64,000 bases of DNA from Natronomonas halophila (GTDB lineage Archaea > Halobacteriota > Halobacteria > Halobacteriales > Haloarculaceae), in the NCBI RefSeq assembly GCF_013391085.1, contig NZ_CP058334.1, positions 1,984,001 through 2,048,000 on the forward strand, given 5' to 3'. Made by a program: the position numbers and the translations under genes. The notes under the pieces were generated by a model. That model saw only the letters and a program-made list of their open reading frames with translations, was not told the origin of the DNA and ran no database searches. Below, piece by piece: positions 1-64,000 of the stretch; position 1 is the first letter of the stretch; every line of letters starts with the position of its first letter.

Positions 1-2489
1 TTGAGCCGGCTTAGCGCCGCGATGATAATATCGGCCAGGATTTCGCCGAACACGACATCCTGCTGATCAAATGTGGCAGGCGTCTCCGAGCCGGCAATCA
101 GGATGCCGTGGTCGCCGAGCGGAACGTAGAGTTCGCTTCTGATGGGGGTCTCGGGATTGTAGAGATCCGAATCCTCGTGGACATCGTCAAGCGCGAGCGC
201 TTCCCCGTCCTCGTAGACACGCCACGCGATACTGTTTCCCTCGGTAAACACCGGAAGGTCGCCCACGAGATTATAGATGTCGTCAGTTCCGGCGACTGGA
301 ACAAGTCCTGCCTGTTCGTCGTACAGGTGAATCGCGTTCGCATCGAGCCCTAAAACCTCGGATGCTGCCTTAACGCCGAGTTCGCTGATTTGCTCACGCG
401 TGTCGGCGGTCACCAGGTGGTTCGTTCTCTCGTTGAGGTCTCTGAGACGGCCCGCCCGTTCTTTGCGCTCGGTGACGTCCCGAGCGGAGACGATGAGCGA
501 CACGACCGTGCCCCGATCGTTGAGTACCGGCCTGACGACGCCTTCGACAGTACGGACGTCACCATCTGCAGTCAGGTGATCGGCTTCATATTCGACGTAT
601 TCGCCGGCAGCCGCCTTGTCGATCCAATCTTTCAGATTGCCTTCGGTATCGGGCGTCCACCACGGCGTCTCCCAGAACGGCTTCCCCAGAGTTTCAGCAC
701 GGGTTGCATCGACGTAGTCTAACGCGGTATCGTTGACGCTCTGAATCGTCCCGTCGGTATTCAATATCCCAACCAAGATATTCGGGTCGTTGACCATCGA
801 CTTGAACCGCAACTCCCGTTCTTTTCGCTCTGTGACATCGCGGTCGGAGATTAGGAGCGAGACGACGTCACCATCCTCGTTCGTGACGGGTCTGAAGACG
901 CCGGTGACGACGAGTGGCCTGCCGACGGCCTCCGACAGGTCGATTTCGAACTCGACGTACTCCCCTTCGACGGCCCGTTCGATCCACTCTCGAACCTCTC
1001 GTTGGGCTACGTCATCGCCTTTGAACCACGGCGTCTGCCAGAACGGCGTGTCGATTACCTCATCCAGACTGGCCTCGATATATTGCATCGCCGTGTCGTT
1101 GATGTCCAGAACCGTTCCATCGGTATCGATCAAGCCGACCAGAATATTCGGGTCGTTGAACATGGCCTTGAACCGACGTTCGGTACGCTGCAGTTTCCGC
1201 TCGCGTTCTTTCCGGTCGGTGATATCCTCCTGGAAGCCGATGAAATTGGTCACCTCTCTCCGTTCGTCGTAAACCGGCGCGATCGAGACTCGATTCCAGA
1301 ACTTCGTGCCATTGTTTCGATAATTTTGGAGTTCGACGCTTATCGACTCCCTGTTAGCGACCGCGTTTCGCATCTCCGCGACGGGGGCCTCCTCGGTTTC
1401 TGACCCTTGCAAGAACCGGTGATTCCGTCCCAACACATCCCCCAGCGAGTATCCGGACACGTCGGCAAACTCATCATTCACATAGATGATCGGATTGTCC
1501 GCTTGGTCGGGGTCGGTGATCGTGATGCCGACTGGTGCCTCGCGTATCGCTCTGTTCCGAACTTCGAGTTCGTTCCGGATTTCCCGAGCGTGAATGGCAT
1601 GACCGATGTCATCGGCAAGCTCCGCCAGTAGTTCTTGTTCTTCCGCGTCGAACAGGTTAACCTCATTCGCATACACTACTAGAAGCCCGTACAGGGTATC
1701 CTCGTAGGCGAGGGGCATCACCGCAGCCGAGCGAAAATCACGTTTGAGCGCCTGCTCGCGCCACGCAGCGAACGACGGATCTGTCTCGATATTCTGTGAA
1801 ACGGTAACAGTCCGATTTTCGACGGCGACAGCGGCAGGCCCGGAACCATCGGCACGTTCGTCTGCCGGAACGGATACCTCATCGAGATACCCATCACCTC
1901 CTTCGGATATAGTGCGAGGCTCTACGTGGTGTGTCTCTGGGTTGATGTCACCGATCCACGCGAATTGGTAGGGGTCGGCCTTGCTGAACGTTTCACAAAC
2001 TCGTTGCTCGATTTCATCACGGGAGGCAGCTTTGACCAGTCCGTGATTGATTTCGGCAGTGAGACGCCGGAGGCGCTCAAGATTTTCGGCTCGACGTGTC
2101 GATCGGTGTTGCTCGACGGCGTTCTGGACGCGATTGGCAAGGATATCGTATTGTTCGGTGCCGCCGCCCTTCTGGAGATAGTCGGTTGCTCCCGCTGCGA
2201 TTGCTTTGCCAGCCACTTGTTCACTCCCTTTTCCGGTGAACAGAATAAACGGGATGGCCGGATGGTTCGCCCGAACGGCTTCGAGGAACTCGATGCCGTT
2301 TGTTTCGGGCATATCGTAGTCGCTGACGATACAATCCAGTCGCTGCTCCTCAAGGAAGGCGAGCCCATCAGCGGCACTCGTTTTAGACACTACATCCATC
2401 CGACCGTTCTTTCGCTCAAGAAAATCCGATACCAAGCCCCCGAAACTTGGCTTGTCGTCAACATGGAGGACACGAATCGAATCAGCCAT
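1..2489 (-). CDS. Multi-sensor signal protein REC-GAF-PAS-PAS-PAS-GAF (3' end beyond the window)
   Basis: Reading leftward from ATG at 2489 the frame stays open for 829 codons to the window edge, so the C-terminus (kinase or HTH output) is not visible. Residues 1-125 form a receiver domain with acidic pair D11/D12, phosphoacceptor D57 in SDYDMP, and a YLQK lysine near 107. A GAF domain follows (about 145-300). Then come three PAS domains (about 312-425, 437-555, 560-680), each closed by DITDRKE or DVTERKE, and a second GAF from about 685. The first PAS has the LOV signature but reads RNHRFLQG, with His357 where the flavin-binding Cys belongs, so blue-light photochemistry is unlikely. It is probably a cytoplasmic two-component sensor that is itself phosphorylated through its REC domain. 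It could end as a histidine kinase or as a Bat-type regulator. Confidence 0.9.
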   Translation of the reverse strand, partial: MADSIRVLHVDDKPSFGGLVSDFLERKNGRMDVVSKTSAADGLAFLEEQRLDCIVSDYDMPETNGIEFLEAVRANHPAIPFILFTGKGSEQVAGKAIAAGATDYLQKGGGTEQYDILANRVQNAVEQHRSTRRAENLERLRRLTAEINHGLVKAASRDEIEQRVCETFSKADPYQFAWIGDINPETHHVEPRTISEGGDGYLDEVSVPADERADGSGPAAVAVENRTVTVSQNIETDPSFAAWREQALKRDFRSAAVMPLAYEDTLYGLLVVYANEVNLFDAEEQELLAELADDIGHAIHAREIRNELEVRNRAIREAPVGITITDPDQADNPIIYVNDEFADVSGYSLGDVLGRNHRFLQGSETEEAPVAEMRNAVANRESISVELQNYRNNGTKFWNRVSIAPVYDERREVTNFIGFQEDITDRKERERKLQRTERRFKAMFNDPNILVGLIDTDGTVLDINDTAMQYIEASLDEVIDTPFWQTPWFKGDDVAQREVREWIERAVEGEYVEFEIDLSEAVGRPLVVTGVFRPVTNEDGDVVSLLISDRDVTERKERELRFKSMVNDPNILVGILNTDGTIQSVNDTALDYVDATRAETLGKPFWETPWWTPDTEGNLKDWIDKAAAGEYVEYEADHLTADGDVRTVEGVVRPVLNDRGTVVSLIVSARDVTERKERAGRLRDLNERTNHLVTADTREQISELGVKAASEVLGLDANAIHLYDEQAGLVPVAGTDDIYNLVGDLPVFTEGNSIAWRVYEDGEALALDDVHEDSDLYNPETPIRSELYVPLGDHGILIAGSETPATFDQQDVVFGEILADIIIAALSRL

Positions 2490-2598
2490 GGTTCACCATG
2501 TATGTAACAAGATATATATCTATGGTTCAACACGTTTGGCGAATGTTGAACATAGCGAGGCTTAGATAGCGTAGATCGACCAAATTGGGTGTGGACTA

Positions 2599-2672
2599 TT
2601 ACAGCGCGGCGAGACTGAACCGGTCGTAAGAATGAGCGTGCGAATTGAATGGAGAGCTATTCTGAGGAGGAG
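2599..2672. repeat. Copy 1 of a related noncoding element (AGCGCGRCGAGAC...TGAGGAGG)
   Basis: This stretch aligns with 8161-8242. Both start AGCGCG(G/A)CGAGAC, then share GAA, a CGT-AGAA-GAG block, TGCG, TTGAA, GGAGAG and end TGAGGAGG, with small indels. The alignment was made by eye. It could be the remnant of a miniature transposable element or a shared intergenic signal. No terminal inverted repeats or target duplication were recognised. Confidence 0.4.
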
Positions 2673-2848
2673 GACTGAATGTTACTAATCAGGAGCATTA
2701 TCAGCCCAAGACCGACAAAGCTACTAATCGCGTAGAAGGTTCCATGCCCGAACTCACGACCGAGAACAAGCCCACTAAGAAGGCTTACAGCCAGAATCAG
2801 GAGAAATTGTATTCGACGTAGCTGATACTGGAGGGAAGTCTCAACCAT
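2657..2848 (-). CDS. Small two-helix membrane protein
   Basis: This is a 63-residue protein of unknown function. After a basic N-terminus (QYQLRR) there are two hydrophobic segments, about residues 14-30 and 37-54, joined by a short polar turn, and the tail is Ser/Glu-rich. The basic-then-hydrophobic layout suggests both ends face the cytoplasm. It sits alone between divergent signalling genes, and its 3' end overlaps the noncoding repeat at 2599-2672. The membrane pattern is what argues that it is real; no family is recognised. Confidence 0.55.
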   Translation of the reverse strand: MVETSLQYQLRRIQFLLILAVSLLSGLVLGREFGHGTFYAISSFVGLGLIMLLISNIQSSSSE

Positions 2849-3049
2849 AACTCAACGATTTTGCAGTCTTACAAGTGCCTTCTCATTTCCTGTCCGTGGT
2901 CTGGTTCTGCTTATCCCCTGTACGCAGGAGACCGTTATCTCAGAGGTGAACATCCCATTTAATAAATAAATCAGAAATACTGAACGGAGAATATATGGGA
3001 TAAGTGAGGCCAACAGCCGTATCCGTCCGGATACGTTAATATTAGCAAG

Positions 3050-3841
3050 ATGATAATAAACTCGTCATCCCTACGAACCGAAGAGGGACCGTTTCGTGTT
3101 CTTCACGTCGATGACGAGTCTGAGTTCTCAGAGATGGTCCGCATTTTTCTTGAGCGTGAAGACCATCGATTCACTATCGAACAGGCGACCAGCGCCAGCG
3201 ATGGATTGGACCAACTTGCTGAACATGAGTTCGACTGCATTATCTCCGATTACGATATGCCCGGCTGTAATGGCATCGAGTTTCTTGAAGCGATGCGCGG
3301 GGAGTTTCCCAAACTCCCGTTTATACTCTTTACCGGGAAAGGCACCGAGGAAATTGCGAGTGACGCGATTTCAGCCGGTGTTACCGATTACCTTCAGAAG
3401 CAAGCGGCGACGGACCAATATACCGTGCTGGCCAATACCGTTTCGAACGCCATCGAACATTATCGGTCCATCGAAGAGGTCGGCCAATGCGACCAACACC
3501 TTCAGAACGTCCTTGACCGCGTAACGGATGCAATTGTTGAGGTGTGTGCGGAGTGGCGGTTCACCCTCATCAATCAACAGGCCGAGGACCTCTACGAGAT
3601 GGACGAGGAGTACCTCCTCGGTCGGGACTTCTGGAATGTTTTCAGCGAGGCGCTCGACACACAATTCGAAGAGGAGTATCGGCAGGTTATGGAGAACCGA
3701 GAACCCACCTCATTCGTCGAATACTTCCCCCAACTCAATGGGTGGTTCGATATTGAGGCCTATCCAAAACCCAACGGCGGTATCGCGTTCTACTTCACCA
3801 AAGTCACGAATCCGCAGGATGATACTCCAGCGACTGAGTAA
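3050..3841 (+). CDS. Response regulator with C-terminal PAS domain (REC-PAS, no kinase)
   Basis: The protein has 263 residues. Residues 15-135 form a receiver domain with D21/D22, phosphoacceptor D67 (SDYDMP) and the FTGKGTEE loop found in haloarchaeal receivers. Residues about 150-255 form a PAS domain of the kind followed by phosphotransfer modules in larger proteins. Here the protein stops after PAS, so there is no HisKA, ATPase or DNA-binding output. It may act through protein contacts or relay phosphate to a separate kinase. An ATG start is used and the 200 bp upstream are AT-rich. A later in-frame Met is unlikely to be the start because it would remove the first strand of the receiver. 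Confidence 0.88.
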   Translation: MIINSSSLRTEEGPFRVLHVDDESEFSEMVRIFLEREDHRFTIEQATSASDGLDQLAEHEFDCIISDYDMPGCNGIEFLEAMRGEFPKLPFILFTGKGTEEIASDAISAGVTDYLQKQAATDQYTVLANTVSNAIEHYRSIEEVGQCDQHLQNVLDRVTDAIVEVCAEWRFTLINQQAEDLYEMDEEYLLGRDFWNVFSEALDTQFEEEYRQVMENREPTSFVEYFPQLNGWFDIEAYPKPNGGIAFYFTKVTNPQDDTPATE

Positions 3842-3919
3842 TTTTCAGTACCGACCGTTGGTGATTTCTTTTTAATCCGACTGCGGTTAGGCTTATCACT
3901 ACTCTTTTCCAAGCATGGT

Positions 3920-4171
3920 ATGTCAGGGACAAACGTGACGCTATCCTTCGTGGATGTGGAGGGTCGTGAAGGCATAATAACACGAGAGTTGACTCTCCAC
4001 TATGACGGCCGGTGGGAAGACCAAATTGATGAATATCATCAGAAGATTGTGAGTAAGCACCGGGATGGAGATGGGGAGGTTGACACTCGCACTGTCCTAC
4101 AGGAACTCGTCATCGCACTACCGGAAGAGGCCCCCGTAACAGAAACAACGATAGAAGATAAGTTCTGGTGA
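3920..4171 (+). CDS. Hypothetical small acidic protein
   Basis: The protein has 83 residues with no recognised family. It begins MSGTNVTLSFVDVEG, contains RELTLHYDGRWEDQIDEYHQKIV, which looks like a strand followed by an amphipathic helix, and ends in a Glu-rich stretch. It lies 78 bp downstream of the REC-PAS gene on the same strand, so the two could be co-transcribed. Base composition matches its neighbours. Coding status rests on length, acidic composition and position only. Confidence 0.55.
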   Translation: MSGTNVTLSFVDVEGREGIITRELTLHYDGRWEDQIDEYHQKIVSKHRDGDGEVDTRTVLQELVIALPEEAPVTETTIEDKFW

Positions 4172-4375
4172 CTCACCTACCTCCGGCGTCTCTGTTGTGG
4201 GCCGGTTCTTTCGTCATCTCCATCGACGGATTCGAGAGCAGGATGATTCCAGCCCAACGGGCCTGCGACAGTCAAGAGAACGAGCCTGCTTACAACCTGT
4301 TTTTGAAAAGCATTCTATAATTCTCACCGTTCATAATATATCGAACTATTTATGTCCTGAATTCATAGAATAATC

Positions 4376-4534
4376 ATGGGACCTTCTGACCGACTCGCTG
4401 AAGCTATCAAACAGACTCAGCTTGCCCTCGAAGAAATAGACGATTCCGATACCAAAAAAGAGGTTGAACAGAGTCTCGATGCTCTAAAAAGCGGGTTGGA
4501 GTCATACAATCGTAGTGACAGAAGTAAACAGTAG
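4376..4534 (+). CDS. Hypothetical 52-residue helical protein
   Basis: A short frame encodes 52 residues starting MGPSDRLAEAIKQTQLALEE and ending at TAG 4532-4534. The sequence is almost entirely predicted amphipathic helix (leucine-type heptads LAEAIKQTQLALEEI and VEQSLDALKSGLESY) rich in Glu, Lys and Gln, consistent with a small coiled-coil or dimerising peptide. An AT-rich block (ttcataatatatcgaa) lies about 30-45 bp before the ATG and could be its promoter. No family is recognised. Confidence 0.5.
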   Translation: MGPSDRLAEAIKQTQLALEEIDDSDTKKEVEQSLDALKSGLESYNRSDRSKQ

Positions 4535-4686
4535 TATCTGGTATTACTGCGTCCCCACCCCGGTATTGACCGCTTCATAAATGTCCTATATCGACCGAAT
4601 CGGCTTTGCTGGTGGTTTCAGCGGAGATGGACTGAAGTAGGCGTGAGAACGCGGCTGCGCACCTGAAACAATTGGCCTCAAGGAGG

Positions 4687-5034
4687 TTAGTAGCGCAGCA
4701 GTTTATCGGGGAGGCGGAAGCCAGTTTCATCCTGGACGAATGAAAAGGATTCGACGACTGCATCCAGCGTCAGCGGCCCGTAGACGTGCGGGTATGCACT
4801 TGCTCCGTCTCCACTCGTTTCGTATCGAACGGGTGAGTCAAGACTAGGTTCGTTCAGAAGGAGGAGTACCATCTTATCGCTGTCAGCGTGTTTGTAATCT
4901 GCGACAACAACTATCTGTCCTGGTTTCGAACAGTGAACGAATCCTTGTGTGTCTAGCGAACTCGGACGATATTCCCCGTGCTTTTGGAACGACTCCCAGT
5001 CCGATTGGGGGAGTGCATGGACGATATGAGGCAT
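4687..5034 (-). CDS. DUF952 family protein
   Basis: The protein has 115 residues. It carries the features I know of DUF952: an opening HIVHALPQSDWE, GEYRPSSLDTQGFVHCS (the conserved GFIHCS-like motif), a central VLLLLNEPSLDSPVRYE, and PHVYGPLTLDAVV near the C-terminus. The length matches the usual 110-120 residues. Members are small cytoplasmic proteins of unknown biochemical role whose fold is thought to resemble ADP-ribosyl-transferase-like domains. It stands alone between an apparently empty stretch and a divergent membrane-anchored protein. Confidence 0.85.
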   Translation of the reverse strand: MPHIVHALPQSDWESFQKHGEYRPSSLDTQGFVHCSKPGQIVVVADYKHADSDKMVLLLLNEPSLDSPVRYETSGDGASAYPHVYGPLTLDAVVESFSFVQDETGFRLPDKLLRY

Positions 5035-5179
5035 CTCGTAGGGGTTAAGTGCCTGATAAATAGTTTTTCTTTATTTACGGTTCGCCTACAACGACTCCAT
5101 TAAATCTCTTGAAGAGTGTCAGGTTCGTTTAGTACGACTGAACACACGGGGTGCAGCATCACCAGGGCGTGTGCCGCGG

Positions 5180-5983
5180 TTATTCGGTGCTACTGTTGGT
5201 GGTGTCTCCGCCAGCGACCTCTCGTGCTGTGTCCACCCACTCGTGCTCTGGAAACGGGGCTGGTCGCACGTTGTACGTGTAGCGATAGGTACGCTCGTCC
5301 GCATCGAGAGTGATGTCGTAGGCGTAGATGATTCCATCTTCGGCTCCGAGTTGGAGCGTCCCATTGCTGGCTGGTGTGACGCGAGAGTTGTTCGTCCGCA
5401 TTCCGGTCACTCGGTAGGTTATGACGGGGACGCCATGATGAGTCGTTGTGTTCGTGGCCTCCCATGTGTACGCGTCGAGGAGGGCGGTATGCCGACCGAT
5501 GTTCGTGGGCGCGAGTTGTCCGTAGTGGGGGTCGTACCGATAGTACGTCTCGGTGGCGTTATCGTAGACGAAGGCGTCGTCTGACTCGAATTCCTCTCTT
5601 TGGTGTTCGTTCGGGATGCTTTCGGCAGGTTGGGCGAATGCGTATGTCTTCCCATTACGATAGACAGTAGCGTCGTGCCAGCGGTCGGCGATTATCTCGC
5701 CAGTAGAGGAATTGATGTAATAGTCCCCTTCCACGATAGGACGTTCGGGGGGTGCAGTATATAGAATAGCGTACGAGTCCCAGTATTCACGAGGTGTGTG
5801 CGAGACGTTGGAGTCATCCGATTCGAGGGTTGAGAAGTTTATGTGGTCGGCTCCTGCCCCCGCAGGATATGTTCGATCGGGATCAGATAGACCCGACGTA
5901 GGTGACCAGATGGTGAAGGCGATGGAGGCGGTGACTACGACAACGAGGACGATAAGGACGGCGACGAGGGAACGGCGATCCAT
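5180..5983 (-). CDS. Membrane-anchored extracellular protein of unknown function
   Basis: The protein has 267 residues. MDRRSL is followed by a single hydrophobic helix (about residues 6-27), then a polar, Asn/Thr-rich ectodomain with many NxS/T sequons (NFST, NVSH, NSST, NATE, NTTT, NNSR, NGTL, NSST) suitable for archaeal N-glycosylation. The beta-rich repeats (DATVYRNGKTYAFAQ, YYRYDPHYGQ, ERTYRYTYNV) resemble haloarchaeal surface lipoprotein-like families. There is no Cys lipobox, so anchoring is probably through the uncleaved N-terminal helix. No enzyme motif was recognised. Confidence 0.75.
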   Translation of the reverse strand: MDRRSLVAVLIVLVVVVTASIAFTIWSPTSGLSDPDRTYPAGAGADHINFSTLESDDSNVSHTPREYWDSYAILYTAPPERPIVEGDYYINSSTGEIIADRWHDATVYRNGKTYAFAQPAESIPNEHQREEFESDDAFVYDNATETYYRYDPHYGQLAPTNIGRHTALLDAYTWEATNTTTHHGVPVITYRVTGMRTNNSRVTPASNGTLQLGAEDGIIYAYDITLDADERTYRYTYNVRPAPFPEHEWVDTAREVAGGDTTNSSTE

Positions 5984-6180
5984 ACAGAATCAAATCATGG
6001 CACTTAAAAATAGATACTCAATACTCAAATCGGCGTTTGTGTGTCATAGAGAAACACGCTCTGTGACTGATTTTTCGTGATGGTTACAGCACAACATTAC
6101 TGAATCAGGCGTGCAAGCGCGTCTGCGTATCGAGCGACAAACGCTCTGTCAGCACCGAGAGAACGGTCAACACATGACGT

Positions 6181-7044
6181 TTACTCGGGGAATGCCGTGT
6201 TATACTCCTTCAGTAGTTGAACGAGTGGTTCCACCTCGGAGAACCTCGGCCCCTTAGAGATGGTATCTGAATCATCATCCCACTCGATGTATCCGGTGTT
6301 AGCTAATTTGGGTAAATCACTGTGGAGCAGTCGCACTCGGGCGTTCTTGTCATTTATTCGTTGTTCGAGGGTGGCGATACTGGTCTCGGTGGTGTCCCCT
6401 AACAGCGTCATGAGAACAACGCGCCTTGTGGGTTTTCTGAGTGCGTCCATCATCGAGTCGATCGCTTCCGAAGAGATGGTGCGGCCCTCGATCGTATCGA
6501 TACCAGTCTCCCGAATCGGCGGCCCATCCCAGAGGGCCAACGTGTACGCGACCCACTGGCCGTGCATCTCGATGAGGGTTTTCTCTTCGTCCCTGATCGG
6601 TTCCTCACGGGCGGCGGTGTTCGCAAAACAGAGCGTTCCATAGAGTTCGTCGTCGATCGAGATGGTCGTCCCGAGGTAACTCCCGAACTCGAATGTTTCG
6701 TATGCTGGATCGTCTGCCCACCCTTCAGCGAGGGCATCACTGACGGCCATCGTTCCCTCCGGATCTGCGATGGTTTTCCGGCAGTAGGTCTTGGAGAGTG
6801 GGACGGTGGTTCCCGGATTTAGACGTTCGTGGGTGCCATGGACGATGTCGAAGCGTTCCGTCTCGGTTTCGAGGTCGATATGCGACAGAAACGCGTAGTC
6901 TAGGTCGAATTCGGTGGTTTCGTGGTCGAGCAGTCGTTCGAGTCTGGTTTTTGGGTCGATATTGGGGGCCAACAACGTCCGCCACAGGCGCTGAAAGTAG
7001 GGCAACTCCTCGCCCGCTTCCGTTGTGCAGATACTATGTGTCAT
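6181..7044 (-). CDS. GAF domain protein with C-terminal HTH (DUF7344-like)
   Basis: From ATG 7044 the protein has 287 residues. A TTG at 7089 would add 15 residues (MSKLSERAGRYVAHS) and is the alternative start. Residues about 20-175 form a GAF-type sensor domain with TYCRKTIADPEG and SYLGTTISIDDELYGTLCF, the cofactor-pocket pattern of haloarchaeal GAF proteins. Residues about 195-285 form a winged-helix module (RKPTRRVVLMTLLGD...LHSDLPKLANTGYIEWDDD) typical of haloarchaeal DUF7344 regulators. It is probably a one-component transcription regulator sensing a small molecule or redox state. The family assignment is good; the ligand is unknown. Confidence 0.85.
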   Translation of the reverse strand: MTHSICTTEAGEELPYFQRLWRTLLAPNIDPKTRLERLLDHETTEFDLDYAFLSHIDLETETERFDIVHGTHERLNPGTTVPLSKTYCRKTIADPEGTMAVSDALAEGWADDPAYETFEFGSYLGTTISIDDELYGTLCFANTAAREEPIRDEEKTLIEMHGQWVAYTLALWDGPPIRETGIDTIEGRTISSEAIDSMMDALRKPTRRVVLMTLLGDTTETSIATLEQRINDKNARVRLLHSDLPKLANTGYIEWDDDSDTISKGPRFSEVEPLVQLLKEYNTAFPE

Positions 7045-7238
7045 TGAATGAGCCACGTAGCGGCCCGCTCTTTCTGATAGCTTGGACAAAGAGATTAAGA
7101 GTCATGGTAACATATATCTAGGGTTGAGCGTTCCGAAGTGACGCTTCGAGACTCCGGTCTGCGAGTGCTCTGTCTGCTAAATAAACACCCTGTATCAACC
7201 GAAGCAACGAACGTCCAACAGACACCCTCGGAACCCCT

Positions 7239-8033
7239 TCAGAAGAACTGGCGAAGGTATGCTTGGATACGGTCGACACGATTCGCATCGTATGTCCACA
7301 TGGCTCGCCACACGTTCGGGCCGGTTTCAATCGCAACGAGTGCCGCGTGGCCTTCTCCCGACTCCTTTGTGACTGTCTCTCCATCCGCCGAGAAGGCAAC
7401 GACCCATGAGCGACGGTACTCGTCCGTCCTATCACTATGGACATTCATCGCAAGCGCGTCAACCATCTCCGGGTCATCTCGAATACCGTACACATGCGTC
7501 TCGACAGTACTACTGGCGAGTCGCTCGTACATCGACCGCGTCCCGTATTCATCGTCCAACCGTGACAGCCGCTGGAACGTACTGTGTAATTCCCCATCAC
7601 CGCGTGTCAATGCCCGATTCTCGATAAACCGGGAGATGAGAACTAGCAGGAGTTTCTCCTTGTTCGACACCGGGAAGCCACGGACGGTGAACTCGATTTC
7701 TCCCAACCCGGTCAATACTGCCGGAAATTCGCTCTGTTCGGACTGCCGCGTCCCCGTGCGATACCGATCGACATTCACCAACAGAAACGCCTCCTTAAGC
7801 CTCCAAAACGGCGTTGTCGCAATCATCTCGCCGTCGTCGACCAGGCACACCAAGTCGTCAACCCCCTCCGGAATCTGCCGTTCGGCTACAGCAACTGTTT
7901 GGTTTTGGAACGCGTTGTCGAGCAGATTAACGAGGGGTTCGGGCCCTGTGCGGTTTACCAAAAGCAGGGTCTTTTCGGCCGACCCGACTTCGTCGATGAA
8001 TCCACCCAACGTATCCGGCAAGTCGGCGCTCAT
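7239..8033 (-). CDS. DICT sensory domain protein
   Basis: The protein has 264 residues. It matches the DICT domain (found in diguanylate cyclases and two-component systems) as used in haloarchaea: an N-terminal GGFIDEVGSAEKTLLLVNRTGPEPLVNLLD, then TTPFWRLKEAFLLVNVDRYRT, and the C-terminal EGHAALVAIETGPNVWRAMWTYDANRVDRIQAYL segment. There are no kinase, cyclase or DNA-binding domains, so it is a stand-alone sensor or adapter. It is transcribed alone, convergent with nothing and divergent from the pilin gene at 8358. Confidence 0.8.
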   Translation of the reverse strand: MSADLPDTLGGFIDEVGSAEKTLLLVNRTGPEPLVNLLDNAFQNQTVAVAERQIPEGVDDLVCLVDDGEMIATTPFWRLKEAFLLVNVDRYRTGTRQSEQSEFPAVLTGLGEIEFTVRGFPVSNKEKLLLVLISRFIENRALTRGDGELHSTFQRLSRLDDEYGTRSMYERLASSTVETHVYGIRDDPEMVDALAMNVHSDRTDEYRRSWVVAFSADGETVTKESGEGHAALVAIETGPNVWRAMWTYDANRVDRIQAYLRQFF

Positions 8034-8357
8034 GATACTGCTTTGTTCCCCCTCCCCTGAAAAACCTTAGCTAGATAACACAATTGGACCCGTCTTCTGA
8101 CTGGCATGGTTTCCTATAGCAAACGAATCAGAGACCGTATCGACCGATTCGGGGTTTTGTTCTAGCGCGACGAGACAGAAGCAGCCGTTAGAACGAGTCT
8201 GCGGGTCGTTCGAATCTGTTGAAGGAGAGGTTATGAGGAGGTGTAGCCGTTAAAGCTCGAAATGTTAGTAGCGACAGTAATTTGCTCGGTACAGCGTCTT
8301 CACACTCTGAAAGCCATAGAACCAGCTTAATACGCCGCAGACTTACCAATCCCTTGA
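8034..8357. other. Noncoding interval between DICT gene and pilin gene
   Basis: There is no credible gene here. The interval contains the second copy of the noncoding element (8161-8242). It also has a weak TATA-like cttaatac at 8326-8333, placed 25-32 bp before the GTG start at 8358, which would suit leaderless transcription of the pilin gene. Confidence 0.5.
8161..8242. repeat. Copy 2 of the noncoding element seen at 2599-2672
   Basis: It shares AGCGCG(A)CGAGAC, GAA, CGT-AGAA-GAG, TGCG, TTGAA, GGAGAG and TGAGGAGG in the same order as copy 1, with a longer middle section. It carries no open frame of interest in either copy. The identity of the element is unknown. Confidence 0.4.
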
Positions 8358-9311
8358 GTGACCGATTTAGCCAACCAAAATCGGGGAATCTCGCCAGTGA
8401 TTGGTATCGTATTGCTGGTGGCGGTTGTCGTGGGGCTATCAGCTGTATCTGCTGGAATGTTCTACTCGCTTAACCAAGAGAGAGATCCTGCACCGGCCGT
8501 CACGATGTCGCTCGAACCAACGGATGTCGGTGCCGTCCAGACGTTGAGTGTGGAGCAGGGCTCAACCCTAGAGGGGGAAAACATCGAGATTCGTGGTGGG
8601 GTTGAACTGGCTGATCTCGCTTCCCAAGAACTCGCGGCCGGCGATCAACACCGGATCGTACCGACAGCGACGACTGTCGAAGTCGTCTGGTTCGGCAGCC
8701 AAGATACAAGTTACGTCATCTGGGAGGAGTCAGTCTCCCAAGAGGCGACAGCGCCCACCCCGGACAAGGGTTGCTCGTGGGTGGAAACTGAATCAGATAG
8801 CGGTACGGACAACGTGAAAGTCATAGGCGAGGTCGTTGCCTGCGATGTCGAGACGAGTGAGGGCATCGAGGTGCAAGACGGCGGTGTCATCATCGGCGAG
8901 ACGACGAGCGGCGCGAAGGACATCGACGCCGACGACGCCACCTTCTACGGCGATGTCGAGGTGGAGACGGTGTTCAACCTCCAAGACGGCCTCGTGACGG
9001 GATCGATCCAGTCGCACACAGCGGATATAAAGCTCGATAACGGAACTGTCACCGAATCGGTATCCGCGGTCAAAGTACTCGAAGTCGTTCATGGGAGTTC
9101 GGTCGGCGGCAACGCTACCAGTGACAAGCAGGTGAAAGTCCTCAACAGTGAGGTTGCTGGTTCTGTCGTCTCGGATGATAGTGTCAAGCTTCAGGATGCC
9201 ACCGTCGAAGGAGAGGTGTATGTCGACGCCGCTTCCTTCGACTGTACGAATTCAACGATAAACGGCCAGAGTTGTGCCTCGTACTCCCCGAGAGACCCAG
9301 CGACATACTGA
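8358..9311 (+). CDS. Type IV pilin-like protein with beta-helix-like tail
   Basis: The protein has 317 residues from a GTG start. It begins with an archaeal class III signal peptide: polar leader, RGISPVIGIVLLVAVVV, then hydrophobic to about residue 35. This is the prepilin form cleaved by PibD. Residues 40-125 form a pilin-type head. From about residue 140 there is a chain of short repeats, such as VKVIGEVVACDVETSEGIEV, DATFYGDVEVETVFNLQDG, VKVLNSEVAGSVVSDDSVKL and ATVEGEVYVDA. These alternate inward V/I/L with G/D/S turns, like the polymer-forming (bactofilin-type) or right-handed beta-helix proteins. It is probably exported and membrane or pilus associated. The pilin part is firm; the beta-helix is inferred from periodicity. 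Confidence 0.82.
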   Translation: MTDLANQNRGISPVIGIVLLVAVVVGLSAVSAGMFYSLNQERDPAPAVTMSLEPTDVGAVQTLSVEQGSTLEGENIEIRGGVELADLASQELAAGDQHRIVPTATTVEVVWFGSQDTSYVIWEESVSQEATAPTPDKGCSWVETESDSGTDNVKVIGEVVACDVETSEGIEVQDGGVIIGETTSGAKDIDADDATFYGDVEVETVFNLQDGLVTGSIQSHTADIKLDNGTVTESVSAVKVLEVVHGSSVGGNATSDKQVKVLNSEVAGSVVSDDSVKLQDATVEGEVYVDAASFDCTNSTINGQSCASYSPRDPATY

Positions 9312-9468
9312 GTGATTTCCCGCACTCACTGACGCGTACGGCATTTCGAGGAGTTCGGGGAAATTCCTGAAGTAAGAGGTCAACCACGGATTGCTCTATA
9401 TCTCACCTGTACCGACCGATTGGTGAAGATCCTACACCGACTGTCTGCTTATCGAAATAATTAGAGCC

Positions 9469-10758
9469 TCAATCTTCAGGCACAGCCTGTGGTTCCGGCT
9501 CCGGAGCAGGAGCCGGCGGTTCGTGCGTCCCAAACTCGGGATGCGTCTCTTCCATCCAGACATACACGACAGCACCGGAGATGAACATCAGGACAGCCGT
9601 CATGTAGAAGGCAGCCTCGATATTCACGAACTCCATCGAGAGACCGATGAGGATCGCACCGACACCGTAGCCCGAATCGCGCCACATCCGGTAGACACCC
9701 ATCCCAGCCGACCGCCACGTCGGATGGGCGGCGTCGCTCGGCACCGTCATCAGGTTCGGATACAGCAATGCCATCCCCAGTCCGGAGGCGGCAGCCAATA
9801 CGGCCCACGGAAGGTATCTATCTACGAGTACCATCCCGAGGACGCCGCCCCCGGCGAGGAACATTCCCCAGACGACGGGCGGACGCCGACCAATACGATC
9901 CGCGAGGCCCCCCGTACCAATCTGGAGGAAATACATCGCGCTATGCACGCCGACGACGACGCCAACCGCCGCGATACCGAGTCCCTGACTGGTCAGGTAC
10001 AGCGGGACGGCAATCCAGAACAGCGTGTCAACGAAGTTCTCGATGTGACCTGCCTGTGCGGCAGCGAACAGCGTCCTGTCACCATAGGTGGCCCGCTTCA
10101 GCACCTCGTTGAACGGTAGGTTCGCATCGTGGTGGTCATCGTCACCCTCGGCCTGCGCGTACTGGACGGTCTCCTTGATCAGGAAAATCGAGATGAGGAA
10201 CGCCAGCACAACGACGATAGCCAGGAAGTAGAACGGTTCAGGGCGGAGACTCCATTGGCCGGCAATAAGACCTGTGAGCCAAGCGCCGACCGCGACGCCG
10301 GTGTAGCCGAACGACTCGTCGATACCGACAGCGAGACCGCGCTGCTCGGGTCCTGCAAGGTCAATTTTGGCGTTAATCGCCATACTCCAGGTTAGTGCCT
10401 GGTTGATGCCGAGCAGGATGTTCCCAAAGGTAATCCAGTTCCAGCTAGGCGCGAAGATGAGGATAATTGGCAGTGGGAGCGCAGTTGCCCACCCAAGGAT
10501 GAGAACCGGCTTCCGACCGTACTCTTCGCCCCACTTCCCGGCATAGAGGTTGAGGAGTGCCTTGACGAAACCGAACGAGACGACGAACGAGCCGATAACG
10601 AACAGCGACTCGACGCCGAGGACGTCACGGCCCAGAACGGGGACGACGGCACGTTCAGACCCGATCGTCAGTCCGGTGGCGAAGACGAGCAGGACATGCA
10701 GCGAGAACTGTCCGAGGTGCTCGCGGATGCCCTGTGTAATCTCAGTTGTCTCAGTCAT
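9469..10758 (-). CDS. Major facilitator superfamily transporter
   Basis: The protein has 429 residues, the normal size for a 12-helix MFS permease. The inter-helix 2-3 motif is visible as YAGKWGEEYGRKPVL, with its counterpart GGLADRIGRRPPVV in the second half, and helix-rich stretches run throughout. The C-terminus is a Pro/Glu-rich cytoplasmic tail. Its ATG directly abuts the TAA of the upstream rhodanese-hydrolase gene (10759-10761), so the two form a tightly coupled operon. That pairing suggests export or import of a sulfur compound such as sulfite or thiosulfate, but the substrate is inference. Confidence 0.9.
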   Translation of the reverse strand: MTETTEITQGIREHLGQFSLHVLLVFATGLTIGSERAVVPVLGRDVLGVESLFVIGSFVVSFGFVKALLNLYAGKWGEEYGRKPVLILGWATALPLPIILIFAPSWNWITFGNILLGINQALTWSMAINAKIDLAGPEQRGLAVGIDESFGYTGVAVGAWLTGLIAGQWSLRPEPFYFLAIVVVLAFLISIFLIKETVQYAQAEGDDDHHDANLPFNEVLKRATYGDRTLFAAAQAGHIENFVDTLFWIAVPLYLTSQGLGIAAVGVVVGVHSAMYFLQIGTGGLADRIGRRPPVVWGMFLAGGGVLGMVLVDRYLPWAVLAAASGLGMALLYPNLMTVPSDAAHPTWRSAGMGVYRMWRDSGYGVGAILIGLSMEFVNIEAAFYMTAVLMFISGAVVYVWMEETHPEFGTHEPPAPAPEPEPQAVPED

Positions 10759-11871
10759 TTACTCGGCAGCGCAGTTGTTCGGGCCAAGTTCCAACTCGGC
10801 CAGTTCGTCTTCAGGAACCGATTCCTCACCCACGTTTGCACGCTTGACGCGTTCGAAGTTCGGCGGATGCTCCGGGATGTCCGAGGCGAGTTCCTCGATG
10901 AACGCCTCGCGGTCACGTCCTAAGTCCTCGTTTCGTTCCGTGACGTCACCGAGCGTCGCCGTCACCGGCGGATCAGGTGACCCCGGATCGTGTGCTGGCA
11001 AGATGACAGTCTCATCGGGATACTCTAACAGCCGGTGGAGACTTTCGTAAAGCGTTGCAGCGTTCTCCTCGACATCGGCGTCCTCGATGCCGGCTTCAAC
11101 GCCGAGTTCGACCCGCCCCACGCTCTCATGGAAGAGGGTGTCACCCGTTAGCAGCGCCTTCCCCTCGACATCGAAGGAGACGCTGCCCTCGCTGTGTCCC
11201 GGCGTGTGGATGACTTCGACATCGAGAGCGCCGACCGAAACGGTCTGGCTATCCTCGATAGGCGTCGCATCGACGGCGAGTGCATCCTTTGGGTGGAGGT
11301 AGTACGGAACGCCGTGGCGTTCGGCCAGTTTGGCAGCGCCGGAGACGTGGTCGGCGTGGGCGTGGGTGTCGAAGACGCCGACGAGTTCCGTGTCGTATTC
11401 GTCGAGAATCGCTTCATATTCTTCGACGTAATGTGACGGATCGAAGACGGCGGCTTTCCCGTCCGAAACGAGTACGTGAGAGAGGCAGCCTTTCCCAGGT
11501 CGTGCGACCTGAATCAGCGTGCCATCTACGTCGACTGGAACGGGTGCGTGTCGATGGACACGGCTCCAGCCGTTCATCCCGTCGGTGAGCGTTTCGGCGT
11601 CGTAGCCCAGTTCCTGAAGCACTTCAGTCGCGGTCTGTGAGACGGCGCCAACCGTACAGACGGTGACGATTTCCCTGTCGTCGGGGAGGTCAGAGAGCGC
11701 TTCCTTGGCTGCGTCAGGGTCGTTTGTCAGTTCATCGTATACATCGACGTTAGTGCTGTCCGGGATATGCCAGTCGTCGTACTCCTCTTCGTGGCGAATG
11801 TCGAGAACAAGAACGTCCTCTCCATCGACCCGTAGTCGTCGATTGAGTCGCTCGGGGCTGATTTCCGGCAT
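10759..11871 (-). CDS. Rhodanese-metallo-beta-lactamase fusion (sulfur metabolism)
   Basis: The protein has 370 residues. Residues 1-105 form a rhodanese domain whose active-site loop is CTVGAVSQ with Cys72. Residues about 115-320 form a metallo-beta-lactamase fold with THAHADH (H170, H172, D174, H175), HTPGHSEGS, LLTGDTLF and LPAHDPG, as in ETHE1-type persulfide dioxygenases. Family knowledge suggests persulfide or thiosulfate handling in the cytoplasm. In the usual fusions the order is often hydrolase then rhodanese; here the rhodanese is N-terminal. It is first in an operon with the MFS gene and divergent from the Bat-type regulator at 11961. Confidence 0.9.
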   Translation of the reverse strand: MPEISPERLNRRLRVDGEDVLVLDIRHEEEYDDWHIPDSTNVDVYDELTNDPDAAKEALSDLPDDREIVTVCTVGAVSQTATEVLQELGYDAETLTDGMNGWSRVHRHAPVPVDVDGTLIQVARPGKGCLSHVLVSDGKAAVFDPSHYVEEYEAILDEYDTELVGVFDTHAHADHVSGAAKLAERHGVPYYLHPKDALAVDATPIEDSQTVSVGALDVEVIHTPGHSEGSVSFDVEGKALLTGDTLFHESVGRVELGVEAGIEDADVEENAATLYESLHRLLEYPDETVILPAHDPGSPDPPVTATLGDVTERNEDLGRDREAFIEELASDIPEHPPNFERVKRANVGEESVPEDELAELELGPNNCAAE

Positions 11872-11960
11872 CTGTGAATAGCCGTAGGAGAAGTATCCGC
11901 ATATGAGTACTGCGGGACATGACCGGCACCGTTAATTTTCTCTAATCCTTTGGTCTTCGT

Positions 11961-12695
11961 ATGAGCCTTTACGAGGCATCGTTTCGGGTCAAACACGAGT
12001 GCCCGTATCGGGAAATTTCGGAGTATTACCCTGATCTCACCATCCGTGAGTGGTATCTGAGCGACTGCCAGGTAATCGAGATCACGTCCTCGGAAGCGCC
12101 GACGGACGAACTACTCGAAGAAATCGAGCAAATCGGAACCGTGCTGCACAAGTCGATTGATGAATCCGGACTGCACGTTGTGACGCAGGCCTGTCTGTGT
12201 TCGCTTGAGGACTCCATCATCGAACGGTTTGAGGAGTACAACTGCCTGTATCAGCCGCCGACGATACACCGACAGGGCTGGGAACACTACACGGTGATTG
12301 CCTTCGACGAAGATGACATTCAAGCGTTACACGCGGACTTAGAGGCTGATCGGGACATCGAAGTGCTCTCGAAGACAGCGATTACCGAACAGACGATTCC
12401 CCATAGTATGCTGGCCCCGGTTGACCAGTTGTTCGAAGACCTCACCGACCGGCAGTTGGCGGCACTTCGACTGGCGCTGGAGAGCGGCTACTACGAGCAG
12501 CCGCGGAAGACGTCGCTCCGAGAACTGGCCGATCAGACTGCTGTGGCGCGTTCGACCTACGAGGAACACCTCCGGAAAGCGGAGAACAAGTTCCTCACGA
12601 ACGCGGGGCAGTTCCTCCGATTAGTTACTGCGAACGCGTCCAGCGACCCGTTGCAGGTCGAAAAGACGCGGCAGGCTGAACACGCTGCCGACTAA
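11961..12695 (+). CDS. Bat-type (HTH_10) transcriptional regulator
   Basis: The protein has 244 residues. The C-terminal 55 residues before the tail carry the bacterio-opsin-activator HTH: LTDRQLAALRLALESGYYEQPRKTSLRELA followed by VARSTYEEHLRKAENKF. The N-terminal about 150 residues are a ligand or redox-sensing region with several Cys (HECPYREIS, SDCQVIEI, QACLCS, YNCLY), which would suit sensing of reactive sulfur or metal. It is divergent from the rhodanese-hydrolase/MFS operon across 89 bp, so it most likely controls that operon. The regulatory target is inference from position. Confidence 0.88.
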   Translation: MSLYEASFRVKHECPYREISEYYPDLTIREWYLSDCQVIEITSSEAPTDELLEEIEQIGTVLHKSIDESGLHVVTQACLCSLEDSIIERFEEYNCLYQPPTIHRQGWEHYTVIAFDEDDIQALHADLEADRDIEVLSKTAITEQTIPHSMLAPVDQLFEDLTDRQLAALRLALESGYYEQPRKTSLRELADQTAVARSTYEEHLRKAENKFLTNAGQFLRLVTANASSDPLQVEKTRQAEHAAD

Positions 12696-12766
12696 TGGCT
12701 GGCAGGGACATCTCGGGCAACTAGTTCCATCAACTGCTTTGTGAATATCCTCGTTTAACGAACTCC

Positions 12767-13576
12767 ATGACAGACTCCTCCGATTCAGATACCTCCCCAC
12801 TTCTCGAAGCAAAGGAATTCGACGAATCGTCCGTTTTTACGCCGGAAGCGTTGCTGGAGAATGCCCGACGGCAGAAGAGTCTCCCGAAACAATCGGTTCC
12901 TGATATATGTATTCTTGACCCTGATGGCGATATTGTGAGGCAGTTGATAGCCACCGGGGAGGCACGGGAGGATGAAGCGTGGCCCGGCTATCACACCGAT
13001 CTCTACCGATTCGAACGAAACGGTGAGGAGTTCGGTATCGTTGGCTGTGCGGTGGGGGCGTCCTTCGCTGTTCTTGTTGCGGAGCAACTGTTCGCCGCGG
13101 GCTGTCGATTTCTCATTAGTGTAACCTCATCGGGGCAGATTGTGCCGAAGGACGACCCTCCCTACTTCGTTCTCATCGAGCGTGCGCTCCGCGACGAGGG
13201 AACGAGTCATCACTACCGTACGACCAGCCGCTATGCAACCCTCAGTAACGAACTTCGTGCTTCAGTCGAAGCGGCGTGCAAAACTGTGTCTCGATCCGTT
13301 TATATCGGGGCAACGTGGACGACGGACGCCCCGTTTCGGGAAACAGAGACTGCAATTGAACGTGCTAAGTCAGAAGAAATCCTCGCTGTAGAAATGGAGG
13401 CGGCTGCACTATACACGTTCGCGGAGGTTCGAGAGGTACCAGTCGTTTGCTTCGCGCATGTGACAAACCAGATGGGCCAGACTGAGGACGATTTTGAAAA
13501 AGGGGAAGCGGATGGGAGTCAAGATGCGTTAGAAGTGATTGACGCAGCTGCTACGGCTTGGCGATCTTCCGATTGA
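12767..13576 (+). CDS. Nucleoside phosphorylase (PNP/UDP family)
   Basis: The protein has 269 residues, near the usual 240-290. Family features are visible: GIVGCAVGASFAVLVAEQLFAAGCRFLISVTSSGQI (phosphate and ribose site region), YIGATWTTDAPFRET, and the nucleoside-binding EILAVEMEAAALYTFAEVR. It catalyses phosphorolysis of a purine or pyrimidine nucleoside in salvage. It lies 71 bp after the Bat-type regulator on the same strand, probably with its own promoter. Uridine versus purine specificity cannot be decided from the sequence. Confidence 0.88.
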   Translation: MTDSSDSDTSPLLEAKEFDESSVFTPEALLENARRQKSLPKQSVPDICILDPDGDIVRQLIATGEAREDEAWPGYHTDLYRFERNGEEFGIVGCAVGASFAVLVAEQLFAAGCRFLISVTSSGQIVPKDDPPYFVLIERALRDEGTSHHYRTTSRYATLSNELRASVEAACKTVSRSVYIGATWTTDAPFRETETAIERAKSEEILAVEMEAAALYTFAEVREVPVVCFAHVTNQMGQTEDDFEKGEADGSQDALEVIDAAATAWRSSD

Positions 13577-13813
13577 GCAGAAATTAATCAGCACCATATA
13601 GTGTGCCGGTTGAGGCGAGGAGTAGACGTGACTTCTGAGTTAATCGTACTGATTGTATCCTCTGTACCAGTAACGGCGGTCTTGACTGGTGGCGAGTAAT
13701 TCAATAGGCAGATTGGTACGTGAATCCCCTACATCGAGTGGTTCCCCGTCGCAAATGGTTTCAGGGTAGCGCAACTGAACCAGATACCAATCAATATCGT
13801 GTACATATATACT

Positions 13814-14143
13814 TCACTCTCGGGCTTCCCGCCCGATGTAAAGGGAGTAGGCGATACAAACGAGTCCAATGAACTGCACGACTCGTACTCCCAATCTGAA
13901 GAAGTCCTGCGTCGGAAGTGCCAGGAGACGAAATTCGAGCAATAAGGTGCCAATAATTGAGATGCCATATGCAATGCCGAACAGGAGAATCATTCCGACC
14001 GAGAGTACTAGCATCTGCTTGCTGTCGTGGCGTCGAAGCCCTCGGTAGGCCAGATACCCGATATACAACCCCAGCACAGCAGACGCTGAAGCGAAAGCCA
14101 ACACAGCCAATTGAATCGGCGTATATCCGAATACAGCGGTCAT
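13814..14143 (-). CDS. Small membrane protein (DUF7521-like)
   Basis: The protein has 109 residues with three hydrophobic helices (about 8-30, 43-65, 80-102) and a basic loop (RGLRRHDSK) between the first two. This is the pattern of the haloarchaeal DUF7521 membrane proteins that accompany small HTH regulators. Its ATG is one base after the TAA of the HTH gene (14145-14147), so the two are co-translated. The membrane protein may be a sensor or partner of the regulator. Function is unknown. Confidence 0.75.
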   Translation of the reverse strand: MTAVFGYTPIQLAVLAFASASAVLGLYIGYLAYRGLRRHDSKQMLVLSVGMILLFGIAYGISIIGTLLLEFRLLALPTQDFFRLGVRVVQFIGLVCIAYSLYIGREARE

Positions 14144-14144
14144 T

Positions 14145-14489
14145 TTAGAACTTCCCCCATAGGTCTGTCAGTTCATCAACCGGGTCGGACTGAGTCTGCT
14201 CAAGGCTGAATTCGAATTCGCCATCATGTAGCGTAATCGAGACGTGTTCAAGTTTCGCGGTATACACCGTATCGTGGTGCCCATCACCCCGAGCACGAAT
14301 CTGGTCTGAGACAAGTTCGGCCTCCTCCAGTCGTTCTAAGCGCCGATAAATCGTCTGATCAGACGCATCACATCGCTCAGCAAGTTCTGACGCCGAGTAT
14401 GGTTCAACACTTGTTGCCGACAGAATCGTTCGAACATGCGTATCGCTGAGCAGTTCAACAATGGTCGTGAAGTCGGGGTCGCTACTCAC
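14145..14489 (-). CDS. ArsR/winged-helix regulator
   Basis: From GTG 14489 the protein has 114 residues, starting at the SSDPDFTTIVELLSD that normally opens this family; the longer in-frame extension upstream is poor in family features. A winged helix is clear: LSDTHVRTILSATSVEPYSASELAERCDASDQTIYRRLERLEEAELV, then RGDGHHDTVY as the wing. No metal-binding Cys are present, so it is unlikely to be metal-responsive. It is followed at once by the DUF7521-like membrane gene. It may act on the CCGAAAC array at 15957-15999, but this is only inference. Confidence 0.85.
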   Translation of the reverse strand: MSSDPDFTTIVELLSDTHVRTILSATSVEPYSASELAERCDASDQTIYRRLERLEEAELVSDQIRARGDGHHDTVYTAKLEHVSITLHDGEFEFSLEQTQSDPVDELTDLWGKF

Positions 14490-14671
14490 GACACCACCCC
14501 CTGAACAAGACGTTCGGGGGGAAACCCATACCCGCCTCCCCCAGGAATCTCGGTACTGATGGTGGTCATGGCTGGTTCGGCGTCTTGCCATGCTTGCCCC
14601 CGGTTCGTGACGGAGTCGGGGTTCGAAAGCGACCACTGGTGAGCTGTTCGCGGTGGTTGCTGGAGGATCAA
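14486..14671 (-). CDS. Possible small frame between lipoprotein and HTH genes
   Basis: A 61-codon frame from TTG 14671 starts 6 bp after the stop of the lipoprotein gene, and its TGA (14486-14488) overlaps the HTH gene GTG as GTGA, the layout of translational coupling. The amino-acid content (Pro, Gln, Gly rich, few hydrophobics) is not convincing. It may only be the spacer of the operon. Confidence 0.2.
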   Translation of the reverse strand: MILQQPPRTAHQWSLSNPDSVTNRGQAWQDAEPAMTTISTEIPGGGGYGFPPERLVQGVVS

Positions 14672-14677
14672 GGAAGG

Positions 14678-15892
14678 TCACGGTAGTTCATAGATAACAA
14701 AGCTAGCAGACCGCGTGGCATCCACCGGGGAGTACGTCCCCACAATTCGATCTGCGTCAGTGTCTGGGGCATCGATAGTGAGTGTATCTCCTGGTTGAAT
14801 ACGGTCAAGGGTATCGGAGAATTGCGATTCGACCTCTGTCCGCTCGCTCCCCTCCTGTATCGAGACGGTGATTGATTCTGCTGGCGTTGAGTCGCCAGCC
14901 TCATGTTGGATGGTGAGCGTCTCACCGTCAGTCTCGACGCCCCACGTGATTATAGGGACAGTAGCGTCGGCGTAATCTGTTTGCAGCGATTCGTGGGGTA
15001 GGTGCATTGCAATAGTCGCAATTTGGCCCTCGATTTGGATATCGACCGAGCGGCTATCGCGTGCGCGAGTGTTCTCCTCAAGTGCGTCTCGAAGCGTTTG
15101 TTCCGTAATGACGTCGTTTTCGGGATAGAGCTGTTTATGGATGTAGTAGATGCCATCGTCACCGGGCATATATGTCATCGAACGGATGAGCGCAGATCTG
15201 GTCGGATCGATACCGAGCCCGCCAATCATCGTCCACGAGCCAGCACCAATCGCATCGGTTGCCGACGCGAATGCGTCGTCGGTTTCGTGATGGCGTGGGA
15301 CTGCGCCGCGTTTTGCGTCGATTACTGCTTCGACGATCGCTGTGCTTTGTTCATGGTGTGCCCAGACGATAGCTGTGGGGCTGACTGCGGCTGTTCGAGG
15401 GCTGTCAGTACGGTCGAAGAGTTCGTAGTCTTGGTATGAGCCTGCAGTGGTGTATCCGCTGTCGAGTAGTGTCTGAGTGACCGTCTCGGTGGTGATGTCG
15501 CCTTGGAGGACGTAGGTGGATTTGGTTGTTCGGTGGAGGCCGATGACGGAGTCGTAAGATTCGTAGTCGAGTCCGAAAGAATCGAGGTATAGCTTCTGGA
15601 AGAAGTGCGCGTTCTTGTTCACGATTCCCGTTTCTTGCTGTCCGAGGTTTTGAGGCTGGACGTAGTTCACGTATCCAGGGTTGATATCGCCGCTCGGGAG
15701 GGTCGATGCGGCGGGGAGCCATTGTCGGTACGTTGGGTTGGTATTTACTGGCGGTGTGTCGATGCGACCATACTGTACGCGGTTGCCGAGTGGCGGGAGA
15801 GATTCTGTACAGCCGGTCAGGGAGATGCTAGCGGCGGTGACGAGGCCGGCTTGCTTAAGGAAGGTTCGTCGTGTCGGAGGAGGGGAGTTCAT
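14678..15892 (-). CDS. Twin-arginine exported lipoprotein
   Basis: The protein has 404 residues. It begins with a Tat lipoprotein signal: RRTFLKQAG, a hydrophobic stretch, then LTGC lipobox (Cys28), so it should be folded in the cytoplasm, exported and lipid-anchored outside. The mature part is mixed alpha/beta with no recognised enzyme motif; segments such as STYVLQGDITTETVTQTLLDSGY resemble haloarchaeal lipoproteins of unknown role. It is the first gene of a leftward operon with the HTH and DUF7521-like genes, and divergent from another Tat lipoprotein at 16134. Confidence 0.82.
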   Translation of the reverse strand: MNSPPPTRRTFLKQAGLVTAASISLTGCTESLPPLGNRVQYGRIDTPPVNTNPTYRQWLPAASTLPSGDINPGYVNYVQPQNLGQQETGIVNKNAHFFQKLYLDSFGLDYESYDSVIGLHRTTKSTYVLQGDITTETVTQTLLDSGYTTAGSYQDYELFDRTDSPRTAAVSPTAIVWAHHEQSTAIVEAVIDAKRGAVPRHHETDDAFASATDAIGAGSWTMIGGLGIDPTRSALIRSMTYMPGDDGIYYIHKQLYPENDVITEQTLRDALEENTRARDSRSVDIQIEGQIATIAMHLPHESLQTDYADATVPIITWGVETDGETLTIQHEAGDSTPAESITVSIQEGSERTEVESQFSDTLDRIQPGDTLTIDAPDTDADRIVGTYSPVDATRSASFVIYELP

Positions 15893-15956
15893 GCAAGACG
15901 TACTAAAATGGTCAAATTGTAATATAGAGGGGATAATCCACTGCAGCTGTGAGTCA

Positions 15957-15999
15957 CCGAAACGATTATATCTTGGTTTCGGTCTTGAGTCCCCGAAAC
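15957..15999. promoter_or_regulatory. Triple CCGAAAC/GTTTCGG array in divergent lipoprotein promoter
   Basis: CCGAAAC occurs at 15957-15963, its complement GTTTCGG at 15976-15982, and CCGAAAC again at 15993-15999. The outer two lie in a longer direct repeat, GAGTCaCCGAAAC (15951) and GAGTCcCCGAAAC (15987), 36 bp apart. The array lies between the divergent lipoprotein genes 14678-15892 and 16134-16685, so it looks like an operator. Confidence 0.5.
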
Positions 16000-16133
16000 A
16001 GGCGAGTCTATATTGGCTATGCCTCCTCTGTATCGATTGATGGGTGAATCTCCTGTATCTGTCGAACGAAGAAGCCTAAAACAGGTTTTTGACCCTCCCA
16101 CGGGCTTTTGTTATCCAGCACAAATCGTGAAGT

Positions 16134-16685
16134 GTGAAACGCCGTCAGTTACTCCAACTTAGTGGTCTTACACTATCTGTCTCACTTGGTGGCTGTGCTT
16201 CGATAGGAGACATAGAGGAGGACTCAGAGTTTACGGTCACACGGACGGGGGAAATACCAGTTGAAAACCGCACAAGCGAGTTCGCTCGCTCGTACCCCGG
16301 CCAAGAGCCCTTTGCCGAGGTCGTTTTCGGTGAAAGGCCAAAAACTTCCGACAATTTGCATGGAGTAGAAATCTATAACGATTATGAGAACCCGGTTGAG
16401 GTTTCGCTAACGGTCAACAGAGAGGAGGATGAACGAACGCTGGTATTTGAGGGTGAGGGAACGATTTCAATTGACGAATACATGGTAATTGCTATTTCCC
16501 CTCCTGCGACGTACATCAACAACCTTGAGGTAAGCGGAGACGACGTGAATCTTCAGAAAACCTTTGACGTGCCACAGAGCGCGTGGGATGCAGAACCGAA
16601 GGACGATAAAGGGATTAGCCCAGAGCATAATGTCCATATCAAACAGAACGAGGTTAACGTGAGATTTGTCGGAGAGGAGAGGTGA
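16134..16685 (+). CDS. Twin-arginine exported lipoprotein
   Basis: The protein has 183 residues from a GTG start. KRRQLLQLS, a short hydrophobic core and the lipobox LGGC (Cys21) mark a Tat-exported lipoprotein. The mature domain has beta-sandwich character (HGVEIYNDYENPVEVSLTVN, ERTLVFEGEGTISIDEYMVIAI), a pattern shared with the next gene. The two are probably paralogous surface proteins transcribed together. No enzymatic motif was found. Confidence 0.78.
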   Translation: MKRRQLLQLSGLTLSVSLGGCASIGDIEEDSEFTVTRTGEIPVENRTSEFARSYPGQEPFAEVVFGERPKTSDNLHGVEIYNDYENPVEVSLTVNREEDERTLVFEGEGTISIDEYMVIAISPPATYINNLEVSGDDVNLQKTFDVPQSAWDAEPKDDKGISPEHNVHIKQNEVNVRFVGEER

Positions 16686-16734
16686 ACGTAGCAGCCATGG
16701 AACCACCAAACCTCAACTGGGAAACTCGTCACGA

Positions 16735-17232
16735 ATGAACCGTCGGCAGGCCCTCTCAAGTTTGGCGGTCGCTGGTACTGTTTCGCTTGCCGGCTGTTCG
16801 TCCGTTCTGGGCTCTGATGGAATCGTCCTTGGGAGAATCGAGGTCATCAACTCGTCGTTCGTGGCGAATCGGATTCGTCTCATGGTAAACCGCGACGACG
16901 AGATACTCGTCGATCGACAAATCACGCTGCCCGCTATCGACGCTGAAAACGGGACGCCGGCGACAGTCATCGACCCGCTGTGGTCGGAGAAAAAAGGTCC
17001 ATATACGGTTAGTGCGCTCCATTACGACACGTCCGACAACCGAGAAACCGGGTCGTGGGAGTACACCTTCACACGGGCCGACTACGACGCCTACTACGAG
17101 GACAGCCACGAAGACCCGGGATGTATCGGTGCCGTCGTCAAAATTGGAAGTCTCTCCGATACCGAGAACCCCGCGATTGGAATCGGCCCGACGTACATGG
17201 AAACTCCCTGTGGAACGCCGGATTCACAGTAG
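16735..17232 (+). CDS. Twin-arginine exported lipoprotein
   Basis: The protein has 165 residues from ATG 16735, chosen because it begins directly with NRRQALSS, the Tat motif; a longer upstream frame would bury the signal. The lipobox is LAGC (Cys20). The mature part includes IEVINSSFVANRIRLMVNRDDE and is similar in style to the lipoprotein 50 bp upstream, with which it probably shares a transcript. The C-terminal region holds two Cys (PGCIGAV, ETPCGTP) that could form a disulfide outside the cell. Function is unknown. Confidence 0.8.
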   Translation: MNRRQALSSLAVAGTVSLAGCSSVLGSDGIVLGRIEVINSSFVANRIRLMVNRDDEILVDRQITLPAIDAENGTPATVIDPLWSEKKGPYTVSALHYDTSDNRETGSWEYTFTRADYDAYYEDSHEDPGCIGAVVKIGSLSDTENPAIGIGPTYMETPCGTPDSQ

Positions 17233-17494
17233 ACATCGGTCGATACAGATTCTGTAGTTGGTACTGAATATAGTGTAATAGTAATGAAAAGATAATCGAG
17301 ATTATCGTAAGTGGCACAGCAAAGAGCGTTGTGTACCAGACAGCACCTGCCAGAAGAAGCACCTATGTCGAGATACCATAGCCGGTCGAATTACAATCGA
17401 CGCCAACTCGCGGAAGAACAACAGCACCGAGTAGTGGGATAGCGATGAGATAGCCGCCCGAGACGATGACCACCACGGTAAACAGCGTACTCAT
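17233..17494 (-). pseudogene. Decayed small membrane protein (in-frame stop)
   Basis: Reading leftward from ATG 17494, MSTLFTVVVIVSGGYLIAIP gives one membrane helix and then an in-frame TAG at 17363-17365. The same frame goes on with VLLLAGAVWYTTLFAVPLTI, a second helix, and a third possible one, then runs antisense into the lipoprotein gene. A single membrane protein broken by a nonsense change fits better than two tiny genes. The C-terminal limit is uncertain. Confidence 0.45.
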
Positions 17495-17500
17495 CTATTC

Positions 17501-17757
17501 TTATGGCGATCTGTTCTGGAGTGTTCGTGATACTGATGATCGGGGCTCTCCGTTGATTTCTTGATTGATCCGCTCGCTCAATCTCACGACTGTTTCAGTA
17601 GAGCCTGAGACGAAGAGGTACCGCTGTGCGCTCTTCAGCGGTGACCTTCGACTTTATCGCGGATATCGCCCACATCAACCTGAGCCAGTTGGTGACCTAG
17701 TTCGTACCTTGATTTCGCTGAGACTAGCCTGAACCACTCCGATGTCAAGGCGTCGAG
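17501..17757 (-). pseudogene. Decayed reading frame with frameshift, unknown protein
   Basis: On the minus strand two protein-like frames join across a frameshift near 17640. LDALTSEWFRLVSAKSRYEL continuing GHQLAQVDVGDIRDKVEGH stops at TGA, while the neighbouring frame reads KSAQRYLFVSGSTETVVRLS and on to a TAA at 17501-17503. It lies just upstream of the broken membrane gene, so the two may be remains of one operon. The family is not recognised. Confidence 0.35.
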
Positions 17758-17894
17758 GGTGTGACTAAGACGTTGACCATCGATATGGGTCGATACAGTC
17801 AAGTTCTAATTCGCCTACACTCCTACGGAAGCGCATGTGGGGGATTGTCACACAAATAGCGGCTTGACTCATCACCGTCGTTTTTGATATACGC

Positions 17895-18557
17895 ATGGAT
17901 AGAACGTTTATGAACCGACGAGAGTACCTCACAGCAGTATGCAGTGCTGGGGTCATCACAACAGCAGGGTGTAGCTCAGCAGCAGGCCACCAAACGCTTT
18001 CTGAGCCAAGCGTGCACACGGAGTCAGACGGAAGGAAAGCTCTCATTTTTACGGCAGATGGTGTGGAGGTGGGGAATTTCGGCGTTGATGGGAATGTTGA
18101 GGCTACTCAGATTTCGCTCTCAACTGAGATCTGGCACCAAGAGGGAACGAACGTCCAATCGATTAAACTGCGAGTCTGGATGCCAGAAACAGCAACAGAA
18201 TCCGCCGCAGAGGTTGCTGTGGTCTCGCCGGTGGAAGGAGACAGCTCTCCGCCACCAGCGGTAACGCTCTATACACCTGATCGAGCCCTCGGAACGGTTA
18301 TAGAGATCACCGATTTGGACGATCTCGCAGATGAAACAATCAGCACACTAAATCTCCTTGTCAACCCGGGAGCAGAGACAGCGACGAAGCTCAATATCCA
18401 CGCAACGATCGAACTCACGGAGCGTGGTGCGCTCGGGACTGACTACACGCTTGATGGTGAACTCCAGTTAGTGTATCCCGAACTCAACCACGACGAGTTG
18501 GATTCGCCTGCTCGTGAGCACGACTCTGCTATATCACCTACTCGTTGTGTCCAGTAG
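17895..18557 (+). CDS. Twin-arginine exported lipoprotein
   Basis: The frame from ATG 17895 has 220 residues; a second ATG at 17910 starts right at NRREYLTAV and may be the true start. The Tat motif NRREYL, a hydrophobic stretch and the AGC lipobox followed by Ser/Ala show a lipoprotein. The mature domain is beta-rich (ALIFTADGVEVGNFGV, ATQISLSTEIW, IKLRVWMPET) and resembles an extracellular beta-sandwich. It is the fourth lipoprotein in 4 kb. Role unknown. Confidence 0.78.
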   Translation: MDRTFMNRREYLTAVCSAGVITTAGCSSAAGHQTLSEPSVHTESDGRKALIFTADGVEVGNFGVDGNVEATQISLSTEIWHQEGTNVQSIKLRVWMPETATESAAEVAVVSPVEGDSSPPPAVTLYTPDRALGTVIEITDLDDLADETISTLNLLVNPGAETATKLNIHATIELTERGALGTDYTLDGELQLVYPELNHDELDSPAREHDSAISPTRCVQ

Positions 18558-18612
18558 ATTCTGCGTGCGTTGTCGATAGCGTGACCAAGGACGCTGGCTC
18601 TAGTACCTTCAG

Positions 18613-19047
18613 TTACCACGTCCGGGTTGGGAGAAGGTCGATAGCACTCACAACCCGATTTTCTCCGTCGAGGGGGACAATGACGCGCATCTCTTCATTA
18701 TAGTCTGCTAATAGTTCTCGGCAGCTCCCACACGGTGGAATAACTCGTGTTTCGTTCTCATCGTGAGACGGCATCGGGTATGCGACAGCGACGCTGGTGT
18801 CGATGTCGTCATGATTGTATCCGTCGGAAATGGCCGAGCCGACTGCGACTGGTTCCCCGCACATTGACGCTCGACCGACACTCGCCGGTAAACTCACGCC
18901 TTCGTATACTGAGCCGTCAGTCGTCCGGACTCCAGCGGCGACGATGTGTGCGCCGTCGAAGAACTCCGGATCGAACGTACGCTCGTTCGTCTCCATGATT
19001 TGCTCAATGAGGGCTTCGTCGTTAGACGATAGAGGGGCGGTTTCCAT
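18613..19047 (-). CDS. Cytidine deaminase-like zinc hydrolase
   Basis: From ATG 19047 the protein has 144 residues, a normal length for this family; in-frame codons further upstream look noncoding. The zinc and catalytic residues read CGE (C63, E65) and PPCGSC (C106, C109). Cys as the first zinc ligand with catalytic Glu two residues on matches tetrameric cytidine deaminases and blasticidin-S deaminase. The reaction is hydrolytic deamination of cytidine or a related cytosine nucleoside, in pyrimidine salvage. It could partner functionally with the nucleoside phosphorylase at 12767. The exact substrate is uncertain. Confidence 0.85.
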   Translation of the reverse strand: METAPLSSNDEALIEQIMETNERTFDPEFFDGAHIVAAGVRTTDGSVYEGVSLPASVGRASMCGEPVAVGSAISDGYNHDDIDTSVAVAYPMPSHDENETRVIPPCGSCRELLADYNEEMRVIVPLDGENRVVSAIDLLPTRTW

Positions 19048-19201
19048 ACCAGTTGAACCTATTACCGCGTAATGGGTTTTCTGAACCAGTGTCCCGACCA
19101 CCGGGAGTACTGGGCGGCTCACAGACCGGTTCTTTCGGTCGATCTCGTCACTTTACGATGAAATCATTAATGAAGCCGAATCGTGCAGTACAGGCGGCAT
19201 A

Positions 19202-20251
19202 CTAATCGGTCGACTGAGATCGCTCTTCTTCGATAGAGTGTATGCCGGTGATTTCGAGTCGGGCCCCGCCGTTCGAGCCATCGGTCACGCGAACCGACCA
19301 GCCGTGTCCCTCGGCGACCTGCTTGACGATACTCAACCCGAAGCCAGTTCCCTTGTCACCAGTTGAGTACCCAGCAGTAAACACCTCATCACGTCGACTG
19401 TCAGGGATACCGGGCCCGTCATCTTCGACGTAGAAGCCATCACCTATGACTCCGATAGTGACCGTTACGTCATCACCACCGTGTTCGATGGCGTTCCGGA
19501 ACAGGTTTTCGAGGAGCTGGCGGAGTCGATCGTGATCGGCTTCAATCGTCGGTAGCGACTGTGGATCATTCTCGTAGCGCAACTCTGCTTGGTCTATGCC
19601 ATCGCCTACGAGTGTCCACGCGGAGTCGATGACATCCTGAAGCCGCACAGATTCCACAGACCCGATGTCTCGTCCTTCACGCGCCAGCCAGAGTACGTCA
19701 TCGATGATCCGTTCCATCCGGTCAGCCGCAGTCTGGATTGCATCTACGTGCTCGCTGTCTCCCTCTTGTTGTGCAATTTCGGCCCGGCCTTGGATGACTG
19801 CCAAGGGGGTTTGAAGGTCGTGGCTGACGATGTTTGCGAACTCATCCAGTCGGTCACGTTCCCGTTTGAGTTCCTGTTCCCATTCCTTCTGGTCGGTGAT
19901 GTCGACGTTGACGGAAACAAAGCCTGTGATGGCCCCTGTTTCACCGGTGACTGGTGCGATGGTCTGGTCGACGACGTACTGTTCACCTGATTTCCGGGTA
20001 TTGATGAGTTCGCTCCGCCAGACCTCCCCCGATGTGATGGTTTCCCACAGCTCCTCATAGAACTGTTCGTCGTGTTCCCCGGATTTCAGAATACGTGGTG
20101 TTTGTCCGACGGCTTCCGCTTTGGAGTAGCCAGTAATGCTCTCGAATGCCGGATTGACGTATTCTATAACGCCGTGTTCATTAGTGAAGTAGATCGAATG
20201 CCCAGCGGCTTCGACAGCCTCTCGAAATGCTTGGTGATGTATGCTCCCCAT
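19202..20251 (-). CDS. PAS sensor histidine kinase
   Basis: The protein has 349 residues. Residues 5-120 form one PAS domain (HSIYFTNEHGVIEYVNPAFE, TGYSKAEAVGQTPRILKSG) ending in DITDQKE. Residues 135-200 form a HisKA dimerisation domain with H-box NIVSHDLQTPL. The rest is a HATPase_c domain with the N-box LLENLFRNAIEHG and G-boxes DDGPGIP and GTGFGLSIV. It is a complete cytoplasmic kinase with no membrane helices. No cognate regulator is adjacent, as is usual in haloarchaea. The signal is unknown. Confidence 0.93.
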   Translation of the reverse strand: MGSIHHQAFREAVEAAGHSIYFTNEHGVIEYVNPAFESITGYSKAEAVGQTPRILKSGEHDEQFYEELWETITSGEVWRSELINTRKSGEQYVVDQTIAPVTGETGAITGFVSVNVDITDQKEWEQELKRERDRLDEFANIVSHDLQTPLAVIQGRAEIAQQEGDSEHVDAIQTAADRMERIIDDVLWLAREGRDIGSVESVRLQDVIDSAWTLVGDGIDQAELRYENDPQSLPTIEADHDRLRQLLENLFRNAIEHGGDDVTVTIGVIGDGFYVEDDGPGIPDSRRDEVFTAGYSTGDKGTGFGLSIVKQVAEGHGWSVRVTDGSNGGARLEITGIHSIEEERSQSTD

Positions 20252-20617
20252 GTCCCAGTTTTCCCCTTATGGTAACCTTCTCCCTCGGAGAGATAAATGC
20301 GTCTTGTGTCTTCGCTATCTGAAGATACTCGGTATGCAGCATACATCGACCGATACGTGGACACAACAGACCGGAGTTAGTAGTTCCGACTGCGCTGGGG
20401 CAATCAGGATAGCACATCCTTCAGTATCACCTGTCGTTTTCAATTACAAAAATTAACACTAATATATTTTTGATTTGAAAGTAATACACGATTAAAAGGC
20501 AGTGCTTCTTAAGCAAAATCACGTTATATCTGGCTACATTATTTCCACATATGATGTCGACGTCAGGGTTCTCCCTCCAGGGGTTGCAATATACGATTAA
20601 GCAATCTGCCAGGGGGT
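20252..20617. other. AT-rich noncoding interval
   Basis: No gene is supported. 20440-20560 is strongly AT-rich and holds a 7-bp inverted repeat CAAAAAT (20447-20453) and ATTTTTG (20466-20472). It separates the divergent PAS kinase and metal permease genes and may hold both promoters. The cattatttccac and aatatac segments near 20540 and 20590 are TATA-like but not decisive. Confidence 0.5.
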
Positions 20618-20626
20618 GTGGGTATC

Positions 20627-21859
20627 ATGGTAGTTGAGACCCTCGTCGAAGGACTGCGGCTCGCTGGTGAGATGTTCTGGGAGACGTGGTGGGCGCTCGT
20701 GCTCGGATTTACGATCGCCGGCGCCGTCGAGACGTTCGTCAGCGAAGAGAAGATGTCTGCCGTTCTCGGCGGCAACGGCTGGAAAGAACTCGGACTCGGG
20801 ACGGTGTTCGGTGCTGCGTCATCGTCGTGTTCGTTCGGGGCAGTCGCGACGACGAAGTCGCTGTTCAAGAAGGGCGCGTCGCCGGTGGCTAGCCTCGCGG
20901 CGTTCCAGTTCGCTTCCACGAACCTCGTCATCGAACTCGGCCTCGTTATGTGGATTCTGCTCGGGTGGCAGTTCGTGTTGGCCGACTACGTGGCGGGCCT
21001 CATCCTCATCGCGCTTCTCGCGGTGGCTTACAAGTACATCGTTCCCCAGAAGTGGTTCGACGCATCGCGCGAATACCTCCGCTCCTCGGAAGGCGTGCGT
21101 GATCCGTCCTGTGGTATGGAGGTCGACCCCACGAGCGATGACGTCCTCACGCTGGAGACCGATGGCGGGACCGAATACTTCTGCTCGGAATCGTGCAAGC
21201 AGGCGTACCTTGAGGAACAGCGTCAACAGGACGCGACGTGGCGCGACCGGCTGTTGACCCGGGATGGCTGGCGACTCGCCTCGAAGAACGCCCTCGGCGA
21301 GTGGGGGATGCTCTGGGAGGATATCGTCGCTGGCTTCCTTATCGCTGGTCTCATCGGAGCCTTCGTCCCCCGCGAGTGGTGGACGACGCTGTTCGGTATC
21401 GGGGCTGAAGGGACGTTCGTGTGGATACTCACCAGCGCAATCATCGGCGTCGTCATCGGTGTCGTTACGTTCGTCTGCTCGGTCGGAAACGTCCCGTTTG
21501 CGGTCATCCTCTGGAACAACGGCATCGCCTTCGGTGGCGTCATGAGCTTCATTTTCGCGGACTTGATTGTCCCGACCATCGACGACGCGTACCGTCGATA
21601 TTACGGCCTCCGGATGGCTACGGTACTGTTCGTCTCGATTTTCATCACCGCCGTCATCTCGGGCGTCGTAATTCATTACCTGTGGAGTGGAGTCGGCCTC
21701 ATTCCGCCTCAGGGAGAAGCCGGAGGGACTGCCCCCGCCGGCTATACGACGTATCTCAACGCCCTCTTCACGCTACTGTTCCTCGGACAGGTTTACGTGG
21801 GCTACTGGACGGCAGGAGGCGACGAGGAATCGGACGACCACGAGATGCATGCAGGCTAA
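20627..21859 (+). CDS. DUF318/ArsP-type permease with internal TRASH/YHS-like Cys domain
   Basis: The protein has 410 residues from ATG 20627; a GTG at 20618 is the alternative start. It has two blocks of membrane helices of the SO_0444/ArsP permease type, with the conserved SSSCSFGAVATTKSLFKKG in the first half and VCSVGNVPFAVILW in the second. Between them sits a soluble insert (about residues 155-200) with PSCGMEVDP and YFCSESC, a treble-clef YHS/TRASH-like metal site. Family knowledge points to efflux of a soft metal or metalloid (Cu, Zn, As). It opens the GC-richer metal cassette. Confidence 0.85.
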   Translation: MVVETLVEGLRLAGEMFWETWWALVLGFTIAGAVETFVSEEKMSAVLGGNGWKELGLGTVFGAASSSCSFGAVATTKSLFKKGASPVASLAAFQFASTNLVIELGLVMWILLGWQFVLADYVAGLILIALLAVAYKYIVPQKWFDASREYLRSSEGVRDPSCGMEVDPTSDDVLTLETDGGTEYFCSESCKQAYLEEQRQQDATWRDRLLTRDGWRLASKNALGEWGMLWEDIVAGFLIAGLIGAFVPREWWTTLFGIGAEGTFVWILTSAIIGVVIGVVTFVCSVGNVPFAVILWNNGIAFGGVMSFIFADLIVPTIDDAYRRYYGLRMATVLFVSIFITAVISGVVIHYLWSGVGLIPPQGEAGGTAPAGYTTYLNALFTLLFLGQVYVGYWTAGGDEESDDHEMHAG

Positions 21860-21883
21860 CCGATAATTCTACGGAGGTTCCAA

Positions 21884-22504
21884 ATGATAGATTGGAAGTC
21901 CGAACCCGGTGAAGATGGCCGAAATAGGTAGGTCCTCCCATCCTGGCTCGACCGATATACCGACGCCGCACTTTACGGACTCGTCGCTGGGACAGTGCTA
22001 TGTCTATTTGCGCTGTTCACGAACCCCGTCCCTGACCCTTCCTTCCCGTGGGCAACGTTGCCCACATCGCTTCGAGTACCAGTCACGCAGCCCCGTATCG
22101 AACACTGGCCCGTCTCGCACACGATCGGTATCTGGCTGTGGGTCCTCGGCGCGCCGGCAGTGTTCCTCGCAGGCTATCGACGGTTCCAGAATCGACCGAC
22201 GGCCTGGCTCGTTGCACTACCAACTACTGCGATGCTTGGTTTGACAACGTACTGTCGGTTCTTCTGGCCGAAGCTCTATCCGGCGACATGGAACGCGCCG
22301 TCGTACACTTTCGTCTGCTGGCTCTACTGTTCCTCGTACGATCACTGTGGAGTAATCTGGCGTACGGTGTCGCGCTACTCGGTGTGGTCGCTACTGTCTT
22401 TGCGGTTCGGGAATCGACGTGGTCCACGTTCGGGTTCGTCGCGTTCGGTGTTTTAGCTCTCCCTTGGGCTTCCTGCGATATACGAAGCGTGTCGCCGATA
22501 CTAG
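21884..22504 (+). pseudogene. Broken membrane protein gene (nonsense plus frameshifts)
   Basis: An ATG at 21884 with a good Shine-Dalgarno (ggaggt at 21872-21877) opens MIDWKSEPGEDGRNR, then TAG at 21929-21931. The same frame resumes VLPSWLDRYTDAALYGLVAG with several membrane helices (LCLFALF, IGIWLWVLGAPAVFLAGYRR, WLVALPTTAMLGLTTYCRFF). Near 22310 the coding shifts to the next frame (FRLLALLFLVRSLWSNLAYG), and near 22465 a further shift gives LPAIYEACRRY and a stop at 22502-22504. It lies 24 bp after the permease, so it was probably co-transcribed once. Family not recognised. Confidence 0.6.
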
Positions 22505-22567
22505 TTGCTGAATTACGATAGCGAGACGCAAGACTACTAATCCGACTGGGACGCAACTACCCTCTCC

Positions 22568-22837
22568 TCACGAGTTTCGGTTCCAAAGGACTGCGAACAA
22601 GCCTCCCATCAAATAGCCGGCAACTGAAGCGATCGTGAGCCCCCCAACTGTCAGCGACAAATCAAAATCCACTGTATCCTCCGGCTCGACAAAGTTTGTC
22701 CGCGCCACAATGTCAACTGCGGATCTGGAGACGTCAGAGACGACAAACCAGATCCACGCGGCGTGAGATGCGGCAAAAATGAGGGCGAACAGGACTCCGG
22801 ACCGATGCTTGGAGATTTTCTCACTCATCGTCTTCAA
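22568..22837 (-). CDS. Small membrane protein, two helices
   Basis: The protein has 89 residues from ATG 22837, or 86 from ATG 22828. A basic N-terminus (SEKISKHRSG) is followed by a helix FALIFAASHAAWIWFVVS, an external acidic loop, and a second helix GLTIASVAGYLMGGLFAVLW. It belongs to no family I recognise. The His and Trp within the first helix and the location inside the metal cassette are suggestive only. Confidence 0.6.
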   Translation of the reverse strand: MKTMSEKISKHRSGVLFALIFAASHAAWIWFVVSDVSRSAVDIVARTNFVEPEDTVDFDLSLTVGGLTIASVAGYLMGGLFAVLWNRNS

Positions 22838-23128
22838 TCACCCCCTCTACGCTGTGTCTGATTGTACTCTGGCCGTACAGTTTTAAGGGCGGGTTCAACT
22901 GATGCACACATCAAACAACGTGGGCATATTTCAATGAATTTTCGCCTCGATACCCCAACTCTTTGTATGTTCTTACTTTCGATTCCTTAGGTAACCCCGG
23001 GATCATTCGACACTACCCAAAGTGACTGTTGCTAACAGAGTGTGTCGGTAGATTCGCAATTTTCAGCGACCAGTTGTTTCGTGCCGTGTCGTATCTAATG
23101 AATTCCCAACAATCCCGAAGTTTGTCCC

Positions 23129-23653
23129 TCAGGAATCTCTGTGGGCGCGAACGAACGCACGCCGCAGGACGGTCAGAAGGACGTACGTCTCGTATTTCTG
23201 GGTCCGACAGTGTTCGCAGGGCTGCATGTCCGCGACGATCTCCTCGATCGCGTCGTCGTACTCGTCCGTGAGCGTGGTGAGTGCGTCCGTAATCTGCGGC
23301 TGGACAGCGTCGATCATCTCCTCAACGGCGGCGTCGGCCGAATCCGGTAGTGAGTACGAGAGAACGATCGTGTTTGCGTGGTAGTACTTCGTGGTCCCAC
23401 CGCGGCCCTCCTCGAAGCGAACAACGTCAACGAGGCCCGCGTCCCGGAGCTCGTTGATGTGGTGGCGAACCGTATTCTCCGTCCGGTCGACGCCGCGATC
23501 TTCGAGGCGTTCGTGGACCTCGGTCGCGGTCAGGGCCTCCTCGGCCAGAATATCGAGAATCATCGCCCGCATCGGCTCGTCAATGGCATCCGAAACCCGG
23601 GTGTCTCGCACCGCGATGTCCTCGAGACGGTGGTCGGTATCGGAGTCACTCAT
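23129..23653 (-). CDS. ArsR-type winged-helix regulator with CEHC motif
   Basis: From ATG 23653 the protein has 174 residues; an upstream extension MLAFSSR is possible. A winged helix spans about residues 20-95: MRAMILDILAEEALTATEVHERLEDRGVDRTENTVRHHINELRDAGLVDV with wing GRGGTTKYYH. The C-terminal half is helical and ends with MQPCEHCRTQKYETYV, a CxxC metal site. It is divergent from the HMA chaperone and P-type ATPase genes, so it very probably represses them until metal binds. The ACGACCAAT repeats at 23757 and 23778 lie in the shared intergenic region. Confidence 0.88.
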   Translation of the reverse strand: MSDSDTDHRLEDIAVRDTRVSDAIDEPMRAMILDILAEEALTATEVHERLEDRGVDRTENTVRHHINELRDAGLVDVVRFEEGRGGTTKYYHANTIVLSYSLPDSADAAVEEMIDAVQPQITDALTTLTDEYDDAIEEIVADMQPCEHCRTQKYETYVLLTVLRRAFVRAHRDS

Positions 23654-23756
23654 ACGAGAACTGAACGCGAGCACGCGGGAAAAGGTAGCGGGACACGAGC
23701 GAGGGTGGCGTCGTTAGCGAACGGCCCGAATGGACCCGCGGTAGCGAAAGCTCTAG

Positions 23757-23786
23757 ACGACCAATTTGACCGTTCCAACGACCAAT
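23757..23786. promoter_or_regulatory. Putative operator: ACGACCAAT direct repeat, 21-bp period
   Basis: ACGACCAAT occurs at 23757-23765 and again at 23778-23786, exactly 21 bp apart (two helical turns), between the ArsR-type gene and the HMA chaperone gene. An AT-rich block (taaaaaatacttattt, 23810-23825) follows at promoter distance from ATG 23851. Spacing and place suit binding of a dimeric regulator. Confidence 0.45.
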
Positions 23787-23850
23787 ATAGAAATTCAAAC
23801 ATATCATCTAAAAAATACTTATTTGGATATAGGCACTATCTCGAACTGTA

Positions 23851-24066
23851 ATGAGCGACACAACCCAGTTCCGCGTCATGGACTTCGACTGCCCGACCTG
23901 TGCGAGCACGGTCGAACGCGCCCTCTCGAACGTCAACGGCGTCCAGCACGTTGAGGTCCACTACGCGACCGGTCGCGTCGAGATCGAGTACGACGACAGC
24001 GTCGCTGACCCCGATGTCTTCGCACAGACCATCGAAAACCAGGGATACACGCCCCAGCCCGCCTAA
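23851..24066 (+). CDS. Stand-alone HMA metallochaperone
   Basis: The protein has 71 residues and is a single heavy-metal-associated domain. The metal loop is MDFDCPTCAST, giving the CPTC (CxxC) site with C14 and C17. The rest is the ferredoxin-like beta-alpha-beta-beta-alpha-beta pattern (VERALSNVNGVQHVEVHYATGRVEIEY). It would deliver soft metal to the P-type ATPase whose ATG begins 5 bp after its stop. The ATPase lacks its own N-terminal HMA domain, so this gene plays that part separately. Confidence 0.93.
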   Translation: MSDTTQFRVMDFDCPTCASTVERALSNVNGVQHVEVHYATGRVEIEYDDSVADPDVFAQTIENQGYTPQPA

Positions 24067-24070
24067 CACC

Positions 24071-25990
24071 ATGAACGAACGATCGATCACGCAGTACTAC
24101 CGGAAACATCGGAAGGCCATCGTCACGGCGACCAGTGGCCTCCTCTACGGCGGTGGCTGGAGCCTTGGCCACCTCACGAGTTTCGATATGGCAAGCGCCG
24201 TCATCCTCGTCTTCGCGACGGTCGTGGGAGGCTACGACATCGCCCAAACCGCCTACCACGAGGTTTCTAACCGGACGCTCGGCATCAAGACGCTGGTGAC
24301 GCTGGCCGCCATCGGTGCCATCATCATCGGCGAGTACTGGGAGGCCGCCGCTGTGGTCTTCCTGTTCAGCCTCGGCAGCTATCTCGAGGGCCGGACGATG
24401 CGGAAGACCCGGACGGCCCTCCAGGAGCTGCTGGAGATGACGCCCGACACGGCGACCGTCCGTCGGGACGGGGAACTCCAGGAGGTACCCGCCCGCGAAG
24501 TCGAAGAGGGCGAAGTCGTCGTCGTGAAGCCGGGTGGGAAGATTCCGGTCGACGGGACCGTCATCGACGGCGAAAGCGCGGTCAATCAAGCACCGGTCAC
24601 CGGCGAGAGCGCGCCCGTCCACAAGGCCGACGGCGACGGGGTCTACGCCGGGACGGTCAACCAAGAAGGTGCGTTAGAAATCCGAACGACGGGTGCGGGT
24701 TCGGACACGACGCTCGAACGCATCATCCGCCGCGTCGAGGAGGCCCAGGAGGCCCAGTCGCCCACGGAGAGCCTCATCGACAGGTTCGCGAAGTACTACA
24801 CGCCTGCCGTCATCGCCCTGGCTATCGGCGCGTATGCAGTCACGCAGAATGCGATCCTGTCGCTGACGCTGCTGGTCATCGGCTGTCCCGGGGCGCTGGT
24901 CATCGGGCCGCCGGTCAGCATCGTCTCCGCAATCGGGAACGCCGCCCGGTCGGGCGTCCTGATGAAGGGCGGTGAACACCTCGAACGCGCCGGCAAGATC
25001 GACCTCGTCGCTTTCGATAAGACCGGCACTCTCACGAAGGGCGAAACCACAGTCGCCGACGTCGAGGGATTTGGCATCGCTGATGACGAGGTCCTATCGC
25101 TCGCGGCGACTACCGAAAAGAAGAGTGAACACCACCTCGCCGACGCCATCGTTGACGCAGCTCGCGAGCGCCCGACCGCTGCGACGGATGGCGGTGCGAC
25201 GGTCGCGAACGCGGTCGAAGCCGACCGGAACCCCCGGTCGATTCCGGACCCTGACGATTTCGACGTGGTCGCCGGCAAGGGCGTCGTCGCTCGCTACGAC
25301 GGCCACGAGATAGTCGTTGGTAACCGCGCACTGCTGGACGACCGCGGTATCGACATCCCCAGTCGGGTCGCCGACTACGTCCGCGAGCGTGAGGAGCGCG
25401 GCGAAACGGTCGTCCACGTCATCCGGGATGGGGACGTCATCGGCACAATCGCGATGCGGGACGAACTCCGAGAGGCCGCCCCTGACGTCGTCGCGGCACT
25501 CCGGGACGCCGGGATCAAGACGATGATGCTCACCGGCGACAACGAACGGACGGCCGCCGCCGTTGCCGAGGAGGTCGGCATCGACGAGTACCGCGCCGAA
25601 CTCCTCCCCGAGGACAAACAGTCCGTCATCGAGGCCTGCCAGGCGGACGGACACGTCGTCGCAATGGTCGGCGACGGCATCAACGATGCCCCCTCGCTGG
25701 CGACCGCCGACGTCGGCATCGCGATGGGTGCCGCGGGAACGGACACCGCCATCGAAACGGCGGACATGGCGCTGATGGCCGACGATCTCGAACGCATCCC
25801 CTACGCGGTCACGCTAAGCAAAGCGACGCGCTGGAACGTCCTCGAGAACGTCGGGCTCGCGGTGCTGACCGTGACCGTCCTCCTCGCGGGCGTGCTTACC
25901 AGCTACATTACCCTTGCGTCGGGGATGCTCGTACACGAGGCCAGCGTCCTCGCGGTCATCCTCAACGGGATGCGACTGCTCCGCTACTGA
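24071..25990 (+). CDS. P1B-type heavy-metal ATPase with CPG motif
   Basis: The protein has 639 residues from ATG 24071. Landmarks: actuator TGES at 177-180, membrane metal motif CPG at C272-P273-G274 (instead of CPC), phosphorylated Asp316 in DKTGTLT, TGDN, and GDGINDAPS. The nucleotide-domain signature usually read SEHPLA is here SEHHLA (352-357), so the hallmark HP dipeptide is HH. There is no N-terminal metal domain. Family role: ATP-driven export of soft divalent or monovalent metal across the membrane. CPG variants exist among P1B pumps, but the metal cannot be fixed from the sequence. Co-transcribed with the HMA gene. Confidence 0.93.
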   Translation: MNERSITQYYRKHRKAIVTATSGLLYGGGWSLGHLTSFDMASAVILVFATVVGGYDIAQTAYHEVSNRTLGIKTLVTLAAIGAIIIGEYWEAAAVVFLFSLGSYLEGRTMRKTRTALQELLEMTPDTATVRRDGELQEVPAREVEEGEVVVVKPGGKIPVDGTVIDGESAVNQAPVTGESAPVHKADGDGVYAGTVNQEGALEIRTTGAGSDTTLERIIRRVEEAQEAQSPTESLIDRFAKYYTPAVIALAIGAYAVTQNAILSLTLLVIGCPGALVIGPPVSIVSAIGNAARSGVLMKGGEHLERAGKIDLVAFDKTGTLTKGETTVADVEGFGIADDEVLSLAATTEKKSEHHLADAIVDAARERPTAATDGGATVANAVEADRNPRSIPDPDDFDVVAGKGVVARYDGHEIVVGNRALLDDRGIDIPSRVADYVREREERGETVVHVIRDGDVIGTIAMRDELREAAPDVVAALRDAGIKTMMLTGDNERTAAAVAEEVGIDEYRAELLPEDKQSVIEACQADGHVVAMVGDGINDAPSLATADVGIAMGAAGTDTAIETADMALMADDLERIPYAVTLSKATRWNVLENVGLAVLTVTVLLAGVLTSYITLASGMLVHEASVLAVILNGMRLLRY

Positions 25991-26014
25991 ACATCAAAGA
26001 CGATCACCGACACC

Positions 26015-26668
26015 ATGACATCGAATTCAGCTCCGACTGACGTGACTCACAATGGAACCGACTGGCAGGTCAACTACGATGTCGACCCGATCGAAATTCG
26101 CGACCCCGTTGCGGAGGCCCTCGGCGTCCTGGAACCGGGCGAGCCGTTCGTCATCACCTACACGGACGCGGTGAAAGAAGCAGGACACTCCTGTCCGACT
26201 GCCTCGGGCGCCTACCGGATTGTCCAACTCGGACTCGATACCCTGTATCCCGATAGCTATCCGGTCCGAAGCGAGGTCGAAGTGCAAGCACCCGGCTCGC
26301 GAGACGACGCGACATACGGCGTGATGAGCCGCATCATCTCGTACGTCACCGGCGCGACCGAAGACGACGGGTTCAGCGGACTTGCCGGCGGCTACGGCGG
26401 GCGCCGCGACCTCCTGCACTTCGATGCGTTTGACACGGACACGACGGACCCGACATTCCGGTTCCGGCGAACCGACACGGACGAGACAGTGCAGGTAACC
26501 TACCACGTCACCGACGTTCCCGACGGTGGGCCCGCAATTGGGAATCTCCAGCAGATTCTCGACGGGACGGCGAGCGAGCAGCAACGGGAGGCCTTCGCTG
26601 ACGCCTGGCACCGCCGCGTACAGGTCGTCCTCAGCGATGAGTCGCTTTTCACCATCGAAACGATGTAG
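26015..26668 (+). CDS. FmdE-like protein
   Basis: The protein has 217 residues. Residues 40-150 resemble FmdE-type domains: FVITYTDAVKEAGHSCPTAS (GHxCPT motif), GAYRIVQLGLDTLYPD, GVMSRIISYVTGA and a Gly-rich GFSGLAGGYGGRRDLL. FmdE-type proteins have been linked to molybdenum or other metal enzymes, but no firm activity is known. It begins 24 bp after the P-type ATPase stop on the same strand, so it belongs to the metal operon. A metal-buffer or maturation role through the GHSC site is inference. Confidence 0.75.
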   Translation: MTSNSAPTDVTHNGTDWQVNYDVDPIEIRDPVAEALGVLEPGEPFVITYTDAVKEAGHSCPTASGAYRIVQLGLDTLYPDSYPVRSEVEVQAPGSRDDATYGVMSRIISYVTGATEDDGFSGLAGGYGGRRDLLHFDAFDTDTTDPTFRFRRTDTDETVQVTYHVTDVPDGGPAIGNLQQILDGTASEQQREAFADAWHRRVQVVLSDESLFTIETM

Positions 26669-26974
26669 CAGGCCCCTGCGTTATAACACGGGATTCGAAC
26701 AAACGACGTAATGTGGCTTTCGCTGCCGCGGATTTCGGTCTTTCACCCGGTAGCGTCACCCCATTAGTTGCCGATGCAGCAGATACCATCATAGATGGTG
26801 TTCGGTCCGTTGAGACCGCATTCAACCTTGACCTGCAGCCCACAAGCGAGCGTTTCCACTTCCGATTCACCTTGGTAAACTTGCAAACGCGACAACAGGG
26901 ACGCTCGCTGTCCGTCGGGTTCTGATGCGATGGTCCCTGTTCTGTGTGGTGGCCGTGGCGATCGGCCATGCCGC
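26669..26974. other. Possible gene remnants, ambiguous strand
   Basis: Both strands have protein-like frames here, and I cannot decide between them. On + a GTG frame at 26713-26925 gives LSPGSVTPLVADAADTIIDG and a run ending LQPTSERFHFRFTLVNL. On - an ATG at 26969 gives MADRHGHHTEQGPSHQNPTD then ERPCCRVCKFTK, but it continues antisense into the FmdE-like gene. At least one is probably a truncated remnant. Confidence 0.35.
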
Positions 26975-27124
26975 TCAGTCCTCCCGTTTTAATCGCTCGC
27001 GCCGGGTTTCGAACTCCTCGTCGGCCAGTTCGCCTCGAGCGTACGCGACGCGCAGTTTTTCAAGCGCAGTGTCCTCACTTCGAGTGTCCACTTGACGGGT
27101 CCCTCGGTACAGGAGATATCCTAC
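26975..27124 (-). pseudogene. C-terminal remnant of a SHOCT-domain protein
   Basis: A minus-strand frame ending TGA at 26975-26977 reads VGYLLYRGTRQVDTRSEDTA then LEKLRVAYARGELADEEFET, RRERLKRED. The last 30 residues are a typical SHOCT domain (short C-terminal domain), normally preceded by two membrane helices, of which only YLL remains. The frame is blocked upstream by TGA 27125-27127 next to the gene at 27121. It is a fragment of a membrane SHOCT protein. Confidence 0.6.
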
Positions 27125-27531
27125 TCAGACGGCGTCCGATATCGATATTTACTGGTGTTTGGTGTCTCTAAAATGGAGAGACATCGGGTGACGAAACCGG
27201 TTAAAACCTGCGCGGCATCGGGATCCAGCGAAACAATGATTCCCTCGTCTGGGCCCTCCGGAAACTGGAAGACTAGACCGTTCTCGTGGATCTCGGCCCG
27301 TGCGTAATTCTCTCCGAGTGGTGGGTAGTCTTCCTCACGAACTAAGGGTTCATCCTTGCGCGCTCGTTCCATGACATCAGGAACTTCCTCGCCGAGCGAA
27401 TCCAGTTGGAGATCGCGACGGACATGAATCGCCTCCCAATCGTCCGCATCGTAGTAGAATGCCGTCCGATATGAGCTACCAGCTCGTTCTTTGACGAATT
27501 GATGGAGCTCCCGATGCTGCTCGCTAATCAT
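27121..27531 (-). CDS. Hypothetical protein (DUF7522-like)
   Basis: The protein has 136 residues with no membrane segments. Segments RAGSSYRTAFYYDADDWEAI, VRRDLQLDSLGEEV and HENGLVFQFPEGPDEGIIVS resemble the haloarchaeal DUF7522 proteins, which are small soluble proteins of unknown role. It is AT-flanked and stands alone just outside the conjugation ATPase. The family call is from memory of the pattern and is moderate. Confidence 0.65.
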   Translation of the reverse strand: MISEQHRELHQFVKERAGSSYRTAFYYDADDWEAIHVRRDLQLDSLGEEVPDVMERARKDEPLVREEDYPPLGENYARAEIHENGLVFQFPEGPDEGIIVSLDPDAAQVLTGFVTRCLSILETPNTSKYRYRTPSE

Positions 27532-27921
27532 ACCTAGATATTTCTATCCTTTTGTGTTTATATTTTTCTAATAGTTTACCCAAATAATCACACACGGTGT
27601 GAATAAATCGAACTTACAAGAGACGGTCCGAAGATTTCATACAAAACTGGAGGGCTCATCCGAACCAACACGGATTGCCTTCCGAGTGATGCAGTCGAAG
27701 AGGCCACAAAACCTATTCCCAACCTGAAGTACCTCTCTCAGTACGTCGGTGGGCAACTGGTAGGGGTACCGGCGTTTCTGCCCACCAACAGTTGATTCGA
27801 TAGCTGTCGGTATGAGCGCGTAGAACTCCAAGAAGTACCTGTCCTGCATCAGCTATCGTCAAAAGTCATACCCAGCGATAATCTTAATTCAAATTATTAG
27901 TATGATGAATTTGAGCGCAAA
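27532..27921. other. AT-rich interval left of the conjugation ATPase
   Basis: No firm gene. A minus-strand frame 27637-27849 could encode 70 residues (MQDRYFLEFYALIPTAIEST...), but it lacks recognisable features. The interval is AT-rich at both ends and contains cacacggtgtg (27591-27601), a perfect 11-bp odd palindrome (CACAC-G-GTGTG shape). It may hold the left end of the integrated element; no att repeat was identified. Confidence 0.35.
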
Positions 27922-30900
27922 ATGACGACGTCAATCTCGTCTGTCGATAACGCGAGATACACCGTCTACCGGATAATTCCGAGCGAAGAGCATCTTGATG
28001 CTGACGCACTCCGGGATGTGTTCGAACGCCTCCACAGTGTGGACACCTCCTCTCGGTTCGGATTCTGTCTCCTCACTCAGGCCGACCGGATCGAATATTA
28101 TGCGTTCGCCGACTCCGAATATCGCAATACAGTCGAACATACGCTCCGGGGACTATTCCCTGATAGCGCACGAATTGAAACGACGGAACTGCCACCCGAA
28201 TTCGAAATCGAGGAGCCGACCGCAGCACTGGAACTCCACGGCTGGGGCGATCGACAGGACGACTGGCAAACCCGCCTTCGTCCGGTCGTTCGTGAAAATG
28301 CCACCCCACAGTTCCCGCTTGCTGCTGTCGTCAATACGTTAACCGAAGCCGAATCGACGGTCGCCTACCAAGCCGTCTTCTCCCCGAAGCGGGACTGGCG
28401 AGCCGACGCTCAAGTTCGCATCGAACAACTCAAACGGAACACCGACACTCCCAGTCAACGATTCTTCGACTTCCTCCAGGGCGAGTACGACCCCGATCCC
28501 GAGTTCGAGGACGCTAGCCCGGAACATCAGGACCGTATCGAATCGATCGAAGCGATGGATGCGCGTCGATCCTTCGTGGTCAACGTTCGTGCTATTGCTG
28601 ATGGCCCTGACGCCGAGGCAGTTTTGGAGGAAATCACCACGGTGTTCGGTCCGGTCGGTGGGGACTTCTACGAACCCACTGCACGCGTCTACACCGACTC
28701 GGAACGGACTGAAACCGTCGCCTCTCAACTCCGGGCCGCTGAGTGTATCGAGGAACTCCCGTTCCGAACGCGTCTCAAACAGCGGCTGCCCGTCACGGCG
28801 AACGTTTCACCAGCGATCGTTGCGGACCCACTTACTGCCCCGAACTTCTGTCTGCTCGATGGGGCGTCGCTGACCGCCGAAGGCCGTCGGGCACTCGAAA
28901 CAACGCCGAACGAACAGACGGGAATCCCGCGGCCCAACGACGACATACTGGCACAGTACGACGAGGGCATGCTCCTCGGGCGGCCACTCACGACCGACGA
29001 TCAACCGACTGACCCACCAGTATCGCTGCCGCCGTCGCTACAGCCTCTCCATGCCGCCTGGTTCGGGAAAACCGGCTCCGGGAAATCAACGTCGCTGATC
29101 AACGCTATCCTCGAGAACCACGGCGCCACCGAGGGCGCGGATATCCTTATCGACCCGAAAGGCGACGGGATGCCCGTCGAGTACCTACGTGCGCACTACG
29201 CCAAATACGGCGACCTCGATGATGTCTACTACTTCGACTGCACCGAAACGTTGCCGGCAATCTCGTTTTTTGACATCCGCGATCAACTGGCGGACGGCAT
29301 CGACCGCACGACGGCCGTCGAAGACGTCGTCGACCACTATATCGAGATTCTCATCGGAATCATGGGTCGGGACCGCTTCGAGCAGGCGGTCCGTTCGCCG
29401 GACATCATCAAATACCTCGTCAAGGCGATGTTCGACCCGGTCCACGGCGACGACGCCTTCGCACATCGCGACTTGGAGGACGCGGCAACGCGGATGCACG
29501 AAACCCGCGATGCGCCACCCGTCGTCGACGAAGACCTCCAGCGAATGCTCTCGGGTGTCGCTGCCAACAGCAAGCGCTCCTTCGACGAACTCATGCAGGG
29601 GGTTGCAAACCGTATCGAGAAGATCCCGCTCGATGACCGCCTCGGGCAACTCTTCAATCACGTACCCGAAGGCGACGATCCGAAGTTTGACTTCCGGGAA
29701 ATCCTCGACGAGGACGCGGTCGTCATCGTCGACACGGGCGGCCTCCGTCCGGCGAGCCAGCGGACCATCACGCTTGTCCTCCTGTCGGCGCTGTGGAGCG
29801 CGCTACAGCGTCGAACACGAGCGGCCGATACGGACGACCACCCGCTCGTGAACCTATACCTGGAGGAGGCTGCGTCCATCGCGACCTCCGGACTACTGTC
29901 GGACCTGCTTGCCCAGTCGCGGTCCTTCGGGCTCTCGATAACGCTGGCGATGCAGTTCCCCGCACAGCTTCGGCAGGCCGACAACGAGGCCTACGCTGAG
30001 GTCCTCAACAACGTCTCGACGATTATCACGGGCAACGTCGCCGTCGACGACGACCTCGCCAGGCGACTCGCCACGGAGGACATGCCGCCCAGCGAGGTCG
30101 CGAACCGCTTGCGAGCGATTCGTCGCGGCCAGTGGTTCGTGTCGCTGCCGTCGGCCTTCGACGTCGAGGAACCCCGGCCGTTCCTGCTCAAGAGCGCGCC
30201 GCTGCCGCCCGGCCATCCTGATGGAGATAACACGTTTTTGGCGGCCGAGGAGACGGCGTTCGAGGCTGCCTTCGACGTCGTTCGCGACCGGACGCGCCTC
30301 GACCACGGCATCGATATCGCGATGAACACGCGTCAGGCGACGATGGAACGGCATGCCTCGAGTGAGGCCAGCATCGATTCCGAACCCACTGCCGAGGACT
30401 TAGAGTCCGCACCGGAAGTCGATACGGACGCTCGTGTTGACTCCGCACTGCCGTATACGAAACGGCTTCCAGAGGTAGTCGACTACGACGGCGAAGCTCA
30501 CGCACTCGTTTGCGGCGCTTGTGAGACGCGCTATGACCCGACGAGCGATGGGATGCGTCACGCGATACGGTGCTGTAACACGATTGAGGACGTCGACCGC
30601 GACAATATCCCGATCTGCGAACTCAATCTCAAACTCTCAGTTGACGAGCGTCGACAGAGCCCATACACCGACGCACAGTTGCGATTCCTGCAGGCAGTCT
30701 ATGCGGCCCACCAGCGGCGCTTCGACCCGGAACTGGAGTACGACCTCCTGTATGATAGCATGGTCCGCCTACAGGAGTACGTCGGCGTCGACAACCCCGA
30801 AGTACAGGAACTGCTGGACGCGGACCTGCTTTCCGAGGATTGTTCGTATCCACACAAGCTCTATACCGTCACGCCGGAGGGTCGGGAAGCCGCCAACATC

Positions 30901-31392
30901 AGTCATCGTGAAGGAGTCGCCCACGGCGATGGAAAGGGTGATCTGAGCGAATCCTCCCTGCACGTCGGGATGGTCGAACTCGGTCGGCGGTATATCGAAC
31001 AGACGTTCGTCGAGGACGACGACTCCGAGGCCGTCGATGCCGTGAGCTATCACGAGGTCGACGACTACCGACTTGATGCCGCTGGGTTGGATGCCGACGG
31101 CGAGGTCGTCGTTACGATGGAAGCCGAACGGTCGAATCACGACACGCTCCGAGCGGTCCCGGAGGATTACGACAAGATGGCCAACCACGATCCGGAGGCC
31201 GCCATCTGGGTCGTCAAGAACCGTGACGGTGCGCACGACGTCCTCGATGCGCTCAATAACCCACCTGAGGGCGAGGCACGCGTCGAAAAAGAGTACAGTC
31301 GAAGTTCACCGCCACAGCAGTTCAAGATCGACGAGCCCGGGCTGACGGACGTGTTTACCTTCCAGTATCTCCGGGATACGATACTGGAGTGA
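27922..31392 (+). CDS. Type IV secretion/conjugation ATPase (TraD/HerA-like) with extra C-terminal domains
   Basis: The protein has 1156 residues. Residues 1-330 form an N-terminal domain of mixed alpha/beta. Walker A GKTGSGKS lies at 382-389. A DPKGDGM motif follows, and the Walker B-like VNLYLEEA has E648/E649, then LLAQSRSFGLSITLAMQFPAQLR, the sensor stretch of TraG/VirD4/HerA ATPases. After about residue 820 come a Cys cluster (VCGACETRYDP, RCCNT), a winged-helix-like region, and a last domain EVVVTMEAERSNHD...AAIWVVKN that could be nuclease-like. It would pump DNA across or within the envelope in an integrative element. Transcribed alone, convergent with the primase. Confidence 0.85.
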   Translation: MTTSISSVDNARYTVYRIIPSEEHLDADALRDVFERLHSVDTSSRFGFCLLTQADRIEYYAFADSEYRNTVEHTLRGLFPDSARIETTELPPEFEIEEPTAALELHGWGDRQDDWQTRLRPVVRENATPQFPLAAVVNTLTEAESTVAYQAVFSPKRDWRADAQVRIEQLKRNTDTPSQRFFDFLQGEYDPDPEFEDASPEHQDRIESIEAMDARRSFVVNVRAIADGPDAEAVLEEITTVFGPVGGDFYEPTARVYTDSERTETVASQLRAAECIEELPFRTRLKQRLPVTANVSPAIVADPLTAPNFCLLDGASLTAEGRRALETTPNEQTGIPRPNDDILAQYDEGMLLGRPLTTDDQPTDPPVSLPPSLQPLHAAWFGKTGSGKSTSLINAILENHGATEGADILIDPKGDGMPVEYLRAHYAKYGDLDDVYYFDCTETLPAISFFDIRDQLADGIDRTTAVEDVVDHYIEILIGIMGRDRFEQAVRSPDIIKYLVKAMFDPVHGDDAFAHRDLEDAATRMHETRDAPPVVDEDLQRMLSGVAANSKRSFDELMQGVANRIEKIPLDDRLGQLFNHVPEGDDPKFDFREILDEDAVVIVDTGGLRPASQRTITLVLLSALWSALQRRTRAADTDDHPLVNLYLEEAASIATSGLLSDLLAQSRSFGLSITLAMQFPAQLRQADNEAYAEVLNNVSTIITGNVAVDDDLARRLATEDMPPSEVANRLRAIRRGQWFVSLPSAFDVEEPRPFLLKSAPLPPGHPDGDNTFLAAEETAFEAAFDVVRDRTRLDHGIDIAMNTRQATMERHASSEASIDSEPTAEDLESAPEVDTDARVDSALPYTKRLPEVVDYDGEAHALVCGACETRYDPTSDGMRHAIRCCNTIEDVDRDNIPICELNLKLSVDERRQSPYTDAQLRFLQAVYAAHQRRFDPELEYDLLYDSMVRLQEYVGVDNPEVQELLDADLLSEDCSYPHKLYTVTPEGREAANISHREGVAHGDGKGDLSESSLHVGMVELGRRYIEQTFVEDDDSEAVDAVSYHEVDDYRLDAAGLDADGEVVVTMEAERSNHDTLRAVPEDYDKMANHDPEAAIWVVKNRDGAHDVLDALNNPPEGEARVEKEYSRSSPPQQFKIDEPGLTDVFTFQYLRDTILE

Positions 31393-31409
31393 CTCTCGAC
31401 CCGAGATTG

Positions 31410-32546
31410 CTACCGCCAATCGAATAGCGACCCGCTCGATTCGCGTTCTTCTTCTAATTCTGCTTCGAGGGCTTTCCGTCGGGCGCGTTCCTTCTCCAGT
31501 TCGGCCTGTAACTCCGCTTTCTCTTCGAGAACGTCGCTCAGGCGTTGCTCCAGTTCTTCGATTCGTTCGAGCCGCTCTCGTTCTCGAGAATCGCGAGAGG
31601 TCGACTCCTGTGGCTGTTGCGTGGGTTGCGTGTCTGCTTCGTCGAATTCACTGGATGGATCGTAGAACTCGCTCGTTCCAGCGATGGCCCGCTCGATCGT
31701 TTTCTCGCCGTAGGTACTCCCGTCGGCGAAGTGTTGCTCGTCCCATTTCTCACGCATCAGCCCCGAGTCCCGGAATAGCCGATTGATCTGCCGGGCATCA
31801 CCGCCGGTCCAGAAGGCCAGCAGCGAACACAACGCCATGTCCGCTTCCGACTGGCTCTCGTATCCGGCTGTGTTGCCGCGATACAAGGCTTCGAACTTCT
31901 CCCCGTTTGCGGCGTTCTTCGCCTTCTGGAGGAGTTCTTCGTCATCGAGGGAGCGATTTACCTGCTTGTTGTCGACATTCTTCGATTCTGATGTCTGCTG
32001 TTCGTCGGGCGCGAGATACTCGTCATAGACGGCTGTAAGTGCGTCTTCCCGTTCCTTGATCGCTTCAGGCGTTCCGTCGACGTGGTCAGCAGTTACGGTG
32101 AAAAAGCGCGCCGTCTCGTAGAGTTCCAGCTCGCCCTTGCGATTGCGGCCCTCCGGAAGCGAGCCAGCCACGAGCACATGATAACCGGTGCCGGAGGGAC
32201 TAACCTCAGTAAAGGAATCGAGCGTCTCGATGACGTCTTTGGCCCACGCTTCGGGTTGCCCCGTCTCCGGGTCTCGGCAGTCGTCGAGATCGACACCCAC
32301 AATCGAGTCCGAATCGGTAAACACGAAGCCGAGGCCGTCCTCCTGCCCGAACTGCACTTGCTCACGAGCCGTCTCGAATGCCGCCCACGTCTCCGCGTCG
32401 GTCGTCGACGCGAACTCTCCGGTGGTCGGGTCGATCGGAATCTTCGTCGTTTTTCCATCACGCTCTTCCGCACGCCAACAGAGCCACTGGTCGTACTCCA
32501 AGAGCGTGTCCGGGATCTCGTCTTGGTCTGGCAGCGACTCCGACAT
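31410..32546 (-). CDS. Primase-polymerase of phage NrS-1 type with C-terminal coiled coil
   Basis: The protein has 378 residues. Residues 1-180 form a prim-pol fold: YDQWLCWRAEERDGKTTKIP, GLGFVFTDSDSIVGVDLDDC (catalytic acidic residues in DLDDC) and SPSGTGYHVLV, as in the NrS-1 polymerase and plasmid prim-pols. Residues 210-300 form the helix-bundle domain (ADMALCSLLAFWTGGDARQI). The last 65 residues are a Glu/Arg-rich coiled coil. No helicase domain follows, so an external helicase must be recruited. It probably primes replication of the element from the repeat region just upstream (32600-33150). Confidence 0.82.
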   Translation of the reverse strand: MSESLPDQDEIPDTLLEYDQWLCWRAEERDGKTTKIPIDPTTGEFASTTDAETWAAFETAREQVQFGQEDGLGFVFTDSDSIVGVDLDDCRDPETGQPEAWAKDVIETLDSFTEVSPSGTGYHVLVAGSLPEGRNRKGELELYETARFFTVTADHVDGTPEAIKEREDALTAVYDEYLAPDEQQTSESKNVDNKQVNRSLDDEELLQKAKNAANGEKFEALYRGNTAGYESQSEADMALCSLLAFWTGGDARQINRLFRDSGLMREKWDEQHFADGSTYGEKTIERAIAGTSEFYDPSSEFDEADTQPTQQPQESTSRDSRERERLERIEELEQRLSDVLEEKAELQAELEKERARRKALEAELEEERESSGSLFDWR

Positions 32547-33360
32547 TTAATTTCTGATTGTATATTAATAACTAAAGAATTCTGTTCGTGGCGGTAGTTG
32601 CGATTCCTACACCCCCTGCTGAACGAGTGTACGGTAGTGTAAATGGGTGTAACGCCTGATTTATTGAGTATACGGTCGTTCCGAACGCCGCAATGTGAGT
32701 TCAACCTCACTGTGTAGCGGGGGGATTGGTGATTGCACTACACCGCTAACAGTTGGATTCACACGCGATATCGGTACCCCTCGGTTTCGGGTCGAGAGAG
32801 GTCCTCCAATAGCTACGGTACCGCTGACTGTTCGATAGCCACGGGTGTAGACTGGCAGTAGATCAATCGTAACGACAGTAGACGGTAATCCTGAAACCCC
32901 GATACACCCCCGGATGTATGGGGGTGTATCGCCGGTTTTCCAATTTTGAAATAACCGGTATACTGGCCAGTTTACTGTCTCGCATAGCCGCCGTTGATTG
33001 GGTTCGGGACGCTTAGCCGTTCCTTGGGACGTTTGTTGATAACCGATCTGAAATACCTCTGTTATCGTTCGTCGTGTGCCGCATCGCTTTGCTCACATCT
33101 GAAGTCACATCTCTCATTGCGGACGGCTCTGTAATCGTACACCCCCTTGTAGCGGGTTTACAGCCGACTTAACGCCTGAAATCACCGTATCTAACCGTGT
33201 ATTGTGTGGGGCTTCTGCCCCGTATATTACAAACAGTGTACCGACTCTCCGACCGGTCGAATATTTATTACTGAATAGGAGGCCAGAGACCCTCGGCCGA
33301 CGCCCTGGTGGTTTTATTTGGCCGTGTACGGGTGGCGGCCAACTCGGGTCGTTCAAAACC
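32547..33360. other. Noncoding region with TACACCCCC iteron-like repeats (candidate replication origin)
   Basis: No gene is supported in this 0.8 kb between the divergent primase and recombinase genes. TACACCCCC occurs at 32608-32616, 32903-32911 and 33138-33146. Its complement GGGGGTGTA occurs at 32920-32928, and shorter GGGTGTA copies at 32645-32651 and 32843-32849. A perfect 11-bp inverted repeat GATACACCCCC (32901-32911) / GGGGGTGTATC (32920-32930) lies in the middle. Repeats of this kind next to a primase suggest a replication origin or partition or regulatory site. Confidence 0.5.
32901..32930. repeat. Perfect 11-bp inverted repeat GATACACCCCC/GGGGGTGTATC
   Basis: The two arms are exact complements separated by 8 bp (ggatgtat). 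As DNA it is a two-fold binding site; as RNA it would be a strong hairpin. It contains the TACACCCCC unit that recurs through 32600-33150. Confidence 0.7.
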
Positions 33361-33822
33361 ATGAGTCAGAAGACAACAGATCCAGACGGTCGACTCGGCG
33401 TCTACAAGCAGTTCAGCGATGTTCCTGAACGACATCGGCTAGAATCCTACCACGACCAGTACCAAGGTCGAGATCTGTGGGGTGAATTCCTAATTGAGGT
33501 CTATTTTCCACAGCACAACGCCTATCAGACACAACAGGAAGCGCGTCGAACCGGTCGCAAATGGCGGCGTGTCATGGACGAACGCGGACGACACCATGCA
33601 CTTGCACGGCCTGCTGATGTCGAATATCTGTGTAGAGAACTCCTTGAGAACGTAACTCCCCTCACTGCCTACAAAACGTATTGGGGGAAGTTAGAACGGT
33701 TCTATGACTGGCTGCTTTGGCATACTGAGCACCCTCATCTGTATAATCCGCTACTAATGGCTGCGAACGAACATGAGGCAGCTGGCGAGATCTGGGAGAC
33801 AAAGATGGAGGAAACACTATGA
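33361..33822 (+). CDS. Recombinase-associated protein with core-binding-like domain
   Basis: The protein has 153 residues from ATG 33361; the frame extends upstream but without family features. LARPADVEYLCRELLENVTP, TAYKTYWGKLERFYDWLLWH and HLYNPLLMAA form the helical SAM-like core-binding pattern of tyrosine recombinases, yet there is no catalytic domain. Its TGA overlaps the ATG of the full recombinase (ATGA at 33819-33822), so both are made together. It may modify site choice or directionality (an excision-type factor). This role is inference. Confidence 0.75.
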   Translation: MSQKTTDPDGRLGVYKQFSDVPERHRLESYHDQYQGRDLWGEFLIEVYFPQHNAYQTQQEARRTGRKWRRVMDERGRHHALARPADVEYLCRELLENVTPLTAYKTYWGKLERFYDWLLWHTEHPHLYNPLLMAANEHEAAGEIWETKMEETL

Positions 33823-34928
33823 GCGACGAAGTCAGCGACGATCCGGAAACCCGGATTGCTGAAGCATTCGATCGTAGCCAGGACCCACTTGCAGCGTTCG
33901 AAGACGAGTTTACCACGGTGGATGTCGATCCGTTTGAACTGTTCGTGATTGAGTCGGTAGAACAGCGCGATCTGGTCGAGACCACCATCGAAGGATATCG
34001 GCGAGTTCACCGACAGTGGTGCCAGTTCATGGAACGTCAGGGTCGTCATCCGGCGTGTCCAAGCGAACGCCATGTTGCGGCGTTCATCGAGCATCTATAC
34101 GAAGACCGAGATAATCATCCGAATACGGCACAGTCGAAACTGAGGCGGCTGAACGAGACCTATCAGTTCTGGCAGCAGTCCCCCGCGTTTCCTCATCCGA
34201 CTGATTTCAATCCGATATCGCTGGCTATGTCGAAGGTCTCGTTCAGTGCTTCGGAGGATCAAAAGGAGTTGCCGCCACTGTCGATGAGCGAAGTTCGGGG
34301 TGTTCTCCAGTCGATTGACGCCCTTCGTGATCAGTTGATAATCTTCCTGCAACTGAAACTTGGCTTGCGAGCCAGTGAACTGACCAATATCCGCATCGAC
34401 GAAATCGCTATTCGATCAGCTACTCTCCGAGAGGCGTATCCTGAACTCGGTTCACACTGGAGTCTGAGTGGTCGGCCAAATACGATCTTCATCCCTCACG
34501 ATAGAGATCGAAACAAGTCCTGTCGACCGCGTGTGTTACCACTGGATGAAGAGACCAGACGGCTTCTGGAACAATACCTGTATCTGCGACCGGATAACGG
34601 TGAGCCGTGGCTCGTGCTCTCGACAGAGGGTCATAACAAACTGTCCCATCACGACGTGAACAATCTCTGGATCGAGTATTTTAGACCGATGTACGAAGAG
34701 ACGAAACACCACCGAGCCGTTGGGAGCCACTTCGGTCGACACTTCTTCACCACGTATTGGCGAATCGAGAACGGAATCGACCGGCAACTACTTCGATATA
34801 TGAGAGGCGACCGAGCTGAAGGAACGTCTATCAAGGACCGTGCCGGTGTAGACGAGTATATTCACACCTACTACGAGGACGTGGAGGACGTCTTTCGGAA
34901 TGAAGGCTACCAGCTTCTGACTGGGTAG
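33819..34928 (+). CDS. Tyrosine recombinase (integrase)
   Basis: The protein has 369 residues. An N-terminal core-binding domain (about 45-150, VETTIEGYRRVHRQWCQFME) precedes the catalytic domain. Catalytic residues appear as Arg in LGLRASELTNIR, the HFGR motif in VGSHFGRHFFTTYW (HxxR), and the Tyr nucleophile near the end in EYIHTYYEDV. It should integrate and excise the element. It is coupled by a 4-bp overlap to the small core-binding-like gene. Just beyond its stop the composition becomes chromosome-like, so the attachment site is probably within the next tens of bases. Confidence 0.92.
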   Translation: MSDEVSDDPETRIAEAFDRSQDPLAAFEDEFTTVDVDPFELFVIESVEQRDLVETTIEGYRRVHRQWCQFMERQGRHPACPSERHVAAFIEHLYEDRDNHPNTAQSKLRRLNETYQFWQQSPAFPHPTDFNPISLAMSKVSFSASEDQKELPPLSMSEVRGVLQSIDALRDQLIIFLQLKLGLRASELTNIRIDEIAIRSATLREAYPELGSHWSLSGRPNTIFIPHDRDRNKSCRPRVLPLDEETRRLLEQYLYLRPDNGEPWLVLSTEGHNKLSHHDVNNLWIEYFRPMYEETKHHRAVGSHFGRHFFTTYWRIENGIDRQLLRYMRGDRAEGTSIKDRAGVDEYIHTYYEDVEDVFRNEGYQLLTG

Positions 34929-34966
34929 CCCGTCCGCCTTTTCGCCCATCACCGTATCGCGTCGCC

Positions 34967-36382
34967 TCAGGCGGTCCAGTGGCCGTTCGGCCGCTGCAGT
35001 TCGAGGGTGACGTTGTTCCCGCCCGAATCGATTCGGTCGAATTCGAGGGTGCCGCCGGACCGTTCCGTGATCCAGTGGACGAACCACAACCCGAGTCCAC
35101 TCGTGTGGAACGTCGGGGTTAGCGACGTGAAATCATCCAGCGGGAGGTACTCCATGTCCGGTATCTCGGGCGCGGAATCGACTACTCTAACCGCGACCGT
35201 CGATTCGCGCAATCGCACCACGGCGTGTACGGAGGGTTCCTCGGCGTCGTTGTGTACGATGCCGTTCTCGATGAGTTCACGAATCGCCTTGTCCACGGCC
35301 GGCGCGGCGACGGCCGTCGCCGAATCCGGCATATCATAAGTGATTCTGCTGTCCGGGTACTCCTCACGGACTTCCCGAACGACCGATTCGATGACGTCGA
35401 CCACGTCGAGTTCTTCGACGGGTTCGCGCTCGGTCAACAGTTCGACGATTTCGTGGTGGTTATCGAACAGCGAGAGCAGTTGCTCCGATGCGGTTTCGAT
35501 TCGGCCGGCCACTTCGGAGGGTCGGGCCGTGCCCTCCCGGAGTCGGTCGGCCTGTCCGTTGACGATGTTGACCTTGTTGCGGAGGTGGTGTTGCAGCAAC
35601 CGGTCGACGGCATGGAGGTGCTGGTCTCGGGCGACTCGCTCCGAGATATCACGCCCGATACCGACCAGTCCGACGACCTCTCCGTCCCGGACTAATCGCT
35701 GTTTGCGGAATTCGAAGGGAATCTCCCGGCCCCGTTTCGTCACGACGGTCGCCTCGATGACGTCCTCGCCGCCGGCGAAGACCGACGCGATCGATTCGGA
35801 GACGCGGTCGGCGTCGGCGTCGACGAAGAACTCCTCGACGTGCATCTCTCGAACTTCCGACTCGTCGTAGCCCGACACCTCCAGCAGGGCGTCGTTCCAC
35901 CGTTTCAGGTCCCCGCCGGGCGTGATGACGTAGAAGACGTCCTGCAGCGCGTCGAGCGCGTCGTCGATGAGCTGGCGTTCCGCCTCCAGTTCCGCCTGGA
36001 CGTTCTTGAGGTCCGTGACGTCGATGATGACCGCTTGCCCGATATCCTGTCCTTCGTATCGTCCGGGCGCGGTGGTGACCCGGATGCTGCGCGTCTCGCC
36101 GTCCACTCGCTGTAGTTGCATCTCGGTGGGTCCCGCCGACCGTTTGTCCCCGACGACCGTCGCGAGTTCTTGCTTTGCCGTGTACTTGTCGTCGGGGTCG
36201 ATGAAATCGAAGATGGAACGGCCGATCAACTCCGACCGAGAGGAAAGGCCCAACAGGTCGACGACGGCGTCGTTGCCCCAGAGTACCTCACCGTCCGCAT
36301 CGAAGAGATTGATCGGCGCCGGCGAAGCCTCTATCAACTGCCTGTAACGCTGTTCGCTGTCGTTCGACCGGAAGAACCTCAT
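34967..36382 (-). CDS. PAS-PAS histidine kinase
   Basis: The protein has 471 residues. Two PAS domains (about 10-125 and 140-250) end with DVTDLKN and DISERVA. The dimerisation region carries LLQHHLRNKVNIVNGQADRL, the H-box type found in many haloarchaeal kinases, and the ATPase domain has IRELIENGIVHN and a shortened G-region (SGLGLWFVHW). There are no membrane helices. It is the first gene on the chromosome-like side of the composition boundary and is convergent with the recombinase gene, 38 bp away. Confidence 0.92.
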   Translation of the reverse strand: MRFFRSNDSEQRYRQLIEASPAPINLFDADGEVLWGNDAVVDLLGLSSRSELIGRSIFDFIDPDDKYTAKQELATVVGDKRSAGPTEMQLQRVDGETRSIRVTTAPGRYEGQDIGQAVIIDVTDLKNVQAELEAERQLIDDALDALQDVFYVITPGGDLKRWNDALLEVSGYDESEVREMHVEEFFVDADADRVSESIASVFAGGEDVIEATVVTKRGREIPFEFRKQRLVRDGEVVGLVGIGRDISERVARDQHLHAVDRLLQHHLRNKVNIVNGQADRLREGTARPSEVAGRIETASEQLLSLFDNHHEIVELLTEREPVEELDVVDVIESVVREVREEYPDSRITYDMPDSATAVAAPAVDKAIRELIENGIVHNDAEEPSVHAVVRLRESTVAVRVVDSAPEIPDMEYLPLDDFTSLTPTFHTSGLGLWFVHWITERSGGTLEFDRIDSGGNNVTLELQRPNGHWTA

Positions 36383-36541
36383 GGACGCTACCCACCGCGT
36401 CGTTCGACCGGGGAGGTGCCTGAGCGATAATTCCGGGCCATCGGTTTCGATGTAATCCGGCGGGAAATGTGTTAAGTGTTCACATAATGTTACGACACGA
36501 GGCTCTCGGGGAGATGGCCGCTTTGGCTATCGAAGGGGGAG

Positions 36542-36569
36542 GTGTCACGCGCTTCGCCCCCCGTGACAC
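36542..36569. promoter_or_regulatory. Inverted repeat GTGTCACG/CGTGACAC upstream of Agl23 gene
   Basis: Perfect 8-bp arms at 36542-36549 and 36562-36569, 12 bp apart, lie 24-50 bp before the TATA-like box of the gene at 36624. It is placed to act as an operator for either divergent gene. Confidence 0.4.
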
Positions 36570-36592
36570 GCCGGAATCCCGAGGCAGAACGC

Positions 36593-36600
36593 TATTAATA
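36593..36600 (+). promoter_or_regulatory. TATA-like box tattaata for the Agl23 gene
   Basis: tattaata sits 24-31 bp before ATG 36624 in otherwise GC-rich DNA, the spacing expected for leaderless haloarchaeal transcripts. Confidence 0.55.
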
Positions 36601-36623
36601 CCCGGCGACGACACCGCCACACG

Positions 36624-38357
36624 ATGAACACCTCCCTCGACGACCGCACCGTGCAGGCCGTCCTCGTCGTCGTGGCCGTCGGCTTGCTCGCCCGTTTCGT
36701 CTTCCTCGGGGCCCGCATCTCCCATTACGACGAGGCCCGCGTCGCGTGGTGGGGCCTCGAATACCTCCGGACCGGCGAAACGACCTATCGGTACATCATC
36801 CACGGCCCCTTCCTCCAGTTGCTCCATCGGCCGCTCTTCGCCGCCTTCGGCCCGACGGATTTCGTCGCGCGTGCGCCCGTCGCGCTGATTACCGGTCTGT
36901 TCCCGCTCGTGGCGCTGTGGTTCCGGCGCTATCTCTCGGACCTCGAAGTCGTCGGGATGGCGCTGTTCCTCGCGCTTAACCCGATTATCCTCTACTATTC
37001 GCGGTTCATGCGCTCGTCGATGCTGGTGGCGGCCTTCTGTTTCGTTGCCTTCGCCGCCCTCGTGCGGTTGCTGGACGGCGACGGCATCTCGTATCTCTAC
37101 ACCGCGGCGGGCGCGCTGGCGTTCGGGTTCGCCGCCAAGGAAAACGCCATCGTCTACGCCCTCTGTTGGCTCGGGGCGGGCGCGCTGCTGCTCGATACTG
37201 CGCTCTTTCGGCCCCGCCAGCACGACAGCGGGTGGGACCTGCTGACGACGACGCTCGGCGACTGGCGGCAGCGGTACGGCCCCGATACCCCGGCCGGCCG
37301 CCAGCGCCTGCTCGGCTACGGCCTCCACCTCGTGGGTGCGGTCACGCTGTTTGCCCTGCTCACGTTCTTCTTCTTCGCGCCGCGGGGCACCGAGGCGGGA
37401 CTGTGGACCGGCAACCTCTCGCTGACGCTGGATGCGACGCTTTCGGACATCTCCGAGGGCCTCGACTACTGGTTCGGGCAGGGCGAGGAGACGACCTTTA
37501 CCACCTACATCGAACGTCTCGGACTGTTCGTGAAGACGACGCTGACCTACGCGGGCCCGCTGTTCGTGCTGTCGCTCGTCGGCTTCGTCGTCGAACGGTA
37601 CGCCCGCCCGAACTCCCGGCCGCTGGTGTTGGCGTGTGCCTACTGGGGCTTTGCCAGCGTTCTCGGCTATCCGCTCGGTACCGACATCTGGGGGGCGTGG
37701 ATAATCGTCAACGCGCTGGTGCCGCTGTCGGTGCCGGCGGCGGTCGGCCTCGGCTTCCTGCTGGATATCGGCCGGGACGCGGTGGCCGACGAGGACCGCG
37801 TTAGCGTGGCCGCGGTCGCGATGCTGTTGTTGCTCGTCGTCGGACAGGTCGCGGTCGTCGGCGGCGGGGCGGTCTACGCCCAACCGACCAGTCCCGACAA
37901 CGAACTCGTCCAGTTCGCCCAACCCCAACAGGAGATGCGGGCCTCGGTCGATGCGACGACGGCCGCGGCGGCGGCCAACACCGACGGTCCGGATGCCCTC
38001 TTCTACGGGGGTGAGGACTTCGTTACGATGGACGAGACGGCGGTCCGGTCGCCGGCCTGTATCAACTGGTTCCGGACGCTGCCGTGGGCGTGGTATCTCG
38101 ACGCCAACGACGTCTCGGTCACCTGTGCGAACTCGACGGGGACGATGCCCGAGCAGTTACCGCCCGTCGTCGTCGCTCAGGCCGACTGTACGCTCGAACG
38201 GGCCGTCGCCTGCCGCGACAATCCCGAGGCGCTGTCGCCGCCCCAGGAAATCGCCCAGCGGGTGCCGGACCGCTACGAGCGGCACGCCTACCTCCATCGG
38301 ACGACCGGCGGTTCGTACTTCCACGGCGTCGTCGTCTACGTCGACCCCGAGGCCTAG
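36624..38357 (+). CDS. agl23: Flippase activity-associated protein Agl23 (TIGR03663 family)
   Basis: The protein has 577 residues. It is a polytopic membrane protein with a GT-C-like opening: helix 1, then ARISHYDEARVAWWGLEYLR with an acidic pair in the first external loop, and RYIIHGPFLQLLHRPLFAAF. The length and these motifs fit the TIGR03663 family, associated with dolichol-linked glycan flipping in haloarchaeal N-glycosylation. The C-terminal 150 residues form an external domain. Its stop shares the tetranucleotide CTAG with the stop of the convergent kinase gene. A leaderless-type promoter precedes it. Confidence 0.88.
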   Translation: MNTSLDDRTVQAVLVVVAVGLLARFVFLGARISHYDEARVAWWGLEYLRTGETTYRYIIHGPFLQLLHRPLFAAFGPTDFVARAPVALITGLFPLVALWFRRYLSDLEVVGMALFLALNPIILYYSRFMRSSMLVAAFCFVAFAALVRLLDGDGISYLYTAAGALAFGFAAKENAIVYALCWLGAGALLLDTALFRPRQHDSGWDLLTTTLGDWRQRYGPDTPAGRQRLLGYGLHLVGAVTLFALLTFFFFAPRGTEAGLWTGNLSLTLDATLSDISEGLDYWFGQGEETTFTTYIERLGLFVKTTLTYAGPLFVLSLVGFVVERYARPNSRPLVLACAYWGFASVLGYPLGTDIWGAWIIVNALVPLSVPAAVGLGFLLDIGRDAVADEDRVSVAAVAMLLLLVVGQVAVVGGGAVYAQPTSPDNELVQFAQPQQEMRASVDATTAAAAANTDGPDALFYGGEDFVTMDETAVRSPACINWFRTLPWAWYLDANDVSVTCANSTGTMPEQLPPVVVAQADCTLERAVACRDNPEALSPPQEIAQRVPDRYERHAYLHRTTGGSYFHGVVVYVDPEA

Positions 38358-39838
38358 TCGTCGAAACCGCCCTCGACGGCGTCGCCGGTCCGAATCTCGA
38401 AGCGCGCGCCACCATCCTTGCTTTCCGTCGCCTCGACCGTCCAGTCGTGTGCTTCCGCGATTTCACGGACGATAGCGAGGCCGAACCCGGTTCCGTCCTC
38501 GTGGGTCGACAGCCCCGGGTCGAAGACCTCCTCGCGGCGGTCCGCGGGAATCCCGGGGCCGTCGTCGGCGACGTAGAAGCCGTCCTTCAGGAGGCCGACG
38601 GTGACGGTGACGTCGGCGCCCGCATGCTCCACACAGTTCCGAAAGAGGTTCTCGAAGAGTTGCGTGAGTCGGCTCCGGTCGGTCCGCAGGGTCGTCGTCC
38701 CGTCGGTCACGAGCGTGGCGCCGTCGGTGACGACGTGGCCCCACGCGTCGGTGGCGACCGATTCGAGGTCGACGGACTCGGTCTCGTCGACGGTCGTGCC
38801 CTCCCGGGCCAGCGTGAGGATGTCCGTGATGAGTTCCTCCATCCGGTCGTGGGAGGCTTCGACGGCGCCGAGATGCTCGCTGTCGACCTCCTCGGCAAGG
38901 AATTCGAGGCGGCCCTGTGCTACGCTGAGGGGGCTCCGCAGGTCGTGGGAGATGACCGAGGCGACGCGTTCGAGCCGTTCGTTCTCCCGGCGGAGTTCGG
39001 CCTCGGTGCGGCGCTGTTCGAGGCCGATGCCCACCCAGCGGCTCATCAGGTCGACGAGCGTCACCTCCCAGTCGTCGAAGGCCGGTTCCTTGGCTTCGTC
39101 GCTGTAGAAACAGAACGTGCCGTAGAGGTCCCCGTCGACGAAAACGGGCGCGCCGAGATAACAGGCCATGCCGAGGTCCCGCACCCCGACCCGTTCGAAC
39201 TGGTCCGGCGCCTCGTCTTCCAGGTCGCCGATGACGACGTCGCCTTCCGTCGAGACGACGCGTTCGCAGACGGTCGCCGACAGTGGAACGGTATCGCCGG
39301 CCTCGACGGCGCCGTCGTCGGCCTGGACGATTTCGAAGACGTACTGGTCGCCTTCGACGTGCGAGAGCGTGCCGTATCTCGTTCCGAGGGTCCGACAACC
39401 GATTTCGAGGAGGGTCGCCACCTGCTCGTCGAAGGACTTCCCGCGGGCGGCGATGACCTCGTACATCTCCCGGAAGGCCGCCTCCCGGGTTTCGAGGGAG
39501 GCTTCGGCGTGGTCGTCGCGGCGCTCGACGACCGCAAGCACCAACGGTTCCTCGGTATCCAGCCGTGTGAACGTGACCGTACAGGGCCGGCGGCCGCCGC
39601 TCGCGGTTTCGAGCGCCGTCAGCCGAACGGTCTCGTCGCCCGCGAAGCCGGCTTCGAGACCGGTCGCGAAGGCGTCGTCGGCGAATACGGTCCGGTGATG
39701 TTCGCCGTCAAGGGGCGCCTGCCCGGCCATCTCGTGGAGGGCGTCGTTGCTCCGGCGTATCGTCCCGTCGGCCGAGAGAATACAGAGCGGGGCCCCTATG
39801 GCGTCGAAGGCGGCAGCGCCGACCCGGTCCGAACTCAT
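38354..39838 (-). CDS. PAS-GAF histidine kinase
   Basis: The protein has 494 residues. An N-terminal PAS domain (ILSADGTIRRSNDALHEMAG) is followed by a GAF domain (about 140-285, with TVCERVVSTEGDVVIGDLED and ACYLGAPVFVDGDLYGTFCF), a HisKA H-box VISHDLRSPLSV, and a HATPase_c domain (LFENLFRNCVEHAG, DDGPGIP, GTGFGLAIV). Domain order and lengths are typical of soluble haloarchaeal kinases. The GAF part resembles that of the HTH protein at 6181-7044. Convergent with Agl23, sharing 4 bp. Confidence 0.93.
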   Translation of the reverse strand: MSSDRVGAAAFDAIGAPLCILSADGTIRRSNDALHEMAGQAPLDGEHHRTVFADDAFATGLEAGFAGDETVRLTALETASGGRRPCTVTFTRLDTEEPLVLAVVERRDDHAEASLETREAAFREMYEVIAARGKSFDEQVATLLEIGCRTLGTRYGTLSHVEGDQYVFEIVQADDGAVEAGDTVPLSATVCERVVSTEGDVVIGDLEDEAPDQFERVGVRDLGMACYLGAPVFVDGDLYGTFCFYSDEAKEPAFDDWEVTLVDLMSRWVGIGLEQRRTEAELRRENERLERVASVISHDLRSPLSVAQGRLEFLAEEVDSEHLGAVEASHDRMEELITDILTLAREGTTVDETESVDLESVATDAWGHVVTDGATLVTDGTTTLRTDRSRLTQLFENLFRNCVEHAGADVTVTVGLLKDGFYVADDGPGIPADRREEVFDPGLSTHEDGTGFGLAIVREIAEAHDWTVEATESKDGGARFEIRTGDAVEGGFDD

Positions 39839-39974
39839 TACCGCTTATAGGGGCGGATAGCTTTTGAACCACCCGATTCCGGTGGATTTCGGTGACTCGT
39901 CGGCTTCGAGGAGGGGCTATCGCTCGTCGATGGTGGGTCGCGGCACGAAAAGAGGGTCAGCCTCGTGGTGGCCG

Positions 39975-41669
39975 TCACAGCAGGCCGTCATCGTCGGTCG
40001 ACAGGGTGTCGTCGATGGTGTCGGTGGTGTCGTTGACGGTGTCGTCGACGGTGTCAGTCGTATCGTTGACGGTGTCGTCGACCGTGTCGGTCGTGTCGTC
40101 GATGAGACTCCCATCGGGCGTCGGTGTCGGTGTCTCGGTGGGCGTCGCCGTCGGCTCCGGGGTCGGCGTGGGCGTCGGCGTATCGGTGGGCGTATCGGTC
40201 GCTGTCGGCGTGGGCGTCGGCGACGCCGTCGGCGTATCGGTGGGCGTGTCGGTCGGCACCGGCGTCGGGGTTTCGGTCGCCTGGGTGCCGCTGACTGCGG
40301 AACTCTCGGTTGGCGAGGGGGTCGCCGTCGTAATCGCGTCCTGGCCGGCGTCGGGCGCGTCGTTGGGGACCGGCAGCGGCATCGCGGCCGCGAGGAAGCT
40401 TATCAGCACTAGCATCGTCACGACGCCGATAACCGTCGCCGTGGTCCGCGAGTAGGTGGCGGCCTTGTATCCGCTCCCGCCGTCGTCGTCGCTCGTCGTG
40501 GATGAGGGGGACGTGTTCGGCCCATCATTCGCAGCAGTCGAGGAACCGGTCGCGGTGGCGCTCGTGGTCCCTTTGCTCCGGGACCGTGACCGCTTCGAGC
40601 CGAACTCCGGCGGTTCGGACTGTTCGACGTCCTTGACCGAACTCTCGACGCGGTCCTGTGGCGCGCCCGCCGTTTCGTCGTCAGGTGCGGTGGGCCCGTC
40701 GCTTCCGTCGTCAGACTCGTCGTCATCGTCCAGCGCGGCGGCCTCGACCGCATCGAAGGCGGCCTCCATCGGGTCGATATCGGTATCGCCTTCGTCGCCG
40801 GTGTCCGTGTCGTCGGTGTCCGTGTCGCTGGTGTCCGTGTCGTCGGTGTCCGAACCGCCGGCCTCCGCGCCGTCCTCGTCGGTTTCGGCCGACGTGTCTT
40901 CGGTGTCGTCCGCATCGGGGAACGCTTCGACTACGTCCGCGGCCGCGGTTTCGTCGGCGTCATCGTCCTCCCCGTCATTGAATATGAATCCAACCTCGTC
41001 GGCTTCCGAGGCCGTCTCCTCGATGGCGTCGTCGGCGGCTTCGTCTGCCGCGGTGTCTGCCATGGCGTCTGCCGTGGCGTCGGCAGCCGCACCGGCACCG
41101 ACGACGCTGGCGGCGGTTTTCCGCTCGCCGAACAGCGACGTGAGGACGCTGAGGTCCTGTGGTTCGTGGGCCGCGGGTAGCAGGTGGAAGTGGGCGTGAG
41201 CGCCGGCCTGCTCGAACTTCGAGGTCATCTCGTTGAGGAACTGGAAGACCCGGTTGGCGTCCACGTACTGCAACAGCGCGGTGACCGAGTCGAAGCAGAC
41301 GACGGTCTGCTGGTCGGTGTCGGCCCACGCCGAGAGGAACTCGGAGATGGCGATGCCGACGCCGGTGAGGTCGCTTGGGTCGGAAATCCGGCGGACGGCG
41401 GGCCCGCCGCGTCGGTCGGGTTCGCTGCGGCCGTCGGCGCCGCCCATCTCGACGCTCACGATGCCGATGTTGGCGGGTGGGGCGTGGGCGTGGTCGCGCC
41501 ACGCGGCGAGTCGCTGGTCGGCGGATTTCGTGAACGTGACGAACACCACGTCGACGGCACTGGGGTCGTCGACCCCTGAGAGGGTCATACACGCCTCCTC
41601 GTCGCAGTCGTCGTGGCCGTCCACCTCCAACAACACGTTCGCCGCCCCTGATGGTGTTTCGTCGCTCAT
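39975..41669 (-). CDS. DUF7504-like ATPase-fold protein with membrane stalk and tandem repeats
   Basis: The protein has 564 residues in four parts. Residues 1-185 form a RecA/KaiC-like domain (VVFVTFTKSADQRLAAWRDH, TVVCFDSVTALLQYVDANRV) without a Walker A loop, like haloarchaeal DUF7504. Residues 190-400 form a very acidic, low-complexity linker full of DTDDTDT runs. One membrane helix (about 425-447) follows. Outside is a Thr/Pro-rich stalk (TPTPVPTDTPTDTPT...) ending in three copies of an 11-residue unit DTTDTVDDTVN. It may tether a nucleotide-sensing domain to the inner face and a glycosylated stalk outside. Function is unknown. Confidence 0.75.
   Translation of the reverse strand: MSDETPSGAANVLLEVDGHDDCDEEACMTLSGVDDPSAVDVVFVTFTKSADQRLAAWRDHAHAPPANIGIVSVEMGGADGRSEPDRRGGPAVRRISDPSDLTGVGIAISEFLSAWADTDQQTVVCFDSVTALLQYVDANRVFQFLNEMTSKFEQAGAHAHFHLLPAAHEPQDLSVLTSLFGERKTAASVVGAGAAADATADAMADTAADEAADDAIEETASEADEVGFIFNDGEDDDADETAAADVVEAFPDADDTEDTSAETDEDGAEAGGSDTDDTDTSDTDTDDTDTGDEGDTDIDPMEAAFDAVEAAALDDDDESDDGSDGPTAPDDETAGAPQDRVESSVKDVEQSEPPEFGSKRSRSRSKGTTSATATGSSTAANDGPNTSPSSTTSDDDGGSGYKAATYSRTTATVIGVVTMLVLISFLAAAMPLPVPNDAPDAGQDAITTATPSPTESSAVSGTQATETPTPVPTDTPTDTPTASPTPTPTATDTPTDTPTPTPTPEPTATPTETPTPTPDGSLIDDTTDTVDDTVNDTTDTVDDTVNDTTDTIDDTLSTDDDGLL
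40005..40103 (-). repeat. Three tandem 33-bp repeats within the DUF7504-like gene
   Basis: Units at 40005-40037, 40038-40070 and 40071-40103 each keep the ggtgtcgtcga...tcgt pattern and the reading frame, encoding 11 residues each. Slippage between units could change the length of the extracellular tail. Confidence 0.7.
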
Positions 41670-41789
41670 TGGTAGTTACACCCGCGGTCCGAAGCGAGGC
41701 TCCGTGACCGCTGATTATCATGTGTTATCGCTTACCAGTATAATACTCGCGCTCCGTTTCAGCGCTCGAAACGACCGATACCTCCGCGC

Positions 41790-42227
41790 TCAGTCCGACT
41801 TCTCACCGGATTCCCGGACCGTCAACACGGGCGGGTCGGCCGTCCGAAGGACGCGCTCGGTCGTGCTGCCGAGCAGGGCGCGTTCGAGGCCGCTCCGTCC
41901 GTGAGTTCCCATGACGATGAGGTCGACGTCGTTCTCGGTGGCGTAGTCGACGATGACCTGATGGGGCGCGCCCGCGCCGAGTTCGGCGCGAATCGACGTG
42001 ATATCGGCGGCTTTCGCCTTGGTACGGGCGTCGCTGATGGCTGCCTCACCTTCGGCTTCGAGGGAATCGTACAGCTCGGGCTGGTCCTCGGTGGGAATCC
42101 GCGTCTCGTCGACGACATAGAGGAAATGCAATCGGGCGTCGTGGGTCTTGGCGTGGTCGATAGCTTCCTCGACGGCCGCCGTCGCACACGTCGACCCGTC
42201 GGTCGGTACGAGGATATCGTCGTACAT
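41790..42227 (-). CDS. Universal stress protein (UspA family)
   Basis: The protein has 145 residues. It starts with DDILVPTDGSTCATAAVEEA, has DLIVMGTHGRSGLERALLGS (the GxHGRxGxxxxxxGS nucleotide-binding motif) and ends PPVLTVRES, a complete single-domain Usp fold. The Gly-Ser phosphate loop is intact, so ATP binding is expected. It is divergent from the cysteine synthase-like gene and probably responds to stress. The role is as usual for the family: cytoplasmic stress survival, mechanism unclear. Confidence 0.92.
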   Translation of the reverse strand: MYDDILVPTDGSTCATAAVEEAIDHAKTHDARLHFLYVVDETRIPTEDQPELYDSLEAEGEAAISDARTKAKAADITSIRAELGAGAPHQVIVDYATENDVDLIVMGTHGRSGLERALLGSTTERVLRTADPPVLTVRESGEKSD

Positions 42228-42361
42228 ATCGCCGACTTCGGCCGAGAAACCCTTAAACGGCCGTGGCGATGTTCGGCGGTAGCTTCTTGCCCGCCCCGTT
42301 CCGAAATTTCGAGTATAAGAGTTGTGCTGGTGTCAAATACAGCCAACCGTGTGAGGGAAGC

Positions 42362-43342
42362 ATGACGACGCATCGTGAACCGCTGGATTCGGTGCTCGAG
42401 ACCGTCGGAGAGACGCCGCTGGTTCGGGTGGGGGCGGCCCCCGAGGAGGTCCCCGTCTACGCCAAACTGGAGTCGTTCAACCCCGGCGCCAGCGTGAAGG
42501 ACCGCATCGGCGAGCACATCATTCGCGGGTTGCTGGAGCAGGGTGACCTCGACCCCGGCGGGACGATAATCGAACCGACCGCCGGCAACACCGGCATCGG
42601 GATGGCGCTGGCGGCCACGCAGTTGGACGTCGCGGCCGTCTTCGTCGTCCCCGAGAAGTTCAGCGTCGAGAAACAGCAACTCATGGCCGCCCTCGGCGCC
42701 GAAGTGGTCAACACCCCGACCGACGACGGCATGGAGGGCGCCATCGAGCGCGCCCACGCCATGGCCGCCGACCGTGAGAACGCCGTCGTCCCCCAGCAGT
42801 TCGCGAACCCGCTGAACGTCGAAGCCCACTACGAGACCACCGGCCCCGAAATCTACGAGGCGCTGGACGGCGAGGTCGGCGCGGTCGTCATGGGGTGTGG
42901 CACCGCCGGTACCCTGATGGGCACCGCGAAGTACCTCCGCGAGCAGAACCCCGAGACCCACGTCGTCGCCGTCGAACCCGAGGGCTCCCTTCTGGCCGAG
43001 CGGTTCGGCGAGGAAAACGAGAAGCGCGAGTACCACATCGAGGGCATCGGCACCCACGACCCCACGACGAACGAACTGTTCGACCCCGAACTGGTCGACG
43101 ACGTCGTCCAAATCAGCGACCGACGCGCCCACGACGAACTCAAGCGCCTCGCCCGCGAGGAGGGCCATCTGGTCGCCTCCAGTTCCGGCGCCGCCAGCGC
43201 CGCCGCCCTCGATACCGCCGAGGCAATTCGCGACGGCGAGGTCGATGTCCCCTACGACACCGTCGCAACGGTGTTTCCCGACTCCAGCGAACGCTACCTC
43301 TCGAAGGGTATCTACGAGTCCTTCGAGGGATGGACACAGTAA
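42362..43342 (+). CDS. Cystathionine beta-synthase/cysteine synthase (PLP enzyme)
   Basis: The protein has 326 residues from ATG 42362. The PLP-binding Lys46 is in NPGASVKDRIGEHII. The substrate loop is TAGNTGIG, the phosphate loop GCGTAGTLMG, and a final SSGAASAAAL region is present. There is no CBS regulatory pair at the C-terminus. It makes cystathionine from serine and homocysteine, or cysteine from O-acetylserine. Because the next gene, 1 bp later, is a cystathionine gamma-lyase/synthase, the CBS reaction in reverse transsulfuration is the better guess. A TATA-like gagtataag lies at 42311-42319. Confidence 0.92.
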   Translation: MTTHREPLDSVLETVGETPLVRVGAAPEEVPVYAKLESFNPGASVKDRIGEHIIRGLLEQGDLDPGGTIIEPTAGNTGIGMALAATQLDVAAVFVVPEKFSVEKQQLMAALGAEVVNTPTDDGMEGAIERAHAMAADRENAVVPQQFANPLNVEAHYETTGPEIYEALDGEVGAVVMGCGTAGTLMGTAKYLREQNPETHVVAVEPEGSLLAERFGEENEKREYHIEGIGTHDPTTNELFDPELVDDVVQISDRRAHDELKRLAREEGHLVASSSGAASAAALDTAEAIRDGEVDVPYDTVATVFPDSSERYLSKGIYESFEGWTQ

Positions 43343-43343
43343 C

Positions 43344-44546
43344 ATGACACACGACGATTCAGACGCCGATTCGGACCGCGACGCATCGCCCGCCAACGAA
43401 CGCTTCGAAACCCGCGCCATCCACGCCGGCCAAGACCCCGACCCCGAGACGGGCGCGCTGATGACGCCCATCCACGCCAACTCCACCTACGCGCAGGACC
43501 GTCCCGGCGAGGACCGCGGCTACGAGTACTCCCGTACTGGCAATCCGACCCGCTCGGATCTCGAAGCCAACCTCGCGGACCTCGAAAACGGCAGCCACGC
43601 GCGGGCCTTCTCCTCGGGGATGGCCTCCATCAACACGGTTCTGAACACCCTCGAAGCCGGCGACGACGTAGTCGCCGGCTCGGACATCTACGGCGGCACC
43701 CACCGCCTCTTCACGCAGGTCTACGAGCAGTTCGACCTCTCGTTTTCGTTCGTCGACACCACCGACCTCTCGGCGGTCGAAGAGGCGATACAGGACGACA
43801 CCGAACTCCTGTGGGTCGAGACGCCGACCAACCCCCTGCTCCAGATTAACGACATCGCCGCACTCGCGGAGATTGCCCACGAGAACGACGCCCTCTGTGC
43901 GGTCGACAACACCTTCGCGACGCCCTATCTCCAGCGGCCCCTCGATTTGGGCGCCGACATCGTCTCCCATTCCCTCACGAAGTACCTCGGCGGTCACTCG
44001 GACGTCATCGGCGGCGCGCTGGTCACCGACGACCCCGAACTCGACGAACAGTTCGGCTTCTATCAGAACAGCGTCGGCGCCACGCCCGGCCCCTTCGAGT
44101 GCTTCCTCGTGTTGCGGGGCACCAAGACGCTGCCCGTCCGCATGGACCGCCACTGTGAGAACGCCCGCCAACTCGCGGTCTGGCTGGAGGACCACCCCGA
44201 CGTGAGCGAGGTGTACTACCCCGGCCTCGAATCCCACCCTGGCCACGATATCGCCGTCCGGCAGATGGACGACTTCGGCGGGATGGTGAGTTTCGAACTC
44301 GACGCGACGCTCGAAGAGACCAGCGACATCTGCGCGGAAACGGAGGTGTTCACCCTCGCCGAGAGCCTCGGCGGCGTCGAGAGCCTCATCGAACAGCCGG
44401 CGGCGATGACCCACGCCGCGATTCCCCAAGAAGAGCGGGAGGCTTCCGGCCTCTCGGACGGCCTCATCCGTGCCAGCGTCGGCATCGAACACTACGAGGA
44501 CCTGCGCGCGGACCTCCAGTCGGCTATCGACGCCGTGCTACACTAG
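43344..44546 (+). CDS. Cystathionine gamma-lyase/synthase (PLP enzyme)
   Basis: The protein has 400 residues from ATG 43344. Landmarks of the Cys/Met-metabolism PLP family: YEYSRTGNPTR, SSGMASINTVL, PTNPLLQI, and the PLP lysine in SHSLTKYLGGHSD (K213). GIEHYEDL near the end completes the family pattern. Together with the gene upstream (stop one base before the ATG) it would convert homocysteine to cysteine through cystathionine. Gamma-lyase versus gamma-synthase cannot be decided by sequence alone. Convergent with the peroxiredoxin. Confidence 0.92.
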   Translation: MTHDDSDADSDRDASPANERFETRAIHAGQDPDPETGALMTPIHANSTYAQDRPGEDRGYEYSRTGNPTRSDLEANLADLENGSHARAFSSGMASINTVLNTLEAGDDVVAGSDIYGGTHRLFTQVYEQFDLSFSFVDTTDLSAVEEAIQDDTELLWVETPTNPLLQINDIAALAEIAHENDALCAVDNTFATPYLQRPLDLGADIVSHSLTKYLGGHSDVIGGALVTDDPELDEQFGFYQNSVGATPGPFECFLVLRGTKTLPVRMDRHCENARQLAVWLEDHPDVSEVYYPGLESHPGHDIAVRQMDDFGGMVSFELDATLEETSDICAETEVFTLAESLGGVESLIEQPAAMTHAAIPQEEREASGLSDGLIRASVGIEHYEDLRADLQSAIDAVLH

Positions 44547-44547
44547 C

Positions 44548-45021
44548 TCAGGCCGCCTCGACGGCGTCGAGCAGGGCCTCGTAATCGGGTTCGTTCGTCG
44601 GGTCGTCGGCCTCCCAACTGTAGGTCACGGTGCCGTCCTCGTCGAGGACGTAGACGGCCCGGTTTGCGACCCCGTACAGCCCCAGATCCGGCAGGTCGAG
44701 CGTGAGGTCGTAGGCCTCGATGGCTTCGCCGTTCATGTCGCTGACGAGGTCGAACCCGAGGCCGTATTCGTCGGCGAACGCCTCCTGGGAGAACGACGAA
44801 TCGGCGCTGATTCCGAAGACGGTCGCCCCCGCGTCGTCGAAGGCCTCGAAACGCTCCTGCAGGGCCACCATCTCGTTCGAACACGGCGGCGTGAACGCCC
44901 CCGGGAAAAATGCCAGTACGACGGGCCCATCGCCGAGATACTCCGAGAGGTCGAACGTCTCGTGGTCGCTGCCCCTGTACGTCGCTGTAAACGTCGGTGC
45001 GGTGTCTCCAGTCGAAACCAT
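44548..45021 (-). CDS. Peroxiredoxin (AhpC/TSA family)
   Basis: The protein has 157 residues, thioredoxin-fold. The peroxidatic site is PGAFTPPCSNEM with Cys47; the following residue is Ser rather than the commoner Thr. Only this Cys is present, so it is a 1-Cys type or needs a partner thiol. It reduces peroxides in the cytoplasm. Its stop lies one base from the end of the cystathionine gene, tail to tail, so thiol supply and peroxide defence sit together. Confidence 0.92.
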   Translation of the reverse strand: MVSTGDTAPTFTATYRGSDHETFDLSEYLGDGPVVLAFFPGAFTPPCSNEMVALQERFEAFDDAGATVFGISADSSFSQEAFADEYGLGFDLVSDMNGEAIEAYDLTLDLPDLGLYGVANRAVYVLDEDGTVTYSWEADDPTNEPDYEALLDAVEAA

Positions 45022-45130
45022 ACCAACGAATATGGGGCGGAACGGACCTAAACGCTTGGCCGAACACGGTCGCTTTCCCCTTCACTGATAGCCTGCCATT
45101 TATACGGCATCCCGCGCCACCTCGGAACGA

Positions 45131-46387
45131 ATGCCCTCCGACGAGTGGTCGGGTCCCGCCCCCACGCCGACAGCCCCCCGAACGAGCACGCGAGCGGTCC
45201 TCGCTATCGGTATCGCTACCGGCGTCATCTCGCTGGCCTTCATGTGGTTGACCGCGCCCGAGCAGGTTCGCCTCGCCTCGGACGTCTACATGCGGGCCGC
45301 CGAGGCGCTGCTGGCGGGCGAGGACATCTACGCGGTGTCGCCGTCGCGGCTGAACGACTACTATTATCTCTACCCGCCCATCGTCACGCTCCTGTTCGTC
45401 CCCCACGCCCTCGTCGGGAGTTCGCTGGTCGCCTTCGGCATCCAGACGGCCCTGAACGTCGGCGCCAGCGTCGGCACGGCCGCCATCATCTATCGCGCGC
45501 TTCAGCGCCGCGGTATCGCCCTCGAACGCTTCGATTTCGGCCTGCTCGTCGGGTTCGTCCTCACGTCGGCCTACGCCGCGATTCCATTGATAAACGGGCA
45601 GGTGACCCACTGGCTGGCGCTGGCCTTCGCGGTCGGCTTCGACGCCCTCGACCGCCGGAGGGAATCGCTCGCTGGCGCGGCCTTCGCTGTCGCGGCGCTT
45701 ATAAAGGTATTTCCGGCGGCTATCGGCCTGTGGCTGCTCCGCCGGCGCGCGTGGCGCGCGGTCGGCGTCGCCGTCCTGACGGGGATGGGCGGCCTCCTGC
45801 TCGGCGTGCTGCTGTTCGGCCCTGACCTCACGGTGACCTACTTTTCGGACGTCCTCGTCGGCCGCTATACGGGCAGCAGTTTCGACGGGACGCCCGCCGT
45901 CTCGCGGAACGTCGACGGCCTCCGGCGGCAGTTGGCCGCGCTGGTTGACGTCTCTCGCCCCGTCCGAACGGCCCTTTCGGTCGGAATACTCGCGCCGATT
46001 CTCGCCATTCTTTATAAAGAGACGGACACCGATGCCCGGCGACAGGCCGCCGGACTCGGAACAGTCGTTGCGACGCTGCTGTTCCTGCCGCTCCAGCCGA
46101 TGTATTCGCTGCTGTTCGTCTTCCCGCTCTGTGTTCTGCTGTATCGGCTACCGTCGGGCCGTCCCCGAACAGTCCTCGTCGTCGGAACGCTGTGTTCGTA
46201 TCTCGTTGTCGGCTTCGAGGAGGTCGTCATCGCAGTCGAGGCGGTCCCGATTCCGGAAGCGGTCGCCGCGCCGCTCCTCGGCGCCGTCGAGGCGGTTTTC
46301 ACCGTCATCCTCCCGCCGACGGTCGGTCTCTGGCTGCTACTGGCGGCCTGCGTCCTCGTCGCTCGCGATTCAGAACTGCAGATGTGA
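45131..46387 (+). CDS. GT87 family membrane glycosyltransferase (DUF2029)
   Basis: The protein has 418 residues. It is polytopic, about 10 helices, with the GT-C signatures RLASDVYMRAAEALLAGEDI in the first outer loop, YYYLYPPIVTLLF, then INGQVTHWLALAFAV, a conserved GQVN-like motif, and ALIKVFPAAIG. Such enzymes transfer mannose or other sugars from a lipid-phosphate donor on the outer face. It is likely part of the same surface-glycan work as Agl23 and GtrA. It overlaps the convergent Rieske gene by 18 bp. Confidence 0.87.
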   Translation: MPSDEWSGPAPTPTAPRTSTRAVLAIGIATGVISLAFMWLTAPEQVRLASDVYMRAAEALLAGEDIYAVSPSRLNDYYYLYPPIVTLLFVPHALVGSSLVAFGIQTALNVGASVGTAAIIYRALQRRGIALERFDFGLLVGFVLTSAYAAIPLINGQVTHWLALAFAVGFDALDRRRESLAGAAFAVAALIKVFPAAIGLWLLRRRAWRAVGVAVLTGMGGLLLGVLLFGPDLTVTYFSDVLVGRYTGSSFDGTPAVSRNVDGLRRQLAALVDVSRPVRTALSVGILAPILAILYKETDTDARRQAAGLGTVVATLLFLPLQPMYSLLFVFPLCVLLYRLPSGRPRTVLVVGTLCSYLVVGFEEVVIAVEAVPIPEAVAAPLLGAVEAVFTVILPPTVGLWLLLAACVLVARDSELQM

Positions 46388-46777
46388 GGTGGAACTCGGG
46401 CCGTCATCGTCGTCGATGCCCCCCTCGTGGCGGAATTCGAGGTCCTCGTCGGTGAGGTAGATTTGGCCGTGTCGCACCGAGATGTCGACCTCGGCGAGCG
46501 TCGAGCCGGCGGCCTTGCCGTTGTCACAGTAGCCCGATTCGGCGTCGAACATCGAGCCGTGTTTCGGGCAAATAATCTCTCCGTTCCGCATCGCGGCGCC
46601 GTTGCCGCGGTCGAGGCGCTGGTCGGTCTCGTGCTGACAGAAGTTCTTCCATGCGGAGACGCCATCGGAGAGGGACACGAGGATGACTTCTTCGAGGTTG
46701 CCGTCGGCCTCCTCGACGGTGAAGAGATACGAGCCGTTGTCGGGAATCTCGTCGGTGCTCGCGATGAGGGTCGTCAT
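46370..46777 (-). CDS. Rieske [2Fe-2S] protein
   Basis: The protein has 135 residues. Cluster ligands are C47 and H49 (FCQHETD) and C70 and H73 (CPKHGSMFD), both boxes complete. There is no membrane helix or oxygenase domain, so it is a soluble ferredoxin-like electron carrier of the nitrite reductase small subunit/dioxygenase ferredoxin type. The C-terminal tail is acidic. The partner is not adjacent. Confidence 0.92.
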   Translation of the reverse strand: MTTLIASTDEIPDNGSYLFTVEEADGNLEEVILVSLSDGVSAWKNFCQHETDQRLDRGNGAAMRNGEIICPKHGSMFDAESGYCDNGKAAGSTLAEVDISVRHGQIYLTDEDLEFRHEGGIDDDDGPSSTSHLQF

Positions 46778-46940
46778 CGGCGGCCATAGGCGGGGCGATG
46801 ACTTGACGGCTTGGGACGCCGACCGGTCGTACCGCCCCCGCCGACTCGACGCTCGAATAGACCAGAAGTTTCAGGGAAACGCGTACTAAAGGAGGGGATA
46901 ACCGTCGCTTCGCGCGGGACGGAGCGACCCCATACAACCG

Positions 46941-48380
46941 ATGACTGGCGCCGATATATCGAACGTGGTCCTCGTGACCGTCGACTCGCTCCGAGCGGAC
47001 GCCACGGCTCCCTACGACGAAAGCCGTCATACGCCGGTTATCGAGGAACTGGCCGAAGAGGGGACGGTCTTCGAACACGCCTTCGCGACGGGCAACTGGA
47101 CCCCGTTTTCGTTCCCGGGTATTCTCGCCTCCCGCCCCGTCTTCGCTGATTCGGGCGATATCGGCGTCGAGAAGGCCGACACGCTCGCCGAAACCCTCTC
47201 GGGAGCCGGTCTCGAGACGGGCGGGTTCAACGCCGCCAACGGCTTTCTGACCAGCCACTGGGGCTACGACGACGGCTTCGACGAGTTCGAACCGTTCGTC
47301 ACCGGCAGTTCCAGGTTCTACAGCCAGTATCTCGCCGCTCATCCGACCGTCGAGGCGTGGCTCCAGTTGGCGGCCTCGCCGTTCCGGCGGTTCGCCTCGA
47401 AACTCCGCCGCGACGGCAACGACAAGCCCTTCTTCGACGCCTCCCGCGGCCTCGACGTCGAGCGGTCGGCCACCGGCTTCATCGACGACACCGACGAACC
47501 GTTCTTCCTGTGGGTTCACTACATGGACACCCACACGCCCTACGTCCCCGCCCCGCGATACGTCCGTGAGGTCTCCGATTCCCGCCTCGGCACCCACCGG
47601 ATGCTCATGGCCCACACCCGAACGGGGCTGGGCTGGGAGGTCGGCGACCGCACCCTCCAGGACCTCCGGACGCTCTATCAGGGCGGTACCCGGCAGGTCG
47701 ACGCCAGCATCGGCCGGATTCGCGAGGCGCTGTCGGCGGCGGGCGTCGCGGACGACACCGCCATGATCGTCGCGGGCGACCACGGCGAGGAGTTTCAGGA
47801 ACACGGCCACCTCGCTCACTACCCGAAACTCTACGACGAACTCATTCACGTCCCGCTTATCGTCGATATACCGGGTGTCGACGGCGGCCGCGTCGAGGAA
47901 GCGGTCGGCCTCGACGATATTCCGCCGACGGTATGCGGCCTGCTCGGCGTCGACGGGCGGGATTCGTGGGTCGGCGAGGACCTCACGCCGACGCTTCTCG
48001 ACGGCGAGACGCCGTCCGGCGACCCAATCGTATCGGTGGCCGTCCGCGGTGAGGAGGTGACAACCCAGCCTATCCCCCGGAGTTTGGTGGAGGGCGACCT
48101 CCTCGTCAGCGCCCGCACGACCGAGTGGACCTATATCCGGAACACCGAAAGCGGCGAGGAGGAACTCTACTATCGGCCGACGGACCCGACCCAGCAGGAG
48201 AACCTGATGGGGGATGTCGACGCGGACACCAACGCCGACGCCGACGCTACGGCGGCCATCGAACACCTCCGACCCATCGCCGAGCGACACGCGGCGTCGC
48301 TTTCGTCGGAAGGGCCGACGGCCAGCGGCGATGTCGACGAGGACCTCGAACGACGGCTCTCGGCGCTCGGCTACCGATAG
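46941..48380 (+). CDS. Sulfatase-like alkaline phosphatase superfamily hydrolase
   Basis: The protein has 479 residues. The metal site opens NVVLVTVDSLRADA (D15), with FVLWVHYMDTHTPY-like WVHYMDTHTPYVPAP in the middle and VAGDHGEEFQEHGH near residue 275, all typical of sulfatases. The usual CxPSR nucleophile box is replaced by GNWTPFSFPGIL, so formylglycine cannot form; Thr54 could be the nucleophile, as in phosphoglycerol or phosphoethanolamine transferases. There is no signal peptide, so action is cytoplasmic. Its TAG is followed at once by the GtrA ATG. Confidence 0.87.
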   Translation: MTGADISNVVLVTVDSLRADATAPYDESRHTPVIEELAEEGTVFEHAFATGNWTPFSFPGILASRPVFADSGDIGVEKADTLAETLSGAGLETGGFNAANGFLTSHWGYDDGFDEFEPFVTGSSRFYSQYLAAHPTVEAWLQLAASPFRRFASKLRRDGNDKPFFDASRGLDVERSATGFIDDTDEPFFLWVHYMDTHTPYVPAPRYVREVSDSRLGTHRMLMAHTRTGLGWEVGDRTLQDLRTLYQGGTRQVDASIGRIREALSAAGVADDTAMIVAGDHGEEFQEHGHLAHYPKLYDELIHVPLIVDIPGVDGGRVEEAVGLDDIPPTVCGLLGVDGRDSWVGEDLTPTLLDGETPSGDPIVSVAVRGEEVTTQPIPRSLVEGDLLVSARTTEWTYIRNTESGEEELYYRPTDPTQQENLMGDVDADTNADADATAAIEHLRPIAERHAASLSSEGPTASGDVDEDLERRLSALGYR

Positions 48381-48803
48381 ATGGTACGGGAGACCCTCCG
48401 CCAACTCGTCGAGGGCCCCCTCGCAGTTCGGCTGCGGCGGTTCGCCGCCGTCGGCGCGCTCGCGGCGGGTGTCCAACTCGTCTTGCTGTGGCTGCTCGTC
48501 GATATGGGGGAACTCAACTACATCGTGGCGGCGTTTCTGGCTATCGAGACCACCATCATCTTCCAGTATGTCCTCAACAACGCGTGGACGTTCCACGCCG
48601 ACCGCAAGACCGAACGCTGGTCGTACGTCTACGGACTGGTGAAGACGAACATCGTCCGCGGGTCGGCGATTCCCATCCAGTTGTTCGTCCTCTACGTCTT
48701 CGTGGCGTTCGGGTCGCTGCAGTATCTGGTAGCGAACGCCATCGCCATCGCGGCGACCGGCCTCTACCGCTACGTTCTCGACGCGCGATGGACGTGGTCG
48801 TAG
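48381..48803 (+). CDS. GtrA family membrane protein
   Basis: The protein has 140 residues with four helices. RFAAVGALAAGVQLVLLWLL and VLNNAWTFHADRKTERW (the NFxxxxxWTF-type motif) identify GtrA. These proteins are thought to help move lipid-linked sugars or anchor surface polysaccharides. It starts right after the sulfatase-like stop, so the two are translated together, suggesting a surface-lipid or glycan modification pair. Confidence 0.9.
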   Translation: MVRETLRQLVEGPLAVRLRRFAAVGALAAGVQLVLLWLLVDMGELNYIVAAFLAIETTIIFQYVLNNAWTFHADRKTERWSYVYGLVKTNIVRGSAIPIQLFVLYVFVAFGSLQYLVANAIAIAATGLYRYVLDARWTWS

Positions 48804-48821
48804 GCCCCTCCCCTTCTCCGC

Positions 48822-50594
48822 TTATATATCGCCGATAGGCTCGTCGACGCCACCGAAGTAGCGTTCGGCGACGTGTTCGGCCGTCCGCAGCGCCAGCGCC
48901 TGGCCAGTATGCGTCGGGTTCGCGCCGCCGACGCCGTTCGAGAGCGCCGAGTGGTCGGCGATGAACAGCCGGTTCACGTCCTTTGCCTCGCCGCCGGTAT
49001 CCAGCACCTTCCCCATCGCCATCGAGGACTGCATGTGCAGGAGGATGGGTGCGGCGTCGGTTCGGTGGATGTGTTCGGCGCCCGCCTCATCGAGGATTTC
49101 GGCGGCACGGACGGCGAGGTCGTCGCGCCGCTGGTCGTCCTCGGGGTGGGCCTCCCATTCGACCTGCGGGACCGGACCGTGTTCGTCCTCGGTCGATTCG
49201 TCGACGGAGACACCGTTCGTCTTCCGCGGCCGGTCGTCGGTATGACAGATGAGCGTCAGCGTCCGTCGGTAGTCGGCCATCCGTTCTTTCAGTTCGCGGC
49301 CGGCCAAGCGTCCGGCGCTATCCCACGGCTTGCCCGCCGTCTCGCGGTCGAAGGCCCACTCGCCCCGCCCGGCGGCGTAGACGGCCATCGCGGTGATGCC
49401 GGGCGCGAAGGTGTTGACCGCGATACCGCCCGTTCCGGGCACGTCGACCCGCGAGCCGGCGGCCTGTCCCTGGTGGGGTTCGGTCCGCCGCTGGCCGATG
49501 AGGTCCTCCAGCGTGTCGGGGTCGAAGACGCCCGCGACGAAATCGAAGTGGTGGGTGGTCAGCCCCTTGCCGACCCAACCGTTGTCCGGTAGGCCGCTGT
49601 TGAGCCACAGCCGTGGCGTCTCCACGCAGCCGGCCGCTAACACGACGGTATCGGCGCGGACGCGCTCGGTCGTCCCCGCCCACGTGTCGCGGAATTCGAC
49701 GCCGGTCGCCTCGATAGACCCGGGACCGCCCTCGGTCAGCACCTCCGTCGCGAAGGCGTTCGGCCGGACTTCGACGTTGCCGGTATCGAGCGCCCGCGGG
49801 ACGAGCGAGATACTGGCCGACCGCTTGGCCCGTTCGCGATAGGGCGCTCCGCGAGGATGTGGACCGCCCTGATGTTCGTGCATTGCGAGCGTGTCGCCCT
49901 CGTAGTCGGGATAGCGATAGGCGTCGTCCGCCTCGTTGTCCCCACTTTCTTCGTCCCCGCCGTCCCGCATCAGCCGCTCGTCGGGGTGCGTGATGGCGTT
50001 CGGGAACGGCCGGTAGCCCTCCGTCGTGACGTTCAGCCCATCGTTCAACTCGTAGCCCGCACGGCGCGCCCCCTCGAAGAACGCCTCGCCCTTCGGCGTC
50101 GTCGGCGCGGGCTTGACCGGGTGAGCCTCCTCCAGCAGTTGATAGTAGGGCACCAAATCGGCGTAGTCGATGGGCCAATGCGGCTGGTCGTCGATGCTCT
50201 CGACGAACGCTCGCGGGTGGTTCGCGTAGTAGTGTTGGGTCGTTCCGCCGACGCCCGACAACTGCGAGATGAGTGCCTGCTGTGGGACGGTGCGCTGCCA
50301 CGGCGGCCGTTCGGCGTCCGCCGGTCCCCACCGTAACTTCCCGGTGACGGGGTCGTTCATGTCTCCTTCCTTCGCGGTGAACTGCTCGTCGAGCAACTCG
50401 CCCGAGAGGTCCGCCGGGTCCGCCGATGCCTCGCCGCCCGGCGCGTCGTTCGGCGCCTGCCACTTCTCGTTGCCGTAGAAGGGGCCGGCCTCCAGCATCG
50501 TCACGTCGACGCCGAGTTGCCCCAGTCGCCACGCCAGCGCGGGGGCGTCACCGCCCGCGCCGACCACGACGACGTCGGTTTCGCGTTCGCGCAT
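48822..50594 (-). CDS. GMC family FAD oxidoreductase (gluconate-dehydrogenase type large subunit)
   Basis: The protein has 590 residues. The FAD-binding loop reads VVVGAGGDAPALAWRLGQLG (the GxGxxG motif is altered to GAGGDA), VTMLEAGP follows, then SGVGGTTQHYYANHPRAF, VLAAGCVETPRLWLNSG, and the C-terminal active-site region MQSSMAMGKVLDTGG...ALSNGVGGANPTHTGQALA with His/Asn. It oxidises a sugar or alcohol and passes electrons on. It overlaps the small-subunit gene by one base (TGATG). There is no Tat signal in either subunit, so the complex may be cytoplasmic. Confidence 0.88.
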   Translation of the reverse strand: MRERETDVVVVGAGGDAPALAWRLGQLGVDVTMLEAGPFYGNEKWQAPNDAPGGEASADPADLSGELLDEQFTAKEGDMNDPVTGKLRWGPADAERPPWQRTVPQQALISQLSGVGGTTQHYYANHPRAFVESIDDQPHWPIDYADLVPYYQLLEEAHPVKPAPTTPKGEAFFEGARRAGYELNDGLNVTTEGYRPFPNAITHPDERLMRDGGDEESGDNEADDAYRYPDYEGDTLAMHEHQGGPHPRGAPYRERAKRSASISLVPRALDTGNVEVRPNAFATEVLTEGGPGSIEATGVEFRDTWAGTTERVRADTVVLAAGCVETPRLWLNSGLPDNGWVGKGLTTHHFDFVAGVFDPDTLEDLIGQRRTEPHQGQAAGSRVDVPGTGGIAVNTFAPGITAMAVYAAGRGEWAFDRETAGKPWDSAGRLAGRELKERMADYRRTLTLICHTDDRPRKTNGVSVDESTEDEHGPVPQVEWEAHPEDDQRRDDLAVRAAEILDEAGAEHIHRTDAAPILLHMQSSMAMGKVLDTGGEAKDVNRLFIADHSALSNGVGGANPTHTGQALALRTAEHVAERYFGGVDEPIGDI

Positions 50595-51184
50595 CAGTAG
50601 TCGTTCTCCTCGAACGCCTCGATTTCGTAGCCCATGCCGACCGCATACCCCTCCGCAGGTCCGGGATAGCCAGTTTGGTCCCAGCCGAGCGACCCTTCTC
50701 CCTGCTCACCCGTCACCTCGGAGTAGTAAACGAATTCGATGAGGATAGGCAGCGAACTGGCGAGGAACTGCACTGCGCCGAGCGATGCCGAATCGTAGCG
50801 CTCCGCTAGTTTCGCCACGACCCCCTCGTCTTCGAGCAGACGGAGCGTGCGGAGTCGGTCCTTCCGGGAGAGCCGCGAGAAGATACCGCGGGAGAAGTCG
50901 TCGTTGGGCGTGTTGAGGCCGTCTTCGGTGCGTCGCCGGACCAGCAACTCGACGGCGGCGATATCCAGCAGCGTCGCAACGGCGGGGGCCAGCGGCACCG
51001 CGTCGGTCACTGCCGCGGCGGCGCCGTGGGTTTCGAGGAAATTGTTCACCCGCTCGATGACTGATTTCTCCAGGTCGACGTCGAGACCCCCGGGGACGTG
51101 TTCCTCGCCTCGGTCGGCCAGTTCGGGTGTCTCCGGAACGACTGCATCGACCAGCGCCGCGAACGTCCCGCGCGTGTGGCTCAC
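50594..51184 (-). CDS. Gluconate 2-dehydrogenase subunit 3-like protein
   Basis: The protein has 196 residues, about the family length. It has the opening TFAALVDAVVPETPELADRG (the ALxDxIIPxT pattern), a helical middle and a C-terminal TGYPGPAEGYAVGMGYEI that matches the proline-rich end known in the family. It would be the small subunit for the GMC oxidoreductase downstream. No twin-arginine signal was found, unlike bacterial relatives. Confidence 0.85.
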   Translation of the reverse strand: MSHTRGTFAALVDAVVPETPELADRGEEHVPGGLDVDLEKSVIERVNNFLETHGAAAAVTDAVPLAPAVATLLDIAAVELLVRRRTEDGLNTPNDDFSRGIFSRLSRKDRLRTLRLLEDEGVVAKLAERYDSASLGAVQFLASSLPILIEFVYYSEVTGEQGEGSLGWDQTGYPGPAEGYAVGMGYEIEAFEENDY

Positions 51185-51499
51185 GGGTGCTGCACCTCTT
51201 CTGTGCGTTGAGTTGCCATACCGCTGTCTCCAGCGGCACCACTGTCAATTTTTGGCCGTCTATCCGGGGACGTAGGGAGGTTCTGATCTTATCGGGATAT
51301 GATACGTTTCGACCACTGGCCATATTCGGTGTACATGACGGATATATAACGTCTGACGCACCGGATATATGTCTGAATTCCGGGTCTAGAAGTCATTTAA
51401 CGGCCTGATATGGGCATAAAAACTTTACAATATTCTCTAAAGACTTGTCTTAAATCTTAAGGTATTTTTATTTACCGAGCCGACTCATGGAAGGCTGTC
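51185..51499. other. Noncoding interval upstream of the 46-residue peptide
   Basis: No gene is supported. It holds a direct repeat CGGATATAT...GTCTGA (51339-51356 and 51362-51376) and AT-rich DNA toward the peptide gene, with the TATA-like box at 51463-51474. Confidence 0.5.
51463..51474 (+). promoter_or_regulatory. TATA-like box for the 46-residue peptide gene
   Basis: tatttttattta ends 26 bp before ATG 51500, as expected for a leaderless transcript. Confidence 0.55.
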
Positions 51500-51640
51500 A
51501 TGTCCGAAGACAACAACGCGGTCTCGAACTGGCTCGCAGAGCACCCGAAAATGACTGGCGTCCTCTTCACGATGATGCTGCTGCTGACGCAGGCAGGGTC
51601 GGCTGTGGCGGTGAACGGCGGCGGGACTGCTGGTCCATAA
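51500..51640 (+). CDS. 46-residue hydrophobic peptide (DUF7503-like)
   Basis: A short frame encodes 46 residues: a polar head (SEDNNAVSNWLAEHPKM), one hydrophobic helix (TGVLFTMMLLLTQAGSAVAV) and a small Gly-rich tail ending TAGP. It resembles the haloarchaeal DUF7503 small proteins, known to me as LAEHPxM...LFTMxLLLxQAG peptides. It faces the CHAT protease gene tail to tail with 35 bp between the stops. The helix could insert in the membrane, so a holin-like effector or a protease substrate is possible; both are inference. A leaderless promoter is placed just upstream. Confidence 0.75.
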   Translation: MSEDNNAVSNWLAEHPKMTGVLFTMMLLLTQAGSAVAVNGGGTAGP

Positions 51641-51675
51641 CCTCACCAGATAACCCCGACAGAGTAGCTACTGTA

Positions 51676-53892
51676 TCAGGCGTATGATTGGAGACGCTCA
51701 CGGAGCGTCGATGCCGAGACTTTATCGGACCAATAGAGGTTATCGGCGCCGACAACCGGGAATGTAGATATATTAAGAAAGTCGTTTAAATCAGCATCGT
51801 CCACTATGAAGGCGTCCAACTCCCCAGGGACGACGTAGTGGCAGTCACAGCCCTCAATGTACGGTCGGTACATCGAACCAACGTCGTAGTTCCAACTTGC
51901 GAACGTTTCGACACGAACGTCAAACCGGCCATCTCCACGTAGCCCAACCCGAACAACGTTCGGTATCGGGACTTTGGACTGTGCCAGTGTCGCGTTGGAG
52001 TCCCCAACGACAGCATAGCTCAATCCGGTGAACATCGTTTCCTGAATGAGTCCAGTAGCACTCTCGATGGGGAACCCGTAGTTGAGCAGGCGGGCGACGT
52101 TCTTTCCGATTTTCGTTGCGACGGAGCTGATTACGTCTTCCAGCGTGACGACTCCCGCGATAGCTCCGTGGTCGACCAGTCGCTGGCCCTGTTCGTAGGA
52201 GGCGCAGGCGTTCAGAACGAACGTATCGGCGCCGACATTCCCGAGTTGGTTCGCATCGAGATAGCCATCAGAGCAGTTGAACCCCTCCGGTTCGACGTGG
52301 CCGATGTAGTGGATGAAGTCCGTCTCCTGTTCGAGTACGCCGGCGAGTTCGGATTTGCTGAGGCTCTGATGAACGTCGATGTCGAAATCGAGGTGGTCAC
52401 GTTCGCCGTAGATTTCCGACACGTCCGCCTCGTCGGTCATCTCGTCGTCGTTGACGACGACGTCGATGCTGATTCGGGAGTTACCTTCGGCGTGTTTCTC
52501 CAACCGCTGAAGATACGAGGTCGTACTTGCTTTTGCGGCGCCGACGGCGAATCCCTCGCCGACCCACGCCTGGGCCATGCTGTCGGCGTCCGGAAGGTCG
52601 ATGACTCGTTCGCGGTCGGTTTTCTCCGCCCCCGAATCGGGTGTCGATGATGAGCGGGTAAGCGTTCCGTTCCCCAAGTCGGGTGTTCCTCGGCTTGTCC
52701 CCGCGCTGAAGACGTTCTCCATGCTCGCGCTTTCGGTCGATTGGGCGATGACCTCGTCCGAGGGACATCGCACGACTGCGAGGTCGCGAGCGAGGAACGG
52801 CATAATACTCGCTCGGTCGGGGTCGGCCTCCACGTCGGCAGTGAGCCGCCACCCGGGTCGACCGACACGCCCGGCCAGTGTCTCGAAGGAATCGTCGAGG
52901 TCGAGATACGTCTGCACTCGCTCGGTCAACGGCGCGTCGTACAACTGTTCGAAGTCCAGCGGGATTTCGGCGCCCTCGACGCGTCGGCGGGCGTCGAGTT
53001 CCACGTCGTAGAACCCTTCGGTGCGGACCGCGCAGTCGAAGAGGAAGGTGAACTGCAGCACGTCGCGGACGTGGTCTTCGAACGCTTCGCGCTTGCTGTC
53101 GGCGTCGTAGCCACCGGCCATCCCGAGCGGATATCGCTTATTTCCGACCTGAAGTGCGGGCGACCCGGGGTCGACGGTCGCTCCGAGCCAGTAGGCAAGC
53201 GGCGCGGCCGGATACAGCCATTCGAGGTCGGCGGGAACGGTCAGGCGGATGCCGGTGTCCGGGGGTGTGAGTTCCTCGGGGATAGCACATTCATCGCCGA
53301 GTTCGAGTAGCGGTGGGTGTCCACGAAGCGACGGCCACGTTCGCTCCGGGGACCACGTCTTCATCGCGTTGCCGAACAGAGACATCGCCCGCATCAGGCC
53401 GGTTGGTTCGCTCGTAGTCGTGAGCGTCCGGGCTGGCTGGGAGTGGAGTGACCGTGCGCCCAGTCGGACCGCCGTCAAGTCACCGAACGCCATTTCGATA
53501 GTGTCGTTCTTCTGTGTCACTTCGATACTGGCGTTATCGATGCGTGCGTAGATTTTCATCCCCATCCCGGCGAGTTCGAGCAGGTAGTCGTCGGTCGTGA
53601 CCGCCGTCGACTCGCTGCTGTTCGGGTCGAATTCCTCGACGGTGTTTCCTTCGAGGTCCCGAATCCACAGGTTGATTAAAAACGGCGTGCGCAACCGCGA
53701 AACTGTCACTTCGGTCGCACTGTCGACAGGGTAGACGAAGCCCTCTGTCGGCGCGGGCGTCGGGTCGACCGAGCGGTCGGTGTACAGAAGCGCCTGGACG
53801 TCCTCGACGGGGTCGCGGATGTGGACGCCGGACTGTCCGATAAGCGACTCGAAACGGGGGACGACGGGCTCGCGGTGCGGCGTCTCGTTCAT
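51676..53892 (-). CDS. CHAT-domain caspase-like protease
   Basis: The protein has 738 residues. The last about 260 residues form a CHAT domain: DFIHYIGHVEPEGF provides catalytic His532 and DTFVLNACASYEQGQRLVDH the catalytic Cys563, followed by GAIAGVVTLEDV and SYAVVGDSN. The N-terminal about 400 residues are a beta-rich region of unknown kind, and a Ser/Thr-rich linker (about 395-425) joins the two. There is no signal peptide or membrane helix. CHAT proteases act in gasdermin or CRISPR-linked cell death in other organisms. The ATG overlaps the stop of a 31-codon frame. It is convergent with the 46-residue peptide. Confidence 0.85.
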   Translation of the reverse strand: MNETPHREPVVPRFESLIGQSGVHIRDPVEDVQALLYTDRSVDPTPAPTEGFVYPVDSATEVTVSRLRTPFLINLWIRDLEGNTVEEFDPNSSESTAVTTDDYLLELAGMGMKIYARIDNASIEVTQKNDTIEMAFGDLTAVRLGARSLHSQPARTLTTTSEPTGLMRAMSLFGNAMKTWSPERTWPSLRGHPPLLELGDECAIPEELTPPDTGIRLTVPADLEWLYPAAPLAYWLGATVDPGSPALQVGNKRYPLGMAGGYDADSKREAFEDHVRDVLQFTFLFDCAVRTEGFYDVELDARRRVEGAEIPLDFEQLYDAPLTERVQTYLDLDDSFETLAGRVGRPGWRLTADVEADPDRASIMPFLARDLAVVRCPSDEVIAQSTESASMENVFSAGTSRGTPDLGNGTLTRSSSTPDSGAEKTDRERVIDLPDADSMAQAWVGEGFAVGAAKASTTSYLQRLEKHAEGNSRISIDVVVNDDEMTDEADVSEIYGERDHLDFDIDVHQSLSKSELAGVLEQETDFIHYIGHVEPEGFNCSDGYLDANQLGNVGADTFVLNACASYEQGQRLVDHGAIAGVVTLEDVISSVATKIGKNVARLLNYGFPIESATGLIQETMFTGLSYAVVGDSNATLAQSKVPIPNVVRVGLRGDGRFDVRVETFASWNYDVGSMYRPYIEGCDCHYVVPGELDAFIVDDADLNDFLNISTFPVVGADNLYWSDKVSASTLRERLQSYA

Positions 53893-53984
53893 GTGTCCCC
53901 CCCGTGGTTCGGTCGGTCCGGGCGGTCCCTCGTGGACTTCGCCGGAGGAGCTACTCGCGCTTCGAGGACCGACGAACCAGTCAT
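53889..53984 (-). CDS. Possible 31-residue leader frame of the CHAT gene
   Basis: An ATG at 53984 opens a 31-codon frame (MTGSSVLEARVAPPAKST...) whose TGA overlaps the CHAT ATG as ATGA (53889-53892). A TATA-like box (taaaaa on +, 54011-54016) stands 27 bp before this ATG, so the transcript would start at this leader. The peptide is Pro/Arg rich without known features. It may only couple translation of the protease. Confidence 0.4.
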   Translation of the reverse strand: MTGSSVLEARVAPPAKSTRDRPDRPNHGGDT

Positions 53985-54010
53985 GAATGGATATTTCCGT
54001 GCTATTTCAT

Positions 54011-54016
54011 TAAAAA
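54011..54016 (-). promoter_or_regulatory. TATA-like box for the CHAT transcript
   Basis: On the minus strand it reads ttttta, 27 bp upstream of ATG 53984. Confidence 0.5.
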
Positions 54017-54025
54017 GATTGCGAG

Positions 54026-54060
54026 CGTTTCGGTAATCTGACGTTCGATGTCCCGAAACG
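54026..54060. promoter_or_regulatory. Perfect inverted repeat CGTTTCGG/CCGAAACG between divergent promoters
   Basis: Arms at 54026-54033 and 54053-54060 are exact complements, 19 bp apart, and lie between the TATA boxes of the CHAT transcript (54011-54016) and the zinc-ribbon gene (54068-54076). The GTTTCGG core also occurs three times at 15957-15999. It is a good candidate for a shared operator. Confidence 0.55.
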
Positions 54061-54067
54061 GAGGTGT

Positions 54068-54076
54068 GTTTTATTA
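54068..54076 (+). promoter_or_regulatory. TATA-like box for the zinc-ribbon gene
   Basis: gttttatta (54068-54076) lies 25-33 bp before ATG 54101, the leaderless spacing. Confidence 0.5.
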
Positions 54077-54100
54077 GGATTGGGTGAGGAGTTAACCAAT

Positions 54101-54250
54101 ATGGGTGAGGAGAGCTGTATCAACTGTGGGGCCGCCGAGACCGAGACCTACGAGTTGCTGGTGCGGAACACCAATCACGATGAGGTACCGCTGTGTGATG
54201 GCTGTTACGAGGCCATTCAAGAGGAACTGGCTGCCGGCGAGAGCCCGTAG
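54101..54250 (+). CDS. 49-residue zinc-ribbon protein
   Basis: A short frame encodes 49 residues with two CxxC knuckles, SCINCGA (C6, C9) and LCDGCYE (C32, C35), 22 residues apart: a small zinc ribbon. The remainder is acidic. Such proteins often act as transcription or translation adaptors. It lies 42 bp before the response regulator gene on the same strand and is divergent from the CHAT operon across the inverted repeat. Confidence 0.75.
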   Translation: MGEESCINCGAAETETYELLVRNTNHDEVPLCDGCYEAIQEELAAGESP

Positions 54251-54292
54251 CGCGCCGCAACCGCCACGCCGCGGCGGCCGGACCACCTAACC

Positions 54293-54805
54293 ATGGACGA
54301 TTCGATTCAGGTACTACACGTTGACGACGACTCCGCCTTCCGCGACCTTGCGGCGGAACTGCTGGAGCGTGCCGACAATTCGATAACCGTTCTCAGCGAA
54401 TCGGACCCCACGGCCGTTCCGGCGGCTATCGAGGCCAACCCCGTCGATTGCATCGTCAGCGACTTCGATATGCCCGAATGCGACGGGCTGGAACTCTGCC
54501 GGCGGGTACGCCGCGACTATCCGGAGTTCCCGTTCGTCCTGTTTACCAACCGAACGGGCGAGGAAATCGTCGACCGGGCGATGGCGGCGGGCGCGACCGA
54601 TTACATTCCCAAGGAGACCGGCACCCACCACTACGAACTGCTCGCGAACCGCATCACGCTCGCGGTGACTCGCCACCGGGCCCTCCATCGTCTCGGTGAG
54701 GTCGAGGGGCTACCGGGCGAACGGATGGCTTCGGAAACGCCACTCGATAGTGATGGGGCCTCGCTTGCCAACGCCGAAGCGGCCGAGGCCGACCACGACG
54801 ACTGA
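54293..54805 (+). CDS. Response regulator receiver protein
   Basis: The protein has 170 residues. A receiver domain (1-130) has D11/D12, phosphoacceptor D57 in SDFDMP, and the FTNRTGEE loop and DYIPKE lysine. The remaining 40 residues are acidic and disordered, without an output domain. It is therefore a single-domain relay or sponge for a kinase located elsewhere. It follows the zinc-ribbon gene closely, so the two are probably co-transcribed. Confidence 0.9.
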   Translation: MDDSIQVLHVDDDSAFRDLAAELLERADNSITVLSESDPTAVPAAIEANPVDCIVSDFDMPECDGLELCRRVRRDYPEFPFVLFTNRTGEEIVDRAMAAGATDYIPKETGTHHYELLANRITLAVTRHRALHRLGEVEGLPGERMASETPLDSDGASLANAEAAEADHDD

Positions 54806-54837
54806 GGCGGCCGAATCTGTTCGGTTCCTGTTCTACG

Positions 54838-56055
54838 CTACGCATCGAGTGATGACATCGCTGCGCCCGCGCTGGCAGCGACGAGCGTCCCGACCGCACA
54901 CATGAGCAAGCCGGGGGTGAACGACCCCGTGAAATCCCGGAGCGAGCCGATGATGACCGGGCCGAGGAAGCCGCCGATTTCGCCGACGGCGAAGACGATG
55001 CCGACGGCGGTGCCGGTCAGTTCCGGGCCGATACCCTCCAGTTCGACCGGGATGGCGCGGATGAGCGGTGAGAGACCGCCCATACCCAGACCGATGAGCA
55101 TGACGGGGGCGATGAGCAGGAGAACAACGGTAGGTTCGGCCAGCAGGCCGAGGACGCCGACACAGGCGAGGCCGCCGCAGACGACGAGCGCCTCGCGGGT
55201 GCGGTCGAGACGTTCGGCGATGGCGGGAACGGCGAGGACGCCGACGACTTGGCCGACGACGAGCAGGCTGGTGACGGTGCCGGCCAGTCCGGGGTCGAAG
55301 CCGCGGGTTTCGAGGACGGTGACGAGCCAGCCCTGTATCCCGTGAAGGACGAGCAGGTACATCGTCCCGAGGACGACGAGCAACCGGAGGTCCCGGTGGC
55401 CGAGGACGGCGCGCATGTCCGCGGACAGCGAGGCCAGCGAGAAGTCGCCGTCCGCGGCGGTTTCGTGGCGGCCGGCGGGGACGTACCACGCGGCAACCGT
55501 CCAGATGACGGCGACACCGAGGGTGGCGACGCCGCTGGCGAGAAAGAGGGGGCGCCAGCCACCGAGCGCCGGGCCGATGACCGACCGCCCGAAGGCGAAG
55601 ACCGTGGCGCTGCCGGTGTAGGAGCCGACCAGATAGACCGAGGCGGCCCTTCCGACCCGGTCGGGGGAGTAGAGTTCGGAGGCCAACTTCGGCAGGCCGA
55701 AGGTGATGCCCGTCGCGCCGACGCCCAGAAGGAGCGTCGCGGCGAGCATCGTCGGGAAATCGACGGTGAACGCGCGGCTGATCTGGCCGATGCCGGCCAG
55801 CACGATGCCGACGCCGATGCCGGTCCGGGCACCGAGACGGTCGATGACGAGGCCGCTGGCGAGGCCGATGGGTATGTAGGTAAGCGGTACTGCACCGGCG
55901 AGGACGCCCGCCTGCGTGCCGGTCAAGCCGAGTTCCTCGATAATCGGGTTGAGATATGTGGGCAGCGAGAACCAGACGAAAAGCAGGGTGCCGTAGCCGA
56001 GGCCGCCCAGTGCCAGCAGTGCCGCGTTCTCGATTCGGGTCGGGCGATTCTCCAT
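54838..56055 (-). CDS. MFS transporter (CynX/NimT-like)
   Basis: From ATG 56055 the protein has 405 residues; an ATG at 56091 would add 12. It has 12 helices, SGLVIDRLGARTGIG in the 2-3 loop, GVGATGITFGLPKLASELY and FAVGEIGGFLGPVIIGSLRD in the helices lining the pore. The pattern fits MFS carriers of the cyanate/nitroimidazole group, but substrates vary widely there. It is divergent from the KaiC-like gene. Confidence 0.9.
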   Translation of the reverse strand: MENRPTRIENAALLALGGLGYGTLLFVWFSLPTYLNPIIEELGLTGTQAGVLAGAVPLTYIPIGLASGLVIDRLGARTGIGVGIVLAGIGQISRAFTVDFPTMLAATLLLGVGATGITFGLPKLASELYSPDRVGRAASVYLVGSYTGSATVFAFGRSVIGPALGGWRPLFLASGVATLGVAVIWTVAAWYVPAGRHETAADGDFSLASLSADMRAVLGHRDLRLLVVLGTMYLLVLHGIQGWLVTVLETRGFDPGLAGTVTSLLVVGQVVGVLAVPAIAERLDRTREALVVCGGLACVGVLGLLAEPTVVLLLIAPVMLIGLGMGGLSPLIRAIPVELEGIGPELTGTAVGIVFAVGEIGGFLGPVIIGSLRDFTGSFTPGLLMCAVGTLVAASAGAAMSSLDA

Positions 56056-56172
56056 CGACAGCGGGTTCGGCGACGAGCCAATAGAACCCATCGACTCCGG
56101 CCATCGTCATCGCCGCGCTATGTTCCTGTGCTGGCCCAAACAATAATGCGAAGCGGGACCGTTCTAGATGTC

Positions 56173-57630
56173 ATGCAGATGGACGATACCCGCCGCATTT
56201 CTTCCGGCACGCCGGGCCTCGACGAGGTTCTCTGTGGGGGATTACTCCGCGGGCAGACGGGAATGATAACCGGCGGGCCCGGGAGCGGCAAGACGATTAT
56301 CGCCTTGCAGTTCCTCGCGGCGGCCGAGGAGTCGGGGCTGTACATCGGCTTCGAGGAGCGCGAGGAGGACCTCCGGCGAAACGCCGAGAGCCTCGGTATC
56401 GACCTCTCGGACGTGACGGTGTTGGACCTCAGCGCCGAGGGCGACCGGTTTTTCTCTCAGGAAGCGTATACGGTCTTTCCCTCCGAGGAAGTCGAGGGCG
56501 AGGACCTGCTGGAACGCATCGCGACGGCCATCGACGAGGAGTCCCCCGAACGCCTCGCCATCGACCCGCTGTCGGAACTCCGGTCGCTGCTGCCGGACGA
56601 CCACCAGTTCCGCCGGAACATCTCCTCGCTTGTTAACGAACTCAAAGAGCGGGACATCTCGATGCTGTGTACGACCCAGCCGACGATTCACGATGCCGAA
56701 CAGGACCTCCAGTTCCTCGGTGACGCGACCATCGAGATTCGCCGCACCACGAACCACCGTTCGCTGGAGGTAACGAAGTTCCGCGGGTCGGATTTCGCTG
56801 CCGGCCGACACACCTACCGCATCGAGGGCGGTACGGGCGGGCACGTCTACCCGAAACTCGTTCCCGGCGACCACGAACGCGACCGCCCGCGTGACCAACT
56901 CGCGGCGGGCATCGACGAACTCGATTCGCTGCTCGGCGGCGGCATCGAGCGCGGGTCCGTCACGGTCATCTCCGGGCCCTCCGGCGTCGGCAAGACGACG
57001 CTCGGCACGCTGTTGATGAAGGCCTCCGCCGAGCAGGGCGACGAATCGCTCGGGTTCCTCTTCGAGGAACTCCAGTCGGATTACCTCTATCGCTCGGCCC
57101 AGATTAGCCTCGACGTCGAACCGCTGCTCGAATCGGATGACCTCCACCTCGAGGAAATCGAATCGCTCACGCAGAGCCCCGATGAAATCGCCAACCGGGT
57201 CCGGACGGCCGTCGAGGAGGAGGGCGTCGAGACGGTGATGATAGACGGTATCACCGGCTACCGACTCGGGTTGCGCGGCGAGGATACGCAGGCCGAACTC
57301 ACCCGCGAACTGCACGCGCTCTGCCGATATCTCAAGCGGATGGGCGTGACCACCTTCCTTATCGAGGAAGTCGACAGCATCACGGGCGAGTTCTCGGCGA
57401 CCGACGAGGAGATTAGCTATCTGGCCGACAACATAGTCTTCCTCCGGTATCTGGAACTGGACGGCGAGATACGCAAGGCCATCGGCGTCCTCAAAAAGCG
57501 GTTCGGCGACTTCGAGCAGTCGCTGCGGGAGTTCTCCATCTCCGGGGATGGCGTGACTGTTGGCCCGAAACTCACCGGGATGCGTGGCCTGTTGACTGGA
57601 ACCCCGGAGCGTATCGACGAGGGGAACTGA
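56173..57630 (+). CDS. KaiC-like double-ATPase protein
   Basis: The protein has 485 residues from ATG 56173; ATGs at 56146 and 56179 are other choices. Two RecA-like domains each have a Walker A: GGPGSGKT at 34-41 and GPSGVGKT at 268-275. The first has FEEREEDLRRNAESLG and the FRGSDFAAGRHTYRIEGGTG end typical of haloarchaeal KaiC-like proteins. The second has FEELQSDYLYRSAQ and a similar KKRFGDFEQSLREFSI end. It is a hexameric ATPase candidate in signalling. It shares one base (TGATG) with the LOV kinase gene, so the two are made together. Confidence 0.92.
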   Translation: MQMDDTRRISSGTPGLDEVLCGGLLRGQTGMITGGPGSGKTIIALQFLAAAEESGLYIGFEEREEDLRRNAESLGIDLSDVTVLDLSAEGDRFFSQEAYTVFPSEEVEGEDLLERIATAIDEESPERLAIDPLSELRSLLPDDHQFRRNISSLVNELKERDISMLCTTQPTIHDAEQDLQFLGDATIEIRRTTNHRSLEVTKFRGSDFAAGRHTYRIEGGTGGHVYPKLVPGDHERDRPRDQLAAGIDELDSLLGGGIERGSVTVISGPSGVGKTTLGTLLMKASAEQGDESLGFLFEELQSDYLYRSAQISLDVEPLLESDDLHLEEIESLTQSPDEIANRVRTAVEEEGVETVMIDGITGYRLGLRGEDTQAELTRELHALCRYLKRMGVTTFLIEEVDSITGEFSATDEEISYLADNIVFLRYLELDGEIRKAIGVLKKRFGDFEQSLREFSISGDGVTVGPKLTGMRGLLTGTPERIDEGN

Positions 57631-59483
57631 TGGACCCGTCGGATGTCCCGCCGCCAGCGTCGAACGCCGGGCGGGACAGCCGTGCACACGACGAATTCAG
57701 CATCGCGCTGGGCATCGAGAACCGCCGAAACCGGAAGCTACTGACTGACCTCCTGTCTGATTTCGAGACGACCGAGGCGACGGCCCCGATACCCGACGGC
57801 ACCGACCTCTGTCTGGTCGATACCGATGGGTTCGCGGCGTTACAGGACGCCATCTCCGACTGGAAGGACGCCGAGCGACCGGCGACGGCACCGGTGCTGC
57901 TGTTGACGACCAGTACGGCCGAGGAGGCCTGGCAGCGCTACGGCGATACGGTCGGTGACCTGCTGGACGGTATCCAACCGATTCCGGCCCCGAAGCGGGC
58001 GATTCGGGCCCGAGTCGATAACCTGCTGGAGACGCGGAGCCATTCGCTCGTCTCCCGGGCCCGCCAGCGGGAACTCGAACTCTACAAGCGGGCGATGGAC
58101 GACGCCGGCATCGGCATCACTATCGCCGACGCGACGGACCCCGAACAGCCGCTCATCTACGTCAACGAGGGCTTCGTCGACATTACCGGCTACTCCCGTG
58201 AGGACGTCATCGGCCGCAACTGCCGGTTCCTGCAGGGGCCGGACACCGACGAGGCGACGGTCCAGCGCATCCGCGAGGGCTTGGATGCCGAGGAGCCGAT
58301 ATCGGTCGACATCCGCAACTACCGGGCGGACGGCGACCTCTTCTGGAACGCCCTGAACATCACGCCCGTCACCGACGAGAGCGGTTCGGTGACGCACTTC
58401 CTCGGCTTCCAGCAGGACGTCACCGACCGCAAGCAGCGCGAGCAACTGCTCGAACAGTACGAGCAAATCCTCCAGTCGGTCGACGACCCGGTTTTCGTCC
58501 TCGACCGTACCGGCCGGGTCGTGGATACGAACCCGGCCGCCGAGGAGGCGTTCGTCTCCGACGGCGCGGATTCGGCGGATACGCCCGTCGCGGACCTGTT
58601 CGATATCGATTCGGCGGATGCGTTCCGGGCCGCCATCGAAGCCCTCGGCGACGGCGAACGCTCCCAGACCCGCGAGATAACCGCCGATACCAAGGGCAGA
58701 CGGTCGGTCTATCAGTTCCGGTTCCAGCGGGTCACCATCGCTACCGACGAGCCGGTCGACCGAATCATCGCCATCGGCCGGGATATCACGCGCATCCGGG
58801 AGTATCAGGACCGGTTGACGGTGCTGGACCGCATCCTCCGACATAACCTCCGGAACAAACTCAACGTCGTCACCGGCCAATCGCAGTTCCTCGAAGAGAA
58901 CGCCGACCGGCTACCGCTGGCGGACGTCCGGGAAATCGCCTCGGCCATCGACACCGCCGCATCGGACCTGCTTGAGTTGGCCGACGCCGCCCGCCAGTTC
59001 AACCGGAATATCGACCCCGACCGGGCGTCCTCGACCGTCGCCGACGTGACGGACCTCGTTCGGGACGTTGTGGCAGAGGTCCGTGCGGACCGCCCCGACG
59101 TCTCCCTCGACATGGATGCGTCTTCCTCGGTGACAGCGACCTGTCCGTCGACGATTCGGCTCTGTATCGAACGCCTCGTCGCCAACGCGGTCGAGTACGC
59201 CGACGAGCAGGACCCCCGCGTGCGAATCACCGTCGAGGACGACGGCGTCGAGTGGGTCGAACTCGCGGTGGCGGACAACGGGCCGGGCTTTCCCGACGTC
59301 GAACGGCGCGTGCTGACGAGCGGGTCGGAGACGTCGCTGGAACACGTTCAGGGCCTCAGCCTGTGGCTGGTCCGCTGGGCGGTGACGAACGTGGGGGGCC
59401 GGTTGGAAATTCGCGACCGGCCTGACGGGGGGTCGGTCGTGGCGCTCCTGCTCCCCAGAGTGGACCGCCCTGTCGGGGTTTAA
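57630..59483 (+). CDS. LOV/PAS sensor histidine kinase
   Basis: The protein has 617 residues. Residues 25-135 look like a degenerate receiver domain (FSIALGIENRRNRKLLTDLL) whose phosphoacceptor site reads LVDTDG. Residues about 150-270 form a LOV domain with GRNCRFLQGP, where Cys198 is the flavin-adduct cysteine, ending DVTDRKQ. A second PAS (280-390) follows, then a dimerisation helix with RILRHNLRNKLNVVTGQSQF, and a HATPase_c domain (CIERLVANAVEYA, ADNGPGFP, LSLWLVRWAV). It is probably a blue-light receptor kinase. Translationally coupled to the KaiC-like gene. Confidence 0.9.
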   Translation: MDPSDVPPPASNAGRDSRAHDEFSIALGIENRRNRKLLTDLLSDFETTEATAPIPDGTDLCLVDTDGFAALQDAISDWKDAERPATAPVLLLTTSTAEEAWQRYGDTVGDLLDGIQPIPAPKRAIRARVDNLLETRSHSLVSRARQRELELYKRAMDDAGIGITIADATDPEQPLIYVNEGFVDITGYSREDVIGRNCRFLQGPDTDEATVQRIREGLDAEEPISVDIRNYRADGDLFWNALNITPVTDESGSVTHFLGFQQDVTDRKQREQLLEQYEQILQSVDDPVFVLDRTGRVVDTNPAAEEAFVSDGADSADTPVADLFDIDSADAFRAAIEALGDGERSQTREITADTKGRRSVYQFRFQRVTIATDEPVDRIIAIGRDITRIREYQDRLTVLDRILRHNLRNKLNVVTGQSQFLEENADRLPLADVREIASAIDTAASDLLELADAARQFNRNIDPDRASSTVADVTDLVRDVVAEVRADRPDVSLDMDASSSVTATCPSTIRLCIERLVANAVEYADEQDPRVRITVEDDGVEWVELAVADNGPGFPDVERRVLTSGSETSLEHVQGLSLWLVRWAVTNVGGRLEIRDRPDGGSVVALLLPRVDRPVGV

Positions 59484-59489
59484 CGCTCT

Positions 59490-61100
59490 GTGGCGAAGCC
59501 AACATTTACCGGCGACCAACGCTACGGTCCATTGATGACGAATCTCGTCACGGACATCGAGGAAACAGTCGCGGAATCGCCCGATGCGACCGCCATCGGT
59601 TTCCGAGGTCAGGAGTTCACGTACGAGGAGTTCTGGGCCCAGACCGGCCAGTTCGCACAGGCGCTGGCCGATTCGGGCGTCGAACCCGGCGACCGGGTCG
59701 GCATCTATCTGCCCAATCTGCCGCAGTACGTCGTCGCCTTCCACGGCGTGCTCCGGGCCGGCGGTATCGTCGTCCCGATGAATCCCCAGTACAAGTCCCG
59801 CGAAATCGAGCATCTGCTCGGCGACAGCGGCGCCGTCGCGGTCGTCACGCTGGCTGACCTCGTCCCGCAGGTTCGGGAGGTTCAGGACGACACCGACGTC
59901 CACACGGTCGTCAGCGTGGCCGGCGACGCCGACGGCGCCACCGAATACGACGAGTTCCTCGCCGAGGACACGCTGGAGACGGTCGCCCGCCAGGACGACG
60001 ACGTCGCCTGCCAGCCCTACACCTCGGGGACGACGGGCACGCCGAAAGGGGTCCTTCTGACCCACCGTAACCTCTCCTTTGAGGCGCGGGCCTCCCCCAA
60101 AATCCACGACGGCATCCACGCCGACGACAAGACGCTCGGCGTCCTCCCGCTGTTCCACATCTACGGCATGACGGTGACGATGCTGGCGACCTTCTACGAG
60201 GGCGGCAGTTTCTGGCCGATGCCCGAATGGGACGCCGGCGAGGCGCTCGAACTCATCGAATCCGAGCAACTCACCATCGTCCACGGGGTGCCGGCGATGT
60301 TCAACGACATGGTCAACCACCCCGACGCCGACGACTACACCCTCTCGTCGGTCCGCTTTGCCAACGCCGGCGGCTCCAGCCTCCCGCTGGAAGTGATGCG
60401 CCGATTCGAAGCACAGTTCGACCCCGAACTGTTCGAGGGCTACGGCCTCACCGAGACGGCGCCGGTCACCCACGCCAACCGGCCCGACGACCGCCGGGCC
60501 GGCTCTATCGGCAAGCCGCTGCCGGGCGTCGAGGCAAAGGTCGTCGACCACGGCTTCAACGAGGTCGACCCCGTTCCCGAGGGCCCCGTCGACGACGAGA
60601 CGGAACTCGACGACGTGGTCGGCGAAATCGTCATCTCCGGCCCCAACGTGATGAAGCAGTACTACGACCGCCCGGGCGCCAACGAGGAGGCCTTCACCTA
60701 CGACGATGACGGCAAGCGCTGGTTCCACACCGAGGACCTCGGTTACTACGACGAGGACGGCTTCTTCTTCATCGTCGACCGCGAAAAGCACATGATCGTC
60801 ACCGGCGGCTACAACGTCTACCCCCGCGAGGTCGAGGAGTTGCTCTTCGAGCACCCCGACGTCGCCGACGCCGCCGTCGTCGGCGTCCCCGACGAACGCC
60901 GCGGCGAGACGGTCACCGCCTTCATCGTCCGCGCGGAGGGTGCCGACGTGACCGAAGACGAGATTCAGGAGTACTGCCTGAACAACCTCGCCGAGTACAA
61001 GTACCCGCGTGAGGTCCACTTCATCGACGAACTGCCGCGGACGACCACCGGCAAGGTCCAGAAGTTCGAACTCGAGGACTTCGAGGACATCGACCAGTAA
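59490..61100 (+). CDS. Acyl-CoA synthetase (AMP-forming ligase)
   Basis: The protein has 536 residues from GTG 59490; an ATG at 59535 is another possible start. The phosphate loop is YTSGTTGTPKG, then EGYGLTETAPV, the WFHTEDLGYYDEDGFFFIVD region and the final Lys in LPRTTTGKVQKFE, all complete for the ANL superfamily. It activates a fatty acid, likely medium or long chain, to acyl-CoA via an adenylate. It begins 6 bp after the kinase stop but probably has separate control. Confidence 0.92.
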   Translation: MAKPTFTGDQRYGPLMTNLVTDIEETVAESPDATAIGFRGQEFTYEEFWAQTGQFAQALADSGVEPGDRVGIYLPNLPQYVVAFHGVLRAGGIVVPMNPQYKSREIEHLLGDSGAVAVVTLADLVPQVREVQDDTDVHTVVSVAGDADGATEYDEFLAEDTLETVARQDDDVACQPYTSGTTGTPKGVLLTHRNLSFEARASPKIHDGIHADDKTLGVLPLFHIYGMTVTMLATFYEGGSFWPMPEWDAGEALELIESEQLTIVHGVPAMFNDMVNHPDADDYTLSSVRFANAGGSSLPLEVMRRFEAQFDPELFEGYGLTETAPVTHANRPDDRRAGSIGKPLPGVEAKVVDHGFNEVDPVPEGPVDDETELDDVVGEIVISGPNVMKQYYDRPGANEEAFTYDDDGKRWFHTEDLGYYDEDGFFFIVDREKHMIVTGGYNVYPREVEELLFEHPDVADAAVVGVPDERRGETVTAFIVRAEGADVTEDEIQEYCLNNLAEYKYPREVHFIDELPRTTTGKVQKFELEDFEDIDQ

Positions 61101-61201
61101 CCCCTGCTCGGTCACTGACCGGCCGTTCAGGCCGGCCTCTAACTACTTGCGTATTTTCGACTGATACTTTTATCAGTCAGAACATATTCCCTTGTCGTAC
61201 T

Positions 61202-64000
61202 ATGGACCGAGAGGCGAGGGGCTCGGGGGATGGGTTCGCGGGGGATGCGGCCGATGGCGATTCCGGCGATTGGCTTCGGGAACGACGGGTGTCGGACCTG
61301 CTTGCGAACGTTCCCGGGATGGTGTATCGGTGCCGAAACGAGCGCGGCTGGCCGATGGCGTTCGTCAGCGAGGCCTGTGCGGAGTTGACCGGCTACGACC
61401 CGGCCGCCCTCGAAGGCGACGAGGTCAGTTGGGGCGAGGACGTCATCGCCGAGGACGAACGCGAAACCGTCTGGGAGACGGTCCAGTCCGAAACCGAAAG
61501 CGAGGGGACGTTCTCGGTGACCTATCGCATCGAGACGGCCGGCGGCGAGAGCCGATGGGTTCGTGACGACGGCCGCGGCATCTTCGAGGACGGTACCCTC
61601 GTCGGCATCGAGGGGGTCATCGTCGACATCACCGAGCGCAAACGACTCGAATCCGAACTCGACGAGGTGTTCGGCCGGGTCTCGGACGCCTTCTTCGCCC
61701 TCGACGAGGAGTGGCGCTTTACCTACCTCAACGAGCGCGCCCACGAACTGATAAACCCCGAGGGGCGACAACTGGCGGGCAAGGACGTCTGGGAGGAGTT
61801 TCCCGACGCCCTCGGCCGGAAGTTCAAGGAGAAATACGAGCGGGCGATGTACGAACAGGAGACCGTCGCCTTCGAGGAGTATTATCCCGGCCCCCTCGAC
61901 AGGTGGTTCGAGGTCCGCGCGTATCCCTCCGAGACGGGACTTTCGGTGTACTTCCGCGACGTCACCGAGCGCAAGGAGCGCGAACAGGAACTCGAACGAT
62001 ACGAGACCATCGTCGAGACGATTCCGGACGGCGCCTACGTCCTCGACGAGGACCACCGCTTCGTCGCACTCAACGGGACGTTCGCCGAGATGACCGGCTA
62101 CGACCGCGAGGAGTTGCTCGGCCGTGACGCCGAGGTGGTAAGCACCGAGCGTGGCCATGAACGCGGCATGGAACTCCGCGAGAAACTCCGGGCGGGCGAC
62201 ATCGACGTCGCGGTACTCGAAGAGGAACTCGAACCGTCTGACGGCGAGTCCTTCGACGTGGAACTCCGGTTTACCGACCTGCGGGACGACGACGGCACCT
62301 TCAGAGGGACGGCCGGCGCCGTCCGCGACATCACCGAGCGCAAGGAACGCCAGCGAGAACTCGAACTGTTTCGAAACCTGCTCGACCGCTCCTCGGACGC
62401 CGTTCTGGTTAGCGACCCCGAGACGGGCCGGATTCTCGACGTCAACGATACGGCCGCCCGTCGACTGAACTACGACCGCGAGGACTTACTCGAGTTGACG
62501 ATTCCCGACATCGAGACGGAAATGACCTCGCAGGCGGACTGGCATTCGTTCATCGAGGACCTTCGGGCCGAAGGCCGAACGACGTTCCGTGGCTCTCACG
62601 AGCGGCAGGACGGGTCGACGTTCCCCGTCGAGGTGAACGTCTCCTACGTCGAACTGAACCGCGAGTACGTCCTGTCGATGGCGCGAGACGTCACCGAACG
62701 GAAGGAATACGAGCGGGAACTCCAGCGGAAGGAACGGCGCTACGAGGCCGTTTTCGAGGACCCGAACATCCTCGTCGGCCTGCTCGACCCCGACGGGACC
62801 GTCCTCGATATCAACCGGACGGCGATGGAGTACGTCGACGCCGACCTCGATGCAGTGACCGGGGAACCCTTCTGGGAGACGCCGTGGTGGGGCGACTCCG
62901 GCGCCGCCAGCGACGAGGTTCGCGAGTGGGTCGAGCGAGCGGCCGACGGCGAGTACGTCGACTTCGAAGCCGACCTCGCCCGCCCCGACGGCGAGCAGTA
63001 CGCGATTGAGGGGTATTTCAGGCCGGTGACGAACGATGAGGGTGAGGTGGTGTCGATAATCGTCTCCGACCGCGACGTGACCGAGCGGAAGCGTCGAGAG
63101 CGCGCACTCGAGGAAAACGAGCGCCGATATCGCGCGCTCGCGGAACATTTCCCGAACGGCATCGTCACGCTGTTCGACCACGACTACGAGTACACCCTCG
63201 CGGCCGGCCGTGGGTTCGAAACCATCAGTTCCGACCCCGCCGACCTCGAAGGCCGGACCTTCGATGAGGTCTGGGACGGGGCGACTGCCGAGAGGTTGCG
63301 GCCGGCCCTCGAGAGTGCCCTCGACGGCGAGGAGCGGTCGGTCGAACTCGACTACGAGGGTCGGGAGTGGATTCTCCACGCCGCGCCGGTCACCGACGAG
63401 GACGGCGAGGTGTTCGCCGGCATGACGATGGCTCAGGACCTCACCGAACGGCGGGCCTACGAGCGCCGACTCGAGGAATCCGAACAGCGGCTACAGGCGC
63501 TCAACCGGCTTAACGAGGTCGTCCGCGACATCTCCGATGCGGTTATCGAGCAATCGACGCGGGACGAAATCGAGCAAATCGCCTGCGAACGCCTCGCCGA
63601 ATCCGACTCCTATGAGTTCGCCTGGGTCGGCGAGACCGACCCGGCGGCCCAGAGCATCGACCGCCGAGCGATGGCCGGCGTCGACGGATATCTCGACGAC
63701 GTGTCGATTTCCATCGACGCGGACGAGGCCGAAAGCGAAGGCCCCACGGGTCGTGCGCTTCGAACCGGCGAGATTCAGACGCTCCAACACGTCCGCGAAT
63801 CCCCGGAGTACGACCCGTGGCGCGGAATCGCCGAGGAGTACGGCTTCCGGGCGTCGGCGGCGATTCCGATTCGCCACGAGGATACGGTTTTCGGCGTACT
63901 GAACGTCTATACCGACCGGCCGGACGGATTCGAGCAGGAGGAACGGACGGTCATCGACCACCTCGGTGAAATCCTCGGCCACGCCATCGCGTCGGTCCAG
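61202..64000 (+). CDS. Very large multi-PAS/GAF signal protein (3' end beyond window)
   Basis: Open from ATG 61202 for at least 933 codons to the window edge. Six successive PAS domains are visible, each ending in a DITERK or DVTERK-like linker (about residues 30-140, 145-255, 260-375, 380-500, 510-625, 635-755), then a GAF domain (about 765-933) cut by the edge. The fifth PAS (EDPNILVGLLDPDGTVLDIN) closely resembles PAS repeats of the protein at 1-2489, and the GAF also resembles its first GAF, so the two are related. The output domain is not visible; HisKA/HATPase or a Bat HTH are both possible. Confidence 0.92.
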   Translation, partial: MDREARGSGDGFAGDAADGDSGDWLRERRVSDLLANVPGMVYRCRNERGWPMAFVSEACAELTGYDPAALEGDEVSWGEDVIAEDERETVWETVQSETESEGTFSVTYRIETAGGESRWVRDDGRGIFEDGTLVGIEGVIVDITERKRLESELDEVFGRVSDAFFALDEEWRFTYLNERAHELINPEGRQLAGKDVWEEFPDALGRKFKEKYERAMYEQETVAFEEYYPGPLDRWFEVRAYPSETGLSVYFRDVTERKEREQELERYETIVETIPDGAYVLDEDHRFVALNGTFAEMTGYDREELLGRDAEVVSTERGHERGMELREKLRAGDIDVAVLEEELEPSDGESFDVELRFTDLRDDDGTFRGTAGAVRDITERKERQRELELFRNLLDRSSDAVLVSDPETGRILDVNDTAARRLNYDREDLLELTIPDIETEMTSQADWHSFIEDLRAEGRTTFRGSHERQDGSTFPVEVNVSYVELNREYVLSMARDVTERKEYERELQRKERRYEAVFEDPNILVGLLDPDGTVLDINRTAMEYVDADLDAVTGEPFWETPWWGDSGAASDEVREWVERAADGEYVDFEADLARPDGEQYAIEGYFRPVTNDEGEVVSIIVSDRDVTERKRRERALEENERRYRALAEHFPNGIVTLFDHDYEYTLAAGRGFETISSDPADLEGRTFDEVWDGATAERLRPALESALDGEERSVELDYEGREWILHAAPVTDEDGEVFAGMTMAQDLTERRAYERRLEESEQRLQALNRLNEVVRDISDAVIEQSTRDEIEQIACERLAESDSYEFAWVGETDPAAQSIDRRAMAGVDGYLDDVSISIDADEAESEGPTGRALRTGEIQTLQHVRESPEYDPWRGIAEEYGFRASAAIPIRHEDTVFGVLNVYTDRPDGFEQEERTVIDHLGEILGHAIASVQ

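Follow-up and report, generated by a model that had tools for sequence, protein, structure and literature searches.

A conserved iteron locus at the PrimPol gene of haloarchaeal mobile elements and its probable reader, a HerA/VirD4-like DNA pump

Analysis of a 64-kb stretch of the 3.21-Mb chromosome of Natronomonas halophila (hereafter the window; G000:C1:1984001-2048000) supports the view that the iteron block next to its PrimPol gene represents a cis-acting locus that is conserved and organised and is linked to the PrimPol gene of mobile elements. With a probability of roughly 0.55, we read the block as a docking locus for a DNA pump, from which DNA is handed to PrimPol for transfer and/or copying of the integrated element. 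The pump would assemble on the dimeric and single sites of the block through its C-terminal winged helix and pass DNA from there to the adjacent NrS-1-type PrimPol, which would prime the synthesis needed to transfer and/or copy the element. Transfer or replication is what we infer as the outcome of docking, and both an origin and a transfer role may hold if pump-docked, PrimPol-primed copying takes place during transfer. The locus, of docking or origin type, is real and conserved and the general idea of the preliminary description holds, while the primase as its partner and a plain oriV reading are doubtful.

The block is flanked by the leftward primase gene, the stop of which lies 17 bp from the end of the pump gene, and by two rightward genes, a 153-aa ORF followed by the gene of a tyrosine recombinase (33361-34928; Table 1). 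The preliminary description had placed the repeats in a 0.8-kb gap between primase and recombinase; the length agrees with the 814 bp that follow the primase, but the 153-aa ORF comes first and the recombinase starts only at 33819. Exact TACACCCCC occurs four times in the window against 0.27 expected copies, a number reached in none of 100 shuffles, and all four copies fall within 32608-33146 (32608(+), 32903(+), 33138(+) and 32920-32928(-)). The shorter TACACCC occurs ten times in the window, six of them in the block. When the spacer was shuffled 300 times with dinucleotides preserved, no shuffle contained a 9-mer four times, a 7-mer six times or an inverted repeat of 12 bp, and the repeats are thus real and clustered beyond chance in both window and spacer shuffles. 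The three direct and three inverted copies initially described are correct for TACACCC, but exact TACACCCCC has three direct copies and one inverted; similarly, the central inverted repeat is perfect as claimed, but has arms of 12 rather than 11 bp.

Table 1 Features of the iteron locus and its neighbouring genes (window coordinates).
Feature	Position	Strand	Evidence or remark
HerA/VirD4/TraG-like DNA pump, 1156 aa (weak but consistent matches)	27922..31392	+	Pfam TrwB_AAD_bind E 2e-7
Predicted winged helix, pump C-terminal part, aa about 917-983	30670..30870	+	structure model
Predicted PD-(D/E)XK-like fold, pump aa about 1012-1112	30955..31257	+	structure model
NrS-1-type PrimPol with helix-bundle domain, 378 aa	31410..32546	-	Pfam PF22763 E 2e-32
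Spacer holding the whole iteron locus	32547..33360	.	814 bp, 51% GC; shuffle-tested
Iteron TACACCCCC	32608..32616	+	exact-motif search
Iteron, TACACCC only	32645..32651	-	7-mer search
Outer inverted repeat, left arm CCGCAATGTGAG	32688..32699	+	inverted-repeat search, pair I5, 92% complementary
Iteron, TACACCC only	32843..32849	-	7-mer search; site 59 bp left of core
Conserved left flank of core, CTGAAACCCCG	32891..32901	+	alignment and site list of relatives
Core inverted repeat	32900..32931	.	iterons at 32903(+) and 32920(-); recurs in relatives
Core arms, 12 bp each	32900-32911 and 32920-32931		
Core spacer, 8 nt	32912-32919		
Conserved right flank of core, TCGCCGGTTTTCC	32929..32941	+	alignment and site list of relatives
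Outer inverted repeat, right arm CTCTCATTGCGG	33111..33122	-	pair I5; similar pair in alignment of relatives
Iteron TACACCCCC	33138..33146	+	exact-motif search
153-aa ORF before recombinase	33361..33822	+	no Pfam match
Tyrosine recombinase of the element	33819..34928	+	Pfam Phage_integrase E 1e-7

Elsewhere in the window, a low-GC island (about 2001-23000 and 20618-25990; 50-60% GC compared to 62-70% right of 35 kb) harbors an ArsP_1 permease and a P-type ATPase and is probably cargo of the element. A search for att sites near 34850-35150 returned a single, chance-like 14-bp match.

Among the 391 genomes of the class, a search for the pattern TACACCCC-N7..10-GGGGTGTA revealed the core in 12, a count that includes one single core lacking an iteron cluster and probably due to chance (G217), and in 4 of 146 genomes of the family, while the reversed control pattern gave none. 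In an alignment of the window with loci L032, L035 and L058, the core is almost invariant between its flanks CTGAAACCCCG and TCGCC and is accompanied by an outer inverted pair CCGCAATGTG/CATTGCGG. L032, L035, L058/L199 and L193-L195 retain the core, its flanks and the spacing of the satellites; satellite sites recur at about -290, -59 and +235 from the core, although not every locus has all of them (the one 59 bp to the left persists in L032, L035 and L194), and the site list of relatives gives up to ten spread sites of fixed spacing per cluster. The motif search in related elements, which the preliminary description had named as a check, thus recovered the same core, flanks and spacing, either beside the gene of an NrS-1-type primase or alone. 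A primase gene lies near the TACACCC block in seven loci, namely the window, L032 (truncated primase), L035, L036 (where the block lies 3' of the gene), L199, L201 and L210. TACACCC clusters with neither primase nor pump in the fetched stretch were found at L191, L192, L193, L194, L195-L198 and L202-L209, and L200 has one core without a cluster. As 22 residues of the pump C-terminus remain at L194, this locus is probably a remnant; solo clusters, some of which occupy the same chromosomal place in several species, are not explained by a simple element-borne locus. Conversely, L031 (G000:C1:2911876; 79% primase identity) and L033 (77%) still have primase and pump sequence but no longer the iteron block, and other genes directly follow where it would stand.

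Several of these loci merit a description of their own. At L191 (L191:9702; G000:C1:1979701-1979725), 4.3 kb left of the window start, a second TACACCCCC core comes with a cluster of four sites; the gene for a 340-aa phage-type integrase ends 171 bp away, and no primase or pump lies nearby. L202/L205, L203/L206/L208 and L204/L209 each represent one chromosomal place across species of one genus, and the clusters of L202-L206, L208 and L209 have paired TACACCC cores about 255 bp apart, again without primase or pump. L032 (G000, about 1.083 Mb) and L192 (G117, same genus, about 2.809 Mb) are degenerate elements in which the block lies about 320-370 bp from a gene for a protein of 1221-1305 aa, the C-terminus of which reads by eye as MCM, with a recombinase and the 153-aa ORF a few kb away.

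The geometry of the core, two 12-bp arms around an 8-nt spacer, would also suit a core recombination or dimer-resolution site of the neighbouring tyrosine recombinase, which lies 0.9 kb off in the window, just as an integrase gene ends close to the L191 core. We nevertheless consider this quite improbable: a recombinase was found around the block only in L032 and L039 (21 loci searched) and in L192 (20 loci), in each case accompanied by the 153-aa ORF, an attachment site ought to be split in an integrated element, and plasmid blocks composed of direct repeats only (L040, L049) have no such core. An operator of the primase promoter, or an Orc1/Cdc6 box with ORBs used in trans, would fit the position upstream of the primase, the G-run followed by TGT that resembles the plasmid ORB-like TTACAACTCGAAAACGGGGGGTGT, and one of the paired-core clusters, which has a Cdc6_lid AAA gene at a distance of 341 bp. 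However, the ORB half CTCGAAAAC is absent from the sites in the window and its aligned relatives, an Orc1/Cdc6 gene is lacking from the window (the two PF09079 matches of G000 lie elsewhere), and up to ten spread sites at fixed spacing would be unusual for an operator, which leaves this explanation with very little probability. ORB-like TTACAACTCGAAAACGGGGGGTGT repeats do occur on both sides of the Orc1/Cdc6 gene of the G076 plasmid (L071, 9048-9520), and the stretch with ORB-like repeats on the L072 side (11098-11300) is present in L071 too.

The primase itself is common, with matches at E <= 0.001 in 232 of 391 haloarchaeal-class genomes when remote matches are included. Within 700 bp upstream, 56 of 95 primase loci have one of ten motif classes, named after inspection of the data, in three or more copies, and the other 39 do not; the TACACCC or CACACCC family accounts for 6 of the 95. 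Among the 68 loci that passed our filters (recognisable pump tip, primase of at least 280 aa, ORF of at least 330 aa; 64 of these enter the pair counts below), 63 show some 7-mer three or more times in the part of the spacer beyond +120, compared to 2.9 expected from shuffles. Most relatives carry iterons of another sequence than the window's at the same place. Absence of the motif from homologous elements that keep the primase had been named beforehand as the outcome that would refute the proposal; taken literally, this is the case in most relatives, yet mostly another iteron stands there. Enrichment of the best 9-mer over the relatives did not discriminate, as 31 of 94 upstream regions exceeded 40 shuffles, and 48 coding controls did the same (L111, with a short upstream region, was dropped), and in whole-plasmid repeat scans the primase blocks ranked high but not first in three plasmids, some of the higher-ranking repeats being ORB-like. 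In the spacers of L040, L042 and L045, CCTTGGTCCCAACGGGGACCCCCCGTTCTAT..TAGTTGGTT is kept next to the primase, at about +75 to +120 counted from its start, across different iteron families, and may represent a promoter, a terminator or a nick region.

On the primase tree (built without L032, L088, L115, L125 and L127, which have a short primase, and without seven duplicate rows), iteron families are clustered but jump, with 31 changes against a shuffled mean of 45.9, and near-identical primases (~95-96%) carry different iterons. The tip of the pump proved to be a far better predictor: the identity of its last 72 aa predicts a shared iteron 7-mer with an AUC of 0.956, compared to 0.782 for the preceding 150 aa of the pump and 0.67 for the primase. 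In 425 pairs with a primase identity of at least 85%, the tips are 94% identical if iterons are shared (139 pairs) and 32% identical if not (286 pairs). L041 and L044 are 96.5% identical up to +120, have no similarity over iterons and tip, and return to 92.6% identity in the pump; L091/L042 and L052/L040 show a like exchange, the ends of which are sharp, at +120 in the spacer and within the pump gene between motor and tip. These alignments show that, in plasmid relatives, the block and the predicted C-terminal winged helix of the pump are exchanged as one cassette while the primase stays.

The plasmid tips match the Pox_D5-family winged helix in four of four cases (E 7e-9 to 5e-3, one of them below Pfam's cut-off), and a model of the tip resembles the RFX DNA-binding domain (E 5e-4). 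All 34 loci with iterons of the GGACA/GAACA type have WF.RKL in the recognition helix (12 distinct helices), and 19 of 21 loci with iterons of the TGCnGTA type have WF.RRL (exceptions L025 and L112), counts to be read with the caveat that the loci are related and the motif classes were defined after seeing the data. As iterons and tip switch together and the helix residues track the motif class, we concluded that the iteron reader is probably the pump rather than the primase, and that its winged helix would bind the iterons. The adjacency of tip gene and block could by linkage alone yield part of the co-exchange pattern; linkage by itself leaves unexplained why no switch is seen in the primase, which lies just as near. 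The original pairing of iterons with the primase accordingly gives way to one with the DNA-reading domain of the pump.

The same data bear on the idea that the iterons are primer start sites read by the helix-bundle domain (HBD) of PrimPol itself. This domain is present in the window primase, GTG lies within GGGGGTGTA, and NrS-1 polymerase, according to the accessible parts of two reports, primes sequence-specifically and reads TTTGGTTA or GTG on the template (PMC8718748, PMC7102993). As iterons are wholly different between loci with almost identical primases and several iteron families lack GTG, we regard this as most improbable.

In the window, the primase aligns with the NrS-1 structure 6k9a at E 2e-43 over aa 14-320, the Prim/Pol-HBD part, including the conserved catalytic blocks DLD and SPSG.G.H. 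The match stops at aa 320 of 378 and no helicase match was obtained, indicating that the fused helicase part is missing. The pump also matches NCBIfam TraD (E 3e-9, under the curated cut-off). The Pox_D5-type profile was negative in the window, L031-L039 and L058, where the pump has no such tip; instead, a model of aa 861-1156 (mean pLDDT 81.5) predicts a winged helix followed by a PD-(D/E)XK-like fold. Foldseek returned nothing at E <= 0.001 for this model, with weak matches of the winged helix to MarR-type proteins and of the PD-(D/E)XK-like fold to a repair endonuclease (2vld) and EndoMS. We infer from the model that the predicted winged helix is a candidate reader of TACACCC in the window's clade; the nuclease-like domain behind it, if built in as such, would suit a nicking role. 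Strong matches to aa 861-1156 (E <= 1.1e-120) occur in 21 of 391 genomes, and the TACACCC core is present in 7 of these 21 compared to 5 of the 370 others, G217 included (Fisher p 3e-7, ignoring kinship). Three genomes (G124, G294, G342) have the core without a pump-part match among those listed, and 14 of the 21 have the match without the exact core.

Orc1/Cdc6 is the usual haloarchaeal initiator. Ten free plasmids carrying this primase were examined, and each has an Orc1/Cdc6 gene, with ORB-like repeats beside it in the two whose sequence was read there. This has to be weighed against the possibility that the block is an oriV of the NrS-1/P4 type, with an initiator on the iterons and the PrimPol-helicase split into PrimPol and a pump-type motor. 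Several short-repeat copies do lie beside a replication gene, PrimPol always adjoins the block (though by design of the search), the primase is strongly NrS-1-like, the pump carries a replicase-type reader, and elements without VirB4/TrbL nearby retain block, PrimPol and pump; VirB4 or TrbL relatives were absent from the window and from L191-L210. In addition, the accessible text of PMC4234260, which also covers pRN1, describes split initiation in RSF1010. GC skew, however, does not support this explanation: in the ten plasmids, the skew minima lie at a mean fractional distance of 0.47 from the block, with 0.5 expected, and within 8% of the half-circle in only two, so that a sole or main origin is disfavoured by the other initiator and by the lack of a skew shift at the block. 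A minimum 0.9 kb from the block of G076C3 was striking but was not upheld over the ten plasmids. Moreover, in the plasmid examined (NZ_CP095484) the motor is T4SS-linked: the pump gene closes a T4SS-like operon (TrbL/VirB6 match E 1.5e-136; VirB4-like match below cut-off) and faces the block from the side opposite the primase, and its product has a winged helix of the Pox_D5 type at the end. Taken together, a plain oriV appears rather unlikely. Of the proposed candidate origin, the conserved iteron locus at the PrimPol gene stands, with iterons at the same place in most relatives, while a role as sole origin found no support.

For the docking locus, a point in favour of transfer is that the pump is VirD4-like with a reader of its own, as in AICEs; a point against it is that the window contains no VirB4 or TrbL relative. 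An FtsK/HerA-superfamily pump, an integrase and PrimPol are found in the same element, and the C-terminal winged helix of the pump may be cognate to the repeats, given co-exchange and helix code in the plasmid relatives and a predicted winged helix in the window. More tentatively, as something possible rather than probable, we propose an undescribed initiation/transfer module in which a HerA/VirD4-type pump bearing the origin-reading winged helix of NrS-1/P4/D5-type replicases works with a free-standing PrimPol, site and reader form an exchangeable cassette, and solo clusters are acted on in trans. If true, related plasmids would change identity in one step by cassette exchange, and solo chromosomal site clusters would be loci on which the pump acts in trans. 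Exchange of the site block together with its presumed reader offers a direct test of specificity, and such cassettes would supply a typing scheme for haloarchaeal plasmids. PrimPol elements of the window's kind are common among haloarchaea, and the finding links replicase-type DNA readers with conjugation-type pumps. Neither the window's iterons nor a site-reader exchange is described in the titles and abstract openings of the literature searched.

Among known systems, fusexin elements are likewise haloarchaeal integrated elements and carry the same gene kinds (XerC/D, HerA, VirB4, TraG/VirD4), although the word 'primase' is absent from the main text on them in the portion available (PMC9259645). 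Archaeal islands are covered in PMC4158269 and mobile-element primases in PMC5862659, in the accessible text of which 'halo' does not occur. Haloarchaeal Orc1/Cdc6 origins, as far as described in the available parts of PMC3528665 and PMC3936714, similarly have inverted G-rich repeats next to a replication gene. In contrast to these, the block has no adjacent Orc1/Cdc6 gene or ORB half-site, and free plasmids carry Orc1/Cdc6 besides the block. The NrS-1 PrimPol-helicase and the P4/pRN1-type initiators share PrimPol with HBD and a C-terminal winged helix of the Pox_D5 kind within the system, and P4 alpha binds iterons via its C-terminal domain. Here, however, the primase lacks the helicase part, the winged helix sits on a separately encoded pump, and in plasmids the iteron block lies between the primase and pump genes. 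Actinomycete AICEs, as stated in the accessible parts of two reports, combine a tyrosine integrase and Prim-Pol with an FtsK-like Tra, which binds clt as well as clt-like regions of chromosomes (PMC3218068, PMC4170104). The clt of Streptomyces plasmids and AICEs (TraB, 8-bp TRS repeats) is alike, in what these sources describe, in its element-specific short repeats, hexameric-type pump, PrimPol and tyrosine integrase, and its clt-like clusters elsewhere in chromosomes recall the solo TACACCC clusters. Unlike clt, the present locus is archaeal, with a HerA/VirD4-type pump that in plasmids lies within a T4SS-like operon, a reader of the Pox_D5/RFX type (plasmids) that swaps with its site as a cassette, and sites in both orientations around an inverted core. 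The block resembles clt as found in actinomycete AICEs, or else an NrS-1/P4 initiator that has been split.
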